From assembly GCA_001593865.1 (NCBI GenBank), contig LUCB01000007.1, positions 35,282-99,281 on the forward strand: a DNA stretch of 64,000 nucleotides, in the 5' to 3' direction. Numbering within the stretch: position 1 is the first letter of the stretch; each line of letters opens with the position of its first letter. The DNA comes from Candidatus Bathyarchaeota archaeon B24. Lineage in GTDB: Archaea > Thermoproteota > CALKCG01 > B24. The translations under genes were made by a program, and so were the position numbers. The notes beneath the pieces are model-generated. The model saw only the letters and a list, made by a program, of their open reading frames with translations. It ran no database searches and was not told the DNA's origin. Below are positions 1 through 64,000 of this stretch, piece after piece.

Positions 1-2
1 GT

Positions 3-539
3 ATGGATTTGTTCGAGGCTATAAGGGGTAGGCGTAGTGTGAGGAGGTATCTCGATAAGCCTGTGGAGGAGGAGAAGGTTCTTCGATGTCTCTACGCGGC
101 CCATTGGGCTCCCTCGGCGCATAACTCTCAGCCCTGGAGCTTCGTAGTAGTTAGGGACCCTGAAACCAGGAGGAGGCTGGCGGAGGTTCATAGGTGGGGT
201 AGGTTTATGGCCGAGGCCCCTGTGGCCATAGCCGTCGTGGGAGACCCCGGTCTCTCGAGCTTCTGGCGTGAAGACCTAGGCGCGGCGGTCGAGAACATGC
301 TCCTAGCGGCCTATGCTCAGGGATTAGGCTCGTGCTGGATGGGTGTGGCGGGTACGGAGTACGAGGAGCCTATAAAGAGGATTCTAGGCATACCCGGCCG
401 ACTCAGGGTTCTATGCATGGTCTCCCTCGGCTATCCGGCGGAAAAACCCACGCGGGGTAGGCAGCCTCTAAAAAGCAAGGTACACTGGGAGAAATACGGC
501 GTCCAAAGGGATTTCGAAGAACCAAGATTCCCATCCTAA
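3..539 (+). CDS. Nitroreductase family protein
   Basis: ORF with N-terminal EAIRGRRSVRRY and APSAHNSQPW motifs typical of nitroreductases. Confidence 0.9.
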   Translation: MDLFEAIRGRRSVRRYLDKPVEEEKVLRCLYAAHWAPSAHNSQPWSFVVVRDPETRRRLAEVHRWGRFMAEAPVAIAVVGDPGLSSFWREDLGAAVENMLLAAYAQGLGSCWMGVAGTEYEEPIKRILGIPGRLRVLCMVSLGYPAEKPTRGRQPLKSKVHWEKYGVQRDFEEPRFPS

Positions 540-640
540 TACCCCCTAGTCTTCTCTGTATCTGAAGAGGTAAGAAGGCGTCTCGGCTTTTTCGATAGGA
601 GAAAAATATTGGGAGAGTTTAACCCGAACCTGCATACTCC

Positions 641-690
641 ATTACCGGGGGTAATTTATCATGGAAAAACTATAGAGGGAGGGGGTCGCA
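641..690 (+). repeat. Partial copy of dispersed structured repeat (ATTACC..GGTAATTTATCATGGAAAAA..)
   Basis: Shares ATTACC(n)GGGTAATTTATCATGGAAAAAC and a GAGGG-rich segment with 36801..36894 and 42721..42822; 3' half diverged or absent. Confidence 0.6.
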
Positions 691-738
691 TGCGAAAAGA
701 CTTAAGTTTCCGCCGGGGTATCTCTGAGACGGTCGGTC

Positions 739-1872
739 TTGTCTGAGGTTTTCATGGTCGACGCGAGGTCTAGAAGCAGCGACGAGAGCCTCGTCAGGAA
801 GCTTGTGAGGCTTATGGATAGGGCTGGTCTACCCGGGATGGTGGGTAAGGGGGATAGGGTCGCTGTTAAGACCCACATGGGAGCCCCGCTCACCACCCGC
901 TACCTCAGACCCTTCTATGTTAGAACGGTCGTCGAATACCTCCGAAGCCTCGGTGCGGAGCCGACCGTCGTCGAAACCACGGGGCTAGGGCTGCTGGACC
1001 CCAGGGGGACGGCTGAGAAGTATCTCAAGATCGCCGTCTCGCACGGGTTCACGGAGGAGACGGTGGACGCGGAGATCCTCATAATGGACGGTGAGCGGGG
1101 TCTAGACTGTGTTAAAATCGACGTGGACGGGTTTAGGCTCAAGGAGGTCTCGGTTCCACGTAGGCTTATGGATTTCGACTTCATGGTCGGCTTAGCCCAC
1201 TTTAAAGGACACGAGATCACCGGGTTCGGTGGGGCGATAAAGAACTACGGGGCAGGATGCGTATGCAAGGAGACGAAGTATTATATACACTTCGAGAACA
1301 AGCCCACCGTAGACGAGGCTCTATGCGACGGATGCGGCGAGTGCGTCGACGCATGCCCCACAGGCGCCATCACGCTACGCGGAGGAAAGGCTAAGGTAGA
1401 CTGGAACCTATGCTACGGGTGTAAGGCCTGTCAATCCGTCTGCCCCAGGAAGGCTTTGAAATCCACCAGACACAGGGACCCTAAGGAGGTTCAGCTGCGG
1501 GTAGTCGACGCGGCTTACGCGGTCCTGAAGACCCTAGGCTTCGACAAAGTCTTCAGCCTGAACTTTCTGATAGAGGTGGATTGGAGGTGCGACTGCGAGC
1601 ATCGTCAACGAGGCTGGTCAGACCTACCGATAGTCCCGGATATCGGCATACTCGCGTCGATGGACCCGGTGGCCATCGATAAGGCGTCCATAGACCTGGT
1701 AAACAAAGCCCCGGCCATACCAGGCTCTCAGGCTTACGAGGTAGGCGCCGTAGAGCCAGGCTCCGACAAGTTCAGATTAATATATCCGGATATAGACTGG
1801 GAGTTCATGCTTAAGGCTTCTGAGAAGATGGGGTTAGGCTCTCAGGAGTATAAGCTGGTCAAGGTCTCCTAG
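739..1872 (+). CDS. DUF362 domain-containing protein with 2x[4Fe-4S] ferredoxin domain
   Basis: CDGCGECVDACP and CYGCKACQSVCP motifs; DUF362-like KTHMG, GHEITGFGGAIKN. Confidence 0.85.
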   Translation: MSEVFMVDARSRSSDESLVRKLVRLMDRAGLPGMVGKGDRVAVKTHMGAPLTTRYLRPFYVRTVVEYLRSLGAEPTVVETTGLGLLDPRGTAEKYLKIAVSHGFTEETVDAEILIMDGERGLDCVKIDVDGFRLKEVSVPRRLMDFDFMVGLAHFKGHEITGFGGAIKNYGAGCVCKETKYYIHFENKPTVDEALCDGCGECVDACPTGAITLRGGKAKVDWNLCYGCKACQSVCPRKALKSTRHRDPKEVQLRVVDAAYAVLKTLGFDKVFSLNFLIEVDWRCDCEHRQRGWSDLPIVPDIGILASMDPVAIDKASIDLVNKAPAIPGSQAYEVGAVEPGSDKFRLIYPDIDWEFMLKASEKMGLGSQEYKLVKVS

Positions 1873-1882
1873 AGGGAGGGTC

Positions 1883-2380
1883 ATGTCTAAACCCTACAGG
1901 TACCGTCTAAACGTGAGGAGTATAAAGAGCGTAGTGAAGGAGGTCGAGCAGCGTTTCGGCGTGAGGCTTAGCCGTAAAGCATCGTGGGAGGCTTTGAGGG
2001 TCGACAAGGACCGCGAAGTATACGTCGTAGACGGTGTACCGATACTCGTGAGGGTCGGCGACGACATATATCCGTCGATACTCTGCGTCGAGAGGGGGCT
2101 TGTGAGCCTTCCGAAGGTCGTGGTCGACATGGGAGCCGTCCCCCACATAGCCAACGGTGCAGACGTCATGCTACCGGGTGTGGTGAAGGTCGAGGGGGTC
2201 TTCGAGGAGGGAGACATAGTCGCCGTGGTGGATGAGAGACACGGTAGAACGCTGGCTATAGCGCGTAGCCTGGTATCGTCTGAGGAAGCCTCGACCCTAG
2301 AGAGGGGTAGAGGATTTAAAAACATACATCACGTAGGAGACAGGTTCTGGAGGGCTATGAAAACCTACGGGTTCGTCTAA
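1883..2380 (+). CDS. PUA domain RNA-binding protein
   Basis: C-terminal PUA-like segment VVDMGAVPHIANGADVMLPGVVKVEGVFEEGDIVAVV. Confidence 0.8.
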   Translation: MSKPYRYRLNVRSIKSVVKEVEQRFGVRLSRKASWEALRVDKDREVYVVDGVPILVRVGDDIYPSILCVERGLVSLPKVVVDMGAVPHIANGADVMLPGVVKVEGVFEEGDIVAVVDERHGRTLAIARSLVSSEEASTLERGRGFKNIHHVGDRFWRAMKTYGFV

Positions 2381-2439
2381 GCCTTGGAAGGAGGCTAAGC
2401 TTTATATGAACGGCTACCCTCCTGGTATCGGGGGATAGG

Positions 2440-3069
2440 TTGGCTAGACTCAGGCTCCCCCACTTCACCTTCAAGTTCCCACGGGACACCCCGTCGAGCG
2501 TAGTTCTCAGAAGCCTAGCGGCGACCGTCTGGTGGGCTCAGTACAGGCTTTCGAGCAAGAGGGTGACCGTAGGGGTGGTGATCCTCAAATCCATAAGGGA
2601 AGGGGAGATATCCTTCATAACCAACGACGCCGAGGTCGCCGAGCTAGCCCTGTCGATAACGGGGAGAAGCCTAAGCCTAAGGGAGTGGTATGAGGAGACT
2701 CTTATCAAAGGCGGGTGGGACCTGAGGACTCCCCCCACGTCGACCTTAGAGGAGATCTCGAGGAGCTGCGAGTGTGTATCGTGCTTCATGGAGCTTTCGA
2801 AGACAGCTAAGAAAGCCGTGTTCACGACCGTCAAGAACGTAAACCCGGAGAAGGTCAACACCTTATCTGGGCTGCTTCTCTTTCTGGGCGCCTTAAGCAG
2901 AGGAGCCTACACGTTCAGGCTTAAACCGGAGAGGCTACACCCGGTTATCCTCAGGCTTCTAGAGAAGATAGCGGAGACGGGTATGGTAAACTTCGAGTGG
3001 CTTGGATACGATAGGGAAAACCCCGAAGCCCTGATATGGACCGGGGAGGAGACGACGTATATAATATAG
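2440..3069 (+). CDS. Hypothetical protein
   Basis: Open frame (TTG start) with a gene-sized gap on both sides; no family recognised. Confidence 0.55.
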   Translation: MARLRLPHFTFKFPRDTPSSVVLRSLAATVWWAQYRLSSKRVTVGVVILKSIREGEISFITNDAEVAELALSITGRSLSLREWYEETLIKGGWDLRTPPTSTLEEISRSCECVSCFMELSKTAKKAVFTTVKNVNPEKVNTLSGLLLFLGALSRGAYTFRLKPERLHPVILRLLEKIAETGMVNFEWLGYDRENPEALIWTGEETTYII

Positions 3070-3071
3070 CG

Positions 3072-3995
3072 TCACACAGGCTCGTAGACAGGGTTCGAAT
3101 CGGTAGAGACCACGCCTCTATCCATCAGCTCTAGAATGTTCCTAGGCAGGGTGAAGAGCCTCCGCTTGATCCTAGGCTCGTAGAACCTCAGGTTGACCCT
3201 CCTAGCCTCTATGCGTCTGGCCTCTTCTTCCTCGGTTAAATCGAGCGGGTCGAACCGCTTAGACCCCAACACGAAGCCCCACTCTGCGTCGAACGACTGT
3301 ATGTACAGCGTGTAGGCGCGGGTTATGGGAAAGACCTCCCCGATAGTCTTGTAGATCGAAGCGAAGCTTCTACCGGTGTGGGAGGGGCTTTCAGCCTGAG
3401 TAACCATGATACCGTCTTCCTTAAGGATACCATAGACCATCCTGTAGAACTCCAGGGTGTACAGCATGATCGCGGGGCTCCCGGCCGCCGGGTCTGTGAG
3501 GTCGCATATAACCACGTCGAACCTACCGGGTGTACACTCTTCGACGAACTTCCTACCGTCGCCGAAAACAAGCCTAACCCTCTTATCGTCGAAAGACCCC
3601 TGGTGGAATTCAGGCAGGTACTTCTTCGTAATCTCTATAAGCTCCTCGTCGAGGTCCACCATAACAGCCTCTTCCACTGTATTGTGCTTCAAAACCTCCC
3701 TGAGAGTAGCACCCTCCCCACCGCCTATGACGAGAACACTCCTAGGATTAGGATGCGTGAGCATGATCGGTTGAACCAGCGTCTCGTGGTAGATGTACTC
3801 GTCCCTTATCGAAGACTGAACCTTGCCGTCTAAAACCAAGGTCTTACCCAGGTCCGGAAGCTCTAGTATGGCGACGTCCTGAAACTTGGTTTTTCCAAGA
3901 TAGTATACACTAGATATACAGTACATGTGTGCGCTGTTAGGCGTCTGCTGCTCTATGAACCAGTTTGAAGACGACGGTTTAACGGGTTGCCCCAC
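3072..3995 (-). CDS. speE: Spermidine synthase / polyamine aminopropyltransferase
   Basis: VLVIGGGEGATLREVLKH and DVVICDLTDP motifs. Confidence 0.93.
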   Translation of the reverse strand: MGQPVKPSSSNWFIEQQTPNSAHMYCISSVYYLGKTKFQDVAILELPDLGKTLVLDGKVQSSIRDEYIYHETLVQPIMLTHPNPRSVLVIGGGEGATLREVLKHNTVEEAVMVDLDEELIEITKKYLPEFHQGSFDDKRVRLVFGDGRKFVEECTPGRFDVVICDLTDPAAGSPAIMLYTLEFYRMVYGILKEDGIMVTQAESPSHTGRSFASIYKTIGEVFPITRAYTLYIQSFDAEWGFVLGSKRFDPLDLTEEEEARRIEARRVNLRFYEPRIKRRLFTLPRNILELMDRGVVSTDSNPVYEPV

Positions 3996-3998
3996 CTC

Positions 3999-4430
3999 TC
4001 AGCCCCCTGACCATATGATGCCTCTCTTAAGCTCCATCACCTGAACGCTCTTAGGCCTTAACGCTTTAATTATGTGATCGTAAGCTTTCCAAGGGTCTGC
4101 ATAACTGCCGCACGTGAAGATATCTATAGAGGCGTAACCAAACTCGGGCCACGTATGTATCGACAAGTGGGACTCCTTGACCACCACGACCCCTGTAACT
4201 CCCTGAGGGTTAAACTCGTGGAATATCTCGCCGCATATCTCCATGTTGGCTTTCCTAGCAGCGTCCATAAGCGTCTTCCTCAGGAGCATGGGGTTATCTA
4301 GGACCTCCCGGCTACAGCCGAAGGCTTCGACTATTATATGCCTACCTATGGCTTTCAGCCCCCTACTGATAACTCTTTCAGCGAGCATTTGAACCGGAGA
4401 AATTAAACCCCCGAGGTTAAATTTAAACAT
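3999..4430 (-). CDS. speD: S-adenosylmethionine decarboxylase proenzyme
   Basis: KESHLSIHTWPEFGYASIDIFTCG pyruvoyl-processing motif. Confidence 0.95.
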   Translation of the reverse strand: MFKFNLGGLISPVQMLAERVISRGLKAIGRHIIVEAFGCSREVLDNPMLLRKTLMDAARKANMEICGEIFHEFNPQGVTGVVVVKESHLSIHTWPEFGYASIDIFTCGSYADPWKAYDHIIKALRPKSVQVMELKRGIIWSGG

Positions 4431-4465
4431 TATCCCGATTGTTCAATTTAAATCAAAAATATTCA

Positions 4466-4485
4466 AGAAAAAACTGGTTTTTTCT
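4466..4485. promoter_or_regulatory. Palindrome AGAAAAAAC-TG-GTTTTTTCT between divergent speD and ppa (candidate operator)
   Basis: Perfect 9-bp inverted repeat. Confidence 0.4.
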
Positions 4486-4527
4486 GATTTATTTTGAGGA
4501 AAAACGTTTAAACCAGGAATAAATTTA

Positions 4528-4545
4528 AGAAAAATGGTTTTTTCT
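4528..4545. promoter_or_regulatory. Second, imperfect copy AGAAAAATGGTTTTTTCT of the speD/ppa palindrome
   Basis: Same motif about 62 bp from the first copy. Confidence 0.35.
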
Positions 4546-4591
4546 GGTTGGAAGCCGGTTAAAGTTATAAACACGCTCGACCCCCTATTCT

Positions 4592-5137
4592 ATGGAGGTG
4601 TCAACCGTGAACATGCTTCACGACGTCCCCCTAGGCGATAAGGCGCCGTACGAGTTTAACGTAGTGATAGAGAACGTCAAAGGCAGCTCGAACAAGGTCG
4701 AGTACGATAAGGAGACGGGGGTTTTCAAGCTAGATAGGGTTCTTTACTCAGCCGTCTACTGGCCCTTCGACTACGGCTTCGCACCTCAGACTTGGCACGA
4801 GGATGAAGACCCGCTCGACGTCGTGGTCCTAACCACCCACCCCACCTTCCCCGGATGCGTGGTGACCGTCAGACCGGTGTCGCTCATAGTGATGGAGGAT
4901 GAAAAGGGGATAGACGACAAGGTGGTAGCCGTCCCGGTCGATGATCCAAGATTCGAGCATATAAAGGACTACGAGGATATACCTGAGCACATCCGAAAGG
5001 AGATTCAAGAGTTCTTCGAAACCTATAAGCGGCTGGAGCCTGGTAAATGGGTCAAGTTTAAAGAGTGGAGAACCCGCGAAGAAGCTATGAAGACGGTAGA
5101 GAAGGCTATGCAGATGTACAAGGAAAAATTCCGGTGA
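4592..5137 (+). CDS. ppa: Inorganic pyrophosphatase
   Basis: SSNKVEYDKETGVFKLDRVLYSAVYWPFDYGFAPQT, DEDPLDVVVL. Confidence 0.96.
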   Translation: MEVSTVNMLHDVPLGDKAPYEFNVVIENVKGSSNKVEYDKETGVFKLDRVLYSAVYWPFDYGFAPQTWHEDEDPLDVVVLTTHPTFPGCVVTVRPVSLIVMEDEKGIDDKVVAVPVDDPRFEHIKDYEDIPEHIRKEIQEFFETYKRLEPGKWVKFKEWRTREEAMKTVEKAMQMYKEKFR

Positions 5138-5158
5138 AGAAGAAGCTGAACCATAGAC

Positions 5159-5177
5159 GTTTATATCCCCTAACCCT
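5159..5177 (+). repeat. 19-bp exact duplicate of the rRNA upstream box GTTTATATCCCCTAACCCT
   Basis: Identical to 6235..6253. Confidence 0.6.
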
Positions 5178-5438
5178 TGCTTTTCCGCCTAAACGTTGCT
5201 TATTTCCATTTCCTGAAGATCATATTTAGGTTTAATCCATGTACCTTCTCCGAGCCTTAAGAAGCTGATGTAAACGAAAATAAGGAAAACCCTTTTTATC
5301 TAGGCGACCTTTGATAACGGAGTGATAAGAGGGGGGAAGAGCCTTCTGCAGAACAGACTACGCATTTCTGATCTCAAAATACCGAGGTTTAGATAAGGTT
5401 AATATCAGATCTTGTGAACCATAGAGGTGGTGGAGTAG

Positions 5439-5672
5439 TTGGTAAAAGTCGTCTCGATAGAGGTTCCTGAAGAAGTTAATGAGTGGGAAGTTAGGGTAGC
5501 CTCAGCCGTGGAACTCTACAGGGTTGGAAAGGTTACCCTCAAGCAGGCTGCTGACATAGCTGGGGTTTGCGTCGAAGACTTCATGAAGCTTCTAAGTCGA
5601 CGCGGAGTCAGCGTTGTGAACTGGTCTTCAGAGGAGCTCAGAAGAGAGCTGGAGAGTCTTGATCGTCTCTAA
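5439..5672 (+). CDS. UPF0175-like small antitoxin candidate
   Basis: Short HTH-like protein overlapping a downstream PIN-like ORF; VELYRVGKVTLKQAADIAGVCVEDFMKLL. Confidence 0.7.
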   Translation: MVKVVSIEVPEEVNEWEVRVASAVELYRVGKVTLKQAADIAGVCVEDFMKLLSRRGVSVVNWSSEELRRELESLDRL

Positions 5673-6123
5673 CACCTCCCCTCTTATAGTGCTTAAGAAA
5701 GCTAGAGCTATAATGCTCCTCACCGAGCTTTTCAAGGAGATCCTTATCCCATCAGCCGTCTGGAGCGAACTAAAGGTTAGGGAGGAGGAGTTCTTCAAGA
5801 GACTAGAGGGGCTACGCATCACCGAAGTAGGTGATAGACGTCTCGTGAACGCGCTTGCTCTAACCGTGGATCTTGGGGAGGCCGAGGCCATAGCCCTCAG
5901 CCTAGAAACGGATGTACCTCTCCTGATAGATGACCTTAAAGGCCGAAGAATCGCTAGGAGAATGGGAGTTAGGATTATAGGTAGCTTAGGTGTATTAGCC
6001 TTAGCCAAGAGAAACGGGCTGGTCGACTGCGTAAAGCCTTACATAGACAGGTTCCTAGCTGAGGGCTACTACCTCGACAAAAGACTGGTCGAGGAGTTCC
6101 TCAAAGCACTTGACGAGGCTTAG
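5659..6123 (+). CDS. DUF3368-like PIN domain toxin candidate
   Basis: IVSNTSPLIVLKKA, DLGEAEAIALSLE, LLIDDLKGRRIARRMGV. Confidence 0.8.
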   Translation: MIVSNTSPLIVLKKARAIMLLTELFKEILIPSAVWSELKVREEEFFKRLEGLRITEVGDRRLVNALALTVDLGEAEAIALSLETDVPLLIDDLKGRRIARRMGVRIIGSLGVLALAKRNGLVDCVKPYIDRFLAEGYYLDKRLVEEFLKALDEA

Positions 6124-6234
6124 AAGAGTATTCGACTTCCCCTTCGAAGTTCTCGGTCATAAGCACAGTTTTAAGGCTTTAAAGCGAGAGCTGGAGGGGG
6201 AGGTTACCCTGGGATAAAGGTATTCATAAGCAAA

Positions 6235-6253
6235 GTTTATATCCCCTAACCCT
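6235..6253 (+). promoter_or_regulatory. Putative rRNA operon promoter region (TTTATAT box, GTTTATATCCCCTAACCCT)
   Basis: TATA-like box about 200 bp upstream of 16S, duplicated at 5159. Confidence 0.5.
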
Positions 6254-6409
6254 AACATCTCTTTCTGGAGGCTCCCGGCCTCCGCCCACAACACCCGGCG
6301 GTGGCGTCGGGTGTCGACTATGAAGGGTTACACCCGAGGATGAACCACACCCGACCTCCTGTTGTGGGCATAGACATGAGGACCCAACCTCGACGAGTTG
6401 GGTCTGAAG

Positions 6410-6429
6410 AGGGGGCTTGAGGAGAATAA
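6410..6429 (+). other. 16S rRNA processing stem, 5' strand
   Basis: AGGGGGCTTGAGGAGAATAA is the exact reverse complement of 7974..7993. Confidence 0.9.
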
Positions 6430-6444
6430 GGCCTTGCGCGGCCG

Positions 6445-7940
<1,496 letters not shown>

Positions 7941-7973
7941 CGGATAGTGTGTGCGACATGTATGGCCGACCTA

Positions 7974-7993
7974 TTATTCTCCTCAAGCCCCCT
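7974..7993 (+). other. 16S rRNA processing stem, 3' strand
   Basis: TTATTCTCCTCAAGCCCCCT complementary to 6410..6429. Confidence 0.9.
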
Positions 7994-8063
7994 ATCCCTG
8001 ATGCAGCCCGGGAGACCTGGTCTTCCGGGTGAAGAGCGGAGCGTTCTCTTCAGGACGCTATGA

Positions 8064-8082
8064 GGCTACGTATAGGCTACCT
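8064..8082 (+). other. 23S rRNA processing stem, 5' strand
   Basis: GGCTACGTATAGGCTACCT is the exact reverse complement of 12412..12430. Confidence 0.9.
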
Positions 8083-10067
8083 ACACGTGGCGGCTGCTGG
8101 GTTCCCGAGTAGACCCGGCACGCTAAGCCGCCTGGTGGATGGCTCGGCTTGGGCGCCGAGGAAGGGCGTGGCAAGCTGCGATAAGCCCCGGGGAGGCGCA
8201 TGCAGCCTTAGATCCGGGGATCCCCGAATGGGACCTCCTGCCATGGGTTAATAGCCCATGGCGCTCCCACCCTCCTCGGAGGGGGGAGTGGGAACCCCCC
8301 GAACGGAAACATCCAAGTAGGGGGAGGAAAAGAAACCATCATGGGATTCCCTGAGTACCGGCGAGGGAAAGGGGAGGAGCCCAAACCGAACCCCTGGGGC
8401 TGACAAACCCCACGGGGATGTGGTGTAGAGGCTCAGCCTATAACGCCCACCACCCTGGGAAGCCGAAGTGGCCTGGAACGGCCCGCCATAGAGGGTGATA
8501 GCCCCGTAGGCGTAACCAGGGTTAGTGGGCTGGCTGAGCCGGAGTACCACACCTTGGTTTTGGTGTGGGAATCTGGGTGGAACCAGCATCCAAGGCTAAA
8601 TACGTCCCAAGACCGATAGCGCACTAGTACGGTGACGGAAAGCTGAAAAGCACCCCGGAAGGGGGGTGAAAAGAGCCTGAAACCAGGCGGCGATATCCGT
8701 GTGGGGCCCGAAAGGGTGGATCCACCCCGAAGGAAGCCGTGGCGACACGGTTGTACGAGGGGTGGGGACCAGGGTCCCACGTTCCGTTTCGAACCACGGG
8801 CCGGGGAGTTCACCTCCACGGCGAGCTTAAGGGCTTTAAAGCCCGTAGGCGGAGGGAAACCGACAGGTCCGCAGCCGGGCCGCGAGGCTCGGTGAGGGAC
8901 GGGGTCTGAAAGGGCCCGGAGTCGTGGGGGTGATAACCAGAAACCGGGCGATCTAGCCCTGGGCAGGGCGAAGCCGGGCGAAAGCCCGGTGGAGGCCCGA
9001 AGGGATGTTGACGTGCAATTCGCTCCTCTGACCTGGGGCTAGGGGCCAAAAGCCAATCTAGCCCGGTGATAGCTGGTTCCTCCCGAAATGGGTCGCAGCC
9101 CAGCCTCAGGCGAGGTAGCCTAGGGGGTAGAGCACCGATAGGGTGGCAAGGGTCCGAAAGGGCCCACCACCCTTTCGAACTCCGAATCCCTAGGCTCCGT
9201 AGACCCTGGGAGACGGGCGTCGGGGGGTAAGCTCCCGAGCCGCGAGGGGAACAACCCGGACAGGGGTTAAGGCCCCTAAATGCCGGCTAAGTGTTAACGC
9301 GAAGGGAGTCCCCAGCCTGAGACAGCTGGGAGGTAGGCTTAGAAGCAGCCACCCTCTAAGCAACGCGTAACAGCGGACCAGCCGAGGCTGGGGGCCCCGA
9401 AAATGGACGGGGCTTAAGCCGGCTGCCGATACCCCTGGGCCCGGCGTACACGCGCCGGGTTGGTAGGGAGGCGTCGCGGCTGGGTAGAAGCCGAGCCGTA
9501 AGGTTCGGTGGACCGGCCGCGAATGTAGATCCCGGTGGTAGTAGCAGCAAAGAGGGGTGAGAATCCCCTCCGCCGCAGGGGCCAGGGTTCTCCGGCAATG
9601 CTCGTCAGCCGGAGGTTAGTCGGTCCTAAGGCGGCCCTTAACCGGTCGCCGCCGAAAGGGAAACCGGTTTATATTCCGGTACCGTAGGGGTACGTGCGGC
9701 GACGCAGGCTCCCAACCTGACGCCTCCGGGTAGGCTGAGTGGGGTTGCCGCCCCATTTAACCGCTGAAGCCTGGGGAGTGCCGTAAGGGCGAGAACCAGG
9801 TGAAGGCGGGAATAGCCTCCCGCATAGGGGGGTTCAGCCGATCCCGGGGGACAGGGAAAAGGGTTGGGAGAAGGATCCCCTACGACCGTACCTAGAACCG
9901 ACACAGGTGCCCCTGGGTGAGAAGCCTAAGGCGTGTCGGGTCAACGCGGGTGAGGGAATTCGGCAAATTAGCCCCGTACCTTCGGAAGAAGGGGTGCCTG
10001 CGGTCTTAGCCCACGAAGGCTGGGACTGCAGGTCGCAGTGACAAGGGGGCCCCGACTGTTTAATAAA

Positions 10068-10691
10068 CGGGTAGAGACGCCGGATGAGGCTGAAGAATTT
10101 TAAATAGACCTCGTCTTCATTAAGAGATATGATAATGAGTAGTGAACAGCGAAATGACGCATATATCATGGGATTATTTTATGGAGACGGCACAACCTAC
10201 AAGACGAAGAAAGGCGCCTATCAGGTTTGGATAGACCAGTCAGATAAAAACAAGGATATACTAGAATATGTGGCGGTACCTAAGCTTAGGCTAATGAACG
10301 TCAAACTGTTCTTCTATCAATTTATTGATAGAAGACATCGGTTAAAGAAATGGAGATTGGCTCTTTATTCAAAAACGTTCTTTGATAGATTAAAAAAGGT
10401 CAAGCGAGATCCTTTAGGATATTTAAAGACGCTTAACGATGATGAAGTAAGGTATTTTATTGCAGGCTTGTTCGACGCTGAAGGCACTAAGACCGATAGA
10501 CTAGTTATATATAACAGAAATCTCGAACTCTTACAGGAGATAGGAAGACGACTTAGCAATTTTAATATTCACTCTAAAATTTACAAGTTCGGCTCAATTT
10601 ATGGTTTACAAATTCACAGGAAAAGCTCTGTGAAGATTTTCCTTAAAATAATACCGTCTTACAGGTTGACGGCGTCCTCGCCCGGTTAAAA
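10068..10691 (+). mobile_element. 23S rRNA intron 1 (archaeal-type) encoding a LAGLIDADG endonuclease
   Basis: Interrupts conserved TTTAATAA|AACATAGG; ends contain CGGG..GACGCC / GGCGTC..CCCG complementary strands; exact junction ambiguous within an A run. Confidence 0.9.
10129..10689 (+). CDS. LAGLIDADG homing endonuclease (intron 1)
   Basis: Two motifs: AYIMGLFYGDGT and YFIAGLFDAEGT. Confidence 0.9.
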   Translation: MIMSSEQRNDAYIMGLFYGDGTTYKTKKGAYQVWIDQSDKNKDILEYVAVPKLRLMNVKLFFYQFIDRRHRLKKWRLALYSKTFFDRLKKVKRDPLGYLKTLNDDEVRYFIAGLFDAEGTKTDRLVIYNRNLELLQEIGRRLSNFNIHSKIYKFGSIYGLQIHRKSSVKIFLKIIPSYRLTASSPG

Positions 10692-10817
10692 AACATAGGT
10701 AGCCGCAAGCCCGAAAGGGTGTGTACGGCTGCTGAATCCTGGCCAGTGCCGGTACCTAAAACCCGGGTCCAACCGGGCTAAGGGCCGGTAAACGCCGGGA
10801 GTAACTCTGACTCTCTC

Positions 10818-11377
10818 AACGGAGCCGCCTCGCCGTCGAATAGATTTAAGAGAGTTCTGATGGTATGAACATTAGTAGTGTTGAGTGAGGATTATACGAA
10901 AGGATATGTTTCAGGTTTTATAGACGCTGATGGAAGCTTCTCAGTAAGCATCAAGGTTCAAAGAGATGTCCGCTATGGTGTCAGAATAGACCCAGTGTTT
11001 AGCGTGACCCAGAGAAACAGGGAAGTTCTAGAATTTCTTAGAAGAGCTTTAGGCTGTGGTAGGATTATTAAGAAGCCCGGTCAGGAAAACTTATGGCTGT
11101 ATATCGTGGATAGAGGAGCTTAACGGTAAGCTACTGCGGTTTCTAGAAGATGGATGCCGGCTGATCGTTAAGGATAGGCAGTTGAAGCTCTTTACCGAAA
11201 TAGTAAAGGGGCTTATCGAGAAGCAACACTATAGTTATGAAGGAATTAAACAGCTTGTTCATCTATCTTATGAGCTTTCATCTTTAGGCGGTAAAGCCGT
11301 AAGGCGTAGAAGCCTGAACGAGGTTCTCACGATAATAGAGGAATATGAGATGAGACGGCGGGACGCTCCGGGAGAAA
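10818..11377 (+). mobile_element. 23S rRNA intron 2 (archaeal-type)
   Basis: Interrupts GACTCTCTC|AAGGTAGCC (near E. coli 1923-1927); CGGAG..CGCCGTC / GACGGCG..CTCCG complementary ends. Confidence 0.88.
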
Positions 11378-11382
11378 GGTAG
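10878..11382 (+). pseudogene. LAGLIDADG homing endonuclease (intron 2), frameshifted
   Basis: GYVSGFIDADGSFSVSI in ORF 10878..11123; the C-terminal half (IEELNGKLLRFLEDG...) continues in another frame (11056..11382). Confidence 0.75.
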
Positions 11383-12411
11383 CCAAATGCCTTGTCGGAT
11401 GACATCCGACGTGCATGAATGGATCAACGAGGGCCCCGCTGTCCCCACCCGGGACCCGGTGAAGCTACCTGGTGGTGAAAAGTCCACCGTCCCCCAGCGG
11501 GGTGAGAAGTCCCCGTGGAGCTTTACTGCAGCCTGTTGTTGGGGTATGGCTGTGGATGCGTAGGGTAGGTGGGAGCCTTTGAGCCAGCCCTTCCGGGGGC
11601 TGGGGAGGCGCCGATGAAACACCACCCTTCCACGGCTGTACCCCTAACCTGGGTGCCAAACCCGGGGACAGCAGCAGGTGGGCAGTTTGCCTGGGGCGGC
11701 GCCCCCTTGAAAAGATATCGAGGGGGCCCTAAGGCCAGCTCAGGCGGGTCGGAAACCCGCCGTAGAGGGCAAGGCCAAAAGCTGGCCTGACTGGGTCCTT
11801 CACAGTAAGGGACCCAGGGGTGAAAGCCGGGCCTAGCGATCCTCCATGACCCCACTGGTGGGGGCTGGAGGTGACAGAAAAGTTACCCCGGGAATAATTG
11901 GCTTGTCGCGGGCGAGAGTTCACATCGACCTCGCGGCTTGGTACGCCGTCGTCGTCCCTTCCCATCCTGGCGGTGCATAAGCCGCCAAGGGTGAGTCTGC
12001 TCGCCTATTAAAGGGGAATGCGAGATGGGTTTAGACCGTCGTGAGACAGGTCGGACTCTACCTGCTGGGGGTGCTGGCCGCCTGAGGGGAGCCCGTCCTC
12101 AGTACGAAAGGAACGGGGCGGGGTGGCCTCTGGTGTACCAGCTGTCCGGTAGGGCAAGCTGGGCAGCCACGCCGCTGGGGATAAGGGCTGAAGGCATCTA
12201 AGCCCGAAGCCCCTCCCGAAAATAGGCGGCCATTCCTAGGCGTAGGAGGCCCGGCGACGGGTCTCATGCCTAGGACGAGGGCTGGGGTAGAACACCCCGT
12301 TGATGGGGTGGGGGTGTAAGCCGGAAGGTCTTCGGACCGACCGGTTCAGCCCGCCACTCCCAATCGCCCGAGGTGCTGGGTCGAAAAAGGAGCCTAGCAG
12401 CTGCGTGAAAT

Positions 12412-12430
12412 AGGTAGCCTATACGTAGCC
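12412..12430 (+). other. 23S rRNA processing stem, 3' strand
   Basis: AGGTAGCCTATACGTAGCC complementary to 8064..8082. Confidence 0.9.
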
Positions 12431-12497
12431 TGACACTGTCTTCTAGCGGACGGTAAAGTTTTAAGCTCGTCTACGTTATCGGGATTAGGGTGGTTGC

Positions 12498-13310
12498 TTG
12501 GCCCATAGTTGGGATGTCCCCTCCATAGACCCGGCTGAGACGACCGAGGAGATCTGCCGCTTCATAAGGGATGTGGTCGATAAGGCCGGGGCTCAGGGGG
12601 TCGTCGTAGGCTTAAGCGGGGGAGTAGACAGTAGCGTTACAGCGGCTCTGTGCGTTAGGGCTTTAGGGGCTAGTAGGGTGTTAGCGCTTCTGATGCCTAC
12701 ATCGTTCACGCCTAAGAGAGACGTGGAAGACGCTATGGACCTGGCTAAGAGTCTTGGCGTCGAGTATAGAGTCATACCTATCGACGATATGGTCAAGGCT
12801 TTCCTGAACGCTCTACCGTATAAGCATGGGGATCCATCGTATAGGATGCCGGCTGCAAACCTCAGAGCCAGGGTCAGAATGGTCATACTGTATTATCATG
12901 CAAACCTCATGAGGCGGCTTGTAGCGGGCTCGGGGGATAGAAGCGAGCTTCTAATCGGATACTTCACCAAGTACGGTGACGGGGCTGTAGACTTTTTACC
13001 GATAGCTCATCTCTATAAGACCCAGGTTAGGGAGCTGGCTAGGTGGCTTGGAATACCTGAGCGTATAGCCTATAAACCCAGTAGCCCCCAGCTGTATCCG
13101 GGCCATAGGGCAGTGGACGAGCTGCCGGCGGATTATCCGGTTCTGGACAAGGTTCTGGTAGGGTTGTTCGAGCTTAAGCTAAAACCCAGAGAGGTGGCGG
13201 AGAGGCTTAACGTAGCCGAGGAGCTGGTCTCGGAGACCCTGAGACGCTACGAGTCGACCATCCATAAGCGGAGACTACCGCCGATGCTTAAGCCCCTACC
13301 GGCTCTGTAG
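12498..13310 (+). CDS. nadE: NAD+ synthase
   Basis: GLSGGVDSSV P-loop, AANLRARVRM, GSGDRSELLIGYFTKYGDGAVD. Confidence 0.95.
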   Translation: MAHSWDVPSIDPAETTEEICRFIRDVVDKAGAQGVVVGLSGGVDSSVTAALCVRALGASRVLALLMPTSFTPKRDVEDAMDLAKSLGVEYRVIPIDDMVKAFLNALPYKHGDPSYRMPAANLRARVRMVILYYHANLMRRLVAGSGDRSELLIGYFTKYGDGAVDFLPIAHLYKTQVRELARWLGIPERIAYKPSSPQLYPGHRAVDELPADYPVLDKVLVGLFELKLKPREVAERLNVAEELVSETLRRYESTIHKRRLPPMLKPLPAL

Positions 13311-13321
13311 GTATAGACGGG

Positions 13322-13615
13322 TCAGAGGTCTATATGGAACCACCGTCTAAGGAAACCTGTTATCAGTTTTGCCCTCGGATTACCTAAGTCAAGCCGGTAC
13401 ATCCTAACCCTGCCGAGCCTTCTCTCAGCCACCAGACCTTTCTCGGTTAAAACCCTGAGGTGGTTGACGGTAGATGTGCTGTTTAAACCGGTTTTCCTAG
13501 CTACCTCAGACAGGTTAAGCTCGCCGTATTCACATAGGACCGCAAGAATCCTTACACGCCCCCTAGAGGAGAACACTTCTTCCAAAAGCTTCAACTTCTC
13601 CTGGTCTAAACCCAA
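13322..13615 (-). CDS. ArsR-like winged-helix transcriptional regulator
   Basis: LSEVARKTGLNSTSTVNHLRVLTEKGLVAERRLGRVRMYRL. Confidence 0.8.
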   Translation of the reverse strand: MGLDQEKLKLLEEVFSSRGRVRILAVLCEYGELNLSEVARKTGLNSTSTVNHLRVLTEKGLVAERRLGRVRMYRLDLGNPRAKLITGFLRRWFHIDL

Positions 13616-13618
13616 CCT

Positions 13619-14803
13619 TCACACCCCCTCCAGCATCTTCGAGAGTACTTTGCTCAGATATGAGGCGGCGACGTTTAAACCCATGTAGGTTGTCCTACCT
13701 CTCCGTCCTCTACCAGATGGGTTAACCGTTAGAAGAGATAGAAAGCTCAGGTTTCTCATATACTTCCAGAGCTGAGTATGGGCCCTAGGTTTTTCTCCAT
13801 AAGATTCGCATAAAACCCTATAGAGACCCTCGACCTCACCCATGGTCACATAGGCTTCCTCGCTCTCCCTTTCGAGACATCTAGCCACGGCTAATAGGAA
13901 TAGTTTCTCATGCTTGCTTAGAGACCTCAACGCCTCTGTGAGACCGGGATAATACTCCAAGCTCTGGTATGCTTTTCGAACATGCTCAGGCATGATCACG
14001 GGGGACTCATCCGCTTCAGCGTATTTACCTGCTCTGTAGAGGAGTTCTATGGCGTATCTGGCGTCGCCCATGGGGGCGGCCATGTCAGCTATAAGCCTTA
14101 TCGTCCTGTCGAGGTATGAACCGCTTCTGAGGGCGAGTGAAGCCCGGTACTCCAAAACCTCTATCATGTCGTCTAGGCCGTATTTTCTGAGCTTCACGAT
14201 CGACCCTCGGAGGTAGGAAAGCGTTGCATGGTTAAGGTCCCTCATCAACCCAGGGTCCCTTAAGACGAATACGGGGAAGAGGCGTCTAGGCATCTCCGGT
14301 TTAGACTCGTATACCCTAGTTAGGGCGTATACCGGTGTAGACCCCTCTTTCACGAGCAGAGAATCTGCATCATCCAGGATCAGCAGCACGTATAGGTTCT
14401 CATCCTCTAGAAGCTCTAGCAGACTGTCAAGCAGCTCGTTTGCCCCAAAGCCCCTACGCGGGAAACCTGGAATTATCCTTCGAACGGTCTCGACGAGTAT
14501 CATAAAGAAGCTTCCACGCAAAATCTGACAGTTTACATGTATGCATTTGAAGTTTAGACCTCTGGCTCTAGCCTCCTTCTCAAAGTCTATACCGAAACGC
14601 TGAGTCAAAGCCGTCTTACCAGAGCCTATTCCCCCGGTTACGACTGCCCGTGGGGCTACGGAGCCCGGTTTGCGAAGTATAGGCTCGAACATAGACCTCA
14701 GAATCCTAAGCTCCTCCTCCCTACGCGGCAACCTCGGAGGAACATAACTCAGGTCTAGGAGGGACTCATCCTTAAAAATCCTCGAAACACCCAAAACAGA
14801 CAC
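13619..14803 (-). CDS. Orc1/Cdc6-type AAA+ replication initiator
   Basis: RLPRREEELRIL, GGIGSGKTALTQRFG, LLILDDADSLL, C-terminal winged-helix segment. Confidence 0.85.
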   Translation of the reverse strand: MSVLGVSRIFKDESLLDLSYVPPRLPRREEELRILRSMFEPILRKPGSVAPRAVVTGGIGSGKTALTQRFGIDFEKEARARGLNFKCIHVNCQILRGSFFMILVETVRRIIPGFPRRGFGANELLDSLLELLEDENLYVLLILDDADSLLVKEGSTPVYALTRVYESKPEMPRRLFPVFVLRDPGLMRDLNHATLSYLRGSIVKLRKYGLDDMIEVLEYRASLALRSGSYLDRTIRLIADMAAPMGDARYAIELLYRAGKYAEADESPVIMPEHVRKAYQSLEYYPGLTEALRSLSKHEKLFLLAVARCLERESEEAYVTMGEVEGLYRVLCESYGEKPRAHTQLWKYMRNLSFLSLLTVNPSGRGRRGRTTYMGLNVAASYLSKVLSKMLEGV

Positions 14804-14849
14804 TATTTAAACATCTACGACGGAGGGGCTCTTAAATTAAACCATAGAC

Positions 14850-16934
14850 TCAGCGTCTTTTAGGCCAAAGCCTTATCGGGATCTCCATGCCACATCTCGG
14901 GCATCTACCTTCGTCTGTGAGCCTAATCCTAACGGTGGATAAGCCGAACCTCTTAATCAACAGCGCCCCGCAGTTTGGGCAGTAGGTGTTCTCGTACCTG
15001 TGGCCTGGCACGTTCCCTATATACGGGTAGTTCACACCGTACTGCTTCGCTAGTTCGTAGGCTTCTTCGAGCTTCTCGACCGGGGTAGGTGGTGCGTCGA
15101 AACGGTAGGCGGGGAAGTATGCCGTGAAGTGTATAGGCGTATCTGGGCCGAGACGTTTAACATGGTTTTCGACCACCTCTCTTAGAGACGATTCATCGTC
15201 GTTAACCCCAGGTATTATGAGGTTCACGACCTCCACGTGCATCCCCATCCTCTTAGCCTCCTCCGCGTTTCTCCACACCACCTCCACATCGGCTTGACAA
15301 TACCTCCGAACAGCCTCTTTACCGCCTTTAACATCTACCTTAAGAGCTTGTAGACCCGCCTCCTTGAGCATACGTAGAGCCTCGACCGTCATGTAGCCGT
15401 TACTCACGTAGTTCGTGTATAATCCCCTTTCTAACGCTAGCGGAAAGATATCTAGCGAATACTCAAACAGAAGCGTAGGCTCCGTGAAGGAGACAGAAAT
15501 CCCCTGGCATGCACTCGCCACGGCGAGACGAACCATATCCTCCGGGCTGACGTAATTAGCCCTAGACGGATCTGGAGGAAACTTAGAAAGCCTCCAATTC
15601 TGACAGTTGTGCGTTATGAAACCGTTGCATATGAAAACTCCTTTATCGGTTTCTAGGTTGTAGACAAGCTCCTCTCCGATGGGCTCGATCTCCTCTATCA
15701 TGGTCGTCGTCAGGAGCGACCTACCTATGAGCCTTCCGGTTTTCCTTCTAATCTTGGGATGGGTTCTCATGAAGAATTTCGCTATGTGACCTATTCTGCC
15801 GATTCGTATAGCATCTACTTTCCCGTAACTCTCGTAAACGTAAGGAATTCCGAGCCTTTCCAATCCCTTACAGGCTAATTCTAGGAGCTCTTTATCCGTG
15901 TTTTTAATCCTTAAACATCCGGCTTCTGAGAGCCCACCCTCCGCATCGAACAGCCCGGCGAGAAAGCCTCTATACCAAGATAGAGAAGAGCCAGTTGTCA
16001 TGAGCTCTTCGATCCTGTGAAACACATCTTTTCTCCCTGATACGAGCCCACGCGTAACCTGTCTGTAAAGTCCACAATAAACTTTCTTAACCGGAAGCGA
16101 TATCCCAAACACCTCTAGATACTTCTTGACCGTCATCAGGAAATCTTGGTCTTTAACGGCGAACTTGAAGAACGGAACGGGTTTACCTGTTCTACTGTGG
16201 ACGTAGTGGGTTAATGAGCCATCTCCCCTCAAGGCACCGGTTAAGTATCCTCTGATGTAGTTTTCATCCTCGTCGAACGTCTCAGGCTTCACAGTGAATC
16301 TGATGAACATACCCTCCCTCATCCTAGTGCTTTTCACAGGAGCCCTATCGGGTTCTATCGCAACCCATCTCCTTCTATAATCTAGGATCGGATGCTCAGG
16401 TGTGATCTTGATATCGCCCATCGAGGTCACCACCTTGTAGACTTCAGCCCTCCTCGCGACCTTACCTACGACCTTCGCAGTCGAAAGCCTCAGCCGTCTC
16501 TTCCGGTCTCTTGGAAACGATACGGAGAGAACAGAATCGGCCTCTCTAACCTCACCTATCCTAACAGCTACCCAGTTATCTAGGAGGATCAAACTATCCG
16601 CTGTTACGCACCAGGGGCAGGTGAAGTTGCAGCTCCAAGTCGAGAATGTTAGGGCCTTGGTTCCCGGGTAGAAGTGGAATAGGGGCTTTTTAGAGGGCCA
16701 ACCCCGTTTGGAGGGTTAGCCTTTCTCTATCGGGTTCGCCGATATGGCGTTTATATCCCCATATACCAGCGTGTAGAGCTCCCCGCCGATGTTCATCCTA
16801 GTCTTGCAGAAGCCGGTCGAGCCTTCAGGTATCAGGCATCTCCTCTCGCATAGAAGGCATCTGACACGGCTACTCCTGACCCTCTCGTATAAGAGAGCCC
16901 TCCTCACCGTAGGACCCTTCACTTTCACCCCCAC
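14850..16934 (-). CDS. AmmeMemoRadiSam-type radical SAM enzyme, interrupted by a 335-aa intein and a 33-nt insert
   Basis: N-terminal piece (16722..16934) ..VYGDINAISANPIEK; then KPLFHFYPGTKALTFSTWSCNFTCPW; C-extein CQNWRLSKFPP..; C-terminal zinc-binding Cys residues. Confidence 0.88.
15606..16610 (-). mobile_element. Intein (335 aa) with LAGLIDADG endonuclease domain
   Basis: N-terminal CVTADSLILLD, block B-like GDIKITPEHPIL, YIRGYLTGALRGDGS and YRGFLAGLFDAEGG, C-terminal VYNLETDKGVFICNGFITHN followed by extein Cys. Confidence 0.95.
16689..16721 (-). other. 33-nt in-frame hairpin insertion containing a TAA stop
   Basis: Sense strand GAGAAA|GGCTAACCCTCCAAACGGGGTTGGCCCTCTAAA|AAGCCC; removal restores ..NPIEK-KPLFHFYPG.. 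Confidence 0.7.
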
Positions 16935-17511
16935 CCTCGAAGTCTAGAAGTATTATCCCCCTTATAATATCGTTTTTAGCCGGTTTGAAGCCTAGAGCGC
17001 TTACCAAACCCTCTATGTAGGAGGCTAAGAGCCTAGTCTCCTCCTCAGAGAGCTGGGGGGCAACGCATCTAACCGATAGTTTACCTCCGCTCTTCCCCAC
17101 GTAGACCTCCTTCACATCCCATACATTAGCGTAGAGCAGGCGTTCGAGAAACTCCAGGGGGTCTCTATCGTGAACCCTAGCGACTATGTACTTTCCGAAC
17201 CAGCTTCCGGCCTCGTAGAACCTACGGGTAAGCTCGTCCCTGTCGGAGCGGTAGACCTTCGATATAAGATACCGAATTATATCCCTGGGGACTACGGAGC
17301 CCCCTCCTTCACGGCTTATCTTCGTGAGCATATAGAGCTCCACGACCTCAGGTAGGGTAAGACCCATCTCGTAAACCTTTATCGCCTGCTCGAAGACCTC
17401 GTTCGCGAACGTCGTTATCGTTTTACCCTCCCTGTTGGCTATCCTAGCCACCTTAGCCAGGATATCTCCCCTGACGACCACAAGCTTCTTAGGGGGCTTC
17501 TTCGAGGACAT
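16870..17511 (-). CDS. Conserved hypothetical protein, paralogue of 17515..18120
   Basis: Shares (L)xARxxxxTIxxxxNxxxEQAxKVYxMxLxLxxxVxxYM organisation and RC(V/I)(A/G)P motif with its neighbour. Confidence 0.65.
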   Translation of the reverse strand: MSSKKPPKKLVVVRGDILAKVARIANREGKTITTFANEVFEQAIKVYEMGLTLPEVVELYMLTKISREGGGSVVPRDIIRYLISKVYRSDRDELTRRFYEAGSWFGKYIVARVHDRDPLEFLERLLYANVWDVKEVYVGKSGGKLSVRCVAPQLSEEETRLLASYIEGLVSALGFKPAKNDIIRGIILLDFEGGGESEGSYGEEGSLIREGQE

Positions 17512-17514
17512 GGC

Positions 17515-18120
17515 TTACACCAACCTATCCGGCTCACCGCTTCTTAACGATTTCTCCCTCCTAAGCGTTAACAGTATCACGCCTCTAGCGACGTAACGCT
17601 GAACCGTTTTAAAACCCATAGACAAGGCTACGCCCTCCGCCATACGGGCTAAAAGCTCGGTGTAGGACCGTGAGAACCGGGGGCCGATGCACCTCACTAT
17701 AAGCTGGTCTCCGTTCTTCAAAACCGCCACCTCTGAAGCCGCCCAAGCCACCTCACGGATTATCATCCTAAGCATGTCTGGCGGCTTAAGGTCAGGGAGC
17801 TGGGCCTCGAGTACTCTGCCATACCATTCGCCGAGCCTCAAGCCTAGGTCTACGGTTTCTTTGGGCTCGTCGTTGAAGATCTGGTCTAACGCCTTATACG
17901 CTACGTCCTCTGGTAAAGGTATGAAGCCTAGGTTTTTGAGGTTTCTCAGAATCATGTAGGAGTCGACTATATCCTCGAGCTTGAGGTTCATCCTGTAGAC
18001 TTTAAGCGCCTGTTCGAGTATACTGTTCACAAGCCCATATATCGTCTGGTTCCTAGACCTCGCCAGCTTGGATATCTCCTCCACGAGGTCAGCTCTAGCT
18101 GCTAAAAGCTTCCTAGCCAA
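17515..18120 (-). CDS. Conserved hypothetical protein with RHH-like N terminus
   Basis: Tandem paralogue of the preceding gene. Confidence 0.65.
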   Translation of the reverse strand: MARKLLAARADLVEEISKLARSRNQTIYGLVNSILEQALKVYRMNLKLEDIVDSYMILRNLKNLGFIPLPEDVAYKALDQIFNDEPKETVDLGLRLGEWYGRVLEAQLPDLKPPDMLRMIIREVAWAASEVAVLKNGDQLIVRCIGPRFSRSYTELLARMAEGVALSMGFKTVQRYVARGVILLTLRREKSLRSGEPDRLV

Positions 18121-18183
18121 ACGACCACCGACCGCCGGAGTTTTCAGATGTATATAGTTGAATACCCATGTATATAAGTGCTT

Positions 18184-19821
18184 TTAACTGGAGGCTTCCC
18201 TAAGCCTCTTCAAAACCCAGCTTTTATCCAGCATCGCCAGATAGGGAGCTATCCTAGGGCCGCTTTCTTCGCCGAAGAGGACTAGGTAAAGCGCTCTGAA
18301 GAGCCTACGCATCTCTCGTCTAGACAGGGTCGACGTGAACCCGACCATAGCCTTCTTGATAGAGTCTTCATCCCAATCCGTGCCCTCGAATATCTCAAGC
18401 ATCTTCCTCAGCATGGCTTTATCGTCTTCGCCTAGCTTAGCCTCGACCTCCTGGGTAAGCTCCTCTAGAAGAGATACCTTAAACCTCTCAGGTGCATAGC
18501 TCCTGACCCAGTTTAAAGCCAGTCTGAGCCTAGACTCTATCCTAGAGGCGGACACGGGGTCGGGGTCTCTCTCAAGCATCCCCGTGGATTTAAGCCTTTT
18601 AACGGCGTTCTCCAAGAGGTCGTCTTCCGGAAGCGTCTGGACGAGGATCACAGCGTGTAGATAGCTTAGCTGAAACGGCATCTCTTCTGGAAGGGGTTTA
18701 AGCTGAGCCAGCTCGAAGCTTCTACGGATGTTTTCAAGCTCCCAACTAGGCCTATCGGGTTTCTCCATACCGTAATATATACGCTCGGCCATGTCGTACA
18801 TGTCGACGTAGCGGTAGACGCGGTCTAACCCGAGGGTCAGCCTCTTCATAGGCTCGTTGACGAGATAGTAGTATCTGAGAACCTCGGGCTCGGCGACCCT
18901 AACCCAATCCTCAGGAGTAAACCCTATAAAATCGCTGCTACCCATGTCGCCTAGGTCTTTACCGCCGACCACGTATCCGACCCATTCGTAAGCGACCCCT
19001 ATGGGAGGCTTAAACCCTAGGACATTCTGAGCCAGATCCCTGCAACTATCCCTTGAGCCACCGGGTGTAGCGTGGTCCTTACCGTACGGCTCGAACATGA
19101 CACCTAAGGCTTTCCATATGGCGGCCCACTCAATCCTCCAGTTGAGCTTCCCGTCTTCTAGGCTACACCACCCCTCGTAGCCGCAGTTCAGGCATACATA
19201 CCGGACCTTGTAGGATTCCAAGTCTACTTCGAGCGACTTGGCCGAGTCGATCCTGCGGCAGTTTTCGCATAGGGGCTCGTAGGGAATCCATCCCTCGGGG
19301 TAGGGCTTTCTACGCCTATACTTGTTGATAACACGTCTAACGGCCTCGCTTTTCTCCAGAACCTCGCGTACGACCCTCTTCATAGCGTCCATCTTGTAGA
19401 GGCTGGTCGTCGTATGCACTTCTACGGATTTAGCGAACTCGTCGAGGTAGTCTCCGAAGCTTCTCCAATAGTGTTCGACCCAGTTCTTATGACAGCCTTC
19501 GGGGTCCGGAACCTCTATCAGCCTCCAGCCCCTATACTTCTCAGCCTCCTCAGGGCTCTTAAACGCCTTAAGCTGAGCCTCCTTACCCTTCCAGTTATCC
19601 TGCGTATATAAGACCAGGAGATGACGGACCCGTCTACCACGGTCTTCGAGGACCTTTCTAACGGCGTCTACGAGCGTTATCTCACCCCTTAAACGGCCGA
19701 CGTGTTGAAGCCCAGAAACAGATAAGCCACCGCTGCAGACAACTTCACCCTTGGAGCCCCAATACTCCTCTATACTATCGGCGGCCTTCTCGACCCAGTG
19801 TTTAAACGCCTCCGGGTTCAA
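18184..19821 (-). CDS. lysS: Lysyl-tRNA synthetase, class I
   Basis: CSGGLSVSGLQHVGRLRGE, GKDHATPGGSRD, GDMGSSD. Confidence 0.95.
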   Translation of the reverse strand: MNPEAFKHWVEKAADSIEEYWGSKGEVVCSGGLSVSGLQHVGRLRGEITLVDAVRKVLEDRGRRVRHLLVLYTQDNWKGKEAQLKAFKSPEEAEKYRGWRLIEVPDPEGCHKNWVEHYWRSFGDYLDEFAKSVEVHTTTSLYKMDAMKRVVREVLEKSEAVRRVINKYRRRKPYPEGWIPYEPLCENCRRIDSAKSLEVDLESYKVRYVCLNCGYEGWCSLEDGKLNWRIEWAAIWKALGVMFEPYGKDHATPGGSRDSCRDLAQNVLGFKPPIGVAYEWVGYVVGGKDLGDMGSSDFIGFTPEDWVRVAEPEVLRYYYLVNEPMKRLTLGLDRVYRYVDMYDMAERIYYGMEKPDRPSWELENIRRSFELAQLKPLPEEMPFQLSYLHAVILVQTLPEDDLLENAVKRLKSTGMLERDPDPVSASRIESRLRLALNWVRSYAPERFKVSLLEELTQEVEAKLGEDDKAMLRKMLEIFEGTDWDEDSIKKAMVGFTSTLSRREMRRLFRALYLVLFGEESGPRIAPYLAMLDKSWVLKRLREASS

Positions 19822-20141
19822 CCGGTTTCACCACCGAGACTTATGGCCCCTATAAGCGTGACGGCGGATAGAGCCGATAGAGCATAGGCTAAAACGGTTA
19901 TTAGAAGGTTCCCAGGCACCGACGCCAGGAATAGGAAGACCACGATGTACAGTATCGAAGCAGCCGCGACCACCGGTTTGAACAATTTAGGATAGCGTGT
20001 AATCAAAGCCGAAGATGAAGCACCTAGGATACCTATCGCCAATACATGCGGCGTCGTGCTGGGATAAAGCCCCAAGCCCACGAGAAACAGCCCTAGACAC
20101 AGCGATATCAAAGGTATTATCCTAGATATCCGCGACCCCAT
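19818..20141 (-). CDS. Small membrane protein
   Basis: Several hydrophobic segments; start overlaps lysS. Confidence 0.5.
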   Translation of the reverse strand: MGSRISRIIPLISLCLGLFLVGLGLYPSTTPHVLAIGILGASSSALITRYPKLFKPVVAAASILYIVVFLFLASVPGNLLITVLAYALSALSAVTLIGAISLGGETG

Positions 20142-20252
20142 AGCAGGGTTAAGCCTAGTTTAAAGGAGGTAAAAAGCTTATCGCATCGACATCCTAAGCT
20201 AAACGTTAAATCTTGAGACAGATAGAGATTCGGCTAAAGGAGGGATCTGGGT

Positions 20253-21047
20253 TTGAAGGTTATGTTAGATGAGATGACTTGGCGTGAGGCGGCTGAGAGG
20301 CTTAAGAAATGTGATGTAGCGTTCTTACCGGTCGGAACGGTCGAGGGGCATGGCCCGATCCCGCTTGGATGCGACTCTTACATCGCTACAGCGGTCGCGA
20401 AGCTTATGGCCGAGAAGACCGGGGGGATAGTCTTGCCGCCGCTTATGTACAGCTTCGCCGGTGCTACTTCGTCTTTCCCGGGGACTGTGACGGTGACGTT
20501 CGATTCTCAGATAGCGATCCTGAAAGACATAGTGAGGTCTCTGTGGAGACAGGGGTTTAGACGGATATTCATATTGAGCGTCCACGGTCCTAACCTCATG
20601 CCGATCGGGGTGGTCGTGAGAAGCCTTTTCGAGGAAGACCGTATACCGGTCGTCTACTTAAACCCCTGGAACACCGCCGTTAGGATCATCGGCGAGATGA
20701 ATATCGAGAAGGACAGTGCTTGGCTTGAGGCTACCCTAGCCTTCGGAGCTATGAAGCTCCTCGGAAAGGAGCATGCGATACCTGACGTTGAAAAGCTTAA
20801 AGACCGGTATGCCGAGGCTGAGGGGAAAGCCCTGCCAGAGGAGGTTAGGGCTGTTCAACGATACGGGATGGTGGGATACCACTATACGCATGAGCTTCAG
20901 CATCAACCTCCCAGAAGCGGGGTTGACCCAGACTTCGGCGTCGAGCTTCTGAACAGGGTCGCCGAAGCCCTACTTCCGGTCGTCGAAAACCTGAAGACAT
21001 ACCTCGAATATGTCAAAAGACCGTTCAGATATGTCGAGCCTGAATGA
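20253..21047 (+). CDS. Creatininase family protein
   Basis: FLPVGTVEGHGPIPLGCDSYIA, FILSVHGPN. Confidence 0.9.
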   Translation: MKVMLDEMTWREAAERLKKCDVAFLPVGTVEGHGPIPLGCDSYIATAVAKLMAEKTGGIVLPPLMYSFAGATSSFPGTVTVTFDSQIAILKDIVRSLWRQGFRRIFILSVHGPNLMPIGVVVRSLFEEDRIPVVYLNPWNTAVRIIGEMNIEKDSAWLEATLAFGAMKLLGKEHAIPDVEKLKDRYAEAEGKALPEEVRAVQRYGMVGYHYTHELQHQPPRSGVDPDFGVELLNRVAEALLPVVENLKTYLEYVKRPFRYVEPE

Positions 21048-21129
21048 AAGAGCCCGTTTACGGAGAAAGACCTCGGAAAATTTACTAAAGGGAGGAGTGC
21101 ATGCTTATTCAAAAATCTTTTAGAAGCTG

Positions 21130-22020
21130 GTGAGTGGTCGGTTGAGCTATACGGAGCTTTACACGGTTAAAGCCGCGAGTTTTCTAGGATTTGAAAGCGT
21201 CCAGGAGCCTGAATACGTCGTCTTAGGGGTGCCTTATGACGGAACCTCCACCTATAGACCGGGGTCGAGGTTTGCCCCCGACGCCATCAGAGAGGCTTCT
21301 ATGAACATCGAGACCTACAGCCTTAGGGCGCGTCTGGACGCTGAGGCTATCAAGGTCGAAGACCTCGGGAACCTCCACGTAGCCACCGATGTCCACGAGA
21401 CTCTCAGGAGGCTCAGCCTCGTCGTCGAGGAGCAGGCTTCAAGAGGACGTAGGCTTCTGATCCTCGGTGGGGAGCATACGGTCACCTTGGGAGCTATGGA
21501 CGGGTTCAAACACGGTTACCCGGCGGTTTTGTGCTTCGACGCTCACATGGATTTGAGAGACGAGTATATGGGTTCTAAGGTTAACCACGCCACGGTTTTC
21601 CGTAGACTCTGCGAGCGGCTGGGAGCCGACAAGATTATGATGGTCGGCGTCAGAGCGTTCACCGGAGAAGAACTTGACTATGCCCAAGAAGCGGGTTTAA
21701 GGTTCTTCACAAGCCTAGAAGTCTCTAGGGACATAGGATACGTAGTGGAGAAGGTTAAAAGCTGGGTCGATGGAGTTGATAGATTATACATAAGCATAGA
21801 CCTCGATGTCCTGGACCCGTCTCAAGCCCCGGCGGTCGGAAACCCGGAGCCTGAGGGATTGACCACGACACAGCTTTTAGATATGCTCTGGGAGGTCTGT
21901 GGGTCTAAGGTGGTGGCGGTCGATATAGTCGAAGCTGCGCCGGTATACGACCGGGGGGTAACAGCGATACAGGCGGCCAAGATAGCCGTAGAGGTCCTAT
22001 GCTATCTGGAGGCTAGATAG
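21130..22020 (+). CDS. speB: Agmatinase family ureohydrolase
   Basis: GGEHTVTLG, FDAHMDLRDEY, SIDLDVLDPSQAPAVGNPEPEG. Confidence 0.93.
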   Translation: MSGRLSYTELYTVKAASFLGFESVQEPEYVVLGVPYDGTSTYRPGSRFAPDAIREASMNIETYSLRARLDAEAIKVEDLGNLHVATDVHETLRRLSLVVEEQASRGRRLLILGGEHTVTLGAMDGFKHGYPAVLCFDAHMDLRDEYMGSKVNHATVFRRLCERLGADKIMMVGVRAFTGEELDYAQEAGLRFFTSLEVSRDIGYVVEKVKSWVDGVDRLYISIDLDVLDPSQAPAVGNPEPEGLTTTQLLDMLWEVCGSKVVAVDIVEAAPVYDRGVTAIQAAKIAVEVLCYLEAR

Positions 22021-22022
22021 CG

Positions 22023-22535
22023 TTACAAGACCACGACGGATGTGCTGTTAAAATTGATCCGTAGGTCTAGTAGGAGGAAGGGTACGGTCATATATCCTTC
22101 CACCCTGAGCTTTAACTCACCCTTCATCAAGGCCGACACGATCTTAGCCACGGCTTCGGCGTCGAGATTGCTAACGGTCAACCTTAACGTCGTATTCAAG
22201 CTGGTCTTCGACCCTGCTGGAACCGCGAAGTCGCTTACGGGTTCTAGATAGCCTAGTTCGATATCTTCCAGGTATAGCTTAGCCGTCAGATTCTTGACGT
22301 TGACGGGTAATAGACCCTTGTTCTCGACTTCGACCTCCACGGTGAATTTTAACACGTCAGATAACGGGGATAGCCTCCCTGAGTACCTTACAGAGCTCAG
22401 GTGAACGGTCAGAGAGCTGACAGAATGCCAGTAGCTAAGTATGAAGCATGAGAATAGGAGAAGTATTATCATCAGCGAAGCTAACCAAGGGGGAAATCCG
22501 CCGCTGTAGCTCGATAATTTCTTCGACCTACCCAT
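22023..22535 (-). CDS. Membrane-anchored LEA-type/hypothetical protein
   Basis: One N-terminal TM segment and a beta-rich VENKGLLPVNVKNLTAKLYLEDIELG segment. Confidence 0.5.
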   Translation of the reverse strand: MGRSKKLSSYSGGFPPWLASLMIILLLFSCFILSYWHSVSSLTVHLSSVRYSGRLSPLSDVLKFTVEVEVENKGLLPVNVKNLTAKLYLEDIELGYLEPVSDFAVPAGSKTSLNTTLRLTVSNLDAEAVAKIVSALMKGELKLRVEGYMTVPFLLLDLRINFNSTSVVVL

Positions 22536-22542
22536 GACCTAC

Positions 22543-22836
22543 TCATCCACCCTGAAGCAGCTTCTCCACGTCCCTTAGAAGCCCGGCCACCTTAAGTCCT
22601 TTCTCAGTAGCCGTTATAAAACGGCGGAACGGAAACTCCTTCTCCTGCTCCTCGACGACGAGGCCTTTAACCCTTAACCCTCTAACCGCAGTGTAGACGG
22701 CAGAGGGGCTTATCCCGGTGTGCCGCCTGATCCCCGTTATCGTCAGGGGTCCCTCCCTAGCTAGGGCCATCAGCACCAAGGCCTCAAACTTCGATAGGGG
22801 CATACAAAATCCAGATCCACGTTTAACATATAACAT
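22543..22836 (-). CDS. Winged-helix transcriptional regulator (PadR/MarR-like)
   Basis: LTITGIRRHTGISPSAVYTAVRGLRVKGLVVEE. Confidence 0.75.
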   Translation of the reverse strand: MLYVKRGSGFCMPLSKFEALVLMALAREGPLTITGIRRHTGISPSAVYTAVRGLRVKGLVVEEQEKEFPFRRFITATEKGLKVAGLLRDVEKLLQGG

Positions 22837-22905
22837 CTACATAAGCCATTCGGTAGTAGTGCGCTAAAGCCTTAAATCGAGTCTTAAGGCTCTATAGGTT
22901 TAGAT

Positions 22906-23985
22906 TTGGTGAAATCTATGACTCCGCGTGAGAGAGTTATAGCGGCTTTAGAGCATAAGGAAGACCGGCTTGACCGTGTTCCTATACACGATAGCCCGTG
23001 GGCTGCGACCGTGGACAGGTGGAGGAGAGAGGGGTTGCCAAGCGGGGTCTCGCCGGCAGACTACTTCGGCTATGAGATCGCTATCTTCAGCGCCGATACG
23101 TCGCCGCAGTTTCCAACGGAGGTACTCTACGAGGACGATGAGTATATAGTCGAGAAAACACCCTACGGGGGAGTGCGTAGAAACCATAAGGACTACTCGA
23201 CCACACCAGAGGTGATAAGCTGGCCCTGCAAATCTAGAGACGACTGGGAGAAGATCAAGGTTAGACTCAAGCCCAGCGAGAGGAGAGTGGACTGGGTTAC
23301 AGGATTGAACCAATATCATTGCGAGAGAAGCCGCGGCAGGTTTATAATGTACGGTGCAGCGGTCGGGTTTGATAAGATTCAGAACTACGTTAAGACCGAT
23401 GAGCTTCTGAAAGCTGTCTTGAGGGACCCGGAGTGGGTGGTGGACATGTATTGGACGGACGCTAGGCTCGTTATGGAGATGTGCGACGTGATGATACGCG
23501 GAGGGTTTAAGTTCGACGGAGCGTTTCTCTACTGCGACCTGGGATATAGGTGGGGTCTCTTCTTCTCGCCGAAGTATTTCGAGGAGCAGCTTCACCCGGT
23601 CTTCAAAGAGCTGTGCAGGTTCTTCAAGTCAAGAGGCATGTACGTCTTCCTCCACAGCTGCGGCAGGGTTAAAGACCTCATCCCATACTTCATAGAGGAG
23701 GGGATAGATGTCCTACAGCCTCTAGAGGTTAAGGCCGGGATGGACCTCGTCGAGCTTAAGGAGAAGTATGGCGATAAGATGACGTTCATGGGCGGCATAG
23801 ACGTCAGGCTTATGGCTCTGGACGACCCAAAACCCATAGAGGAGGAGATTAAGAGGAAGATACCGGTAGCCAAGCAGGGCGGCGGATACATATACCACTC
23901 AGACCATTCGGTCCCGAAGAACGTGAGCTTCCGAAACTATAAGCGGGTCATCGAGCTCGTGCATAAATATGGAAGATACCGGTAG
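22906..23985 (+). CDS. Uroporphyrinogen decarboxylase (URO-D)/MtaA-like methyltransferase family protein
   Basis: MTPRERVIAALEHKEDRLDRVPI; FLHSCGRVKDLIP; TFMGGIDVR. Confidence 0.88.
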   Translation: MVKSMTPRERVIAALEHKEDRLDRVPIHDSPWAATVDRWRREGLPSGVSPADYFGYEIAIFSADTSPQFPTEVLYEDDEYIVEKTPYGGVRRNHKDYSTTPEVISWPCKSRDDWEKIKVRLKPSERRVDWVTGLNQYHCERSRGRFIMYGAAVGFDKIQNYVKTDELLKAVLRDPEWVVDMYWTDARLVMEMCDVMIRGGFKFDGAFLYCDLGYRWGLFFSPKYFEEQLHPVFKELCRFFKSRGMYVFLHSCGRVKDLIPYFIEEGIDVLQPLEVKAGMDLVELKEKYGDKMTFMGGIDVRLMALDDPKPIEEEIKRKIPVAKQGGGYIYHSDHSVPKNVSFRNYKRVIELVHKYGRYR

Positions 23986-24037
23986 TCTCTCACGTCGCAA
24001 GCTTAATACACGTAAGGCTGGGTAAGATAAGCGTAGA

Positions 24038-24592
24038 ATGGCTCTGAAGGTCGCTGTGGGTAGTAGGAACCCTGTGAAGGTTAAGGGCGTAGAGAAGGCG
24101 TTTAAGGTATTCTACCCAGACGTACGCGTGGCAGCGGTTCCGGTAGAATCTGGAGTCCCCGCTCAACCCATAGGGTTTGACCAGATCCTCGAAGGTGCTA
24201 AAAACAGGGCGTCGAGGGCTTTACAGGCCTGTAGAGGCTTCGACCTAGGCGTCGGGGTCGAGGCAGGCATGTATACAGTGGGAGGTTTATGGTTCGACGT
24301 TCAAGTTACGGCTATATCTGACGGGGAAAACCATGTGACCTACGGGTTCTCACCCGCCTTCCAGCTTCCGGAAGGGTTTGCCCATAGACTCGTCGAGGGG
24401 GAGGCTGAGGAGCTTGAAGAGCTCGTCGACGAGTTCTATGGGACGGCCGGTATAGGTGAGAGAGGGGGCTTCGTTAGTCTATTGACCAAGGGCGTCGTCG
24501 TGAGAGAGGACTTGACGTTCTATTCGACCGTTATGGCTTTGATACCTAGGCTTAACAGGAGGCTCTATAGCAACTCTAATCTTCGACGATGA
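24038..24592 (+). CDS. Inosine/xanthosine triphosphatase (DUF84 family)
   Basis: VGSRNPVKVKGVEKAF; ESGVPAQPIGFDQILEGAKNRA; GVGVEAGM. Confidence 0.9.
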   Translation: MALKVAVGSRNPVKVKGVEKAFKVFYPDVRVAAVPVESGVPAQPIGFDQILEGAKNRASRALQACRGFDLGVGVEAGMYTVGGLWFDVQVTAISDGENHVTYGFSPAFQLPEGFAHRLVEGEAEELEELVDEFYGTAGIGERGGFVSLLTKGVVVREDLTFYSTVMALIPRLNRRLYSNSNLRR

Positions 24593-24610
24593 TATCAATA
24601 TAGTACCGAT

Positions 24611-25306
24611 ATGATCCTTACCCGTGAGAAGCTTGCGTCTATGATAGACTACGCCCTTGTGAAGCCGAGCTACACGATGGCGGATATAGAGGAGGCTACT
24701 CGGAAAGTCCGTGAAAACCGTATAGGCGTACTATGCGTTCTACCGGCGATGGTAAGCTATACGTCTGAGCTCCTTAGAGGTTCTGGGGCTAAGGTCTGCT
24801 CGGTCGTGAGCTTCCCCTTCGGGGCATCGTCTACGAGGTCTAAGGTCTTCGAGGCCGAGCAGGCCGTAGAGGAGGGGGCTTCCGAGGTCGACATGGTCAT
24901 GAACATACCGCTTTTTAAGTCGAGGCTATACGATAGGGTTAAATCTGATATTTCCGCTGTTGTGAAAGCCGCTAAACGTAGAGGGCTAGACCTCGGCCGG
25001 GACGTCATAGTCAAGGTTATAATCGAAACCGGATACTTGACGGCAGAGGAGATAGCGTTAGCCAGCCGGATGGTAGAGGAGGCTGGTGGAGATTACGTTA
25101 AGACATGCACAGGCTTCGGCCCTAGGGGTGCTACGGTCGAAGACGTCGAGATAATGAAGAGAGCCGTCAAGAAGGCTAAGATAAAAGCCGCAGGCGGGAT
25201 ATCGACGTTTGAAAAGGCTCTAGATTTCATAAGGGCCGGGGCCACGCGTATAGGGACATCTCATGCCTTGGAGATACTTAGAGGATGGAGGCCCGTGGAG
25301 GTTTAA
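24611..25306 (+). CDS. deoC: Deoxyribose-phosphate aldolase
   Basis: VVSFPFGASSTRSKVFEAEQAVEEGASEVDMVMN; YVKTCTGFG; KAAGGIST. Confidence 0.95.
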   Translation: MILTREKLASMIDYALVKPSYTMADIEEATRKVRENRIGVLCVLPAMVSYTSELLRGSGAKVCSVVSFPFGASSTRSKVFEAEQAVEEGASEVDMVMNIPLFKSRLYDRVKSDISAVVKAAKRRGLDLGRDVIVKVIIETGYLTAEEIALASRMVEEAGGDYVKTCTGFGPRGATVEDVEIMKRAVKKAKIKAAGGISTFEKALDFIRAGATRIGTSHALEILRGWRPVEV

Positions 25307-26520
25307 GCCTCCGATGTTTGCCTTCCTCTCAGGAGGAATATAGACATCAATACGAGAGCCGTCACAGATGTTAGGACGCTGTAGCAGACCACCGCACTTA
25401 GGTTTACGTACTCCCACAACGCACCGACCACGATGTTGGCTACGAGGAAGCTTAGCCCCACTACGAGGTAGTAGACCCCGTACGCAGTCGCCCTCAGACC
25501 GCTCGGCGCATAGTTAGGTACTAGAGCCCTCTGAACCGTTTCCGCTATGCCTACGTACACTCCGTAGACCGCCGCTATGAGGAAGCCGTAGAGGGGGTTC
25601 TGAACGGCTATTAGGAGTAGAAGCGTCGAGAGCAGGAAGACCCCGTAGCCGAGCATCAGAACCTTCTCCCGACCTATCCTATCCGATAACACTCCGGCTG
25701 GGGTCGCTATGGCCGTGTGAGTTACGTTCACGACGGCGTATATTATCGGGATCAACTGCTCGGGTATACCCAGCTCCTTAGCTCTTAGAAGTATGAAGGA
25801 GTAGTTGAACGCCCCGATTGAGAAGACGCCTACGACGAGTAGGAGGAATGGAAATCTCCCTTTGAGAACAGACTTCACGTCGCTCAGTATTCTAAAACCC
25901 CTCTTTAACCCGCCTGCACGCTCCTTGACGAACATTAGAAGGACGATCAGCGCCATAAGACCGGGTATGAAGGATACGACGAAAACATCCCGCATCGTTA
26001 AGCCTAGGAAGAGCATGAAGGCGGAGGCGAGGGCGGGTCCTAGGATGGCTCCGAGCTGGTCGAGGGTTCTGTGCACCCCGAACGCCATACCCATGCGTTT
26101 CCCGGAGACAGATTCGCTTATGAGAGCATCCCTGGGAGATGTTCTAACACCTTTACCGACCCTATCGGTTAGACGCACGATCAAGACATCCACCGGTGTT
26201 CGAGCGACTGAGAAGAGAGGTTTCGCAACGTTGGAGACGGCATAGCCTATGAAGACAAGGAGCTTCCTCCTCCTAAACCTATCGGAGAAGACCCCTGAGA
26301 TGATTCGCATTAGATAGTTTATGGCCTCTGCGAGACCCTCTATGATGCCTAAGACCGCTCTGGTGCCTCCGGGGAGATTAAGTATGAACGCCGGTAGGAT
26401 TCCGAAACACATCTCGCTCGATATATCTGTGAAGAAGCTTACAAACCCCAGTGCTATGACGTTTCTGAACCCTATAGGCTCGGGTTCAGGGTCTCCGGAA
26501 GCCTTCTCCTGAGGACGCAT
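25303..26520 (-). CDS. MFS transporter
   Basis: About 12 TM segments; RLTDRVGKGVRTSPRDALISES. Confidence 0.88.
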   Translation of the reverse strand: MRPQEKASGDPEPEPIGFRNVIALGFVSFFTDISSEMCFGILPAFILNLPGGTRAVLGIIEGLAEAINYLMRIISGVFSDRFRRRKLLVFIGYAVSNVAKPLFSVARTPVDVLIVRLTDRVGKGVRTSPRDALISESVSGKRMGMAFGVHRTLDQLGAILGPALASAFMLFLGLTMRDVFVVSFIPGLMALIVLLMFVKERAGGLKRGFRILSDVKSVLKGRFPFLLLVVGVFSIGAFNYSFILLRAKELGIPEQLIPIIYAVVNVTHTAIATPAGVLSDRIGREKVLMLGYGVFLLSTLLLLIAVQNPLYGFLIAAVYGVYVGIAETVQRALVPNYAPSGLRATAYGVYYLVVGLSFLVANIVVGALWEYVNLSAVVCYSVLTSVTALVLMSIFLLRGRQTSEA

Positions 26521-26547
26521 GCCGACCTAGAATAAACGATAACGATG

Positions 26548-28023
26548 CTATTTAAGGAAACCGATTCCTGAGCGTTCCAGGAGTCTCCACCTAGGACCCT
26601 CGGCCGTGTCCTGGAGCTCCACACCCACCTCCCTAAGCCTGCTCCGTATCATGTCTGATAGATCATAGCGCTTCTCCCTTCTGAGTATTTCACGAACCTC
26701 GACTATAAGCGAGATAAGCTTCTCCACAAGCTCGGTGGAAACCTCGGTTTTACGTGTTTCGAGTATGCCGAAAACCCTCCGAACCATGTCTAAGAACCCT
26801 ATCACCTCCTTCTTTACCTCCGCGTTTAGTGCATCTCGTCCCGAGGTAAGCCTGTTAAACTCCCTTATGTAGCCGAACAGCACGGCTAACGCGCCAGGTG
26901 TATCCAAGTCGTCGTCCATACGCTCCTCAAACTCCGCCCTAGCCCGCCTAGTGGCCTCGAGCAGTTTCCTCTCGACCTCGTCCAACGGCCTGTCGACGGG
27001 CTTCATAGACCTAACCCTCTCGACCACGTCGGATATTCTCCGGACGTTCTCCGCAGCCATCTTCACGGCGTTCTCGTTGAAGTCTATGTCGCTCCTGTAG
27101 TGTGCGGAGATGTAGAACATTCTCAAAACATCCTTACCCCACTTCTCGAGGGCGGATAACAGGTTCACAACGTTGCCTTTACTCTTACTCATCTTCTCGC
27201 CGTTTATGGTTAACAAGCCACAGTGAACCCAGTACCTCACGAAGGGCTTCTTACCCGTGTATGCCTCGGTCTGGGCTAGCGAGTTCTCATGATGCGGGAA
27301 GACGAGCTCCCTCGCACCGCCGTGTATATCGATCTGCTCCCCGAGGTATTTGACGCTCATCACAGAGCACTCTATATGCCATCCCGGGAAGCCGTAGCCC
27401 CAGGGGGACCTCCACCTTAACGGATAACCCTCCGGCGCCGCCTTCCAGAGGGCGAAGTCGGCCGGGTTACGTTTCCTAGGGTCAGGCTCGACCCGGTGCT
27501 TTATAAGCTCCTCCCTCTTAACCCCTGAAAGCTTACCGTAGTCTTCGAACTTAGAGACATCGAAGTATACGTTCCCGTCTACGACATACCCGTAGCCCTT
27601 CTCGACGAGCTTCTCGACCATCTCGATTATCTCCATTATATGCCCGCTGGCTCTCGGCTGGATGCTCGGCCTCTCGTTCCCGAGCTTATCCATCGCCTCC
27701 AGATATTCTAGCGTATACTTATCCGCTATCTCCATCGGGTGGAGACGCTCCCTCTTAGCTCCGACAATCATACGGTCCTCGCCTATGTCCTCGAGTATGT
27801 GGCCTACGTCTGTGATGTTGCGGACATACTTCACACGATACCCTCTGTACTTGAGCCATCTGACGAGTATGTCGTAGACGACGCTTGCCCTCCCATGACC
27901 TAGGTGGGGGCTATCGTAGACAGTCGGGCCGCATACATACATGCGTACGACCTTAGGCTCGATGCTCTCGAAGACCTCCTTACGCCTAGTCATCGTGTTG
28001 AAAAGCCTTATGGGCATGGTCAC
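26548..28023 (-). CDS. cysS: Cysteinyl-tRNA synthetase
   Basis: YVCGPTVYDSPHLGHGR; GWHIECSVMS; KMSKSKGN. Confidence 0.97.
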   Translation of the reverse strand: MTMPIRLFNTMTRRKEVFESIEPKVVRMYVCGPTVYDSPHLGHGRASVVYDILVRWLKYRGYRVKYVRNITDVGHILEDIGEDRMIVGAKRERLHPMEIADKYTLEYLEAMDKLGNERPSIQPRASGHIMEIIEMVEKLVEKGYGYVVDGNVYFDVSKFEDYGKLSGVKREELIKHRVEPDPRKRNPADFALWKAAPEGYPLRWRSPWGYGFPGWHIECSVMSVKYLGEQIDIHGGARELVFPHHENSLAQTEAYTGKKPFVRYWVHCGLLTINGEKMSKSKGNVVNLLSALEKWGKDVLRMFYISAHYRSDIDFNENAVKMAAENVRRISDVVERVRSMKPVDRPLDEVERKLLEATRRARAEFEERMDDDLDTPGALAVLFGYIREFNRLTSGRDALNAEVKKEVIGFLDMVRRVFGILETRKTEVSTELVEKLISLIVEVREILRREKRYDLSDMIRSRLREVGVELQDTAEGPRWRLLERSGIGFLK

Positions 28024-28125
28024 CGACTCTACACATGGAGCTCTCGCCTTAAAACGGTTTCTCAGTGTTAGGGAAACTTTAAATAGAATCCTTCTCGTCT
28101 TCTCCTAGAGGCTGGAGGGCTGAGG

Positions 28126-28572
28126 TTGAAGAGGAGGGCTCATGCTCACGGGAGGTCCCATTCGACTAGGCCGGCTACTAAAAGACCGCCGCCGTGGTGT
28201 AACTATAAGCCTGAAGAGGTGGAGGCGCTTATCGTCAAGCTGGGTAAAGACATGGTTCCACCCAGTATGATAGGTATAATCCTCAGAGACCAGTATGGTA
28301 TTCCGCTCGTTAAGCACATAACCGGTAAAACGGTCACGGAGATCCTCAGGGAGCACGGCTTGGCCCCTCAGATACCCGAGGACCTGATGAACCTTCTGAG
28401 GAAAGCCGCTAGGCTTAAGAGGCATCTTGAAACCCACAAGAGCGATACGGCCAATAAGCGTGCCCTCCAGTTGATAGAGGCTAAGATCTATAGGCTCTCC
28501 AGGTACTATAAGGAGAAGGGGCTTCTACCTAAGGATTGGAGATATAAGACCGCGGTCCTCTCAGCCAGGTAG
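28126..28572 (+). CDS. rps15: 30S ribosomal protein S15
   Basis: RAHAHGRSHSTRP; GLAPQIPEDLMNLLRKAARLKRHLETHKSDTANKRAL. Confidence 0.96.
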   Translation: MKRRAHAHGRSHSTRPATKRPPPWCNYKPEEVEALIVKLGKDMVPPSMIGIILRDQYGIPLVKHITGKTVTEILREHGLAPQIPEDLMNLLRKAARLKRHLETHKSDTANKRALQLIEAKIYRLSRYYKEKGLLPKDWRYKTAVLSAR

Positions 28573-28586
28573 GTCTGGTAGGGTAT

Positions 28587-30029
28587 ATGAGGCGGACGGT
28601 GGAAAGCGGGGGGTTTGAGGAGTTTCTAGAGTCCTCTAGGGCGGTAGCGGAGTTTATAAAGGAGAGGGCGTTAGAGGGTTGGAGCTTCACGGTTCTATGC
28701 CACCTAGACGCCGACGGCTTATCCTCTGGGGCGATCGTCGGTAAGGCCTTGATGAGGCTTCAAGCGCCGTTTCAGATAAGGGTCTTGAAGCAGCTCGACG
28801 AAAGGTCGTTGAAGGAGGTTTACACGAAAGACCGTGCCACGGTCTTTGTAGACATGGGTTCCGGAAGCCTGAACATTCTCTCAAGCCTCGAAGGCGCTGA
28901 AAACATAGCAGTTTTAGACCACCACCAGCCTCTGGAGACTCATCTCGAGGAGTTTAAGGGAGCCCACTTAAACCCCCATCTATACGGCTTAAACGGCTCC
29001 ACCGACGTCAGCGGTTCAGGGGTCGCCTATCTGGTGGCCAAAGGTCTAGACCCGTCTAACGTGGATTTATCCCCCCTGGCTGTCGTCGGGGCCATAGGGG
29101 ATATGCAGAATAGGAACGATGAGATGAGGCTGAGGGGGGTAAACGAGGTCATAGTCAGGGAGGCCGTAGAGTCTGGGCTATTGAAGGTCGAGAAAGACCT
29201 ACTGATACCGGGTAGGGAGACCAAGCCGATCCATAGAGCCCTCGCATCGACTATGACACCTTTCATACCAGGCATCTCAGGTGAAGAGGATAAGGCCTTA
29301 GCCTTCCTATCGAGCATAGGTATCCCGGTCAAAGACGGGGACATATGGAGGACCCTAGCCGACCTGAGCGAAGATGAGAAGAGGAGGCTTTTGGATAACC
29401 TGGTGGCTTACATGGCCTCTAGGGGCGTCGCTCAGGCAGAGACCCAGAGGCTCGTAGGGGAGGTCTACGTTTTAACCAGAGAGCAAAGGTTCACCCCGCT
29501 GAGGGACTGCAGGGAGTATGCGGCTCTCCTGAACGCGTGCGGTAGGCTCGGTAAACCGGGGTTGGGTATAGCGGTCGCCATGGGTGACAGGAGGAGGCGT
29601 ACGCTCGAGGAAACGGCTAGCGTATTAAACGAGTATCGAGGAGCCTTAGCTAGACTCATAGAGGGAGTTATCCAGAACCCCTCTAGGCTCATAGATGCCG
29701 AAGAGATCGTCATAGTCAACGGGGTTGGTCTTATACCTGAGAACCTCCTGAGCACGGTGGCGAGCATACTATCAGCGAACTATCCTAAGCCGTTGATAGC
29801 CTTCACCGAGACGGAGGACGGTATGGTTAAGGTCTCGGCCAGAGCCCCTAAGAGGCTTGCAGAGGCTGGGGTTAACATGGGGCGTATAATGGCTGAAGCT
29901 GCTGAATCCGTCGGAGGGGTCGGAGGGGGGCATGACGTGGCGGCGGGGGCGCTGATACCATCTACCGGGAGAGGAGATTTCCTTAAACGTGTGATGGAGT
30001 TCATCGGTGAGACGGTTGCACGAGGCTGA
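28587..30029 (+). CDS. DHH family RecJ-like exonuclease
   Basis: LCHLDADGLSSGAI; VFVDMGSG; VLDHHQP; VGGVGGGHDVAAGALIP. Confidence 0.9.
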   Translation: MRRTVESGGFEEFLESSRAVAEFIKERALEGWSFTVLCHLDADGLSSGAIVGKALMRLQAPFQIRVLKQLDERSLKEVYTKDRATVFVDMGSGSLNILSSLEGAENIAVLDHHQPLETHLEEFKGAHLNPHLYGLNGSTDVSGSGVAYLVAKGLDPSNVDLSPLAVVGAIGDMQNRNDEMRLRGVNEVIVREAVESGLLKVEKDLLIPGRETKPIHRALASTMTPFIPGISGEEDKALAFLSSIGIPVKDGDIWRTLADLSEDEKRRLLDNLVAYMASRGVAQAETQRLVGEVYVLTREQRFTPLRDCREYAALLNACGRLGKPGLGIAVAMGDRRRRTLEETASVLNEYRGALARLIEGVIQNPSRLIDAEEIVIVNGVGLIPENLLSTVASILSANYPKPLIAFTETEDGMVKVSARAPKRLAEAGVNMGRIMAEAAESVGGVGGGHDVAAGALIPSTGRGDFLKRVMEFIGETVARG

Positions 30030-30279
30030 GCTGAGAATCCGGTTTGAAGACCGTTTGAAGGCTGAGGCTATACTAAGGGCTTTGGAGCCTGATAATAAGA
30101 CGGCTCCGGAGGGGTTGACGGTCGAGGGATATGTCTCAGACTCGACTTTAGTGATCAAGGTGAGGACTAGCCTCGGCGTAGGGACGCTTCTGAATACGTT
30201 AGACGACTTGGTCATATGTCTATCTACGGCGGATAGATGCATAAGCGACGCTGTGCAGAGCCGTTCTGACGCGTTCTAA
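30007..30279 (+). CDS. pcc1: KEOPS complex subunit Pcc1
   Basis: Small Pcc1-like domain, AEAILRALEPDNKTAPEGLTVEGYVSDSTLVIKV. Confidence 0.8.
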   Translation: MRRLHEAELRIRFEDRLKAEAILRALEPDNKTAPEGLTVEGYVSDSTLVIKVRTSLGVGTLLNTLDDLVICLSTADRCISDAVQSRSDAF

Positions 30280-30328
30280 ACAGGGGGAAATGTTTAAAAG
30301 GAGTTTCTCATGGAGAGATGGGTAGCTT

Positions 30329-30970
30329 ATGTCGAGGAGGAGGCGACGTAGGGCTAGGGATAAGTGGAGGTCTAAGGTCTGGTATAGGGTGTTCTCTCCT
30401 AAATACTTCGGGGAGGTGGAGCTTTTCTCCATACCCGTCACCGAGGGGCAGAGCCCTGTCGGTAGAACCGTAGAGGCAACCCTATACGACCTAACAGGCG
30501 ACCCGGCGCACCAGACGATAATAATGAAGTTTCAGATAAACGGTGTTAAAGAGCTTAGAGCCGACACCTTCTTCAAAGGTCACGAGTATGCTAGAGACTA
30601 CTTGAGGAGCCTGACGCGGAGGGGAAGCTCGAAGATAGACGCGATCATAAACGTCAAGACTAGGGACGGAGTCCTCATAAGGGTCTACCCGATGGCTTGT
30701 ACAGCCCACAGGGTCAAGACATCTCAGCAGAGGGCTATAAGGAAGGTCATGTTCGACATAGTCGAGGAGAAGGCTAAAAACCTGAACTTCGACCAGTTTG
30801 TCCAGGAGATGATCCTAGGTAAGATCGCCTCAGACATTTACAACGAGGCTAAGAAGATCGCACCTCTCAGGCACGTCGGGTTCAGAAAATCGAAGGTCTT
30901 ATCGCCAGGTGAAGCCTTTAAGCCGAAGCCCGAGCCCCAGACCACCCCGGCTAAGGAGGCCGAGGCCTAA
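30329..30970 (+). CDS. rps3ae: 30S ribosomal protein S3Ae
   Basis: DKWRSKVWYRVFSPKYFGEVEL; GRTVEATLYDLTGD. Confidence 0.95.
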   Translation: MSRRRRRRARDKWRSKVWYRVFSPKYFGEVELFSIPVTEGQSPVGRTVEATLYDLTGDPAHQTIIMKFQINGVKELRADTFFKGHEYARDYLRSLTRRGSSKIDAIINVKTRDGVLIRVYPMACTAHRVKTSQQRAIRKVMFDIVEEKAKNLNFDQFVQEMILGKIASDIYNEAKKIAPLRHVGFRKSKVLSPGEAFKPKPEPQTTPAKEAEA

Positions 30971-32435
30971 AGAATAACCTAAGCAAAGCGTCTGAAAGCC
31001 GGAGATATCTCTCGAAAACCCTGCGGTATTTCCTAACGTTTTCAGGGTTTGGTCGAAAAACCTTTACGGGTTTGACCATAGTTTTACACGCATCTTTCAA
31101 TCCTTTATAATAACCCAACGCTTCGGCGGCCAGTATGGCTGCTCCGAGCGCAGAACCCTCTTCGGTAGCCGTCAGATAGACGGGGACCTGAAACACGTCT
31201 GCCTGTACCTGGTTTAAGAGCGCTATTCTAGCGCCTCCTCCACCGGTTCGAACCTCTTTAACGGGTGGGACGTGGGCTTCGAGGACCTTCTTTATGTGGT
31301 TTAACGCGAGTATTACGCCTTCGAGGACGGCTCTCGAAAGCTCGGGTATGCCGTGGTTCAACGTCAGCCCGTAGAAGACCGCCTTAGCCTCTGGACACCA
31401 GAGCGGAGCCCTCTCGCCGAGGAGGTAAGGGAGGAATATCAACCCTCGGGAGCCGGGTTCGGCCTTAGAGGCCTCGGCTTCAAACCTACCGAAGTCTCCG
31501 TCTAGAAACCTGTCGACAAACCACTCCAGCGAGAGACCTGCGGAGTTTATGGCTCCTCCTATACACCACAGGTCTCCTATAAGGGCGTGGCAGAAGAACC
31601 TGGCTCGTCTAGACTTGTCGAGGATTATGCGGTTGGACGTAACCCTTACGGCTCCGCTTGTACCTATATTCGATGCTGCCAAGCCTGGCTCTAGAATCCC
31701 GAACCCTATGTTCTGGAGCATACCGTCTCCTCCTCCGCAGACCACAGGTATCCCCTTCGGCAAGCCCGTCTTCTCGGATAGCGATCCATCGACCTCTCCC
31801 ACGACCTTATCCGGCTCGACCACGGTTGGGAAGACGTCCAGGGATAAACCCAGGAATTCGGCTATCTCAGGGTCCCAGCGGTTCTCGTGTATGTCGAACA
31901 GAGACGAAGCGGAGGCGATTATCCTATCGGTGACATACAACCCTAGAAGCCTATGGAGTAGATAGTCCTTCATAGCCAGGACCTTGAAAACCTTACCGAA
32001 CCTTTCAGGCCTATGCCTCTTGAGCCACAGCAGCTTAGCCACAGGCATCATGGGGCTTATGTGGCATCCCGTTTTTCGGTACAGCCTATACCCGTCCATT
32101 TCTTCTGAGACCTCCGATGCCTCCTGCACGCTTCTACCGTCCATCCAGTTTAGGATACGCGTCAAGGGGGAGCCGCTCCTATCGACAAGCATCACGCTAT
32201 ACAGCTGAGCCGAGAAGGTCAAGGCCTCCACACGGCCGTCGACGGCTTTGACGCAGTCTCTGACGACTTTCAGAGACCTGTTTAAAACCTCGTCTGGGTC
32301 TTGCTCAGCCCAACCCTCAACAGGTGTGTACACAGGGCATCTGAGGCTACTCTTGAATACCTGCCTCCCCTCGAGGTCGAAGACCACGGCTTTAACGTTC
32401 GTCGTCCCTACGTCTACGCTCAAGATATACGTCAT
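30951..32435 (-). CDS. FGGY family carbohydrate kinase (xylulokinase-like)
   Basis: LSVDVGTTNVKAVVFD; GGGDGMLQNIGFG; RTGGGGAR. Confidence 0.9.
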   Translation of the reverse strand: MTYILSVDVGTTNVKAVVFDLEGRQVFKSSLRCPVYTPVEGWAEQDPDEVLNRSLKVVRDCVKAVDGRVEALTFSAQLYSVMLVDRSGSPLTRILNWMDGRSVQEASEVSEEMDGYRLYRKTGCHISPMMPVAKLLWLKRHRPERFGKVFKVLAMKDYLLHRLLGLYVTDRIIASASSLFDIHENRWDPEIAEFLGLSLDVFPTVVEPDKVVGEVDGSLSEKTGLPKGIPVVCGGGDGMLQNIGFGILEPGLAASNIGTSGAVRVTSNRIILDKSRRARFFCHALIGDLWCIGGAINSAGLSLEWFVDRFLDGDFGRFEAEASKAEPGSRGLIFLPYLLGERAPLWCPEAKAVFYGLTLNHGIPELSRAVLEGVILALNHIKKVLEAHVPPVKEVRTGGGGARIALLNQVQADVFQVPVYLTATEEGSALGAAILAAEALGYYKGLKDACKTMVKPVKVFRPNPENVRKYRRVFERYLRLSDALLRLFFRPRPP

Positions 32436-32574
32436 CCAGCTTCTCAGAAAGAGTTGGTCAAGTCGTTATTTAAAACCGATCAGGTATTCAGCTTTAAGAG
32501 AGCTCGGTGTAAGAAGTAGTTGGCGGGATTTTTAATCCTTAAAGGCTTAGAAATTCAATAAACCAGCAAACGTT

Positions 32575-32598
32575 ATATACGTATACATATACGTATAT
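32575..32598. promoter_or_regulatory. Nested palindrome ATATACGTATA-CA-TATACGTATAT, candidate autoregulatory operator
   Basis: 11-bp arms, ends 8 nt before the RHH antitoxin start. Confidence 0.55.
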
Positions 32599-32605
32599 AT
32601 TTCAG

Positions 32606-32869
32606 ATGGGTAGTCGCATCGTCCCTGTTAGACTGGACGACGGAGACCTTAGACAAGTGGATCTTTTAGTCAGGCTCGGCTTGTTCAGCTCTAGAAGCGA
32701 AGCTTTAAGAGCCCTCATAAGGCTCGGGGTTAGAAGTCTGAAAGATGTTGCTGAGGTCGCCGAGGGTTTAGAGAAGCTGTCTAGGCTTGAGGCTGAGGAG
32801 GGAGACATACCTATAAGGCTTGATGGGGCGTTAAGGGAGCTTCTGGCTAGTAGGGATAGATTCACATGA
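32606..32869 (+). CDS. CopG/RHH-type antitoxin (VapB-like)
   Basis: SRIVPVRLDDGDLRQVDLLVRLGLFSSRSEALRALIRLGV. Confidence 0.8.
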   Translation: MGSRIVPVRLDDGDLRQVDLLVRLGLFSSRSEALRALIRLGVRSLKDVAEVAEGLEKLSRLEAEEGDIPIRLDGALRELLASRDRFT

Positions 32870-33360
32870 GCTACGTGGATACAAGCGTAATAGTTTTGGC
32901 GTTGGATAGGCTTGACCCTAGATGTAGCTTAGCAAAGGCCGCTTTGAAGAGGGCCGGTGATAAAGTGGTTTCAGAACTCGTACTCGTGGAGCTTTCGGCG
33001 GTCTTAGCTAGGAAGGGTTTGACCAAGTTGTTTGCAGAGAAACTCGGTGTGAACAGGAGACTGATCGCGTCGACTTTAATCCTATACTTACTTAGAAGGT
33101 TTGGGCTTAGGGTTAGAGCTGTCGACGGGCTTATCAGAATACCGATGCTGGGGGATATGAGCCAACCCATGGCCGAAGCTCTAAACCTCTCTGAGAGGTT
33201 TAGGCTTAGGACCTTAGACCTACTTCACCTAGCATACGTAAAGCTTCTTAAGGAGATGGGGGAGCGTATAGACGTACTGATGACGGCTGACGAGGAGTTT
33301 AAGAAGATGGCGAAAGAGATAGAAGAGGAGCTTGGAGTGACTGTGCAATTTATAGGCTAG
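32866..33360 (+). CDS. PIN domain toxin (VapC-like)
   Basis: SYVDTSVIVLALDRLDPR; LRTLDLLHLAYVKLL; VLMTADEEF; overlaps the antitoxin. Confidence 0.88.
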   Translation: MSYVDTSVIVLALDRLDPRCSLAKAALKRAGDKVVSELVLVELSAVLARKGLTKLFAEKLGVNRRLIASTLILYLLRRFGLRVRAVDGLIRIPMLGDMSQPMAEALNLSERFRLRTLDLLHLAYVKLLKEMGERIDVLMTADEEFKKMAKEIEEELGVTVQFIG

Positions 33361-33416
33361 CTTAGACCGTTCTTTCCGAGAGAATCGCGTTTATTATGTT
33401 AAGAACGGTGTGGTAG

Positions 33417-34556
33417 ATGAAAGCTAGGTTGGGGTTTAACAAACGTTTGATCCTGACCGCGCTGTCGCTTTCGGTCGGTGGTTTGATAAACGTAGAGATG
33501 GTTATGGCGCCTTATTTGACGGCTCTCGGTGGGAGCCTCCTAACAGTGGGAGTTTTATACTCCCTCAGAGGCTTAATCGGTCTCCTGTTTAGGCTTCCGG
33601 CAGGTTTTCTCTCAGACCGTTTGGGACGTAAACTCATGCTTTTGGTATGTTCGGGTCTGAGGGCTTTAGGCTCCCTGATACTCGCCCTAGCGTCTAGGGT
33701 CTATGACGCTCTCTACGCCGTAGCTGCTAGGAGCATAGCTAACGTCTCTGAAAACCCGGCTTACCTAGCTACGGTCGGTGAACTCGTCGAGGACGGGAGC
33801 ATAGGTATCGCTTTCGGAGTGGCTTTATCCTTACGCAATATTCCATCGATAATATCCCCAGTGGTCACAGGCTTCATAGCGGACTCAGCCGGGTTCAGGA
33901 TGCTATTCCTTGTCAGCGTCACCGCGTATGTTATTTCCCTATCCCTGATTCTCCTGTTCGTGAAGGAGTCTAAGGTACAGACGCTCAAAGGCTACGGCTT
34001 CAGAGAGTTGCTTCGAGATAGGCGACTCCTACTCATATTCACCGCTTTCCTACTCGTCTTCTCAGGTCAGACGGCGTTCACACCGTTCTTCAACATCCTA
34101 GCCGTAGATTATATAGGTCTAAGCTTTTCCCAACTAGGCCTGATAACCTCCCTAGGAGCCGCTACGGCCTTGATGACCCGCATAGCCTCTGGATGGCTTT
34201 CAGATAAGCTCACACCTAGGATAGAGCTTATACTTGCAGGCGGCTTTAGAATAGTGTCTTATATCCTAGCTACATGCGCTTATAGCTTCCCTCTTCTATT
34301 CTTGACGTATCTGGTTAACAGGCTTCTGATATTCGCACCTGCTAGAAACACCATGATAGTTAGAATAGTCCCTTCAGAGCTTAGAGGAAGGGCCTTTGCG
34401 CTGATGGGGTTAGCCGGAGACTTAGGCAGGATCATAGGGGCTACCGTAGCGGGCTTGCTCGCCGAGCTATATGGGATAGGGTACCCGTTCTACTTCATGG
34501 CCATAACCGGCATAGCCTTCATAGCGCTGATAAGCACGGTAAAAGAAAGCTATTAA
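33417..34556 (+). CDS. MFS transporter
   Basis: RLPAGFLSDRLGRKLMLL; about 12 TM segments. Confidence 0.87.
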   Translation: MKARLGFNKRLILTALSLSVGGLINVEMVMAPYLTALGGSLLTVGVLYSLRGLIGLLFRLPAGFLSDRLGRKLMLLVCSGLRALGSLILALASRVYDALYAVAARSIANVSENPAYLATVGELVEDGSIGIAFGVALSLRNIPSIISPVVTGFIADSAGFRMLFLVSVTAYVISLSLILLFVKESKVQTLKGYGFRELLRDRRLLLIFTAFLLVFSGQTAFTPFFNILAVDYIGLSFSQLGLITSLGAATALMTRIASGWLSDKLTPRIELILAGGFRIVSYILATCAYSFPLLFLTYLVNRLLIFAPARNTMIVRIVPSELRGRAFALMGLAGDLGRIIGATVAGLLAELYGIGYPFYFMAITGIAFIALISTVKESY

Positions 34557-34615
34557 GAAATGATGTAAACTTTACAGCTATCCAACTACGACCAAGTCTG
34601 AGGGAGGGTTCAACG

Positions 34616-35239
34616 ATGCGGGAGACGATCTCCGGTTTGAGAAACCTGATATTCGACCTAGACGAAACCCTCGTCCTCCTTCCAGTAGATTGGGGTGTGG
34701 TCTACAGGGATATAGGGAGGCTTCTAGGTAGAGAGGTCACATCTTTCGCGGCTACGTTGCCTATGCTATGGGGCTCAGACATGTACTGGAAGGTTTCCCG
34801 GCTCGTCGAAGAATACGAGCTCAAATCGCTAAGTAAGCTGGTGGTGCTAGACGACTCTCCATCTATAGTTAGGGGGCTGAGGAAGGATTACAGGTTGAGC
34901 ATAACAAGCCTCCAGTCGAGAAAAGTTATAGAGAGGGTCTTACACATCATGGGTGTCAGAGAGCTGTTTGACATTTTGGTTTCGAGAGAAGATAAACCGA
35001 CCAGAAGGGAGCAGATAAGGCTTGTACTCACCGCTGGAGGCTATGAGGCTTCTGAGACCATGATGGTAGGCGATAGGGTAGACGACGTGGTATCGGCTTT
35101 GAAGAACGGCTGTAGAGCCGCCTTGGTCGTGAGAAAGACGAACGAGCTAGAGAACTTGAGAAAGCTAGGGTTAGAATCGAAAACCCTGACGTTGAGAAGT
35201 CTGAAAGAGCTTTACGAGGTTTTAAAGAGAACTTGTTGA
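34616..35239 (+). CDS. HAD family hydrolase
   Basis: LIFDLDETLV; MMVGDRVDDVVSALKNGCRAALV. Confidence 0.88.
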   Translation: MRETISGLRNLIFDLDETLVLLPVDWGVVYRDIGRLLGREVTSFAATLPMLWGSDMYWKVSRLVEEYELKSLSKLVVLDDSPSIVRGLRKDYRLSITSLQSRKVIERVLHIMGVRELFDILVSREDKPTRREQIRLVLTAGGYEASETMMVGDRVDDVVSALKNGCRAALVVRKTNELENLRKLGLESKTLTLRSLKELYEVLKRTC

Positions 35240-35247
35240 CGGCTCTT

Positions 35248-36183
35248 TTACGATTCTTCTACGACTATAGGTTCTTCAAGCCTCGAAGGTATGAGCTCTG
35301 CGATGTCGTATATCGCTAGGTTAACCGTCGTATCGGCTCCTCCGTAGTATATCAGAAGTTGGCCGTCGACCAGTACGGCTCCGCAGGAGAACACTACGTT
35401 CGGGACGTAACCGAACTTCTCGTAGTCTTCCTCGGGTTCGAGGATCGGTTTCTCGCACCTGTATATCACGTTCTCAGGATGCTCTTTATCGAGGATCGCT
35501 ATTCCAAGCCGGTAAACCTTGTTCATGTCGACTCCATGGTAAACCATAAGCCAACCCTCGCTTATCTCGATGGGAGGTGGGCCTATACCTATCTTGAGGT
35601 TATCCCACATCCCAGGTCTCGGAGACATTATCGCCTTTAGACCACACCAGTTTCTGAGGTCACTGGAGTAGGATATGCATATGTCTGGGTCTATCCTATG
35701 TATGAGAGCATAGAGGCCGTTTATCTTCTTAGGCAGTATAGCGGCGTCCTTATCTTTGACGCCTGGGAAAGGATAGCTTCTAGGACCCCATCTCCAGCGC
35801 TTCTCCGCCAAGTCCTTTGGACTTATATGGGTTAGACCCACCTGAAAACGTCCGTACACGATATCCGCCACCGCCGTGTAGGCCATGTATACTAAGCCGT
35901 CCTCGCACTTGGTAAGCCTCGGGTCTTCGCATCCATCGTATTCTTCAGGGGTTAGAGGCTCGAATACGGGCTTCTCAAGCCTCTCGACTATATATAGCCC
36001 GTCGTATGAGGATGCGTAGCCCAGCCTAGAGATTTGGTCGTGACCTATCGCCCTGTAAAGTATATGCACTTTACCGCCCTCGTACACAGCTCCCGCGTTG
36101 AAGACCTGTCTGGCTTCCCATGGGGATAGAGGGTTAGGTTTTAGAATCGGATTTCCTGGGAAACGTTTCATAGATAAACCCAC
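35248..36183 (-). CDS. Glycoside hydrolase family 130 (mannooligosaccharide phosphorylase-like)
   Basis: GNPILKPNPLSPWEARQVFNAGAVYEGGKVHILYRA; GCEDPRLTK; YYGGADTTVNLA. Confidence 0.92.
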   Translation of the reverse strand: MGLSMKRFPGNPILKPNPLSPWEARQVFNAGAVYEGGKVHILYRAIGHDQISRLGYASSYDGLYIVERLEKPVFEPLTPEEYDGCEDPRLTKCEDGLVYMAYTAVADIVYGRFQVGLTHISPKDLAEKRWRWGPRSYPFPGVKDKDAAILPKKINGLYALIHRIDPDICISYSSDLRNWCGLKAIMSPRPGMWDNLKIGIGPPPIEISEGWLMVYHGVDMNKVYRLGIAILDKEHPENVIYRCEKPILEPEEDYEKFGYVPNVVFSCGAVLVDGQLLIYYGGADTTVNLAIYDIAELIPSRLEEPIVVEES

Positions 36184-36236
36184 TACCCCTTGCTAGGGTG
36201 TAGCAAATAAGCCTTATTAACGTTTTATAACGGTTC

Positions 36237-36719
36237 TCAGCGTAAAGTAGGTATCCCCAGTAAGCCTTCTAACAAATCTCTTACAGAGACTATACCTAAG
36301 ACCCTACCCTCGTCGTCTACGACGGGTAGATGTCTTATCCCATGCGTAACCATAATGGCTTTAGCCTCGGATATGCTCGTGTCCGCCCTTATGGTTATGG
36401 GGCGTTTGGTCATAACCTCCCCTATGGGAGTGTCTAGCGGGAAACCGTCCGCTATACTCCGTATCACATCTCTCTCCGTGAATATACCTATGCACCTCCC
36501 CTCGTCGTCTATCACGACTATCGAGCCGACCCTCCTACTCTGCATAACCTTAACCGCATCCCTGATCCTCATGTTAACGCCGCCGGTGACCACCTGTCTA
36601 CGCATGACGCTTTCTACGTTGCAGAAACTCATACATAGATCAGTTAGCTCCACCCGGTATAATAGGTTTTCCCGGATGCCCAGAAGCCCTGAGGGGTCGG
36701 CTACTGCAGCCGTCGTCAT
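36237..36719 (-). CDS. CBS domain pair protein
   Basis: VGSIVVIDDEGRCIGIFTERDVIRSI; IRHLPVVDDEGRVLGIVSVRDLL. Confidence 0.92.
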   Translation of the reverse strand: MTTAAVADPSGLLGIRENLLYRVELTDLCMSFCNVESVMRRQVVTGGVNMRIRDAVKVMQSRRVGSIVVIDDEGRCIGIFTERDVIRSIADGFPLDTPIGEVMTKRPITIRADTSISEAKAIMVTHGIRHLPVVDDEGRVLGIVSVRDLLEGLLGIPTLR

Positions 36720-36800
36720 CCATCTGAACTACTGGGACGGCTTCCTCATCCCCCTCATGATCGCCTAAGCCAAGCAGTTATATTAACCCTCAGCTCACAA

Positions 36801-36894
36801 AAATTACCTCGGGTAATTTATCATGGAAAAACCCAGAGGGGAGGAGGGCGGCGACGACCCTACACAGGCATAGAAATATCAACCCAGGTAATTT
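36801..36894 (+). repeat. Dispersed structured repeat, copy B
   Basis: AAATTACCTCGGG...CCCAGGTAATTT terminal inverted arms; core ~95% identical in inverse orientation at 42721..42822. Confidence 0.85.
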
Positions 36895-36925
36895 CCGGTG
36901 TAGAATAGTGGATGAGGTTTAAACG

Positions 36926-37954
36926 TTAGGGGGTCTTCCTACGATTGAGAACCCATGGGGCCTCTACCTCTTCGACCCTCCACTTCGGTCTTACGAAGCT
37001 CTCCTCGACCTTAAGGGTTAAGCCGCTCTCATAGGCTAAGACGCCGGTCCAGGCTATCATGACGCCGTTATCTGTCGCATACCTCGGTGGAACAACGTGT
37101 AGGGTAGCGTCGTGAAGCCTAACCATGCTCTCAAGCATCTCCCTTATACGCTTGTTACGGGCAAACCCCCCGGTTAGGAGAAGCTCGCGTTTACCCGTCT
37201 GAGCTAGCCCCCTCTCAGCTACCTCGACGACCATGGCTAAACCCGTCTCCTGAAGACTATAACACAGGTCCTCCAAAGAAGCACCCCCCTCCCTAAATTT
37301 CCTCAACGCGGCCGTGAGTAGGCCTGAAAACTGGAGGTCCATACCCTTGACCGTGTAGGGGAGGGGTATGTAGTTCCTACCCTTCTCAGCTACCTTGTCG
37401 AAAGCCGGACCAGGCCAGGGGCTTTCAGGGTCGACTATCCCGACCTCCCTGGCGAACACGTCTATACAGTTCGCCAACGTTATGTCGAGCGTCTCGCCGA
37501 AGACGCGGTAGCGCCCGTCCTCGTAGCCTAGAAGCTGCGTAGTACCGCCGCTTAGGATCAGTATAAGCGGGTCTTCTGCCCCGGTTATAAGCTTACCGAC
37601 CTCTATATGGGCGACCAGATGGTTAACACCTACCAGGGGCTTATCGAGGTATACCGCTAAAGCCCTAGCCACCGTAGCCGCGGTCCTAAGACAAGGCCCT
37701 AGACCCGGCCCCTGCGAGAACGCTATGACATCTATATCCTTAGGCTCTACACGCGCCTTGTCTAATGCCTCCCTGAGGACCTTGGCGGCGACCCTACTGT
37801 GGTGTTGCGACGCCTCCCTAGGGTGTATACCCCTCCCAGACGGGGGGATATACGACGATTTAGCCTCGCCGAGTATCTCACCGTCAGACGAGACGACCCC
37901 GACCCCGAAGGTGTGGGCCGTACCTTCTATACCGAGGCATAGAAGCTTCTTCAT
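36926..37954 (-). CDS. kae1: tRNA N6-adenosine threonylcarbamoyltransferase Kae1
   Basis: LGIEGTAHTFGVGVV; HHSRVA; GVNHLVAHIEVG; LLTGGFARNKRIREM. Confidence 0.95.
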   Translation of the reverse strand: MKKLLCLGIEGTAHTFGVGVVSSDGEILGEAKSSYIPPSGRGIHPREASQHHSRVAAKVLREALDKARVEPKDIDVIAFSQGPGLGPCLRTAATVARALAVYLDKPLVGVNHLVAHIEVGKLITGAEDPLILILSGGTTQLLGYEDGRYRVFGETLDITLANCIDVFAREVGIVDPESPWPGPAFDKVAEKGRNYIPLPYTVKGMDLQFSGLLTAALRKFREGGASLEDLCYSLQETGLAMVVEVAERGLAQTGKRELLLTGGFARNKRIREMLESMVRLHDATLHVVPPRYATDNGVMIAWTGVLAYESGLTLKVEESFVRPKWRVEEVEAPWVLNRRKTP

Positions 37955-38072
37955 GACGTTTCCGAGAGGGAAAGCTAGGCTTCATCCGATTTAAACGTTA
38001 AAGTTTAAAAGATGAACCCACGGCATTACCGGATGTATCTTCATCGATTCGTCAAGCCATGGAGGTGCCGAC

Positions 38073-39194
38073 TTGACTCTGATAAATCCATCTCTCAAGC
38101 TCGACATGCGTGAAAGGTTTCTGAGGGTCTACAGGTACATGGAGGTCGACCATATACCGGACGTGGAGTTCGGATACTGGGACGCCACCCTGCTCAGATG
38201 GCACCGTGAAGGACTACCCAGCTGGGTTACCGACAACCGTAAGGCCGATGAATATTTCGGCTTCGAAGCCTGGTACTGGTTTAAGGTCCCTGTGATAATA
38301 CCTTTCAAGCCGTTCGAGGAGAGGATCCTCGAAGACCGCGGTGAAACGGTGTTGAAGATAGACAGCCGCGGGGTCGTGTGTCTCGATTTTAAGAACCCTA
38401 GGTATGGTACTTCGATCCCGAAGTTTGTGAGCTTCCCTGTTAAAGACTGGGATAGCTGGGAGTCCTACAAGGAGCGGTTCGACCTAGACGGGATAAGGCT
38501 TCCGGACAACTGGGAGTCTCTGAAAGCCGAGTTCGAGAACCGCGACTACCCGCTAGGCGTCGACGCGGGTGGATACTTCGGGTGGGCTAGAGACCTTATG
38601 GGTCTAGAGGCGTTGTGCAAGGCCTTCTACACACAGCCCGAGCTTATTAGGGACATGTTCGAGTTCCGGACCGAGATGACTCTCAGAGCACTTAGGCTCG
38701 TCCTGAAAGAGGTTAAGGTCGACTACGCTAGCTGGTGGGAGGACATGTGCTACAACCGTGGACCGCTGATATCTCCACGGTTATTCAGGGAGTTCATGGT
38801 TCCGCAATACAAGCGTGTGACCGGGCTTCTCAGGGAGCATGGGTGCTGGCTGAACATAGTCGACTGCGACGGAGATATAAGACAGCTCATACCGCTGTGG
38901 CTTGAAGCCGGTATAAACTGCTTCTTCCCCCTAGAGGTCAGGGCAGGCTCAGACCCGGTGGCGATCAGAGAGCAGTACGGGCGTAAAGCCCTCCTCATGG
39001 GTGGGGTAGATAAAACGGCTTTGATAAGGGGCGGTAAAGCCATAGACGAGGAGCTTAGACGGGTTAAACCCGTCGTCGAAGACGGAGGGTATATACCGCA
39101 TGTAGACCATAGGGTTCCGGCAGACGTATCCTACGAAAACTACCTATATTATCTTAAAAGAAAGAGGCAGCTTATAGGAGTCTACAGGAGCTAA
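38073..39194 (+). CDS. URO-D family protein
   Basis: ASWWEDMCYNRGPLISPRLFREFMVPQYKRV; LLMGGVDK. Confidence 0.85.
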   Translation: MTLINPSLKLDMRERFLRVYRYMEVDHIPDVEFGYWDATLLRWHREGLPSWVTDNRKADEYFGFEAWYWFKVPVIIPFKPFEERILEDRGETVLKIDSRGVVCLDFKNPRYGTSIPKFVSFPVKDWDSWESYKERFDLDGIRLPDNWESLKAEFENRDYPLGVDAGGYFGWARDLMGLEALCKAFYTQPELIRDMFEFRTEMTLRALRLVLKEVKVDYASWWEDMCYNRGPLISPRLFREFMVPQYKRVTGLLREHGCWLNIVDCDGDIRQLIPLWLEAGINCFFPLEVRAGSDPVAIREQYGRKALLMGGVDKTALIRGGKAIDEELRRVKPVVEDGGYIPHVDHRVPADVSYENYLYYLKRKRQLIGVYRS

Positions 39195-39198
39195 CTGG

Positions 39199-39363
39199 AT
39201 GAAGCTGTCTCGCCTGTTAAGAGACCCGACGAGCTTCTTCGATACGGTCAGAGGGGAGGATTGGAGACCGGCTTTCAAATTCTTCCTAAAAATCACGGCG
39301 GCCCTATCGGCCGCTACACCGGTGGTAAACTACCTCGAGGTTGAAAGCACCGATTTCTCCTGA
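39199..39363 (+). pseudogene. Truncated Yip1-like membrane protein fragment (54 aa)
   Basis: MKLSRLLRDPTSFFDTVRGEDWRPAFKFFLKITAALSAATPVVNYLEVESTDFS* resembles only the N terminus of Yip1-type proteins. Confidence 0.45.
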
Positions 39364-39414
39364 CGGCTTTAGGAAGACCAACATTTAAGCCGCTAAAGCG
39401 ATAGATGCCTCTAT

Positions 39415-40464
39415 GTGAAGCTTAAGGTCGGTGTCGTAGGTTTAAGACGCGGTAGAGTCTACGTGGACGTTTTCAAACGTCTCCCCGAAACCGAGGTCGT
39501 CGCCGTTTGCGACCTCGACCAGTCCCTAGCCGAGGGGACGGCTCAGGAGTTTAAGGTCCCCGCCTACTTCACGGATTACAGGGATATGCTCGACCATGGG
39601 GTCGACGTCGCCGTTGTATGCACACCCGCACCTCTGCATGCGGCTCAGTCGATAGAGGCCATGAAGAGAGGGATCCACGTCTTATCTGAGGTCCCGGCTG
39701 CCTACACGCTAGAGGAGTGCTCTCAGCTAGCCGAGACGGTCGAGAAGACCGGTGTGAAATATATGATGGCTGAAAACTATATATTCCTCCCCTATATGAA
39801 GACCATAAGCCGGGTCGTTAACGGCGGTCTGATAGGTAGGCCCATCTACGTGGAGGGTGAATACGTTCACGACTGCCGTTACCTCATGAGGGACGATAAG
39901 GGTGGGCTTACGTGGAGGGCTAGGCTTCCGCCGATCCAATACTGTACGCATAACCTCGGACCCATATTACGCATCCTAGACGATAGGTGTAAGATAGCCG
40001 TGGGTATGCACACAGGCTGCAACGTGGCGCCGGAGCTAAAGGCCATAGACCTTGAAGTAGGGCTTTTCAAAACCGTTAAAGGCGTGGTCGTTAAGGTTCT
40101 AAACGGCTTCTCAGTAGCCAGGGAGCCCATGCTAGTCTGGTTCGTCGTCTACGGTACCAAAGGCGTGGTCGAGGGGCCGAGGTGTGGATGGGACGGCTTC
40201 AAGCTCTACGTCGAAGCTCTCGGCATGGGCGACATGGCTAGGATAAGCCCCTCAACCCGTTATAGGGCGCCTGAGATACCTGGGGGACACGGCTCGAGCG
40301 AGTACATCCTCGCCAGAGGGTTCGTCAGAAGCATCCTAGAAGACTCCAAGCCTCCGATAGACGTCTACGAGGCTCTAGACTACACGGCGCCGGGTATATG
40401 CGCCCACCTATCCGCCGAGATGGGTGGAAAACCGGTCGAGGTCCCAGACTTCAGGAAAACCTAG
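39415..40464 (+). CDS. Gfo/Idh/MocA family oxidoreductase
   Basis: VGVVGLRRGRVYVDVFKRLPETEVVAVCDLD; HVLSEVPAAYTLEE. Confidence 0.9.
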   Translation: MKLKVGVVGLRRGRVYVDVFKRLPETEVVAVCDLDQSLAEGTAQEFKVPAYFTDYRDMLDHGVDVAVVCTPAPLHAAQSIEAMKRGIHVLSEVPAAYTLEECSQLAETVEKTGVKYMMAENYIFLPYMKTISRVVNGGLIGRPIYVEGEYVHDCRYLMRDDKGGLTWRARLPPIQYCTHNLGPILRILDDRCKIAVGMHTGCNVAPELKAIDLEVGLFKTVKGVVVKVLNGFSVAREPMLVWFVVYGTKGVVEGPRCGWDGFKLYVEALGMGDMARISPSTRYRAPEIPGGHGSSEYILARGFVRSILEDSKPPIDVYEALDYTAPGICAHLSAEMGGKPVEVPDFRKT

Positions 40465-40528
40465 CCCCCTCGCCTCCGAGGCAAAACCCTTTTAGAACCC
40501 ATAGCCCCCTACTCAGGTCGGTGAAACG

Positions 40529-41815
40529 TTGTCTCTAATCCTCAGGAACGGTCTGGTAGTCACTCCCAAGGGGGTCTTCAAGAGGGATATCGCGGTTAAG
40601 AACGGCTACATAGCCGAGGTAAGCCCCTCGATAGAGGCTAGGGGGGAGGTTCTAGACTGCGACGGATGCTACGTCGTCCCAGGGTTTAGGGAGCAGCATA
40701 TGCACGACATAAACGGGCTGACCAAGCACCCAGACGACCCCGAAAGGGTGGGGAGGGTCGCTAAGGCCCTGATAGCCCACGGCGTCACGGCCTTCAACCT
40801 GGCCACGAGCGCCATGCCGATGGAGGAGCTGCTGACCTACCTTAAGACTTGTAAGGCGTATATGGGATCCGAGGAGAACGGTGTGGAAGGCGCGAGGCTT
40901 GAAGGCGCATACGTGGAGGGTACGTTCATAAACAGGGCTTGCGCAGGAGCTCAGCCTCCAGACTTCATAGTTCACCCAGACGAGCCTGAAGCCAAAGATA
41001 TGCTGGACTCTATGCTCGAGACCGGGGCTGTTAAGCTTGTGAACATCGTCCCAGACTTCGGGACTGAGCTCATAGCTTACGCGGTCTCCAAGGGGGTTAT
41101 AGTCGGCTGCGGCCACACGAGAGCCCCGGCTAGGCTCGTCGAGGAGGCTTTCGGCAAGGGGTTGAGGTTCATAGTTCACATGACCAACGGAGCTATGGGT
41201 CAGTCCTTCAAACCCTTCGACGGGGGTGGAGCCTACGAGGCTGCTTTAACGCTCCCCCTCTATGTCGAGCTTATAACAGACGGCTACCACGTCGACTTCA
41301 GGTACGTCTCTGATATAATCGAGAGGAGGATTCGGAAGGGTCGGATGCACGAGGTCGTAGCGGTCACGGATCAGGCTTTCCCGATAAGGAGTGAAATCCC
41401 CAGAGGCGAGTTCAGGTTCTTCTCGACCGTATGCTTCAAGCATCCGACCGAAGAAGTGCTCGTGACCAGGGGCTACCTCGACGAGTCTGGAGCCGTTAGA
41501 CCTGTTCCGCCGAACACGCTGTGTTCAAGCCTACTGACCATGGACCGGGCGTTCCAGAACTTGGTCAACATGTTCACGGTGAGGCATTCGGGTTTCATGA
41601 TCGACGTCGAGGCCCGGAGCCTAGAAGAGGCTGTGTGGATTACTTCGCAGTTCACCTCGACCAACTCGGCTAGGCTGGAGGGTTTAGCCGACAGGGGAGT
41701 CATAGAGGAGGGTAAGGTTGCAGACCTAACCGTGCTGAGGGTCGAGGGCGAGCCTGGCTGCTATAAGGTTAAGGTGGAGGCGACGGTAGTCGGAGGGAAC
41801 CTATTCAGACTCTAA
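40529..41815 (+). CDS. N-acetylglucosamine-6-phosphate deacetylase-like amidohydrolase
   Basis: VVPGFREQHMHDING; RLEGAYVEGTFIN; GCGHTRAPARLVEEAFGKGLRFIVHMTNGAMGQ. Confidence 0.85.
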   Translation: MSLILRNGLVVTPKGVFKRDIAVKNGYIAEVSPSIEARGEVLDCDGCYVVPGFREQHMHDINGLTKHPDDPERVGRVAKALIAHGVTAFNLATSAMPMEELLTYLKTCKAYMGSEENGVEGARLEGAYVEGTFINRACAGAQPPDFIVHPDEPEAKDMLDSMLETGAVKLVNIVPDFGTELIAYAVSKGVIVGCGHTRAPARLVEEAFGKGLRFIVHMTNGAMGQSFKPFDGGGAYEAALTLPLYVELITDGYHVDFRYVSDIIERRIRKGRMHEVVAVTDQAFPIRSEIPRGEFRFFSTVCFKHPTEEVLVTRGYLDESGAVRPVPPNTLCSSLLTMDRAFQNLVNMFTVRHSGFMIDVEARSLEEAVWITSQFTSTNSARLEGLADRGVIEEGKVADLTVLRVEGEPGCYKVKVEATVVGGNLFRL

Positions 41816-41836
41816 CTTTATGCGTTACCTTTAAGA

Positions 41837-42691
41837 GTGGTCTCTACGTTAGTGAAAGAGCGTAGTCTCTGTGAGGGAGGTCGTAAAGGTTTGCGTCTTA
41901 AACCTGTCGAAGAGGTCGATGTCACGAGGGCCATAGTCGAGGCGGCCGCTGAGAGGCTCAGAGACATAGCTGAGGTAGACGTGGTGGTCGTGGGGGCGGG
42001 GCCGTCAGGCCTCACGGCGGCTAGGTACCTGGCCTCGAAGGGCTTCAAGACGGTCGTCTTGGAGCGTAGGCTCACGTTCGGCGGCGGTATAGGGGGTGGG
42101 GGTATGCAGCTTCCCGCGGTGGTCGTTCAGGAGCCGGCTGACGCTTTACTCAGAGAGGTGGGTTGCCGGCTTACCCCATACCACTTCCGGAGACATCTAT
42201 ACCTCGTAGACCCTGCTGAGATGATGGCTAAACTGGCTACCGCGGCCATAGACGCTGGTGCGAGGATAATCCTAGGTATGACGGTCGAGGACCTAGTCTT
42301 CAGAACGTTTAACGGTAAGCCTAGGGTCAAAGGGGTCGTCGTCCAGTGGAGCTCCATAGTTCTATCGGGTCTACACGTAGACCCCATGGCCCTGAAAGCC
42401 GACGCCGTGGTCGACTGTACAGGGCATGAAGCCGAGGTTTTAACGTTGGCCGCTAGGAAGATGCCTTCTCTAGGCATTGAGGTCCGGGGTGAATCATCCA
42501 TGTGGGCTTCGAGGGGCGAGGAGCTTGTAGTCGAGAAAACAGGCATGGTGTGTCCGGGGCTCTACGCCGCGGGGATGGCGGTCGCCGCCCTGTATGGGCT
42601 GCCGAGGATGGGCCCCGTGTTCGGCGGGATGCTCATGTCGGGTAAGAAGATAGCCGACGTGGTAGAGTCTACGCTTAAAAAGCGTCTTTAA
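41837..42691 (+). CDS. thi4: Thi4-type thiazole synthase
   Basis: DVVVVGAGPSGLTAARYLASKG; GGGIGGGGMQLP; YAAGMAVAALYGLPRMGPVFGGMLMSGKK. Confidence 0.95.
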   Translation: MVSTLVKERSLCEGGRKGLRLKPVEEVDVTRAIVEAAAERLRDIAEVDVVVVGAGPSGLTAARYLASKGFKTVVLERRLTFGGGIGGGGMQLPAVVVQEPADALLREVGCRLTPYHFRRHLYLVDPAEMMAKLATAAIDAGARIILGMTVEDLVFRTFNGKPRVKGVVVQWSSIVLSGLHVDPMALKADAVVDCTGHEAEVLTLAARKMPSLGIEVRGESSMWASRGEELVVEKTGMVCPGLYAAGMAVAALYGLPRMGPVFGGMLMSGKKIADVVESTLKKRL

Positions 42692-42720
42692 ACCCTTTGT
42701 ATAAAGACTTCACTCCCCCT

Positions 42721-42822
42721 CGGATATTACTACCGTTGATATTTCTATGCCTGTGTAGGGTCGTCGCCGCCCCCTCCTCCCCTCTGGGTTTTTTCCATGA
42801 TAAATTACCCGAGGTAATATCG
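42721..42822 (-). repeat. Dispersed structured repeat, copy C (inverted relative to copy B)
   Basis: Reverse complement matches 36801..36894 through the core; terminal arms GATATTAC / GTAATATC. Confidence 0.85.
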
Positions 42823-42895
42823 CGGCCCTTGGTTATCTCAACAACCTTCATGCGGCTAAAATCTATATTTATCATAGGTCCTAACGTTTAGGAGG

Positions 42896-44155
42896 ATGCT
42901 TATGTCTGGGCTATTGGATGAGCTTAGGAGCCGGATGAAGAACATTCCGGTCGTAGATATCCATACCCATATAAATCCTGAGAAGCCTTGGGCCGAGGAG
43001 CCTGAAACAATCCTACTGTACCACTATATAGTCACAGAACTGGCTACGGCAGGGGTTTCTAGAGACGTTTTAGAGCGAAGGGATATGTCTAAAGTTCTGA
43101 GAAACATGAGGCTTATAAGAAACACCTCGACCTACTGGTGCTTGCTCAAGATACTGAAAGACCTCTACGGGCTCGACGAGGACTATTTGACCCCTGAGCG
43201 GTGGAAGGAGACCAGAGAAGCCATGATAGCTGTATCTAAGAAGTCGGACTGGGTTCGGCAGGTTCTGGAGAAGGCTGGAGTTAAGAAGGCCTTCATAACC
43301 ATGGACTATGCGTCTCCGATACCCAGCTACGACCGAGACCTATTCGTAGGCGGTCTCAGGGTCGACCCTCTGATAAGCCGGATATCCAAGGCGAGCCTCG
43401 ACCGGCTGGGCGAGAGGACCGGTATAGAAGTGAGCACACCTGAGGGGCTAAGCGACGCCCTAGCCAAGCTATTCGATGTTTTCCGTGGACACATAAGGAC
43501 CGTGACCGTAAGCCTTCAGCCCGAAGACGTGTTCAAGCCACCCGACCGGTTCGAGACCGGAGAAGCTCTAAGACGCATGTACTCAGACCTACCTCTCAGG
43601 GAAGAAGACGTTAGAGCCATATCATCCTACGTCGTCCACGAGATGCTGAGGCTCTGTAAGGAGAACGACCTGGTCTTCCAGCTGATGCTCGGCGTGAGAA
43701 GGCCTGTTCCAGGGGCTTCCCCACCGGACTACGCGATAGTCGTGCATGAAAAAGAGGCTTTGACTAACTACTGTAGAAACCTCTTCAGCCGGTTCAGGGA
43801 GGTTAGGTTCGACCTCATAGTGGCCTGTGAGCTGCAGACCCACGAGGTCGCGGTGGTGGCTAAGAACTACCCGAACGTCTACTTCTCAGGGTTCTGGTGG
43901 TACAGCTTCTACCCGTCGATCATAAGGAGAAGCCTAACCGAGAGGCTTCAGATTCTCCCACGGAACAAGGTCTGCGGGTTCTTCAGCGACGCATACGTCG
44001 TGGAGTGGATCTACGGTAAGCTATGCCTAGTCAAGGAGCAGGTCGCCCACGTGCTAGCCGAGATGGTCGAGCAAGGCTACTATAGTAGGGAGCTTGCATA
44101 CGAGCTGGCGGAAGACCTACTATACAGAAACCCCGTCGAGATCTATAAGCTCTAA
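42896..44155 (+). CDS. Amidohydrolase / uronate isomerase-like protein
   Basis: VVDIHTHINPEKPW; overall uronate-isomerase-like TIM-barrel motifs. Confidence 0.7.
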   Translation: MLMSGLLDELRSRMKNIPVVDIHTHINPEKPWAEEPETILLYHYIVTELATAGVSRDVLERRDMSKVLRNMRLIRNTSTYWCLLKILKDLYGLDEDYLTPERWKETREAMIAVSKKSDWVRQVLEKAGVKKAFITMDYASPIPSYDRDLFVGGLRVDPLISRISKASLDRLGERTGIEVSTPEGLSDALAKLFDVFRGHIRTVTVSLQPEDVFKPPDRFETGEALRRMYSDLPLREEDVRAISSYVVHEMLRLCKENDLVFQLMLGVRRPVPGASPPDYAIVVHEKEALTNYCRNLFSRFREVRFDLIVACELQTHEVAVVAKNYPNVYFSGFWWYSFYPSIIRRSLTERLQILPRNKVCGFFSDAYVVEWIYGKLCLVKEQVAHVLAEMVEQGYYSRELAYELAEDLLYRNPVEIYKL

Positions 44156-44206
44156 CATCTCCTAGTCTAGAAATAGGTTCAGCCGTTTTAAGGGATGTTA
44201 CGGGTT

Positions 44207-44404
44207 CTAAGCCTGACTCGAACTTTTCCTTTCATATTCTGTGTATCCGCATCCTCCGCAAGCCCATCTAGGGATGGGTGTTAGATGGTGAGCCATGAAC
44301 TTCCCGCATCTAGGGCATTTTCTACCCTTGAACTTGATGGAGCCTGTTTTATAGTCTATCTCGTAGAGCTTCCAGAGCTTCTTCGGTTCTTTACCCATCC
44401 TCAA
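44207..44404 (-). CDS. rps27ae: 30S ribosomal protein S27ae
   Basis: [28 protein letters not shown] zinc ribbon. Confidence 0.93.
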
Positions 44405-44712
44405 CGCGCCTCCTTAAGCTTAGCCCTCTCCTCAGGTGGGAGGTTTTTGACGTAGATATGCCTCGGAACCAGGTATTTAACGTTTTCAGGGTTCTCGTAT
44501 ATGTGGCATATACCCTCTGAAACGTTCATCCCCGTCTTCGTCACAAGCCGGAGTATGAATAAACGGTCTAGGTCGACGTTGAACACCTCCCTCAGAGCCT
44601 GCCTAACCTTAAACCTCTCAGGCGTAGCAGACCCTGGATGCTTAACCTGAAACCTAACCTCCCGCCTCTCCAGAAGGGGATTGTAGAACTCCTCTAAAAC
44701 CTCTATATCCAT
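44401..44712 (-). CDS. rps24e: 30S ribosomal protein S24e
   Basis: [30 protein letters not shown]. Confidence 0.93.
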
Positions 44713-44787
44713 ACCCCCGGCTCTAAAAAAGAGAAAGAGCCTTATATTTTAACTTACCGGATGGAGATGACGCTTGCCCGACGCATA

Positions 44788-46704
44788 CTACCGTCCCCAA
44801 GCTACGAAGGTCACCCTCCTACTCAGCTCCCTAGGCACGTAGAGCGGCCGGAAAGGCATCCCCCTACACCTAGACCTTACCTCCTCGGCAAGCTCCTCCA
44901 CGGTCATCTCCTTCATGTAATCCTCCTTCAGGGTCGACTTATCTCTAATAACCACCGGTAGCCTGTTCGTCTCGACCTCCCTGTCGCCTACGACCACTAT
45001 GAACGGGACCCACCGAGTCTTGGCATCTCTAACCTTTCTAGCGACCGATAGCTCGCGGTCGTCCACGCCAACTCTAACCCTAGACTTCTCTAGGAAATCG
45101 GCTATCTCCATACACTTAGCGACGTGCCTCTCCGCCACAGGGATCAGCCTGACCTGTTCAGGTGAAAGCCAGACGGGTAGCATGGGTGGTCTACCCTCCT
45201 CCTCCATCCTAGCCGCGACCTCCAGCAACGCGTATAGTGTACGTTCTATGCTCCCGAACGACGAAGCGTGGAGTATTATGCATGGGTGCTTCTTACCGTC
45301 CTCGCCTACATACATGATCTTAAACCTCTCACCGTTCTTGATGTCGTACTGTACCGTGGATATCTGGACGTTCGCCTCGTCGGCGCCTATCACCTGATAC
45401 TCGTTCTTTATGGCGAAGTAGTGGCTCATCTCGCGGCTGAGCTTGAAGAAAGCCGGAACACCCATCTTGACCGTAAGGTTTCTAAGCCAATCCTTGTTCT
45501 CCTCGTAGAACCATTCAACACCCTCCCAGCCCAAGACCCAGGAGCCAGGGGCGATCATATTCATGAGGTCTCTAAACAGGAGACATAGTCTTTCGAACTC
45601 CTCCTTAGCCTGCTCCTCATCTCTGCAGAAGCAATGTTGGTCGGTCATCGTGAAGCTTCTGAGCCTACGTAGACCCACGACTTCACCGCTCTTCTCCCTA
45701 CGGAAACACTGAACCTCCTCGTATATCTTGACGGGTAAATGCCTATAGCTGAAGAGCGTCTTCTGCATGAACGGGAAGGCCCCTGGGTCTGAGGCGAACC
45801 TCAAGACGAAGTTTTCGCCGCCGTAGCTCATGCGGTAGTCTCTCTCGTGGAACTCGCCCATGAGCTCCCGGATCTCCTTGACGCTCTCCCGGTATATCAG
45901 GGGGTTCTGAACCTTCATAGCGCCCCATGGAAGAGCGACCTTGAACATAGCGTAGTCCTTCACCAAATCGGCTATCAGCACACCGTTCGGGTAGAACTTC
46001 ATGTTTCCGACATCGCTCTCCGGGCAGTAGTCCACGAGCTCTAGACGACGCATATACTCTATATGCTTAGGCGTTTTCTTAGGCGGGTTACCCTCGACCT
46101 CGTTCCGGACGAAAATCGCCAAGAGCCTGTAGACCGGGTCCTTCTTCCCGAAAACCGGGCAGCTCCTCCAATCGCTTGGATCGAGCTCATAGACCTTCCC
46201 GTCGATGTCTATGACCAAGAACCTGTGGAACTCCCTGGTCTTAGGCGTGGGCTTCTCAGCCTCTTCGACCTCGACGGTCTCGGCCGTTATGCTCCTAGAG
46301 AGCTCGGCAAGCGGGTGACCTTTACAGCTGAGTTTGAAGCTCTTGTACCACCCGAACGGGCTTCTATGTGTCTCGAAGCCTTCTCTCCTAAGCGCATCCT
46401 CAAACATCTGTAGAACCCTGAGCGCGTCCCCTGGGTTTGCGAGGTCGCTGCTGAGATGCGCATAGGGGTATACGAGAACCCTTCCGACACTGAGTTTTGA
46501 GGCGACCTCCTTAACGCTCGCCACGGCGTTGCCGACGACGGCTTCCTTGGCTTCGACATCCCCCTTCTCGACGGTCGTGAAGACGACCAAAACCTCCTCG
46601 AATACGCCCTCACGCATATCATCAGTCAAAGGCTCAGCCATATCGACGGCTCTACCGGTAACCCTATACTCGAAGCCATCGGCATGTATCAGGAGAAGCT
46701 TCAA
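44788..46704 (-). CDS. thrS: Threonyl-tRNA synthetase (archaeal type)
   Basis: Archaeal N-terminal editing domain; FRREKSGEVVGLRRLRSFTMTDQHCFC. Confidence 0.96.
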   Translation of the reverse strand: MKLLLIHADGFEYRVTGRAVDMAEPLTDDMREGVFEEVLVVFTTVEKGDVEAKEAVVGNAVASVKEVASKLSVGRVLVYPYAHLSSDLANPGDALRVLQMFEDALRREGFETHRSPFGWYKSFKLSCKGHPLAELSRSITAETVEVEEAEKPTPKTREFHRFLVIDIDGKVYELDPSDWRSCPVFGKKDPVYRLLAIFVRNEVEGNPPKKTPKHIEYMRRLELVDYCPESDVGNMKFYPNGVLIADLVKDYAMFKVALPWGAMKVQNPLIYRESVKEIRELMGEFHERDYRMSYGGENFVLRFASDPGAFPFMQKTLFSYRHLPVKIYEEVQCFRREKSGEVVGLRRLRSFTMTDQHCFCRDEEQAKEEFERLCLLFRDLMNMIAPGSWVLGWEGVEWFYEENKDWLRNLTVKMGVPAFFKLSREMSHYFAIKNEYQVIGADEANVQISTVQYDIKNGERFKIMYVGEDGKKHPCIILHASSFGSIERTLYALLEVAARMEEEGRPPMLPVWLSPEQVRLIPVAERHVAKCMEIADFLEKSRVRVGVDDRELSVARKVRDAKTRWVPFIVVVGDREVETNRLPVVIRDKSTLKEDYMKEMTVEELAEEVRSRCRGMPFRPLYVPRELSRRVTFVAWGR

Positions 46705-46832
46705 GCCTCTATTCCTCCCACAGGGAATCCATGGTAACCTAATCTTAAATCGTTTTAAGCTTTACCCTGATTTAAAGCTAGAATTAGAGAGTAGAATAGG
46801 CTATGATGATCCATCTATAAGGCTATCCGCGT

Positions 46833-47555
46833 CTACATCTCCTCCATACTTACGACTACGTCGACCCTCTTCTCGATCCTATCGATCTTACCGTCTCGTA
46901 TCCACACGATCCTATCCGAGACGTCGATCATCTTAAGGTCGTGCGTGGCCGTGAATACGGTCACACCCTTCTCCTTGTTGAGGTTTCTTAGCATGGTTAT
47001 GATCTCAAGCCCGGTGTGCAGGTCTAGGTTCCCGGTAGGCTCATCCGCCAACACTATGACGGGATCGTTGGCCAAAGCCCTGGCGATAGCGACCCTCTGC
47101 TGCTGGCCGCCTGAAAGCTCGGCGGGCTTGTGGTGGAGCCTGTCACCCAACCCTACCTTGGTAAGAAGCTCTATAGCCCTTCTGAGCCTCTCCTCCCTCG
47201 GAACACCTGCGAATATCATAGGCAGCGTAACGTTCTCAAGGGCCGTCAGAACAGGTATCAGGTTGAACGTCTGGAAGATATACCCTATCTTACGGCATCT
47301 AAGCCATGCAAGCTCGTAGGCGTCGAGCTTAGATATGTCGACCTCGTCTATGTAAACCCTACCCCTCGTAGGCCTATCCAAACCTCCGATCATGTTGAAG
47401 AGCGTGGTCTTACCGCTGCCGGAGGGGCCCATGATCGATAGGTACTCACCTCGCCTGATCCTCAGGTTTATGCCGTCTAGAGCCTTAACTACGACTTCAC
47501 CCATCTGGTAATATTTAGCAAGGTCCTCGGTCTCGACGGTGTATTCATACCTCAT
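46833..47555 (-). CDS. ABC transporter ATP-binding protein (LolD/MacB-like)
   Basis: GPSGSGKTTL; LSGGQQQRVAIARAL; VLADEPTGNLD. Confidence 0.95.
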   Translation of the reverse strand: MRYEYTVETEDLAKYYQMGEVVVKALDGINLRIRRGEYLSIMGPSGSGKTTLFNMIGGLDRPTRGRVYIDEVDISKLDAYELAWLRCRKIGYIFQTFNLIPVLTALENVTLPMIFAGVPREERLRRAIELLTKVGLGDRLHHKPAELSGGQQQRVAIARALANDPVIVLADEPTGNLDLHTGLEIITMLRNLNKEKGVTVFTATHDLKMIDVSDRIVWIRDGKIDRIEKRVDVVVSMEEM

Positions 47556-47611
47556 GATACCACCATCAACCTGTAAAAGAGGGGCTGAGCAGATAAAAGG
47601 TTAACGGTTTT

Positions 47612-48220
47612 CTACAGCTCAAACCTGAGGGCGTCTGCCGGGTCCATACTGGCGGCGTAGTAAGCGGGATATATCGTGGCACCCACGGTTAAGACCATAG
47701 CTATCAAAACCCCCTCACCGATCCTAAGGGCGTAGCTTCCCAACAGCGCCGGGTTGAACAGGATAGCCGCGTGTTCACCTACGTAGATAAGCAGGCCGGT
47801 TACCCAGCCTATCACCGCACCCATGACACCGCCTATTATCCCTATCAGAGAAGACTCTATCAGGAATATCATCAGTATGTGGCTGTCCATCGCTCCGAGA
47901 CACTTCATAGTACCTATCTCCCGTGTCCTCTCCGTGACCGCCATGAGCATCGAGTTCAAGATACCGACGGCGCATACTATGAGCGATATTATAGCCATCC
48001 AGAACTGGTAGCTTCTAGCAGCCTCAGAGCCTCCGTATATGAAGATCATTATGTCGGACATGGTCCTGAGACCTACGTAGAACGCCACGCCGAGGACTAT
48101 GGATATCGCGGTTATAAGCGCCCTGGTGAAACGCTTCCTTATACTCTCGACACTGAACCTAAAGGCTTCGCTGATAGGAAACCTAACCTCTCGCCTAGCC
48201 TCTCCAACAGCTCCGCTCAT
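47612..48220 (-). CDS. ABC transporter permease (minimal FtsX-type)
   Basis: MAVTERTREIGTMKCLGA; AYYAASMDPADALRFEL; no large extracellular domain. Confidence 0.85.
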   Translation of the reverse strand: MSGAVGEARREVRFPISEAFRFSVESIRKRFTRALITAISIVLGVAFYVGLRTMSDIMIFIYGGSEAARSYQFWMAIISLIVCAVGILNSMLMAVTERTREIGTMKCLGAMDSHILMIFLIESSLIGIIGGVMGAVIGWVTGLLIYVGEHAAILFNPALLGSYALRIGEGVLIAMVLTVGATIYPAYYAASMDPADALRFEL

Positions 48221-48326
48221 ATGGGGTCAAGACTTTATAGACAAGTATGCTTTTAAATTTTATCACAGAGACGCGGGGTTTTAAGGTAATATTAAAGAGA
48301 CGGAGAAGATTCATCAAGGGGATGAG

Positions 48327-48431
48327 ATGAACGGTTGGTTTGATGTCATACCCGTCTTCGTATGGATAGCCGTAGCCTTCGCCGCCGTAGTCTACCTAGC
48401 CCTGGTCTACACGTCTAAGGGGGAGGATTAG
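48327..48431 (+). CDS. Small single-TM protein (34 aa)
   Basis: MNGWFDVIPVFVWIAVAFAAVVYLALVYTSKGED*. Confidence 0.4.
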   Translation: MNGWFDVIPVFVWIAVAFAAVVYLALVYTSKGED

Positions 48432-48439
48432 CTTAAGGC

Positions 48440-51268
48440 ATGTCCTTCAAGGGGATCTCCGAGCCTCTGCTCAGGGCTTTAAGGGAGGTTGGCTTAGAGA
48501 AGCCTACGCCTATCCAGGAGAAGGCGATACCGCCTATACTGTCGGGTAAGAACGTTCTGATCGTCGCCCCGACCGGATACGGTAAGACGGAGGCCGCGGT
48601 GATCCCCATACTAGAGGCGTACCTGAGGCTTAGGGAGAAACCCGACGGGATAGCCATCCTATACATAACGCCTCTCAGGGCTTTGAACAGAGACATCTTG
48701 AGGAGGCTTAGGGTGCTGTGCACCAGGGTCGGTTTAGAGGTCGATGTCAGACACGGAGACACAGACGCCCGGGTCAGGAGAAGGCAGTCTCTGAAGCCTC
48801 CGAAGATGCTTATAACGACCCCTGAGACGCTTCAGGCGATCCTGCCTGGGAGGAGGATGAGGAGGCATTTCGAAAGCCTGAGGTGGGTCGTCGTCGACGA
48901 GGTTCATGAGCTACTCGAGAGTAAGCGGGGTATCCAGCTGACCGTCGCGTTGGAGAGGCTTAAAGCCCTTCGTAGATCGAGGCTTCAGATAATCGGCATA
49001 TCGGCTACGGTCGCAGACCCGGAGACTGCCGCGAGGTTCATAGGTGGACCCGACCCCGTCGAACCGGTGGTGCTGGAGGAGTCTAGGGAGGTCAGGGTGG
49101 TGGTGGATAACCCTAAGGCTTTGGACGAGGATTTCAAGATGTCTTCGAGCCTAGCTCTACCGGCTGACGCGGTAGCCCGGATGAGGGTGATAGGGGAGCT
49201 GGCGGGTAAAACGTCTGTACTCGTATTCACGAACACCAGGGAGCACTCGGAGGTCTTAGCCTCCAGGCTGAGGGCTTTAACCCCTGAGCTCAACATAGAT
49301 GTACACCACGGCTCTTTGTCCAGGGAGGTCAGGAGGGAGGCTGAGGAGAGGATCAGGGAGGGTGTGTCCAACGCTTTGATATGCACGAGTAGCATGGAGC
49401 TTGGGGTCGACATAGGCATTCTGGACACGGTCGTCCAGTACATGTCCCCGAGACAGGTGGTCAGGCTCGTCCACAGGATAGGTAGAAGCGGGCATGGCCT
49501 AGACAGGGTGAGCCGAGGACTCATACTTACGGCTTCCCCTGAGGACTCGATGGAGGCCGCTGTGATAGCTAGGAGGATGCTCCTGCATCTTTTGGAGAAT
49601 CCGAGGATCCACGAGTCTGCCTTAGACGTCCTAGCCCACCAGATAGCCGGGCTGGTTCTAGACTTCAGAGAGATAGGTGTGAGGGAGGCGTATGAGATCG
49701 TCAAGAGGGCTTATCCGTATAGGAAGCTGGGGTGGGAGGATTTTGTGAAAACAGTGGAGCTTATGGTCGAGCTTAGAACCGTAAACCTTGTCAGGGATAG
49801 GCTGAGAGCCACCTGGAGGACCCATAGATACTATTACGAGAACCTATCCACGATACCAGATGTCAAGCACTACAGGGTTAAGAACGTCTTAGACGGTAGG
49901 GTGGTCGGGATATTGGACCAAGAGTTCGTAGGCGAAAGAGGCGAGCCGGGGCTCGTGTTCATCATGAAGGGTCAGACGTGGAGGATCCTGAGCGTGGACC
50001 ACGAGAACCTCGTGGTGAACGTCGAACCCTCCACCGAGGTCATAGGGGCCGTCCCGTCGTGGGAGGGGGAGCTCATACCGGTCTCGATGGAGGTCGCCGA
50101 GGAGGTCTACAGGGTCCTAGCGGAGATAGCTAGGGAGCTTAAACACGGCGGAGACCCCTTGAAACCGCTGGCCGCGTATAACCTGACGGAGGAGGCTAGG
50201 AGTAGGATCTTAGAATACGTGAAAGAGCAGCTCGACAGGGGGTTCCCCGTCCCAAGCCCGGATAGGATACTCGTAGAAGCCTTCAGAGACGTCGTGGTTC
50301 TCCACACCCCGTTCGGAGACCTGGTCAACAGGGCCTTGGCGCTCGCTCTGACCGCTCTGCTAAGCAACAGGCTTGGATACGCCGTCGGTTTCCAGACAGA
50401 CCAGTATAGGATATGCCTCATAGGGGTGTCTGGTTTAACATCTGAGGATGTCGCCAGAGAGCTTAGAAGTCTTAAAGCCGAGGAGCTTCCCCTCCTGCTC
50501 GAATCCACGCTACCTGAGACCGGTTTGTTCGCCTGGAGGCTATGGCACGTGGCCGTCAGGTTCGGTATAGTGGCTAGGGGGGCGAACTACAGCGTATCGA
50601 GGGTCAGAGCCCTAGTCGAAACTTACAGGGATACACCCGTCTTCGAAGAGGCCCTGAGGGAGGTTCTGACGGATAAGCTCGACCTAGAGGGGGCTTCCAA
50701 GGTCTTAGACAGGATCTCCAAGGGGAGTATAAGGGTGGAGGTTGTGCCTAGGGGGCTAGCCCCGTCGCCTATGGCCATCCCGATACTCGAGAAGGCTATA
50801 CCCCAGGACGTCTTGAGACCGGCTTACCCGGGTGCTGAGACCCTTAGGATCCTCAAGCAGAGGCTTATGAACACCCGTGTTAAGCTCATATGCGTATACA
50901 ACAACGACTGGGAGACCGTCCTAAGGGTTTCGAACATACCCGAGAGGGTTAGATGCCCCAGGTGCGGCTCGACCCTGATAGCGGTCGTCAGCCCATGGGA
51001 TAGGGATTCGAGGAAGGTGGTCGCCAAGTGGCTGAGGAGGGCTAGGATGAGCCGTGAGGAGAGAAACCTATGGCTTAGCCTATGGCGTAGCGCAAGCCTC
51101 GTCCAAAGCCTAGGTAGGCTGGCTGTGATGGTCATGGCCGGTAGGGGTGTAGGCCCCATGACCGCGTCGAGGATCCTAGGAAAACCCTACAGGAGCGAGG
51201 AAGACCTCTTGACGGAGATACTGAAGGCTGAGATAGAGTACATACGTACGCGGCCGTTCTGGGACTGA
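48440..51268 (+). CDS. Lhr-like superfamily 2 helicase
   Basis: IVAPTGYGKTEAAV; VVDEVHEL; TSSMELGVDIG; VHRIGRSGH; C-terminal Lhr-type extension. Confidence 0.93.
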   Translation: MSFKGISEPLLRALREVGLEKPTPIQEKAIPPILSGKNVLIVAPTGYGKTEAAVIPILEAYLRLREKPDGIAILYITPLRALNRDILRRLRVLCTRVGLEVDVRHGDTDARVRRRQSLKPPKMLITTPETLQAILPGRRMRRHFESLRWVVVDEVHELLESKRGIQLTVALERLKALRRSRLQIIGISATVADPETAARFIGGPDPVEPVVLEESREVRVVVDNPKALDEDFKMSSSLALPADAVARMRVIGELAGKTSVLVFTNTREHSEVLASRLRALTPELNIDVHHGSLSREVRREAEERIREGVSNALICTSSMELGVDIGILDTVVQYMSPRQVVRLVHRIGRSGHGLDRVSRGLILTASPEDSMEAAVIARRMLLHLLENPRIHESALDVLAHQIAGLVLDFREIGVREAYEIVKRAYPYRKLGWEDFVKTVELMVELRTVNLVRDRLRATWRTHRYYYENLSTIPDVKHYRVKNVLDGRVVGILDQEFVGERGEPGLVFIMKGQTWRILSVDHENLVVNVEPSTEVIGAVPSWEGELIPVSMEVAEEVYRVLAEIARELKHGGDPLKPLAAYNLTEEARSRILEYVKEQLDRGFPVPSPDRILVEAFRDVVVLHTPFGDLVNRALALALTALLSNRLGYAVGFQTDQYRICLIGVSGLTSEDVARELRSLKAEELPLLLESTLPETGLFAWRLWHVAVRFGIVARGANYSVSRVRALVETYRDTPVFEEALREVLTDKLDLEGASKVLDRISKGSIRVEVVPRGLAPSPMAIPILEKAIPQDVLRPAYPGAETLRILKQRLMNTRVKLICVYNNDWETVLRVSNIPERVRCPRCGSTLIAVVSPWDRDSRKVVAKWLRRARMSREERNLWLSLWRSASLVQSLGRLAVMVMAGRGVGPMTASRILGKPYRSEEDLLTEILKAEIEYIRTRPFWD

Positions 51269-51281
51269 AAGCGTTAGAGAC

Positions 51282-52307
51282 CTAAAGTAGAAGCTCCTCG
51301 ACTCGGACCGGCGTTCCTCTTCTCCAAGACTCGACAGCCGCCAACGTGACCGCGAGGGTCTTCAACCCCTCCGTTATCGGCACCTCTGTGGGGGAGTCCT
51401 CGACTATGCTCTGGAGGAATTTTCTATCTTCCTCGAGATACGGGTCGACCGTATGCCTGACCTCGACAGTCTCGCTACCCCTATGGATCTTGGTGGACAC
51501 GTAGCTGACCTCGACCTGGATGTTTTTGGCGACTATCTTCAACCCGACGGTTCTCCCAGGCGGTTGAGCCGCGGAAGTGTTGGATATCACACCTACGGCG
51601 CCGTTCTTAAACCTAAGCGTGAAAACACCCACGTCCTCTATATCGAAGTCGGGTATATCCGTGTGGATGAGCGTATCCATCTCCGTGTAGACCCTCTCGA
51701 CCTCGCCGCACAGGTACCTAGCCAGGTCGAATATGTGGGTCGTCTGCTCGACGACTTGACCGCCGCTAAACTCCCTCCTGATCCACCATGGAGCGTCGGG
51801 TATCCCTCCCCACCAATACCCCTCTACAAGCCCTATCCTACCGCCCTCCCTCACGAGCTTCATACGGGCGGTTTGAACACCGTTGAACTGCCTCCACTGG
51901 TATCCGACCCAGCTTTTAACACCATGTCTACCCACGGCGTCGACCATAGACTTAGCCGTCTTCATGTCGAGGGCGATCGGCTTCTCCAAGAAGACGTTAA
52001 CCCCGTTTTCAGCCGCCACGACCACCTCATCCCTATGGGCAAACGGAGGTATGCATATCCACACGGCGTCAAGCTTCTCCCTCTCGAACATCTCATAGTA
52101 GTCGGTGTAGACCGTCGCACCCCCTATCCTCTCGGCGAAGGATAAGGCCTTAGACTTATCGACGTCGCAAAACGCTATAGGCTTGACCCCTAGCTTGACC
52201 AGCTGGTTTAGGTGGTGGCTGGCTATGCCGCCGCACCCGATGAAGCCGACGCTGAGACCCGTTATACCGGGTTCCTCCTCAGCGGCTTTCTCCTCCACGA
52301 CGACCAT
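51282..52307 (-). CDS. Gfo/Idh/MocA family oxidoreductase
   Basis: VGFIGCGGIASHHLNQL; NVFLEKPIALDM. Confidence 0.92.
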   Translation of the reverse strand: MVVVEEKAAEEEPGITGLSVGFIGCGGIASHHLNQLVKLGVKPIAFCDVDKSKALSFAERIGGATVYTDYYEMFEREKLDAVWICIPPFAHRDEVVVAAENGVNVFLEKPIALDMKTAKSMVDAVGRHGVKSWVGYQWRQFNGVQTARMKLVREGGRIGLVEGYWWGGIPDAPWWIRREFSGGQVVEQTTHIFDLARYLCGEVERVYTEMDTLIHTDIPDFDIEDVGVFTLRFKNGAVGVISNTSAAQPPGRTVGLKIVAKNIQVEVSYVSTKIHRGSETVEVRHTVDPYLEEDRKFLQSIVEDSPTEVPITEGLKTLAVTLAAVESWRRGTPVRVEELLL

Positions 52308-52323
52308 TCATTCACCTCCTTCC

Positions 52324-53721
52324 TTAGACGACCACGGGCTTTATGCCCAGGAATCTACAGGCCTCGAGTATCTCACGGGTGTAGTCTCCATGGATCATGC
52401 TGGCGTGATGTACGAAACCCTCCTCCACCAAAACCCTGTAAAGCCTGTCTAGGTCCTCCACCTCGACCCAGCTGTAGGAGCCTCTGGTGTAGAGCGGCTC
52501 CTCCACGACCCTGCCCTTGGTTATGAGGAGCTTAAACTCCCCGTCGTACTCGGCCAGCCTATTTATCGTCACGACCCCCGGCTTAAGCCTGAACTCCCCG
52601 GTCCCATAGGTCTTCTCGACCCCGAGCTGTCTACAGATTATGCTGTGGTATCTCAGCTTCACGGGGCAACCCTGGCATGCGAGCGAAGGCGGGGCGTTCC
52701 CGCAGTGCCATAGGAGGACGAGGTTATCCTTCTCAGGATGCCTTATGGTCCAGTCGACGAAGTGCGGAGGCGTGGTCTCGAGCGACGCCAGGTACTGGAT
52801 AAGCATGGTTAAAGCCCCATAGATGTCTGATTCGCAGGCCGTGATCAGGCCTGAATCCGTAAGCCTCCCCAAGATGTGGCAGACGACTATGCCGTACATC
52901 TGCTGGAACTCGAGCCAGCATCTTATACCGGCGGCCGATAGTTTCTTATCCCTGAAAATCCGTCTCAGAACGGTCTCGACCTTCGCCATGAGCTTAAGCT
53001 TCTCAGAGGGTATCTCAGACGCGTCTGCCCTCTTCTTGAGGTCTTCTAAAACCTCTAGAAGCTCAGGGTCCCCGTCTTCCAGAGCCTCTACGTCTAGGGC
53101 TACCTGGGATAAATCCACCGGGACAAGCTTCTGGCCGAAGGATTTTATCATAGCCACCTCGTCGAAGCTACAGGTCTCGAAGCGCTCAGGCCTCAGACCT
53201 ATAAGCCCTATGTTAGCCCCCTTAAAACCACCCACTATCGAGCATACACGCATGAAACGCTCGACTCCTTCCCTGAAAACCTCGTCCTCAGGGTATACGA
53301 CTCCTAGAAAACTGAAGGGTAAACCTCTCCTATACAGGGCTGAGGTAAGTGAGAGGGTTCCGCAGAAGCTGTCAGACTTCCTGAAGCCCTCCGGGCTTAT
53401 AGGAGGCTCCTTGGTCGCAAACACCATTATAGGCTTCCTCAAAGCGTCGGCTATCCTAGCACCGGCGACTTCATCCCCGAACGTCATCGTGCCCAGAAGC
53501 AGCCCGTCGACCCCTCTGCTCTTGAAGAGCTCGATGACCTTATCGGCGTCCTCGTCGTCCCTCACAAGACCCCCCTTCGTAAAGTTCTCGTCGGGATATA
53601 CGAGGTCTAGGTTTTCGACCTCAGATAAAGCGTCGAGAAACCTCCTCCTAAGCTCCACAGCCCAGTCCTCGTCGAAAGGCTCCCTATGCAGGGGTACAAA
53701 ACCTAACGTTATCTTCCTCAA
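52324..53721 (-). CDS. L-fucose/L-arabinose isomerase-like protein
   Basis: VDGLLLGTMTFGDE; ACESDIYGALTMLI; LVLLWHCGNAP. Confidence 0.8.
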   Translation of the reverse strand: MRKITLGFVPLHREPFDEDWAVELRRRFLDALSEVENLDLVYPDENFTKGGLVRDDEDADKVIELFKSRGVDGLLLGTMTFGDEVAGARIADALRKPIMVFATKEPPISPEGFRKSDSFCGTLSLTSALYRRGLPFSFLGVVYPEDEVFREGVERFMRVCSIVGGFKGANIGLIGLRPERFETCSFDEVAMIKSFGQKLVPVDLSQVALDVEALEDGDPELLEVLEDLKKRADASEIPSEKLKLMAKVETVLRRIFRDKKLSAAGIRCWLEFQQMYGIVVCHILGRLTDSGLITACESDIYGALTMLIQYLASLETTPPHFVDWTIRHPEKDNLVLLWHCGNAPPSLACQGCPVKLRYHSIICRQLGVEKTYGTGEFRLKPGVVTINRLAEYDGEFKLLITKGRVVEEPLYTRGSYSWVEVEDLDRLYRVLVEEGFVHHASMIHGDYTREILEACRFLGIKPVVV

Positions 53722-53775
53722 TCAAGCACCTCCTAGCTAAGGTTTAGCGTCTTCTTTAGACTTAAATATAACCTT

Positions 53776-54657
53776 CTAACGTGGTTTAAAAGCCAACACC
53801 GCCGATATCTCCGACCTTCTCCTAGCCGTAAACCCGGCTTTCTCAAGCCGCCCCTTGACACCCCCCATGATATCCTTACCCCTTCTGTAGCCTGGCTGCC
53901 CCGTGTAGTGCACCAAGACGCCTCCAGGTTTTAGGACACGGTATAGCTCCCTGTAGAAGCTTAGACTGTACAGCTCTCCGGCCAGCGCAAGCCTAGGGGG
54001 GTCGTGGATCACCTTGTCGAAGGAACCGTCTTCAAGCTCCTCGACGACCCTTGAAGCATCCCCCAGGATTATAGAGACCCTCCGGTCTTCAAGCCACCTA
54101 CTCCATGGGTTGTAGCATGCCATCTCGAGGACGTTGGGGTCCTTCTCTATGCTTAGAACCGCGTTTGCACCCATCTTCAACGCCCATATCGCTGTGTAGC
54201 CCAGCCCCGTGCACACGTCTAGAACCCTGTCACCCCTCCTCACCGAGAGGAGCCTGACCTTGGCTTCCGAGTCTCTCCAAGGGGTTATACCGGAGACCCT
54301 GTGCATGTGTATGCCGTTTATCTCTATCGTAGGCGCCTCTCTAGGGGCTACGCACCTAAGCTTGTAATAGCTCCCGGCGGAGTACCATGCGAGTTTCCTG
54401 AGCGACCCGTTTATCACCGCGTAGACCGCTCTATCGTCTTCAAGCACTGTCTCCAAGTCCTCAAGCCGGACCTTCGAGCCGCGTACAACCGCGTATCCCT
54501 CCTCTACGACCACCCGTTCTTCGGATAGACCCATGTCTAGCGTGACCGAGACCTCACCCCTAGGAGCCGCGTTCAAAATCCTCCCGGCGACATAGCTGGT
54601 TAAGACTGGAAGACCCTTAAACCGGTACTCGAAAACCTTGTAGAGCTCTCTAGACAA
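53776..54657 (-). CDS. Class I SAM-dependent methyltransferase
   Basis: GDRVLDVCTGLGYTAIWAL; FDKVIHDPPR; LYRVLKPGGVLVHY. Confidence 0.85.
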   Translation of the reverse strand: MSRELYKVFEYRFKGLPVLTSYVAGRILNAAPRGEVSVTLDMGLSEERVVVEEGYAVVRGSKVRLEDLETVLEDDRAVYAVINGSLRKLAWYSAGSYYKLRCVAPREAPTIEINGIHMHRVSGITPWRDSEAKVRLLSVRRGDRVLDVCTGLGYTAIWALKMGANAVLSIEKDPNVLEMACYNPWSRWLEDRRVSIILGDASRVVEELEDGSFDKVIHDPPRLALAGELYSLSFYRELYRVLKPGGVLVHYTGQPGYRRGKDIMGGVKGRLEKAGFTARRRSEISAVLAFKPR

Positions 54658-54757
54658 GACTTCTCCGAGAAACTATTCGGTTTACAAGGGTATATGAACG
54701 ATCCGGGACGGAAAGTTCTTTAAACAGAAGGCTCCTCTACTCTCTGGGTACAGGGTC

Positions 54758-55525
54758 ATGGAGATTCCCATAGGGGTGTATCCTAAAAGACGGAGGTATA
54801 AGCCAGTCGCGACGTGGACACTCACGGTCGTCAACGTAGTCGTGTTCATCTACCTAGCGGCGAACGGGCTTCTAGACGAGGCCGTAGCGGCCTATGGTCT
54901 TGTACCGGCGTATATCTTGGAGGGGAGGCGCCTCTACACGGTGTTAACGTCGATGTTTCTACACGGAGGGCTCATGCACCTCGCGGGTAATATGATGTAC
55001 CTAGTCGTCTTCGGCTCAGGCATAGAGGCTAGGCTCGGGAGGGCGAGGTTCCTACTCCTCTACCTCCTATCGGGCATACTAGCGTCCGTAGCGCATATGG
55101 TGATCCTGCTACTCTTCACAGAGCCCATCGTCGTATACGGCCCCATGGGCGCCACGGTATACGACCCCCTTGAGACGCCCTGCGTAGGAGCGTCTGGGGC
55201 CATATCCGGCCTCCTAGGAGCCTACCTACTGCTCTTCCCCAACGCGAACCTGAGGGTCCTGACTTTCATAGGTATGATCCCTGTTGTCATAAGCATACCG
55301 GCCGTGCTGTTCATAGGGTTCTGGTTCCTATACCAGCTATACATGGGCTATGTGTCGCTGCTACTACCTGCCCCGTTCTTCTCAGGTGTCGCGTTCTGGG
55401 CTCACATCGGAGGCTTCGTAGCAGGTCTGGTGGTGACCCCCATGATAGGGAGAAAGGCTAGACGCAGGAGGAGGGTGCTGATAGATAGACGTGGAAGAGT
55501 ATGGTACGAGATACCCGTCGACTGA
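54758..55525 (+). CDS. Rhomboid family intramembrane serine protease
   Basis: FLHGGLMHLAGNMMYL; CVGASGAISGLLGAY; FWAHIGGFVAG. Confidence 0.95.
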   Translation: MEIPIGVYPKRRRYKPVATWTLTVVNVVVFIYLAANGLLDEAVAAYGLVPAYILEGRRLYTVLTSMFLHGGLMHLAGNMMYLVVFGSGIEARLGRARFLLLYLLSGILASVAHMVILLLFTEPIVVYGPMGATVYDPLETPCVGASGAISGLLGAYLLLFPNANLRVLTFIGMIPVVISIPAVLFIGFWFLYQLYMGYVSLLLPAPFFSGVAFWAHIGGFVAGLVVTPMIGRKARRRRRVLIDRRGRVWYEIPVD

Positions 55526-55534
55526 CCTTAGTCC

Positions 55535-56716
55535 TTAAGCCCTTTCACCCGTCTGACTTTCACGCTTCCCGCTCAGAAGCGTATAGCCCATCCTTATGAG
55601 CGGAGGGGTTATCAGGGTCGACCCGAGCGAGACAACTATGAGTATTAGATAAGCCTGCTGGTTCAGGATGCCCAGCGAAAGACCGTACTGAGCGAACAGC
55701 AGCCCCACCTCACCCCTAGGTATCATGTTCAAACCGACTATCAAAGCCTCCCTAGCCGTTAGACCACCGGCCATGGCCCCTAGACTACACCCCACTATCT
55801 TACCCAAAGCCGCTACCGTTATGAAGAGTAAAGTCATCAAAGCCACCTCACCGAACAGACGGACATCTACGTGCATACCCATACAAAAAACATAGGAGTC
55901 AATATCTGAGAAAGCGGTCTGATATCGTTTGCTATCCCCTCTTTATGCTTAGTCTCAGCAAATAGGAAGCCGCCGAGAAGCGCACCTAGGATCGCTGCTA
56001 ATCCTGTATGCTCTGCGAGATAGGCTGTTACGATCGCCGTCGCGACCGCCATACTAAGCAAAACTCCTCTAATCTTGAATCTCTCAGCGATGTAGTCTAT
56101 AACTCTGGGAAATATTTTCACACCGATTCCTAGGAAAACGCCGAAAAAAGTCAACGTCGACACTATGGTAGTTGTTAATTCCTCAACCCCTATAGCTCCT
56201 TTAAGATTTATACTAACCAGCATGGTTAGGATTAACAAGCCGAGCACATCGTCTATTATAGCTGCGCCAAGAGTGCATCTAGACTCTCTAAGATGAAGTT
56301 TACCCATATCCGATAACGTTCTGACAGATATCCCGATGCTCGTTGCCGTCAGAGCCGATGCCATAAACAAGGCAACCATTACATCCAGGTTAAGGGCTAT
56401 CAAAACAGCATATCCGATTATGAAGGGTGTTACAAGACCTCCTATCGCCACGTAAAGAGAGGATTTACCTACGGCCATCAATGCTCTGACATCCGATTCC
56501 AGCCCCACCTCGAATAGTAGGAGTATGGCGCCCATCTCGGCCAGCATGTCGAAAAGCCTACTGGGGTGGATCAGCGAGAGGACGCTGGGCCCTAGGAGCA
56601 TGCCAGCTATAAGCTCGCCTAAGACGTCAGGCTGGCCGAGCTTTCTCATGACGGCCCCGCAGACTTTAGCCGCCAGTAGGAAACTCCAGCAGGGGGTCGG
56701 TGGGTATGGCTTCCAT
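55535..56716 (-). pseudogene. CPA2-type Na+/H+ antiporter with two apparent frameshifts
   Basis: Pieces 55867..56649 and 55535..55882 join across a T6 tract (..TPMFF/(C)MGMHVDVR..); the N terminus MEAIPTDPLLEF/LLAAKVCGAVMRKLGQ joins across one extra C. Confidence 0.75.
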
Positions 56717-56752
56717 ACTTAAGCTAAGGGTTGTTCGTCAAATTTATAAACC

Positions 56753-57106
56753 TTGATCATCCATCTCAAAGATAAGAGAGGCTTGAGCGAGGAGAAATAT
56801 CCGACTTACGAGGCTGAGTTAGACCTCGAAGATGTCAAGGTCGAGGATGCGTTGAACGCCATAAGAGAGGTCTGCCGTAAGCTATCGTTCGAGGAGCGGC
56901 TTAACTACCTAGAGGCGAGTAGAAGGGGGCCCAGCGTGATAGAGTTTATATGCGGAGACGAGAGGGTGCTCGTCGCGATCCTAGAGAACGAGCGTAAGGT
57001 AAGGTTGTCCTTCACCGTGCCTAAAGAAAAGTATAGACGGCTCATAGACGAGCTTAAAAACGCCTTAAACTCCTCCATAGCCGACAAGATCAAGATACAC
57101 CTGTGA
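56753..57106 (+). CDS. Hypothetical protein
   Basis: Open frame of 117 aa. Confidence 0.5.
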   Translation: MIIHLKDKRGLSEEKYPTYEAELDLEDVKVEDALNAIREVCRKLSFEERLNYLEASRRGPSVIEFICGDERVLVAILENERKVRLSFTVPKEKYRRLIDELKNALNSSIADKIKIHL

Positions 57107-57215
57107 GCGTTCCGAAACCTCGTTTAAATACCTTAGCGGCTGGTCTGGAGGTTTTAACGACATCCGAGATATGAGACGCGAGCTACTTGACTATCTATCT
57201 TAAGAGAAATGGAGC

Positions 57216-57647
57216 ATGCTTATATGGTCGATGGAAGGCTATATAGATGGGGATAGGGTGGTATCTCGGGCTACTGATTGGTTAAGGCAGGCTTTGAGAG
57301 ACTTGGAGCATGCCAAGAGATCTGTGGAGCTTGGCGACTATGAGTGGGCGTGCTTCGCAGCTCAGCAAGCTGCGGAAAAAGCCGTTAAAGCACTGTATCA
57401 GAAGCTAGGTATAGAGGTCTGGGGTCACTCCATATCACGGATGCTTGAGGCGCTACCTGAGGATCATAAGCCGCCGGGTGGGGCAGTGGGGAAGGCTAAA
57501 GAGCTTGACAGACATTATATTCCTACGAGGTATCCGAACTTCCACCCAGAAGGGGCGCCTATGGACTACTATACAAGAGAGGACGCGGAGAGGGCGGTTA
57601 GATATGCGGAAGAAATCGTCGAATTCTGCAGAGGTAAGGTTCTTTAA
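57216..57647 (+). CDS. HEPN domain protein
   Basis: ATDWLRQALRDLEHAKRSVELGDYEWACFAAQQAAEKAVKAL. Confidence 0.92.
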   Translation: MLIWSMEGYIDGDRVVSRATDWLRQALRDLEHAKRSVELGDYEWACFAAQQAAEKAVKALYQKLGIEVWGHSISRMLEALPEDHKPPGGAVGKAKELDRHYIPTRYPNFHPEGAPMDYYTREDAERAVRYAEEIVEFCRGKVL

Positions 57648-58023
57648 ACTAGATTACGAGAAGGTTTTAGAAGAGCTTAGGGAGTACGCTAGGAAAGCGG
57701 TGGATAGAGGAGCTAGGACTGTGATTTTAATAGGGTCGCTTGCGAGGGGCGACTACACCGCGTTTTCAGACGCAGACGTCGTTATCGTATCGGACAACGT
57801 CCCTGAGAGGTTTCTGGACCGTATAACCGATTTCATAGACCCAACGCTGTCGGTCGACGTAGAGCCGAGGGTATACACCAGCAGGGAACTACTGAAGATG
57901 GCGGAGGAGGGTAAGAAACTCGTCAGAGAGATCCTAGAGTATGGGAAGCTCTTAGCGGGGGACGAGAGCATAATTGAAGCGGTTAGAGAAGCCCTAGAAC
58001 ATAAGCCTCTTGAGCGAGGCTAG
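57604..58023 (+). CDS. MNT-type nucleotidyltransferase
   Basis: VILIGSLARGDYTAFSDADVVIVSD (GSxxRGxxxxxSDxD); overlaps HEPN gene; internal ATG preferred over the ORF-track start. Confidence 0.9.
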   Translation: MRKKSSNSAEVRFFKLDYEKVLEELREYARKAVDRGARTVILIGSLARGDYTAFSDADVVIVSDNVPERFLDRITDFIDPTLSVDVEPRVYTSRELLKMAEEGKKLVREILEYGKLLAGDESIIEAVREALEHKPLERG

Positions 58024-58069
58024 GCTCTGTCTAACTCGTCTAAGACCTCGTCTAGGATGGCTAGGGCCT

Positions 58070-59200
58070 TTAGGATCTGATCACTAGCGGCGGGAGGAAC
58101 CTCAGTATGTTTCTCCCGGAGTACAGGGTTATCAAGCCCCTTTCCAGGCTTTTCATGAGTATATTCTTCACGTCGAACCGTAGTTCGGCGGCCCTCATCA
58201 AACCGAGACCCCTGACCTCCCTGAGACACCTATGTTTTTGCTTAAGCCTCTCCAATCCTTCCCCGAAGACCTTCCCCAATCGCCTAGCCCTACCCGGTAG
58301 GTCTTCCTCGACTATTATGTCCAGGACCGCGGAGGCGGCGGCGCAGGCGACCGGGTTACCGCCGAAGGTGCTCGTATGGTCCCCACGCTTGAGGCTTCGA
58401 GCAACCTCATCCCGGGCAAGTGTAGCACCCATAGGTACTCCGCCGGCCAACCCCTTGGCTACGCACATGATATCAGGCTCCACATTCCAATGCTGGCAGG
58501 CCCACATGGCTCCGGTGCGTCCGAGCCCCGTCTGGATCTCGTCCACGATCAGCAAAGCCCCCTTACTATCGCAGAGCTCACGTAGACCCCTAAGGTAATC
58601 GTCCGGGGGAAGCTTTACACCGCTTTCGCCTTGAATAGGCTCGACTATGAAAGCCATCGTGTCTTCGTCGACGGCCTTCTCAGCCCTCTCTAGGTTCCCG
58701 TAAGGCACGAACTCCACGTTTTTCAAAAGTAGGGGTTGGAAGGGGCGCCTATACCTGGGGTTCCAGGTCACCGATAGGGCGCCTATGGTCTTTCCGTGGA
58801 ATCCACCCATAGTCGAGACTATCTTAGACCGCTCTGTGTATCTTCTAGCCATCTTTATAGCGGCTTCGACCGCCTCGGCACCGCTACTGCAGAGATAAGC
58901 CTTCTCGAGACCCTTAGGCGCCGCCTTCAGAAGCTTCTCCAAAAGCTGCGCCCTCACCTCGTTGTAGAGGCTCGGGTGGCATATCATGAGCCTCTCGGCC
59001 TGATGCTTGACTGCTTCGACCAGCTTAGGATGGCAGTGTCCGACGACCGCTACGCCGTATCCACCCATGAGGTCTATATACTCCCTACCCTCCACGTCCC
59101 ATAAGGTTGCTCCCTCGCCACGGGCCACCGCGACCGGGTACCTGAAGTACACGTCCACCAGATACCTGCTCTCTAGGCCTATGACATCCTCAGTTTTCAC
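58070..59200 (-). CDS. lysJ: Acetylornithine/LysW-aminoadipate semialdehyde aminotransferase
   Basis: DLMGGYGVAVVGHCHPKLVEAV; ADEIQTGLGRTG-like VDEIQTGLGRTG; HTSTFGGNPVACAA. Confidence 0.92.
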   Translation of the reverse strand: MKTEDVIGLESRYLVDVYFRYPVAVARGEGATLWDVEGREYIDLMGGYGVAVVGHCHPKLVEAVKHQAERLMICHPSLYNEVRAQLLEKLLKAAPKGLEKAYLCSSGAEAVEAAIKMARRYTERSKIVSTMGGFHGKTIGALSVTWNPRYRRPFQPLLLKNVEFVPYGNLERAEKAVDEDTMAFIVEPIQGESGVKLPPDDYLRGLRELCDSKGALLIVDEIQTGLGRTGAMWACQHWNVEPDIMCVAKGLAGGVPMGATLARDEVARSLKRGDHTSTFGGNPVACAAASAVLDIIVEEDLPGRARRLGKVFGEGLERLKQKHRCLREVRGLGLMRAAELRFDVKNILMKSLERGLITLYSGRNILRFLPPLVIRS

Positions 59201-59213
59201 GTGAACAAGCCCC

Positions 59214-64000: not shown

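What the first reader, a model, noticed from the sequence alone, without database searches (positions are those of the whole stretch)
11503..12055. 23S rRNA with a rewritten peptidyl transferase centre
The central loop of 23S domain V departs from near-universal sequence at about a dozen catalytic-core positions, while flanking conserved blocks (GGGTTTAGACCGTCGTGAGACAGG, the P-loop CTGGGGCGGC, GAGCTTTACTGCAGCC) are intact. By-eye E. coli mapping: C2055U, A2062U, G2447A, C2452U, A2453U, C2499G, U2500C, A2503U, U2504C, U2554C, C2573U, U2609A. A2450, A2451, C2501, G2505, U2506, G2583, U2584, U2585 and A2602 are retained. Random decay would not concentrate changes in the most constrained nucleotides and spare the rest, so this looks like a naturally re-engineered catalytic core. 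Many of these positions (2447, 2452, 2453, 2499, 2500, 2503, 2504, 2062) are known sites of PTC-antibiotic resistance. I cannot confirm novelty offline.
Basis: partly seen in the sequence, partly recalled or inferred. Interest (0 to 1): 0.97.

Follow-up and report, generated by a model that had tools for sequence, protein, structure and literature searches.

The report
Archaeal ribosome with rewritten catalytic surround
A lineage of hot-spring archaea carries a real, single-copy ribosomal RNA in which about ten almost-never-changing bases around the protein-making active site have been exchanged as a set, and an unrelated archaeal lineage has independently made half of the same exchanges, so the 'universal' active site can be rewired if its parts change together.

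Summary
All 12 base calls are right, but A2062U, U2554C and U2609A are ordinary in Thermoproteota and archaea normally have A, not C, at 2055. Related genomes and 17 metagenome contigs share the core change, so it is not assembly error. The catalytic bases (A2450, A2451, C2063, C2501, U2506, U2585, A2602, G2251/G2252, G2553) are untouched. The changes fall on a second-shell network: C2452/U2500/U2504 becomes U/C/C, A2453-C2499 becomes U-G, G2509-C2579 becomes U-A. A 'Bathyarchaeota' group (W2) has nearly the same set. Thermoproteales (type P), including Pyrobaculum, share G2447A, U2500C, U2504C, G2509U/C2579A and C2055, yet two trees reject a common origin of W and P, indicating convergence. 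Pyrobaculum's ribosome is published as having a 'divergent active site' (text not readable here), so this is a new, more extensive variant of a known kind. 'Re-engineered catalytic core' overstates it: the packing around conserved catalytic bases is rewritten.

The parts
6445..7937 (+). 16S rRNA gene; decoding-site and anti-SD motifs look normal
   Evidence: cmscan RF01959 1496 bits; read by eye
8111..12383 (+). 23S rRNA gene, intron-containing, single copy in the assembly
   Evidence: cmscan RF02540 2757 bits, model 1-2987
10068..10688 (+). approximate extent of intron 1 (domain IV) encoding a LAGLIDADG protein (ORF 10129-10689)
   Evidence: 621-nt unaligned insert; PF14528 E=4.7e-15
10827..11375 (+). 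approximate extent of intron 2 (after H69) with a LAGLIDADG ORF broken by a frameshift (10878-11123 and 11056-11382)
   Evidence: 549-nt insert; PF00961 E=6.9e-10; 5-base gap against L177/L191
11503..11510 (+). PTC strand 2055-2062: U2055, U2062 (2062U common in relatives)
11893..11899 (+). PTC strand 2447-2453: A2447, U2452, U2453; A2450 and A2451 kept
11945..11957 (+). PTC strand 2499-2511: G2499, C2500, U2503, C2504, U2509, C2511; C2501, G2505 and U2506 kept
11996..12000 (+). A-loop: U2550 (unusual), G2553 kept, C2554 (common in the phylum)
12019..12025 (+). H90 strand: U2573, and A2579, which pairs with U2509
12031..12055 (+). U2585 and A2602 kept; A2609 (common in the phylum)
12100..12114 (+). 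sarcin-ricin loop with G2661A (12108); GNRA loop kept as GAAA

Best explanation
This is a functional archaeal 23S rRNA whose peptidyl transferase centre keeps the catalytic and tRNA-contacting bases but has a rewired second shell. SHOWN by sequence: in the window's order (type W1) the mutually contacting pyrimidines C2452/U2500/U2504 became U/C/C, the A2453-C2499 contact became U-G, the H90 pair G2509-C2579 became U-A, U2511 and C2573 became C and U, and G2447 became A; the A2450-C2063-C2501 triple, A2451, U2506, U2585, A2602, G2251/G2252 and G2553 did not change. SHOWN: a Bathyarchaeota-labelled group (W2) has almost the same set, and Thermoproteales (type P, including the genus whose ribosome is solved in 9E71) share G2447A, U2500C, U2504C, G2509U/C2579A and C2055 while resolving 2453 and 2501 differently. 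INFERRED: these bases form one interaction network, so a first change (perhaps G2447A, U2504C or C2452U, each tolerated singly in bacteria) relaxes constraint on its partners and the set is replaced stepwise by mutually compensating changes, giving an alternative stable packing of the A-site cleft that still presents A2451 and the tRNA CCA ends correctly. INFERRED consequence: normal peptide-bond chemistry, with altered (probably reduced) sensitivity to A-site-cleft inhibitors and possibly altered macrolide and nascent-chain sensing through 2062/2503. The selective driver is unknown; heat alone is unlikely because W2 includes soil genomes.
For: Register and single copy. Fixation across independent assemblies. 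Retained catalytic bases and coupled pair states per group: (2509-2579 GC to UA in W and P; 2454-2498 GC to AU in L008). Census: 106 of 401 Thermoproteota genomes matched; states fall into canonical, P, K and W types with almost no mixtures. Independent origin of W and P: 23S tree without PTC columns, AU p=0.001; uL3+uL4+uL23+uL2 tree, AU p=2.7e-6. Coincidence of derived positions in W1 and P: 10 shared of 32 and 29 in 1482, p=7e-11, six of them in or next to the PTC. Contact network in H. marismortui 50S simulations: C2452-U2504, U2504-U2500, U2500-C2452, U2500-A2055, C2499-A2453 hydrogen bonds (PMC4652758). Tolerance: over 85% of PTC-ring positions accept some substitution, the least tolerant being C2063, A2450 and C2501 (PMC7049736); C2452U, G2447A, U2500C and U2504C are each viable in T. 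thermophilus (PMC7345174).
Against: No structure, expression or biochemical data for this lineage. The contact network is taken from a haloarchaeal simulation with a drug bound. 2453-2499 does not keep a consistent isosteric pair across groups (AC, AA, CC, UG, UU, UC, UA), and U2511C leaves a C.A opposite A2577, so not every change is demonstrably compensated. The hypergeometric test assumes independent sites. Both trees have compositional heterogeneity and long branches. rRNA modifications, which could alter the bases chemically, were not examined.
Confidence: 0.78

Rival explanations
1. Lineage-wide resistance: the PTC was remodelled by selection from naturally occurring A-site-cleft inhibitors, and the changes are stacked resistance mutations.
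For: G2447A, C2452U, U2500C, A2453G, A2503G, U2504C and others occur among T. thermophilus PTC mutants assembled from antibiotic selections (PMC7345174); A2062U is a macrolide-resistance change (PMC7049736).
Against: U2500C, U2504C, A2503G and A2453G gave no tiamulin resistance in that study; the set also includes changes with no drug role known to me (G2509U/C2579A, U2511C, G2661A, H71). Fixation over families and environments, including soil and hot springs, needs a persistent selector. Drug-producing or exporting genes were not searched for.
Confidence: 0.2
2. Neutral drift: the second shell is not functionally constrained in these archaea, and the changes are independent substitutions.
For: Many PTC positions tolerate mutation in vitro (PMC7049736); PTC variation is widespread in archaea.
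Against: The same five or six positions changed to the same bases in two lineages that trees separate; states occur as blocks, not mixtures; the changed pair 2509-2579 stays Watson-Crick.
Confidence: 0.12
3. Artefact: sequencing or assembly error, a pseudogene, or wrong alignment register.
For: The window is from a draft genome of 37 contigs; the second intron ORF has a 5-base gap against close relatives.
Against: Same bases in other genomes and 17 metagenome contigs; covariance score in the normal range; gapless register; single copy.
Confidence: 0.02
4. Common ancestry: the P and W sets descend from one ancestral rewritten PTC, and canonical groups reverted or are misplaced.
For: Five or six identical derived states in and next to the PTC.
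Against: AU tests reject W+P as one clade in the 23S tree (p=0.001) and the four-protein tree (p=2.7e-6); reversion of the whole block in several canonical lineages would be needed.
Confidence: 0.15

Closest known systems
Pyrobaculum calidifontis ribosome (PDB 9E71/9E6Q/9E7F; Nissley et al. 2025, doi 10.1038/s41564-025-02065-w, 'divergent active site')
   Same: Its uL3 matches over its full length the uL3 of a genome carrying type P 23S (G029, 681 bits); type P shares A2447, C2500, C2504, U2509-A2579 and C2055 with the window's type (the window's own genus has U2055).
   Different: Type P keeps C2452 and has C2453 and A2501; the window has U2452, U2453, G2499, C2501, U2503, C2511, U2573 and A2661. 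P lacks the uL3 finger tryptophan that the window's genome keeps. The paper itself could not be read here.
Type W2: 23S of 'Candidatus Bathyarchaeota' RSWS8, BA_3, BA_24, BA_7 and families f19, f37, f39, f47
   Same: A2447, U2452, U2453, C2500, C2504, U2509-A2579, C2511, U2573, C2575.
   Different: U2499 instead of G2499, G2448, G2661 kept, U1955 kept, G2550 mostly kept.
Single-base PTC mutants of T. thermophilus selected with antibiotics (PMC7345174)
   Same: G2447A, C2452U, U2500C and U2504C individually viable at the same positions.
   Different: Single laboratory mutations, not a fixed coupled set.
Partial variants in Methanomassiliicoccales and Diapherotrites/Micrarchaeota
   Same: U2452, U2453 and sometimes C2503/C2504.
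   Different: Keep G2447 and U2500; different partner states; separate lineages.

Membership tests
Archaeal 23S rRNA (RF02540) | Covariance-model match over the full length above the gathering score | tested here: met
   2757 bits, model 1-2987
Functional peptidyl transferase centre | A2450, A2451, C2063, U2506, U2585, A2602, P-loop G2251/G2252 and A-loop G2553 conserved | tested here: met
Functional peptidyl transferase centre | Peptide-bond formation by these ribosomes | not testable with these tools
   needs purified ribosomes
Divergent-PTC archaeal ribosome, Pyrobaculum kind (type P) | A2447, C2453, C2500, A2501, C2504, U2509-A2579 | tested here: not met
   A2447, C2500, C2504 and U2509-A2579 met; C2453 and A2501 not met (U2453, C2501)
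Divergent-PTC archaeal ribosome, W kind defined here | A2447, U2452, U2453, C2500, C2504, U2509-A2579, C2511, U2573 | tested here: met
Pseudogene or secondary copy | Broken helices or another intact 23S copy | tested here: not met
   single match in the assembly; few non-standard pairs in domain V
Drug-resistant ribosome | Reduced inhibition by A-site-cleft antibiotics | not testable with these tools
   needs translation assays

The most novel reading that the evidence does not exclude
A previously undescribed ribosome class (type W) in which the C2452/U2500/U2504 second-shell triple and its neighbours are replaced as a unit, reached independently of the Pyrobaculum solution. It would show that the 'universal' PTC second shell is one of several interchangeable packings and, in the window's order, that even sarcin-ricin loop G2661 is replaced.
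Probability: 0.5. Interest if true: 0.82.

Novelty: new variant of a known kind. Interest (0 to 1): 0.68.

Why it matters
The PTC is usually treated as frozen since the last common ancestor; C2452 and A2451 are listed at 100% conservation in the table of PMC7345174. Natural lineages that replaced the second shell as coordinated blocks, at least twice, while sparing the catalytic bases show which identities chemistry requires and which are only mutually required. That makes the question of why the PTC is conserved directly testable, gives ready-made multi-base templates for ribosome engineering where single mutants fail, and predicts altered antibiotic binding.

Tried and rejected
Assembly error, pseudogene and wrong register: rejected. 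Uniqueness to this genome: rejected. Thermophily as sole cause: unlikely, because the W2 type includes genomes whose record titles point to soil (BA_3, BA_24, BA_7). Common origin of W and P: rejected by two trees, with the caveats given. uL3 co-change in the window lineage: only two uL3 columns are W1-specific, and the tryptophan finger is kept; the tryptophan is lost in P and K instead. Changed decoding site in 16S: none seen by eye. The Nissley 2025 paper and preprint were not held, so whether W-type sequences appear in its survey is unknown. Modification guides, tRNA CCA ends, uL16 and read support were not examined.

Full report
WHAT IS THERE. Window 8111-12383 is one archaeal 23S rRNA gene matching RF02540 from model position 1 to 2987 with 2757 bits, directly downstream of a 16S gene at 6445-7937. 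It is the only 23S match in the 1.73 Mb assembly. Two introns of about 621 and 549 nt interrupt domain IV, with LAGLIDADG ORFs; they lie outside the finding.

OBSERVATION CHECK. cmscan aligns the PTC without gaps at high posterior probability, and MAFFT with E. coli rrlB gives identical numbering. G2661A turns the GAGA tetraloop into GAAA, still of GNRA form. In the PTC ring as defined in PMC7049736, 6 of 32 near-invariant positions are changed, against 22 of 1038 elsewhere (p = 1e-4).

NOT AN ARTEFACT. The same state occurs in a congeneric genome (L014), in a confamilial genome (L015, with C2055) and, with A2062, A2503, C2055 and G2448, in another family of the order (L004). An exact PTC pattern for the order found 17 contigs in JGI metagenomes, which carry the same type with small differences.

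WHAT IS KEPT. In all groups tabulated, A2450, A2451, C2063, G2061, G2505, U2506, G2553, G2583, U2584, U2585, A2602, G2251 and G2252 are canonical. In the window, C2501 is canonical too. The E. coli mutational map ranks A2450, C2063 and C2501 as least flexible (PMC7049736). Peptide-bond chemistry is therefore probably unchanged; 're-engineered catalytic core' is too strong.

WHAT IS CHANGED, AND HOW IT HANGS TOGETHER. Simulations of the H. marismortui 50S list hydrogen bonds C2452-U2504, U2504-U2500, U2500-C2452, U2500-A2055 and C2499-A2453 (PMC4652758). The window replaces these partners together: U2452/C2500/C2504, U2055, G2499-U2453. In helix H90 the pair G2509-C2579 is U-A. U2511 and C2573 change together to C and U. 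U2511C leaves a C.A opposite A2577, so compensation is not complete.

DISTRIBUTION. A census of 401 Thermoproteota genomes gave 106 with a PTC matching the search pattern; many draft genomes lack a readable 23S and some groups do not fit the pattern. States fall into blocks. Canonical: G2447, C2452, A2453, C2499, U2500, C2501, U2504, G2509. K (family f7): canonical with C2500 and A2501. P (families f12, f22, f27, f43, f57): A2447, C2453, C2500, A2501, C2504, U2509. W: A2447, U2452, U2453, G or U2499, C2500, C2504, U2509. W1 is the window's order; W2 comprises families f19, f37, f39 and f47 together with records titled Candidatus Bathyarchaeota, including soil genomes. C2452U without the rest occurs in Methanomassiliicoccales and several DPANN groups, and Micrarchaeota show G2505A.

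INDEPENDENT ORIGINS. A 23S tree built without the PTC, H71 and SRL columns makes W1 and W2 clades and places P apart with K. Holding W and P together is rejected (AU p = 0.001), while W1+W2 is undecided (p = 0.46). A tree of uL3, uL4, uL23 and uL2 agrees (W+P p = 2.7e-6; W1+W2 p = 0.18). Of 1482 positions conserved in canonical genomes, W1 has 32 fixed derived positions and P has 29; 10 coincide (p = 7e-11), six of them in or next to the PTC: 2447, 2453, 2500, 2504, 2509, 2579. Five of those six reached the same base. This is best read as convergence through a coupled network. Caveats: composition bias, long branches, and site independence assumed in the test.

MECHANISM. Proposed: one tolerated change loosens the second-shell network, and partners then change stepwise until a new mutually stable packing is reached. 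Single changes G2447A, C2452U, U2500C and U2504C are viable in T. thermophilus (PMC7345174), so entry points exist. Group states include apparent half-way sets (L182/L185: U2452, C2504, U2500; K: C2500 without C2504). Expected consequences, all inferred: normal catalysis, altered binding of A-site-cleft inhibitors, and possibly altered nascent-chain or macrolide sensing through 2062 and 2503.

PRIOR ART. The ribosome of Pyrobaculum calidifontis (9E71, identified as such in PMC12605026) was published as having a 'divergent active site' (Nissley et al. 2025, title from reference lists; text not held). uL3 of P-type genome G029 matches that structure's uL3 over its full length, so type P is very probably the published kind. 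Whether W sequences are in that survey is not known. Filed as a new variant of a known kind.

VERDICT. Real, functional by all sequence criteria tested, and more extensive than the structurally solved example; not unique and not a change of catalytic nucleotides.

Noticed in passing
window 12100-12114: Sarcin-ricin loop reads CAGTACGAAAGGAAC: G2661A, fixed in the window's order in the sequences examined (GNRA form kept); W2 and Thermoproteales keep G.
   Followed up: partly
window 10827-11375: The second 23S intron's LAGLIDADG ORF is split by a frameshift; two metagenome relatives (L177, L191) have 5 more bases at that place. Decay or an assembly slip.
   Followed up: partly
H71, E. coli 1950-1955 in the window's order: Four normally invariant bases next to the A-site tRNA path are changed (A1950, G1952, C or U1954, A1955), together with U2550 in the A-loop stem.
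   Followed up: no
L008 and L171 (genome G030): One W2 genome holds two different 23S genes; L008 has G2454A with C2498U, a compensatory pair at the base of H89.
   Followed up: partly
L042, L054, L082, L087 and similar (Micrarchaeota): Micrarchaeota read ATCGATATGG at 2499-2508, implying G2505A, at another usually invariant PTC base.
   Followed up: no
L009, L017, L019, L165, L166 (family f7): PTC with only U2500C, C2501A and G2055, plus a G2509-U2579 pair, otherwise canonical; uL3 finger tryptophan lost in this group and in type P.
   Followed up: partly
L155 (G318, family f14): A P-type 23S in a genome of a family whose other members did not show it; probably contig contamination.
   Followed up: no
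window 12498-13310: ORF directly downstream with an SGGVDSS motif, by eye an NH3-dependent NAD synthetase.
   Followed up: no

Follow-up and report, generated by a model that had tools for sequence, protein, structure and literature searches.

A single-copy archaeal 23S rRNA gene with a probable alternative base set in the second shell of the PTC

Published conservation values for the PTC reach 100% for C2452, 98.4% for U2504 and 98.3% for A2503 (PMC7345174 Table 3), and a 23S rRNA gene that departs from all three raises the questions of whether it encodes a functional rRNA and of which of its changes depend on one another. The original prediction for the window (the whole stretch of 64,000 nucleotides analyzed here, from Candidatus Bathyarchaeota archaeon B24) held that the substitutions track the opposite strand, and that this covariation argues for a functional rRNA rather than sequencing noise. 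The gene and its surroundings, in positions of the window, are:

6445-7937, 16S gene, upstream of the 23S gene
8111-12383, + strand, archaeal 23S rRNA gene, single copy, two introns (RF02540 profile match; exon ends placed by alignment)
10068-10690, 23S intron 1 (exon ends by alignment to E. coli 23S)
10817-11375, 23S intron 2 (exon ends by alignment to E. coli 23S)
11503-11510, + strand, H73/H74 side of the PTC, 2055-2062, with U2055, A2057, G2058 and U2062 (E. coli alignment)
11893-11899, + strand, PTC strand 2447-2453, with A2447, A2448, U2449, A2450, A2451, U2452 and U2453 (E. coli alignment)
11943-11958, + strand, PTC strand 2497-2512, ACGCCGUCGUCGUCCC (alignment to E. coli 23S; A2497 = 11943, C2512 = 11958)
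12019-12025, + strand, 3' strand of helix 90, 2573-2579, with U2573, G2574, C2575, G2576, A2577, G2578 and A2579 (covariation)
12498-13310, NAD synthase gene, downstream of the 23S gene

The 23S gene matches RF02540 over the full length of the model (positions 1-2987; 2757 bits) and is the only LSU copy in the 1.73-Mb assembly (G000). E. coli numbering follows from alignment to the annotated E. coli 23S gene (L247). Intron 1 contains an intact LAGLIDADG_3 gene (10129-10689), and intron 2 a LAGLIDADG-like frame (GFIDADGSF) with an apparent frameshift break near 11110-11120.

All six substitutions originally listed for the 2497-2512 strand are present (C2499G at 11945, U2500C at 11946, A2503U at 11949, U2504C at 11950, G2509U at 11955 and U2511C at 11957), as are those on the partner strands (C2452U at 11898, A2453U at 11899 and C2579A at 12025). 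The list lacked G2447A (11893), A2062U (11510), C2573U (12019), G2661A (12108) and U1955A, as well as U2055 (11503), which is A in most archaea of our panel, and C2575 (12021), which is U elsewhere in archaea; further compared sites read C2501 and C2554-U2555. The catalytic and tRNA-contact bases are intact (2251, 2252, 2450, 2451, 2506, 2553, 2583-2588 including U2585, and 2602). Every one of the order's 14 distinct sequences has G2661A, in the sarcin-ricin loop (within CAGTACGAAAGG), against 1 of about 207 others, and U1955A (exon 3) occurs in 15 of 15 sequences of the order but in no other sequence. U2573 and C2575 are confined to the window's order and a clade of Bathyarchaeia (38 of 228 sequences), always together with C2511; C2573 lies at the A-site accommodation gate.

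Because the sequence comes from a MAG and the gene is interrupted by two introns, a pseudogene, a chimera or an assembly error might be invoked to explain this block of changes. Within the 271-base PTC region, however, a genome of the same genus (G001) is 100% identical to the window, one of the same family (G002) 98% and one of the same order (G006) 94%, and a metagenome scan recovered 15 more contigs with the window-type block and 23 with a Bathyarchaeia-type block. The recommended search for the same set in related MAGs was thus successful, and since three further genomes and the 15 contigs share the block, assembly error and chance are excluded as its source. A2503U is not order-wide, G006 and five of the contigs retaining A2503. 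Signs of a pseudogene, namely decay dispersed over the gene or another, intact copy, were looked for in the assembly and in the conserved columns and were not found: the gene is the sole LSU copy, and it deviates at just 8 of 697 near-invariant columns, with an excess in the PTC ring (3 of 37 columns vs. 5 of 660 elsewhere; p 0.006). We regard an origin by pseudogenization, chimerism or misassembly as vanishingly improbable. That the rRNA is functional rather than noise therefore stands, but the covariation argument advanced for it holds only in part; the conclusion follows instead from the single copy, the order-wide fixation, the recurrence in other clades, the concentration of changes in the PTC and the intact catalytic core.

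To ask which bases covary, normalized mutual information (MI) was calculated for each column pair across 230 distinct archaeal sequences, a panel that the search design enriched for U2509 sequences and whose members are related. The strongest tertiary coupling, which the original prediction missed, is that between 2447 and 2504 (GU 140, AC 73, GC 5, AU 0; normalized MI 0.749), for which we found no prior description in the open-licence literature. The exchange that had been proposed instead, from C2452-U2504 to U2452-C2504, is contradicted by the counts: all four combinations of C and U occur (CU 103, UC 39, CC 39, UU 37), and the pair has a normalized MI of 0.022 and rank 458 among PTC column pairs. 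Relatives thus carry these two substitutions uncoupled, an outcome that the prediction itself had named as telling against it, and 2452-2504 is ruled out as a covarying pair.

The other proposed couplings fared differently. That of 2453 with 2499 is supported (UU 104, AC 52, CC 34, UG 15, AA 8, GC 2, GU 1, AU 1; normalized MI 0.487). The change from G2509-C2579 to U2509-A2579 is a genuine exchange of one Watson-Crick pair for another (UA 163, GC 54, GU 9, UC 2; normalized MI 0.735), yet it belongs to ordinary helix-90 covariation and is common in archaea. The mismatch reported for U2511C opposite A2577 reflects a misassigned partner: the perfect covariation of 2512 with 2574 (CG 178, GC 43, UA 7; MI 1.0) places 2511 opposite 2575, where U.U has become C.C (UU 190, CC 38), and rules out 2511-2577 as a pair. 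Two further column pairs, 2500/2504 (UU 142, CC 75, CU 9, UC 4) and 2055/2500 (AU 115, CC 65, GC 9, UC 3, AC 2, CU 2), join 2447/2504 in one second-shell block. The couplings fit contacts already described, in that solved structures show U2504 in contact with both G2447 and C2452 (PMC7555685), and in simulations C2499 bonds A2453, and U2500 bonds C2452, U2504 and A2055 (PMC4652758).

We consider it probable that the window encodes a working, single-copy 23S rRNA in which the catalytic first shell has been kept and the second shell of the PTC has moved to an alternative set of bases. At the core of this set, A2447-C2504 takes over from G2447-U2504, usually together with C2500 and a non-A base at 2055; it would stand in for the reported G2447-U2504 contact and so preserve the shape of the A-site cleft. 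Position 2452 varies freely, whereas 2453 follows 2499. Helix 90 has exchanged G2509-C2579 for U2509-A2579 and U2511.U2575 for C2511.C2575, and A2503U would have arisen on a background already without A2062.

The alternative set extends well beyond the window's order. A pattern scan found C2504 in 49 of 400 Thermoproteota genomes, divided among haplotype II (37), the window's order (4), the Bathyarchaeia type (3) and family f40 (5). Haplotype II occurs in Thermoproteales and other families, its named carriers being Pyrobaculum, Thermoproteus, Vulcanisaeta, Caldivirga, Nezhaarchaeota and Culexarchaeum, and its PTC reads GGGARUAACCGG / ACCCAGACGUCGUCUC / GAGAUGGG. It shares A2447, C2500, C2504 and U2509-A2579 with the window, whose non-A base at 2055 is U where haplotype II usually has C2055. 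It differs in having C2452, C2453, C2499, A2501, A2503, U2511, C2573 and G2661; at five of these positions the window has U2452, U2453, C2501, U2503 and C2511. The Bathyarchaeia clade (families f19, f47 and f39), with GGGAGUAAUUGG / ANUCCG[C/U]CGUCGUCC[G/C], shares with the window A2447, U2452, U2453, C2500, C2504, U2509-A2579, C2511.C2575, U2573, U2062 and a non-A 2503, but has U2499 rather than G2499, keeps G2661 and U1955, and often has G2512-C2574. In a second scan of the same 400 genomes, the matches listed show canonical ACCUCGAUGUCGGCUC in most other families and ACCCAGAUGUCGGCUC in family f7. Outside Thermoproteota, C2504 occurs with C2452 and G2447 in one Thermoplasmatota MAG (L035), and Aciduliprofundum-like genomes have A2503U alone.

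Several observations touch on this distribution. In Poseidoniales loci (L037, L044 and others), natural C2452U with U2504 is widespread, despite the published table giving C2452 as 100%. A Bathyarchaeia MAG (G030) has two differing 23S copies on separate contigs (L195, L200), one with C2498U, reflecting either two operons or contamination. Two loci, L186 (G317) and L187 (G211), carry haplotype II rRNA though the other sampled members of their families appear canonical, and may represent contig or binning contamination. In 5 of 5 haplotype II or f7 genomes compared (L328, L333, L318, L335, L326), the uL3 finger is without the tryptophan of yeast W255 and contains an RW/KW insertion, or most of it, whereas the window's order retains this tryptophan.

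In an LSU tree built without the PTC columns, haplotype II, the carriers among Bathyarchaeia and the window's order occupy separate places, and all 5 inferred changes at 2447 lie on branches where 2504 also changes (p ~0.0002 vs. length-weighted random placement). In a tree of five proteins encoded around uL3, the window's order adjoins all sampled Bathyarchaeia and the variant Bathyarchaeia are sister to canonical ones, so that the shared block arose twice, or once with later reversal. That Thermoproteales and their Nezha/Culex relatives owe the 2447A/2504C block to a single origin was rejected on the LSU tree (p-AU 1e-4; a marginal 0.048 when f7 is included); the protein tree groups Thermoproteales with these relatives, contrary to the LSU tree. 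Independent origins of A2447/C2504 are few, about 2 to 5, and independent-pairs sign tests, with too few contrasts, lack power. A tree of EF-2 and uL3 was set aside on account of the two EF-2 copies present in several Bathyarchaeia.

The changes of the block tend to fall together on the same long branches, which makes it difficult to tell pairwise coupling from a burst of substitutions in domain V, caused in a few lineages by relaxed constraint or by transfer of an rRNA segment. Most PTC columns do change on the same few branches, and at least nine states are identical between the window's order and the Bathyarchaeia clade, U2573 and C2511/C2575 being unique to both; their union in one clade is not rejected (p-AU 0.27 for LSU, 0.075 for the five proteins). 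But the changes at 2452 fall on the same two branches, and this position is nonetheless uncoupled from 2504 across the whole set. Family f7 lies within C2504 lineages in both trees, LSU and protein, and combines G2447 with U2504 while keeping C2500 and A2501, which speaks against a change of the entire block. Moreover, C2504 occurs without A2447 in both f40 (with canonical G2447, C2452 and U2500) and L035, as expected if pairwise changes occur in order. A burst without specific coupling is, in our judgment, rather unlikely.

In bacteria, A2062 and A2503 sense nascent peptides. Among sequences with both positions readable, 2062/2503 is AA in 111, UA in 52, UU in 27 and UC in 6, and A2062 with a non-A 2503 was never seen, these counts leaving out position 2062 of the Aciduliprofundum-like A2503U genomes. 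Within the window's order, A2503 always accompanies A2062 (G006 and the five contigs) and U2503 always accompanies U2062 (all others). The pattern suggests, but does not prove, that A2062 was lost before A2503, since a non-A base at 2503 arose on just two or three occasions in the panel. Strong negative epistasis between A2503U/C and U2504 was seen in a tethered-ribosome library of E. coli (PMC10146877). At the uL3 position of yeast H259, where the window's family has F, the residue does not strictly track 2503.

The substitutions themselves are familiar from the laboratory. G2447A, C2452U, U2500C and U2504C have been recovered in Thermus (PMC7345174) and in an E. coli iSAT survey (PMC7049736), there as single selected changes, whereas the window carries a fixed natural combination. 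Each is viable singly in Thermus thermophilus (PMC7345174), and since this applies to G2447A and to U2504C, each on its own, the 2447/2504 coupling cannot be absolute in bacteria. Single changes at 2447, 2452, 2500 and 2504 alter sensitivity to chloramphenicol or tiamulin in Thermus (PMC7345174), and the block could on this basis represent drug-resistance substitutions accumulated under exposure to PTC-binding antibiotics or toxins. Yet U2500C and U2504C conferred no tiamulin resistance (PMC7345174), entire orders have the changes in fixed form, no drug pressure is visible in the sequence and no selecting agent is known, making this account quite improbable.

Alternatively, the PTC may have adapted to heat, an explanation put forward for 2554/2555 in Thermoproteota (PMC9976906). 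The median G+C content of domains V-VI is 0.58-0.67 in groups carrying C2504 vs. 0.555 in U2504 sequences, but many U2504 rRNAs are equally G+C-rich (up to 0.68) and the C2512 Bathyarchaeia set lies at 0.57-0.59. The A-loop variants U2554C/U2555C resemble the present case as natural variation of the PTC region in the same phylum, at other nucleotides; the main text of that study does not discuss natural variation at 2447, 2452, 2503 or 2504 (PMC9976906). The A-loop reads C2554-U2555 in the window but UU in the Bathyarchaeia clade, so the block does not track the A-loop change. Temperature may contribute to the block, but equally G+C-rich rRNAs being canonical, it does not explain it, and we view thermal adaptation as improbable.

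We return, then, to a relocated second shell around a preserved catalytic core. Because the catalytic and tRNA-contact bases are unchanged and the single mutants are viable in Thermus, this ribosome should make peptide bonds normally. It would do so without the A2062/A2503 nascent-chain sensor, and probably with altered sensitivity or resistance to several PTC-binding drugs. On our best reading, the alternative second-shell state is most extreme in the window's order, which adds C2573U, G2661A and U1955A.

Lineages that change near-universal PTC bases jointly reveal which positions constrain each other, and they supply naturally tested base combinations that ribosome engineers can use. Because cultivated Pyrobaculum and Thermoproteus carry the coupled core, the proposed A2447-C2504 contact is directly accessible to cryo-EM. 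More tentatively, and with the odds somewhat against it, the second shell of the archaeal PTC may have two discrete stable states, G2447-U2504 and A2447-C2504, with lineages switching from one to the other in a single unit. The most extreme case would then be the window's order, which has an altered accommodation gate (C2573U) and sarcin-ricin loop (G2661A) and, in most members, neither sensor adenine; its ribosome would differ measurably in its drug profile, in stalling and in how it interacts with factors.

What the first reader, a model, noticed from the sequence alone, without database searches (positions are those of the whole stretch)
11501..11517. Nascent-chain sensor nucleotides 2062, 2503 and 2609 all replaced by non-consensus bases
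GGTGAGAAGTCCCCGTGG aligns so that A2062 is U (11510) and C2055 is U (11503). Together with A2503U (11949) and U2609A (12055), the tunnel-entrance residues implicated in arrest-peptide and macrolide sensing are all changed. The structural A2062-A2503 contact becomes U-U. The 2057-2611 pair would be A-U, consistent with the alignment register.
Basis: partly seen in the sequence, partly recalled or inferred. Interest (0 to 1): 0.8.

Follow-up and report, generated by a model that had tools for sequence, protein, structure and literature searches.

The report
Archaeal ribosome with rebuilt active centre

Summary
The bases are as stated: U2055 (11503), U2062 (11510), U2503 (11949) and A2609 (12055) in the only 23S gene found in a Thermoproteota genome. 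Grouping them as 'nascent-chain sensors all replaced' does not hold. In up to 146 Thermoproteota 23S sequences, U2062 occurs in 39% (about 10 changes on the tree), 2609 is usually A (15 changes), and 2055 is A, C, G or U. Only A2503U is unusual. It follows its neighbour rather than 2062: every non-A2503 sequence has C2504 (21 of 21), while three have A2062. The real event is larger. Of 219 positions invariant in canonical-PTC relatives and E. coli, the window changes 11, ten of them in the peptidyl transferase centre: G2447A, C2452U, A2453U, U2500C, A2503U, U2504C, G2509U, U2511C, C2573U, C2579A. I call this 'Type II'; it recurs in a second archaeal class. A related 'Type I' set is in Pyrobaculum and allies, and a divergent active site is already published for Pyrobaculum calidifontis (Nissley 2025; citation only seen). 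The window's order also carries sarcin-ricin loop G2661A, seen in no other sequence sampled. Verdict: real, probably functional, new variant of a known kind.

The parts
8111..12383 (+). 23S rRNA gene (archaeal LSU), single copy, two intron-like inserts carrying LAGLIDADG genes
   Evidence: Rfam RF02540, 2757 bits, model 1-2987; only match in the genome
11498..11518 (+). Domain V strand E. coli 2050-2070; U2055 at 11503, A2057 11505, G2058 11506, U2062 11510
11884..11911 (+). PTC strand E. coli 2438-2465: A2447 (11893), U2452 (11898), U2453 (11899)
   Evidence: invariant G, C, A in 61 canonical relatives and E. coli
11934..11964 (+). PTC strand E. coli 2488-2518: G2499 (11945), C2500 (11946), U2503 (11949), C2504 (11950), U2509 (11955), C2511 (11957)
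11991..12066 (+). A-loop and 3' PTC strand E. coli 2545-2620: U2550 (11996), U2573 (12019), A2579 (12025), A2609 (12055), U2611 (12057)
   Evidence: 2509/2579 switch together G-C to U-A
12101..12112 (+). Sarcin-ricin loop AGUACGAAAGGA with G2661A at 12108
   Evidence: A in all 5 readable sequences of the window's order, G in 137 others

Best explanation
The window encodes a working archaeal ribosome whose peptidyl transferase centre has been rebuilt as a set. Bases that hold the A-site cleft in place (2447, 2452, 2453, 2499, 2500, 2504, with 2509-2579 and 2573 behind them) were exchanged together so that the contacts are replaced rather than lost. The C2452-U2504 pyrimidine pair becomes U-C, the A2453-C2499 wobble becomes U-G, and G2509-C2579 becomes U2509-A2579. 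A2503U goes with the change at its neighbour 2504. A2062U is a frequent, probably near-neutral tunnel-wall change, and A2609 is the ordinary state of the phylum. Shown: base identities, single gene found, conservation across two families of the order, the joint distribution over up to 146 relatives, and recurrence in another class. Inferred: that the pairs form as written, that the ribosome is catalytically normal, and that 2062U is near neutral here.
For: Register from two methods. Ten of 11 changed invariant sites lie in PTC segments. Joint states are nearly all-or-none over 146 rows: 2452/2504 are UC, CU or CC, never UU; 2447G goes only with purine 2453 and 2447A only with pyrimidine 2453; 2452U goes with 2573U in 18 of 18 readable rows; 2509/2579 are U-A, G-C or G-U only; non-A2503 goes with C2504 in 21 of 21. 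The contacts were described independently in other ribosomes: 2504-2452, 2504-2500, 2500-2452, 2500-2055 and 2499-2453 hydrogen bonds (PMC4652758); 2504 pairing with 2447 and 2452 (PMC7555685). E. coli A2062U ribosomes keep about 94% activity, and 2503 and 2504 tolerate change (PMC7049736). The core is separable from the sensor changes in this clade: G006 has the rest of the core (without A2503U) with A2062 and A2503. Type II recurs in a second class; a single Type II clade is rejected in the careful tree (p 0.004) but not in two quick trees (p 0.275; 0.657).
Against: No structure, expression or activity data for this lineage, which is known only from draft genomes, some of them metagenome-assembled. 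U2453-G2499 is not isosteric with A+-C. U2511C faces A2577, a C-A mismatch if the model pair 2511-2577 holds, in all 19 rows with C2511 where both are read. Few independent origins, so covariation cannot be made statistically significant on the tree. Within the other Type II clade 2499 is U, giving U-U at 2453-2499.
Confidence: 0.8

Rival explanations
1. Nascent-chain sensing was lost or retuned: 2062, 2503 and 2609 changed together as a functional unit at the tunnel entrance.
For: U2062 and U2503 appear together on the branch to the window's family, since G006 has neither; 18 of 21 sequences with changed 2503 have U2062.
Against: 2609 and 2062 change independently many times; three sequences have U2503 with A2062 (L037, L207, L209); changed 2503 tracks C2504 in all 21. 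No archaeal arrest peptide depending on these bases is known to me.
Confidence: 0.07
2. The PTC segment moved between the two classes by gene transfer or recombination, rather than arising twice.
For: Nine identical substitutions in two classes; quick trees without PTC columns do not reject one Type II clade (p 0.275, 0.657).
Against: The careful tree rejects it (p 0.004); the clades differ at 2499 (G against U), 2550, 2464-2486 and 2661.
Confidence: 0.2
3. Heat adaptation drove the changes, as proposed for A-loop cytidines in Thermoproteota (PMC9976906). This concerns the cause and does not exclude the best explanation.
For: Many Type I lineages are hyperthermophiles (general knowledge); Type I rRNA fragments are GC-richer (mean 0.662 against 0.623).
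Against: Type II rRNA is not GC-richer than canonical (0.618 against 0.623), and several Type II changes replace G or C by A or U.
Confidence: 0.2
4. Pseudogene, chimera or assembly error.
For: Two intron-like inserts, one with an apparently broken endonuclease gene; draft assembly in 37 contigs.
Against: Only 23S copy found, whole model matched at 2757 bits, Type II core in four genomes of two families.
Confidence: 0.03

Closest known systems
Divergent archaeal active site of the Pyrobaculum calidifontis ribosome (Nissley et al. 2025, Nat Microbiol 10:1940; PDB 9E71), taken to be 'Type I' here
   Same: Shares G2447A, U2500C, U2504C, G2509U and C2579A with Pyrobaculum and its allies; [quoted passage not shown] The paper itself was not available.
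   Different: Type I has C2453, A2501, C2452, C2573 and A2503; the window has U2453, C2501, U2452, U2573 and U2503, plus C2511 and G2499. Whether the paper also covers the window's type could not be checked.
Thermoproteota A-loop C2554/C2555 variants (Nissley et al. 2023, PMC9976906)
   Same: Same phylum; the window has C2554.
   Different: A different element; 2555 is U in the window, which also has U2550 opposite C2558.
Laboratory PTC mutants of E. coli (PMC7049736)
   Same: A2062U and changes at 2503 and 2504 are tolerated one at a time.
   Different: The window combines about ten PTC changes, including C2452U and G2447A, in a natural ribosome.

Membership tests
Pyrobaculum-type divergent PTC (Type I signature as read from named Pyrobaculum and Thermoproteus loci here) | G2447A, U2500C, U2504C, G2509U, C2579A | tested here: met
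Pyrobaculum-type divergent PTC (Type I signature as read from named Pyrobaculum and Thermoproteus loci here) | A2453C and C2501A with C2452 kept | tested here: not met
   window has U2453, C2501, U2452
Pyrobaculum-type divergent PTC (Type I signature as read from named Pyrobaculum and Thermoproteus loci here) | uL3 finger RWHKHRKG with the tryptophan of GPW lost | tested here: not met
   window uL3 reads HKSRKGVRKIGTLGPW; the Type I feature is my own reading of five readable proteins, and may not be a defining one
Pyrobaculum-type divergent PTC (Type I signature as read from named Pyrobaculum and Thermoproteus loci here) | Rearranged PTC base triples in the structure | not testable with these tools
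   needs a structure; triple rearrangement is recalled from the abstract, not read here
Canonical archaeal PTC | G2447, C2452, A2453, U2500, A2503, U2504, C2573 | tested here: not met
   all seven differ
Functional archaeal 23S rRNA | Full-length match to the archaeal LSU model, single gene, conserved in relatives | tested here: met
Concerted loss of nascent-chain sensor bases | 2062, 2503 and 2609 change together and are otherwise conserved | tested here: not met
   2062 and 2609 vary independently

The most novel reading that the evidence does not exclude
A second, undescribed kind of divergent active centre (U2452/U2453/C2500/C2504/U2573, usually with U2062 and U or C2503) arose at least twice in archaea, in different classes. 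In the window's order it is combined with G2661A in the sarcin-ricin loop, so that two of the most conserved functional elements of the large subunit rRNA are altered in one living lineage.
Probability: 0.4. Interest if true: 0.75.

Novelty: new variant of a known kind. Interest (0 to 1): 0.55.

Why it matters
The peptidyl transferase centre is usually treated as nearly frozen since the last common ancestor. A lineage in which ten of its normally invariant letters are exchanged as a set, and in which a similar set recurs in another class, gives natural experiments on which contacts matter and in what order they can be swapped. It also warns against reading single bases such as 2062 or 2609 as functional signals without a phylum-wide background.

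Tried and rejected
Rfam family search over 60 relatives failed; replaced by DNA searches. An exact PTC string of the window had no hit in named genomes; a looser C2504 pattern gave 23 stretches and the organism names. The first alignment mixed strands and was redone. Independent-contrast tests of 2503 with 2062 and with 2504 gave too few pairs for significance. A uL16 loop comparison showed no type-specific change. Co-change of uL3 with Type II was considered: only the window's clade has Gly in place of the usual Thr at the finger, the other Type II clade does not; three uL3 reading frames picked by the script (G004, G135, G043) were not uL3 and were ignored. Papers: Bayfield 2004, Chirkova 2010 and Nissley 2025 are not held. 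Sampling of archaea outside Thermoproteota was not possible beyond the Rfam consensus, which keeps A2062, C2452, A2503 and U2504 as conserved letters.

Full report
Observation. The window holds an archaeal 16S (6445-7937) and 23S gene (8111-12383; 2757 bits). It is the only 23S match in a 1.73 Mb, 37-contig genome. Alignment to E. coli K-12 rrlB with relatives and the Rfam model agree on the register. A2057-U2611 is also as stated and is the norm in the phylum.

Background test. I aligned 128 Thermoproteota sequences from the genome search and named contigs, later 146. A few are the same genome reached twice (for example L005 and L036), so counts slightly overstate independence. U2062 is in 56 of 145 readable rows, with about 10 changes on the tree. 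2609 is A in 88, U in 46, G in 8, C in 1, with 15 changes. 2055 is C 68, A 67, G 6, U 4. So three of the four flagged bases vary within the phylum, also on canonical backgrounds. A2503 is the exception: 125 A, 19 U, 2 C.

What changes with 2503. Joint counts are 2062/2503: UU 16, UC 2, AU 3, UA 38, AA 85, CA 1. A Fisher test on the 128-row set gives p = 0.0002 but ignores descent; on the tree only 2-4 independent contrasts exist, so it cannot be called significant. By contrast, every non-A2503 sequence has C2504 (21 of 21), and three of them (L037, L207, L209) have A2062 and an otherwise canonical PTC. The constant partner of changed 2503 is its neighbour 2504. This too rests on few origins.

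The larger event. Among 219 sites (2000-2650) invariant in 61 canonical relatives and equal to E. coli, the window changes 11: U2291C and ten PTC sites, G2447A, C2452U, A2453U, U2500C, A2503U, U2504C, G2509U, U2511C, C2573U, C2579A. I call this Type II. Type I (G2447A, A2453C, U2500C, C2501A, U2504C, G2509U, C2579A) is in Pyrobaculum, Thermoproteus, Caldivirga, Vulcanisaeta, Thermocladium, Culexarchaeum and others. Published contacts link these very sites: hydrogen bonds 2504-2452, 2504-2500, 2500-2452, 2500-2055, 2499-2453 (PMC4652758, simulations of the H. marismortui subunit), and 2504 pairing with 2447 and 2452 (PMC7555685). In the data 2452/2504 are never UU, 2447 and 2453 switch class together in all rows, 2509/2579 stay paired, and 2452/2573 switch together.

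History. Type II falls in two groups: IIa, the window's order (G000, G001, G002, G006), and IIb, thirteen rows in the careful tree from another class, which also contains canonical members. The window's class has only seven held genomes. The careful tree without PTC columns rejects one Type II clade (p 0.004); two quick trees do not (p 0.275; p 0.657). Two origins are favoured, transfer not excluded. In IIa, G006 has the core with A2062 and A2503, so both tunnel changes came later, or were reversed there.

Function. Nothing here measures activity. A single gene, a whole-model match and conservation across two families argue for a working ribosome. In E. coli, A2062U has about 94% activity and 2503 and 2504 tolerate change, while C2452G is nearly dead (PMC7049736). 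I therefore read 2062U as near neutral and the core as a compensated set; that step is inference.

Known context. A divergent archaeal active site has been published for P. calidifontis (Nissley et al. 2025; seen only as a citation; content recalled, not read). I could not check whether it covers Type II. I therefore file this as a new variant of a known kind.

Extra. All five readable sequences of the window's order have sarcin-ricin loop G2661A, against G in 137 others. E. coli with A2660C/G2661A grows normally at 32-42 C and has a minor, cold-sensitive defect at 30 C (PMC5829649).

Noticed in passing
12101-12112 (G2661A at 12108): Sarcin-ricin loop reads AGUACGAAAGGA: G2661A in all 5 readable sequences of the window's order (4 genomes, two families) and in none of 137 other readable Thermoproteota rows.
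   Followed up: partly
10129-10689: Intact LAGLIDADG gene (186 aa, Pfam PF14528, E 4.7e-15) inside an intron-like insert of the 23S gene.
   Followed up: partly
10878-11382: Second 23S insert with a LAGLIDADG gene apparently split by a frameshift (81 aa with PF00961, then a 108 aa frame).
   Followed up: no
11996 (E. coli 2550): A-loop G2550U opposite C2558 (U-C) in all five readable sequences of the window's order; others are G-C (115) or C-G (8).
   Followed up: no
L004 (G002), E. coli 2253-2254: P-loop reads GGGAUGG, i.e. G2253A and C2254U, in this genome of the window's family; not in the window or in L003 or L005.
   Followed up: no
L007 and L129 (both genome G030): Two different 23S copies in one assembly, one with U2503 and one with C2503; a second operon or a misbinned contig.
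   Followed up: no
L033 and L076: A2058 instead of the usual G2058, on the Type II background.
   Followed up: no
L042, L051, L052: Contigs titled Campylobacteraceae, Actinomycetota and Caldisphaera carry 23S genes that group with Pyrobaculum, Thermoproteus or Vulcanisaeta; probably misbinned.
   Followed up: no
L148 (uL3 of the window's genome): uL3 finger: the window's clade has K(S/T)R(K/E)G where most others have KT at that place; Type I lineages have an inserted RW and mostly lose the tryptophan of GPW.
   Followed up: partly

What the first reader, a model, noticed from the sequence alone, without database searches (positions are those of the whole stretch)
12098..12114. Sarcin-ricin loop carries GAAA instead of the universal GAGA (G2661A)
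CCTCAGTACGAAAGGAACGG is seen where AGUACGAGAGGA is essentially invariant across life; the rest of the SRL is intact. G2661 contacts translational GTPases and is the base 5' of the alpha-sarcin cleavage site. Finding this in the same rRNA as the altered PTC suggests lineage-wide remodelling of universal ribosomal elements.
Basis: partly seen in the sequence, partly recalled or inferred. Interest (0 to 1): 0.9.

Follow-up and report, generated by a model that had tools for sequence, protein, structure and literature searches.

The report
Natural GAAA sarcin-ricin loop, recurrent variant
A hot-spring archaeon has one altered letter in a famous 'universal' loop of its ribosome; the change is real and shared by its order, but it is a tolerated swap that has arisen more than once, and our own mitochondria carry it too.

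Summary
Window 12101-12112 reads AGTACGAAAGGA, so base 12108 (E. coli 2661) is A. It lies in a complete archaeal 23S rRNA gene, the only LSU gene found in the assembly. It is not a sequencing error: every order member in which an LSU gene was found carries it (4 genomes, 3 genera, 2 families).

The claim that the G is essentially invariant across life is wrong. In a collection of one genome per species, 79 stretches carry A2661 in LSU context. They include Aenigmatarchaeota (32 of 33 archaeal-type loops in that phylum), a Sulfolobales/Desulfurococcales group, Planctomycetes and Clostridia. Human mitochondrial 16S rRNA also reads GUACGAAAGG. An archaeal tree rejects one A2661 clade (AU p = 6e-5).

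GAAA is still a GNRA tetraloop; the bulged-G motif and C2658-G2663 pair are intact. In the mitochondrial EF-G1 structure the ribose at this position contacts the catalytic His. An E. coli A2660C/G2661A double mutant grows normally at 32-42 C. The order's aEF2 and aEF1A are canonical where checked.

The order's unusual PTC residues are real but separable: Sulfolobales and bacterial A2661 loci keep a canonical PTC. Best reading: a near-neutral natural variant fixed in this order.

The parts
8111..12383 (+). archaeal LSU (23S) rRNA gene, complete, interrupted by two introns; the only LSU gene found in the assembly
   Evidence: Rfam RF02540, 2757 bits, model 1-2987; one match in the own genome
12101..12112 (+). 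sarcin-ricin loop core AGUACGAAAGGA (E. coli 2654-2665); GAAA tetraloop 12106-12109; G2655, U2656, C2658, G2663 and A2665 unchanged
   Evidence: sequence and alignment to E. coli 23S
12108..12108 (+). the substituted base, A at E. coli position 2661
   Evidence: alignment to E. coli 23S and relatives; shared by G008, G032 and G024
11890..11899 (+). PTC segment, E. coli 2444-2453, reads GGGAAUAAUU: G2447A, C2452U, A2453U; A2450 and A2451 unchanged. Separate oddity, not needed for A2661
   Evidence: alignment
11945..11955 (+). PTC segment, E. coli 2499-2509: C2499G, U2500C, A2503U, U2504C, G2509U
   Evidence: alignment

Best explanation
A2661 is a genuine, functionally tolerated natural variant of the sarcin-ricin loop, fixed in the order to which this hot-spring archaeon belongs. 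GAAA, like GAGA, is a GNRA tetraloop. The purine at 2661 still offers N7 to the 2'-OH of G2659 and still stacks between A2660 and A2662. The C2658-G2663 closing pair and the G2655-U2656-A2665 bulged-G triple are unchanged, so the loop should present the same backbone to translational GTPases. GTPase activation here uses the ribose at 2661 and the phosphate and Mg2+ of A2662, which position the catalytic His and the P-loop Asp; it does not need the guanine-specific O6 and N2 groups. The substitution can therefore become fixed repeatedly. Shown here: sequence, position, sharing across the order, recurrence, a tree that rejects one A2661 clade, and intact factor motifs. Shown by others: contacts and tolerance in mitochondrial and E. 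coli ribosomes. Inferred: that the loop folds and works normally in this archaeon, and that fixation was near-neutral.
For: Shared by all four order members with an LSU gene. 79 stretches in one-genome-per-species data; 32 of 33 archaeal-type loops in the Aenigmatarchaeota phylum. Tree with A2661 in three places, AU p 6.4e-5 against one clade. Human mt-rRNA has the same loop, and A3129 (=2661) contacts EF-G1 H124 through its sugar (PMC7395135). SRL described as GNRA with an R2661 N7 bond (PMC4176186). E. coli A2660C/G2661A grows normally at 32-42 C, and in that panel EF-G GTPase was significantly inhibited only by alpha-sarcin cleavage (PMC5829649). P-loop and PGH motifs of aEF2 and aEF1A canonical in the order.
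Against: The E. coli test was a double mutant, not G2661A alone, and was slightly cold-sensitive. A review reports base-level contacts of G2661 and A2660 with EF-G and calls G2661 critical (PMC6562825). Most lineages keep G: 194 G to 6 A in the own phylum sample, so the change is not fully free. No functional data exist for this archaeon.
Confidence: 0.85

Rival explanations
1. A2661 is one part of a coordinated remodelling of the ribosome's functional core (SRL plus PTC), with the changes compensating for each other.
For: The order carries both A2661 and PTC changes (G2447A, C2452U, A2453U, U2504C), and many Aenigmatarchaeota A2661 loci also show C2452U with A2503C or U.
Against: Sulfolobales/Desulfurococcales and bacterial A2661 loci keep a canonical PTC where the alignment is sound, as does E. 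coli in the tolerated double mutant. Two co-occurring archaeal lineages are too few to show coupling. Factor motifs are unchanged.
Confidence: 0.08
2. A2661 was selected because it protects the loop from enzymes that recognise or cut GAGA, such as PIN-domain VapC toxins (M. tuberculosis VapC20 cuts between 2661 and 2662).
For: VapC20 cleaves exactly at the 2661-2662 bond (citing Winther 2013), and GAGA is described as the main recognition element of ricin.
Against: The same paper says substrate conformation matters more than sequence near the cut. No SRL-cutting toxin was sought in these genomes.
Confidence: 0.05
3. Sequencing or assembly error, or a decayed rRNA copy.
For: It is a draft assembly in 37 contigs, about 90% complete; reads could not be inspected.
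Against: The same base is in three other assemblies at 99 to 87% LSU identity. The gene is full length and the only LSU copy found.
Confidence: 0.01

Closest known systems
Sarcin-ricin loop of human mitochondrial 16S rRNA (GUACGAAAGGAC, A3129 = E. coli 2661)
   Same: Same GAAA tetraloop and same base at 2661 in a working ribosome
   Different: Organelle ribosome of bacterial descent; the base 5' of the GUACG differs (C-U-G-U versus C-A-G-U), and there is no known link of descent to this change
Canonical GAGA sarcin-ricin loop of 23S/28S rRNA
   Same: All positions of the 12-mer except 2661; GNRA loop, bulged-G motif, same place in the LSU gene
   Different: A instead of G at 2661
E. coli A2660C/G2661A (GCAA) engineered SRL, PMC5829649
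   Same: A at 2661; ribosomes support normal growth at 32-42 C
   Different: Engineered, and also changed at 2660
A-loop U2554C/U2555C of Thermoproteota, PMC9976906
   Same: Lineage-wide natural substitution at a nearly universal LSU position, tolerated in E. coli
   Different: In the PTC A loop, not the SRL; that paper has no occurrence of '2661'

Membership tests
Sarcin-ricin loop (H95) of LSU rRNA | Position in H95 of a complete LSU gene | tested here: met
   Rfam LSU match 8111-12383 and alignment to E. coli 2654-2665
Sarcin-ricin loop (H95) of LSU rRNA | Bulged-G motif G2655-U2656-A2665 and closing pair C2658-G2663 | tested here: met
   All five bases identical to E. coli
Sarcin-ricin loop (H95) of LSU rRNA | GNRA tetraloop at 2659-2662 | tested here: met
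   GAAA fits GNRA; sequence only, the fold was not determined
Sarcin-ricin loop (H95) of LSU rRNA | GAGA tetraloop sequence | tested here: not met
   A at 2661. 79 public stretches and human mitochondria show that this is not a necessary feature of a working SRL
Sarcin-ricin loop (H95) of LSU rRNA | Activates translational GTPases; cut by alpha-sarcin | not testable with these tools
   Needs biochemistry
Natural GAAA (A2661) SRL as in human mitochondria and Aenigmatarchaeota | GUACGAAAGGA with A at 2661, shared across a lineage | tested here: met
   Four of four order members with an LSU gene

The most novel reading that the evidence does not exclude
In two separate archaeal lineages (this order and Aenigmatarchaeota) the A2661 SRL evolved together with substitutions at near-universal PTC bases (C2452U, A2503 and neighbours), because a re-tuned GTPase-activation step and a re-tuned PTC compensate for each other. 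In part of the Aenigmatarchaeota the P-loop Asp of aEF2 that senses the SRL is also replaced by His.
Probability: 0.08. Interest if true: 0.75.

Novelty: new member of a known kind. Interest (0 to 1): 0.3.

Why it matters
It corrects the belief that GAGA is the only natural SRL tetraloop: A2661 is shared by this archaeal order, is the norm among loops recovered from one archaeal phylum, and recurs in bacteria. That suggests GTPase activation depends on the loop's backbone geometry more than on the guanine base at 2661. It also gives natural test cases for that idea and for enzymes that recognise the GAGA loop.

Tried and rejected
Sequencing error: rejected by relatives. Second, normal operon: none found. 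Compensating changes in aEF2: nine order-specific substitutions were found, none in the P-loop, the PGH motif itself or the domain V Arg-Ser pair; the nearest is V84I just after PGH, also seen in some G2661 genomes. Folding the hairpin was uninformative, because the energy model does not represent the non-canonical SRL pairs. A first tree of 92 rows drew nearly all its G2661 rows from a few related groups, so its change count says little; a rebuilt tree with G2661 rows from many families was used. The first E. coli numbering was off by six and was corrected. No paper with both Aenigmatarchaeota and sarcin-ricin is in the library.

Full report
What is there. The window holds an archaeal rRNA operon: SSU at 6445-7937 and LSU at 8111-12383. 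At 12101-12112 the LSU reads AGTACGAAAGGA. Aligned to E. coli 23S, base 12108 is position 2661 and is A; the rest of the 12-mer is canonical. The genome has a single detectable LSU gene.

It is not an error. Of seven genomes held for this order, four have an LSU match and all four carry A2661: own, same genus, another genus of the same family, and another family. The LSU 3' ends of the three relatives are 99.3, 93.0 and 86.8% identical to the window. Two of them appear to be public MAGs deposited as 'Candidatus Bathyarchaeota' (QZM_A2_bin_24 and SKYB62): their aEF2 matches have the same contig coordinates and scores. That the lineage lives in hot springs is my inference from these isolate names and the GC-rich rRNA, not something a tool reported.

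It is not unique. A scan of a collection with one genome for each of 85,488 species, for LSU context followed by AGTACGAAAGGA, found 79 stretches. My count by record title is about 19 Aenigmatarchaeota, 10 Desulfurococcales/Sulfolobales, 2 of the own order, 13 Planctomycetes, 17 Clostridia/Bacillota and 18 others. The others include Myxococcales, Saccharibacteria, Dojkabacteria, Flavobacteriales, Chloroherpeton, and Nesciobacter and Gromoviella. Draft contigs may include contaminants. In the own phylum, 6 of 401 genomes match the A pattern and 194 the G pattern. In the phylum of one Aenigmatarchaeota genome (160 genomes), 34 loops were recovered: 32 A2661, one archaeal G2661, and one G2661 whose flanking sequence looks bacterial and is probably contamination. 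These are lower bounds, because many genomes lack an assembled LSU or vary in the context used.

More than one origin is likely. A maximum-likelihood tree of 44 LSU segments, SRL excluded, put the A2661 archaea in three places: the own order (support 100/100), the Sulfolobales group (100/100) and the Aenigmatarchaeota (100/96, with a G2661 sister). Holding all A2661 rows together lowers the log-likelihood by 98; AU p = 6.4e-5. The fewest changes is three; the tool warns that three changes may also be one gain and two losses, and the bootstrap had not fully settled.

Mitochondria. Human mtDNA primers with mtDNA coordinates read CTCCCTGTACGAAAGGACAAGAGAA from 3117 and CCTGTACGAAAGGACAAGAG from 3120. 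In that register, by my own count, 2661 is A3129. The structure of the human mitoribosome with EF-G1 reports that catalytic H124 is stabilised through the sugar of A3129, and that the phosphates of A3130 and G3131 coordinate the Mg2+ that holds P-loop D56 (PMC7395135). So A2661 is the normal state of a working ribosome, and the reported contact there is to the sugar.

Tolerance. The SRL tetraloop has been described as GNRA with N2660-R2661-A2662 stacking and a 2'-OH(G2659) to N7(2661) bond (PMC4176186); adenine keeps N7. E. coli with A2660C/G2661A 23S rRNA in a strain lacking chromosomal rrn operons grows normally at 32-42 C and is slightly cold-sensitive; in that panel EF-G GTPase was significantly inhibited only by alpha-sarcin cleavage (PMC5829649). 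Against full neutrality, base contacts of G2661 with EF-G are reported (PMC6562825), and most lineages keep G.

Factors. In the order, aEF2 keeps AHVDHGKT and DTPGH in all seven members, and the domain V Arg-Ser pair in the six where that region aligned. aEF1A keeps GHVDHGKS and DAPGH in all seven. No order-specific aEF2 substitution lies in these motifs. The interface was not modelled, and uL6 was not examined, so more distant compensation is untested.

The PTC. The own sequence has G2447A, C2452U, A2453U, C2499G, U2500C, A2503U, U2504C and G2509U; A2450 and A2451 are unchanged. G008 and G032 share these. G024 shares them except that 2503 is A, and it adds A2448G. G2661 Thermoproteota controls in the same alignment are canonical there. 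Most Aenigmatarchaeota A2661 loci also show C2452U with A2503C or U. Sulfolobales and bacterial A2661 loci are canonical at 2447, 2452 and 2503 where the alignment is sound. So the PTC change is a real and separate oddity, and A2661 does not depend on it. Rows interrupted by introns misalign and were ignored.

Verdict. A true observation with an overstated premise: a natural GAAA sarcin-ricin loop, shared across an archaeal order and recurrent elsewhere, most likely tolerated because it keeps the GNRA fold. I did not find this distribution described in the library searched, which lacks most subscription journals.

Noticed in passing
window 11890-11955: PTC bases that are canonical in the G2661 Thermoproteota controls are changed: G2447A, C2452U, A2453U, C2499G, U2500C, A2503U, U2504C, G2509U. 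Shared by the order (A2503 kept, A2448G added in G024); C2452U with A2503C/U also occurs in many Aenigmatarchaeota.
   Followed up: partly
window about 10068-10688 and about 10827-11375: Two introns in the LSU gene, placed by comparison with G024, which lacks both; G008 lacks the first. ORF 10129-10689 (186 aa) in the first looks like a homing endonuclease by eye. The second intron's ORF is split between two frames (10878-11123 and 11056-11382), so it is decayed or has a frameshift.
   Followed up: partly
L150, L187, L188, L190-L195: aEF2 of nine Aenigmatarchaeota genomes reads SHVHHGKT where the others read AHVDHGKT or AHIDHGKT: the P-loop Asp that coordinates the SRL-bound Mg2+ in EF-G is His. 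Other A2661 Aenigmatarchaeota keep Asp.
   Followed up: partly
L229 (G521): The only G2661 match in the first Aenigmatarchaeota scan has bacterial-looking flanks and is probably contamination of that genome.
   Followed up: no
window 1-64000: ARAGORN finds no tRNA gene in the 64 kb; intron-containing tRNAs may be missed.
   Followed up: no
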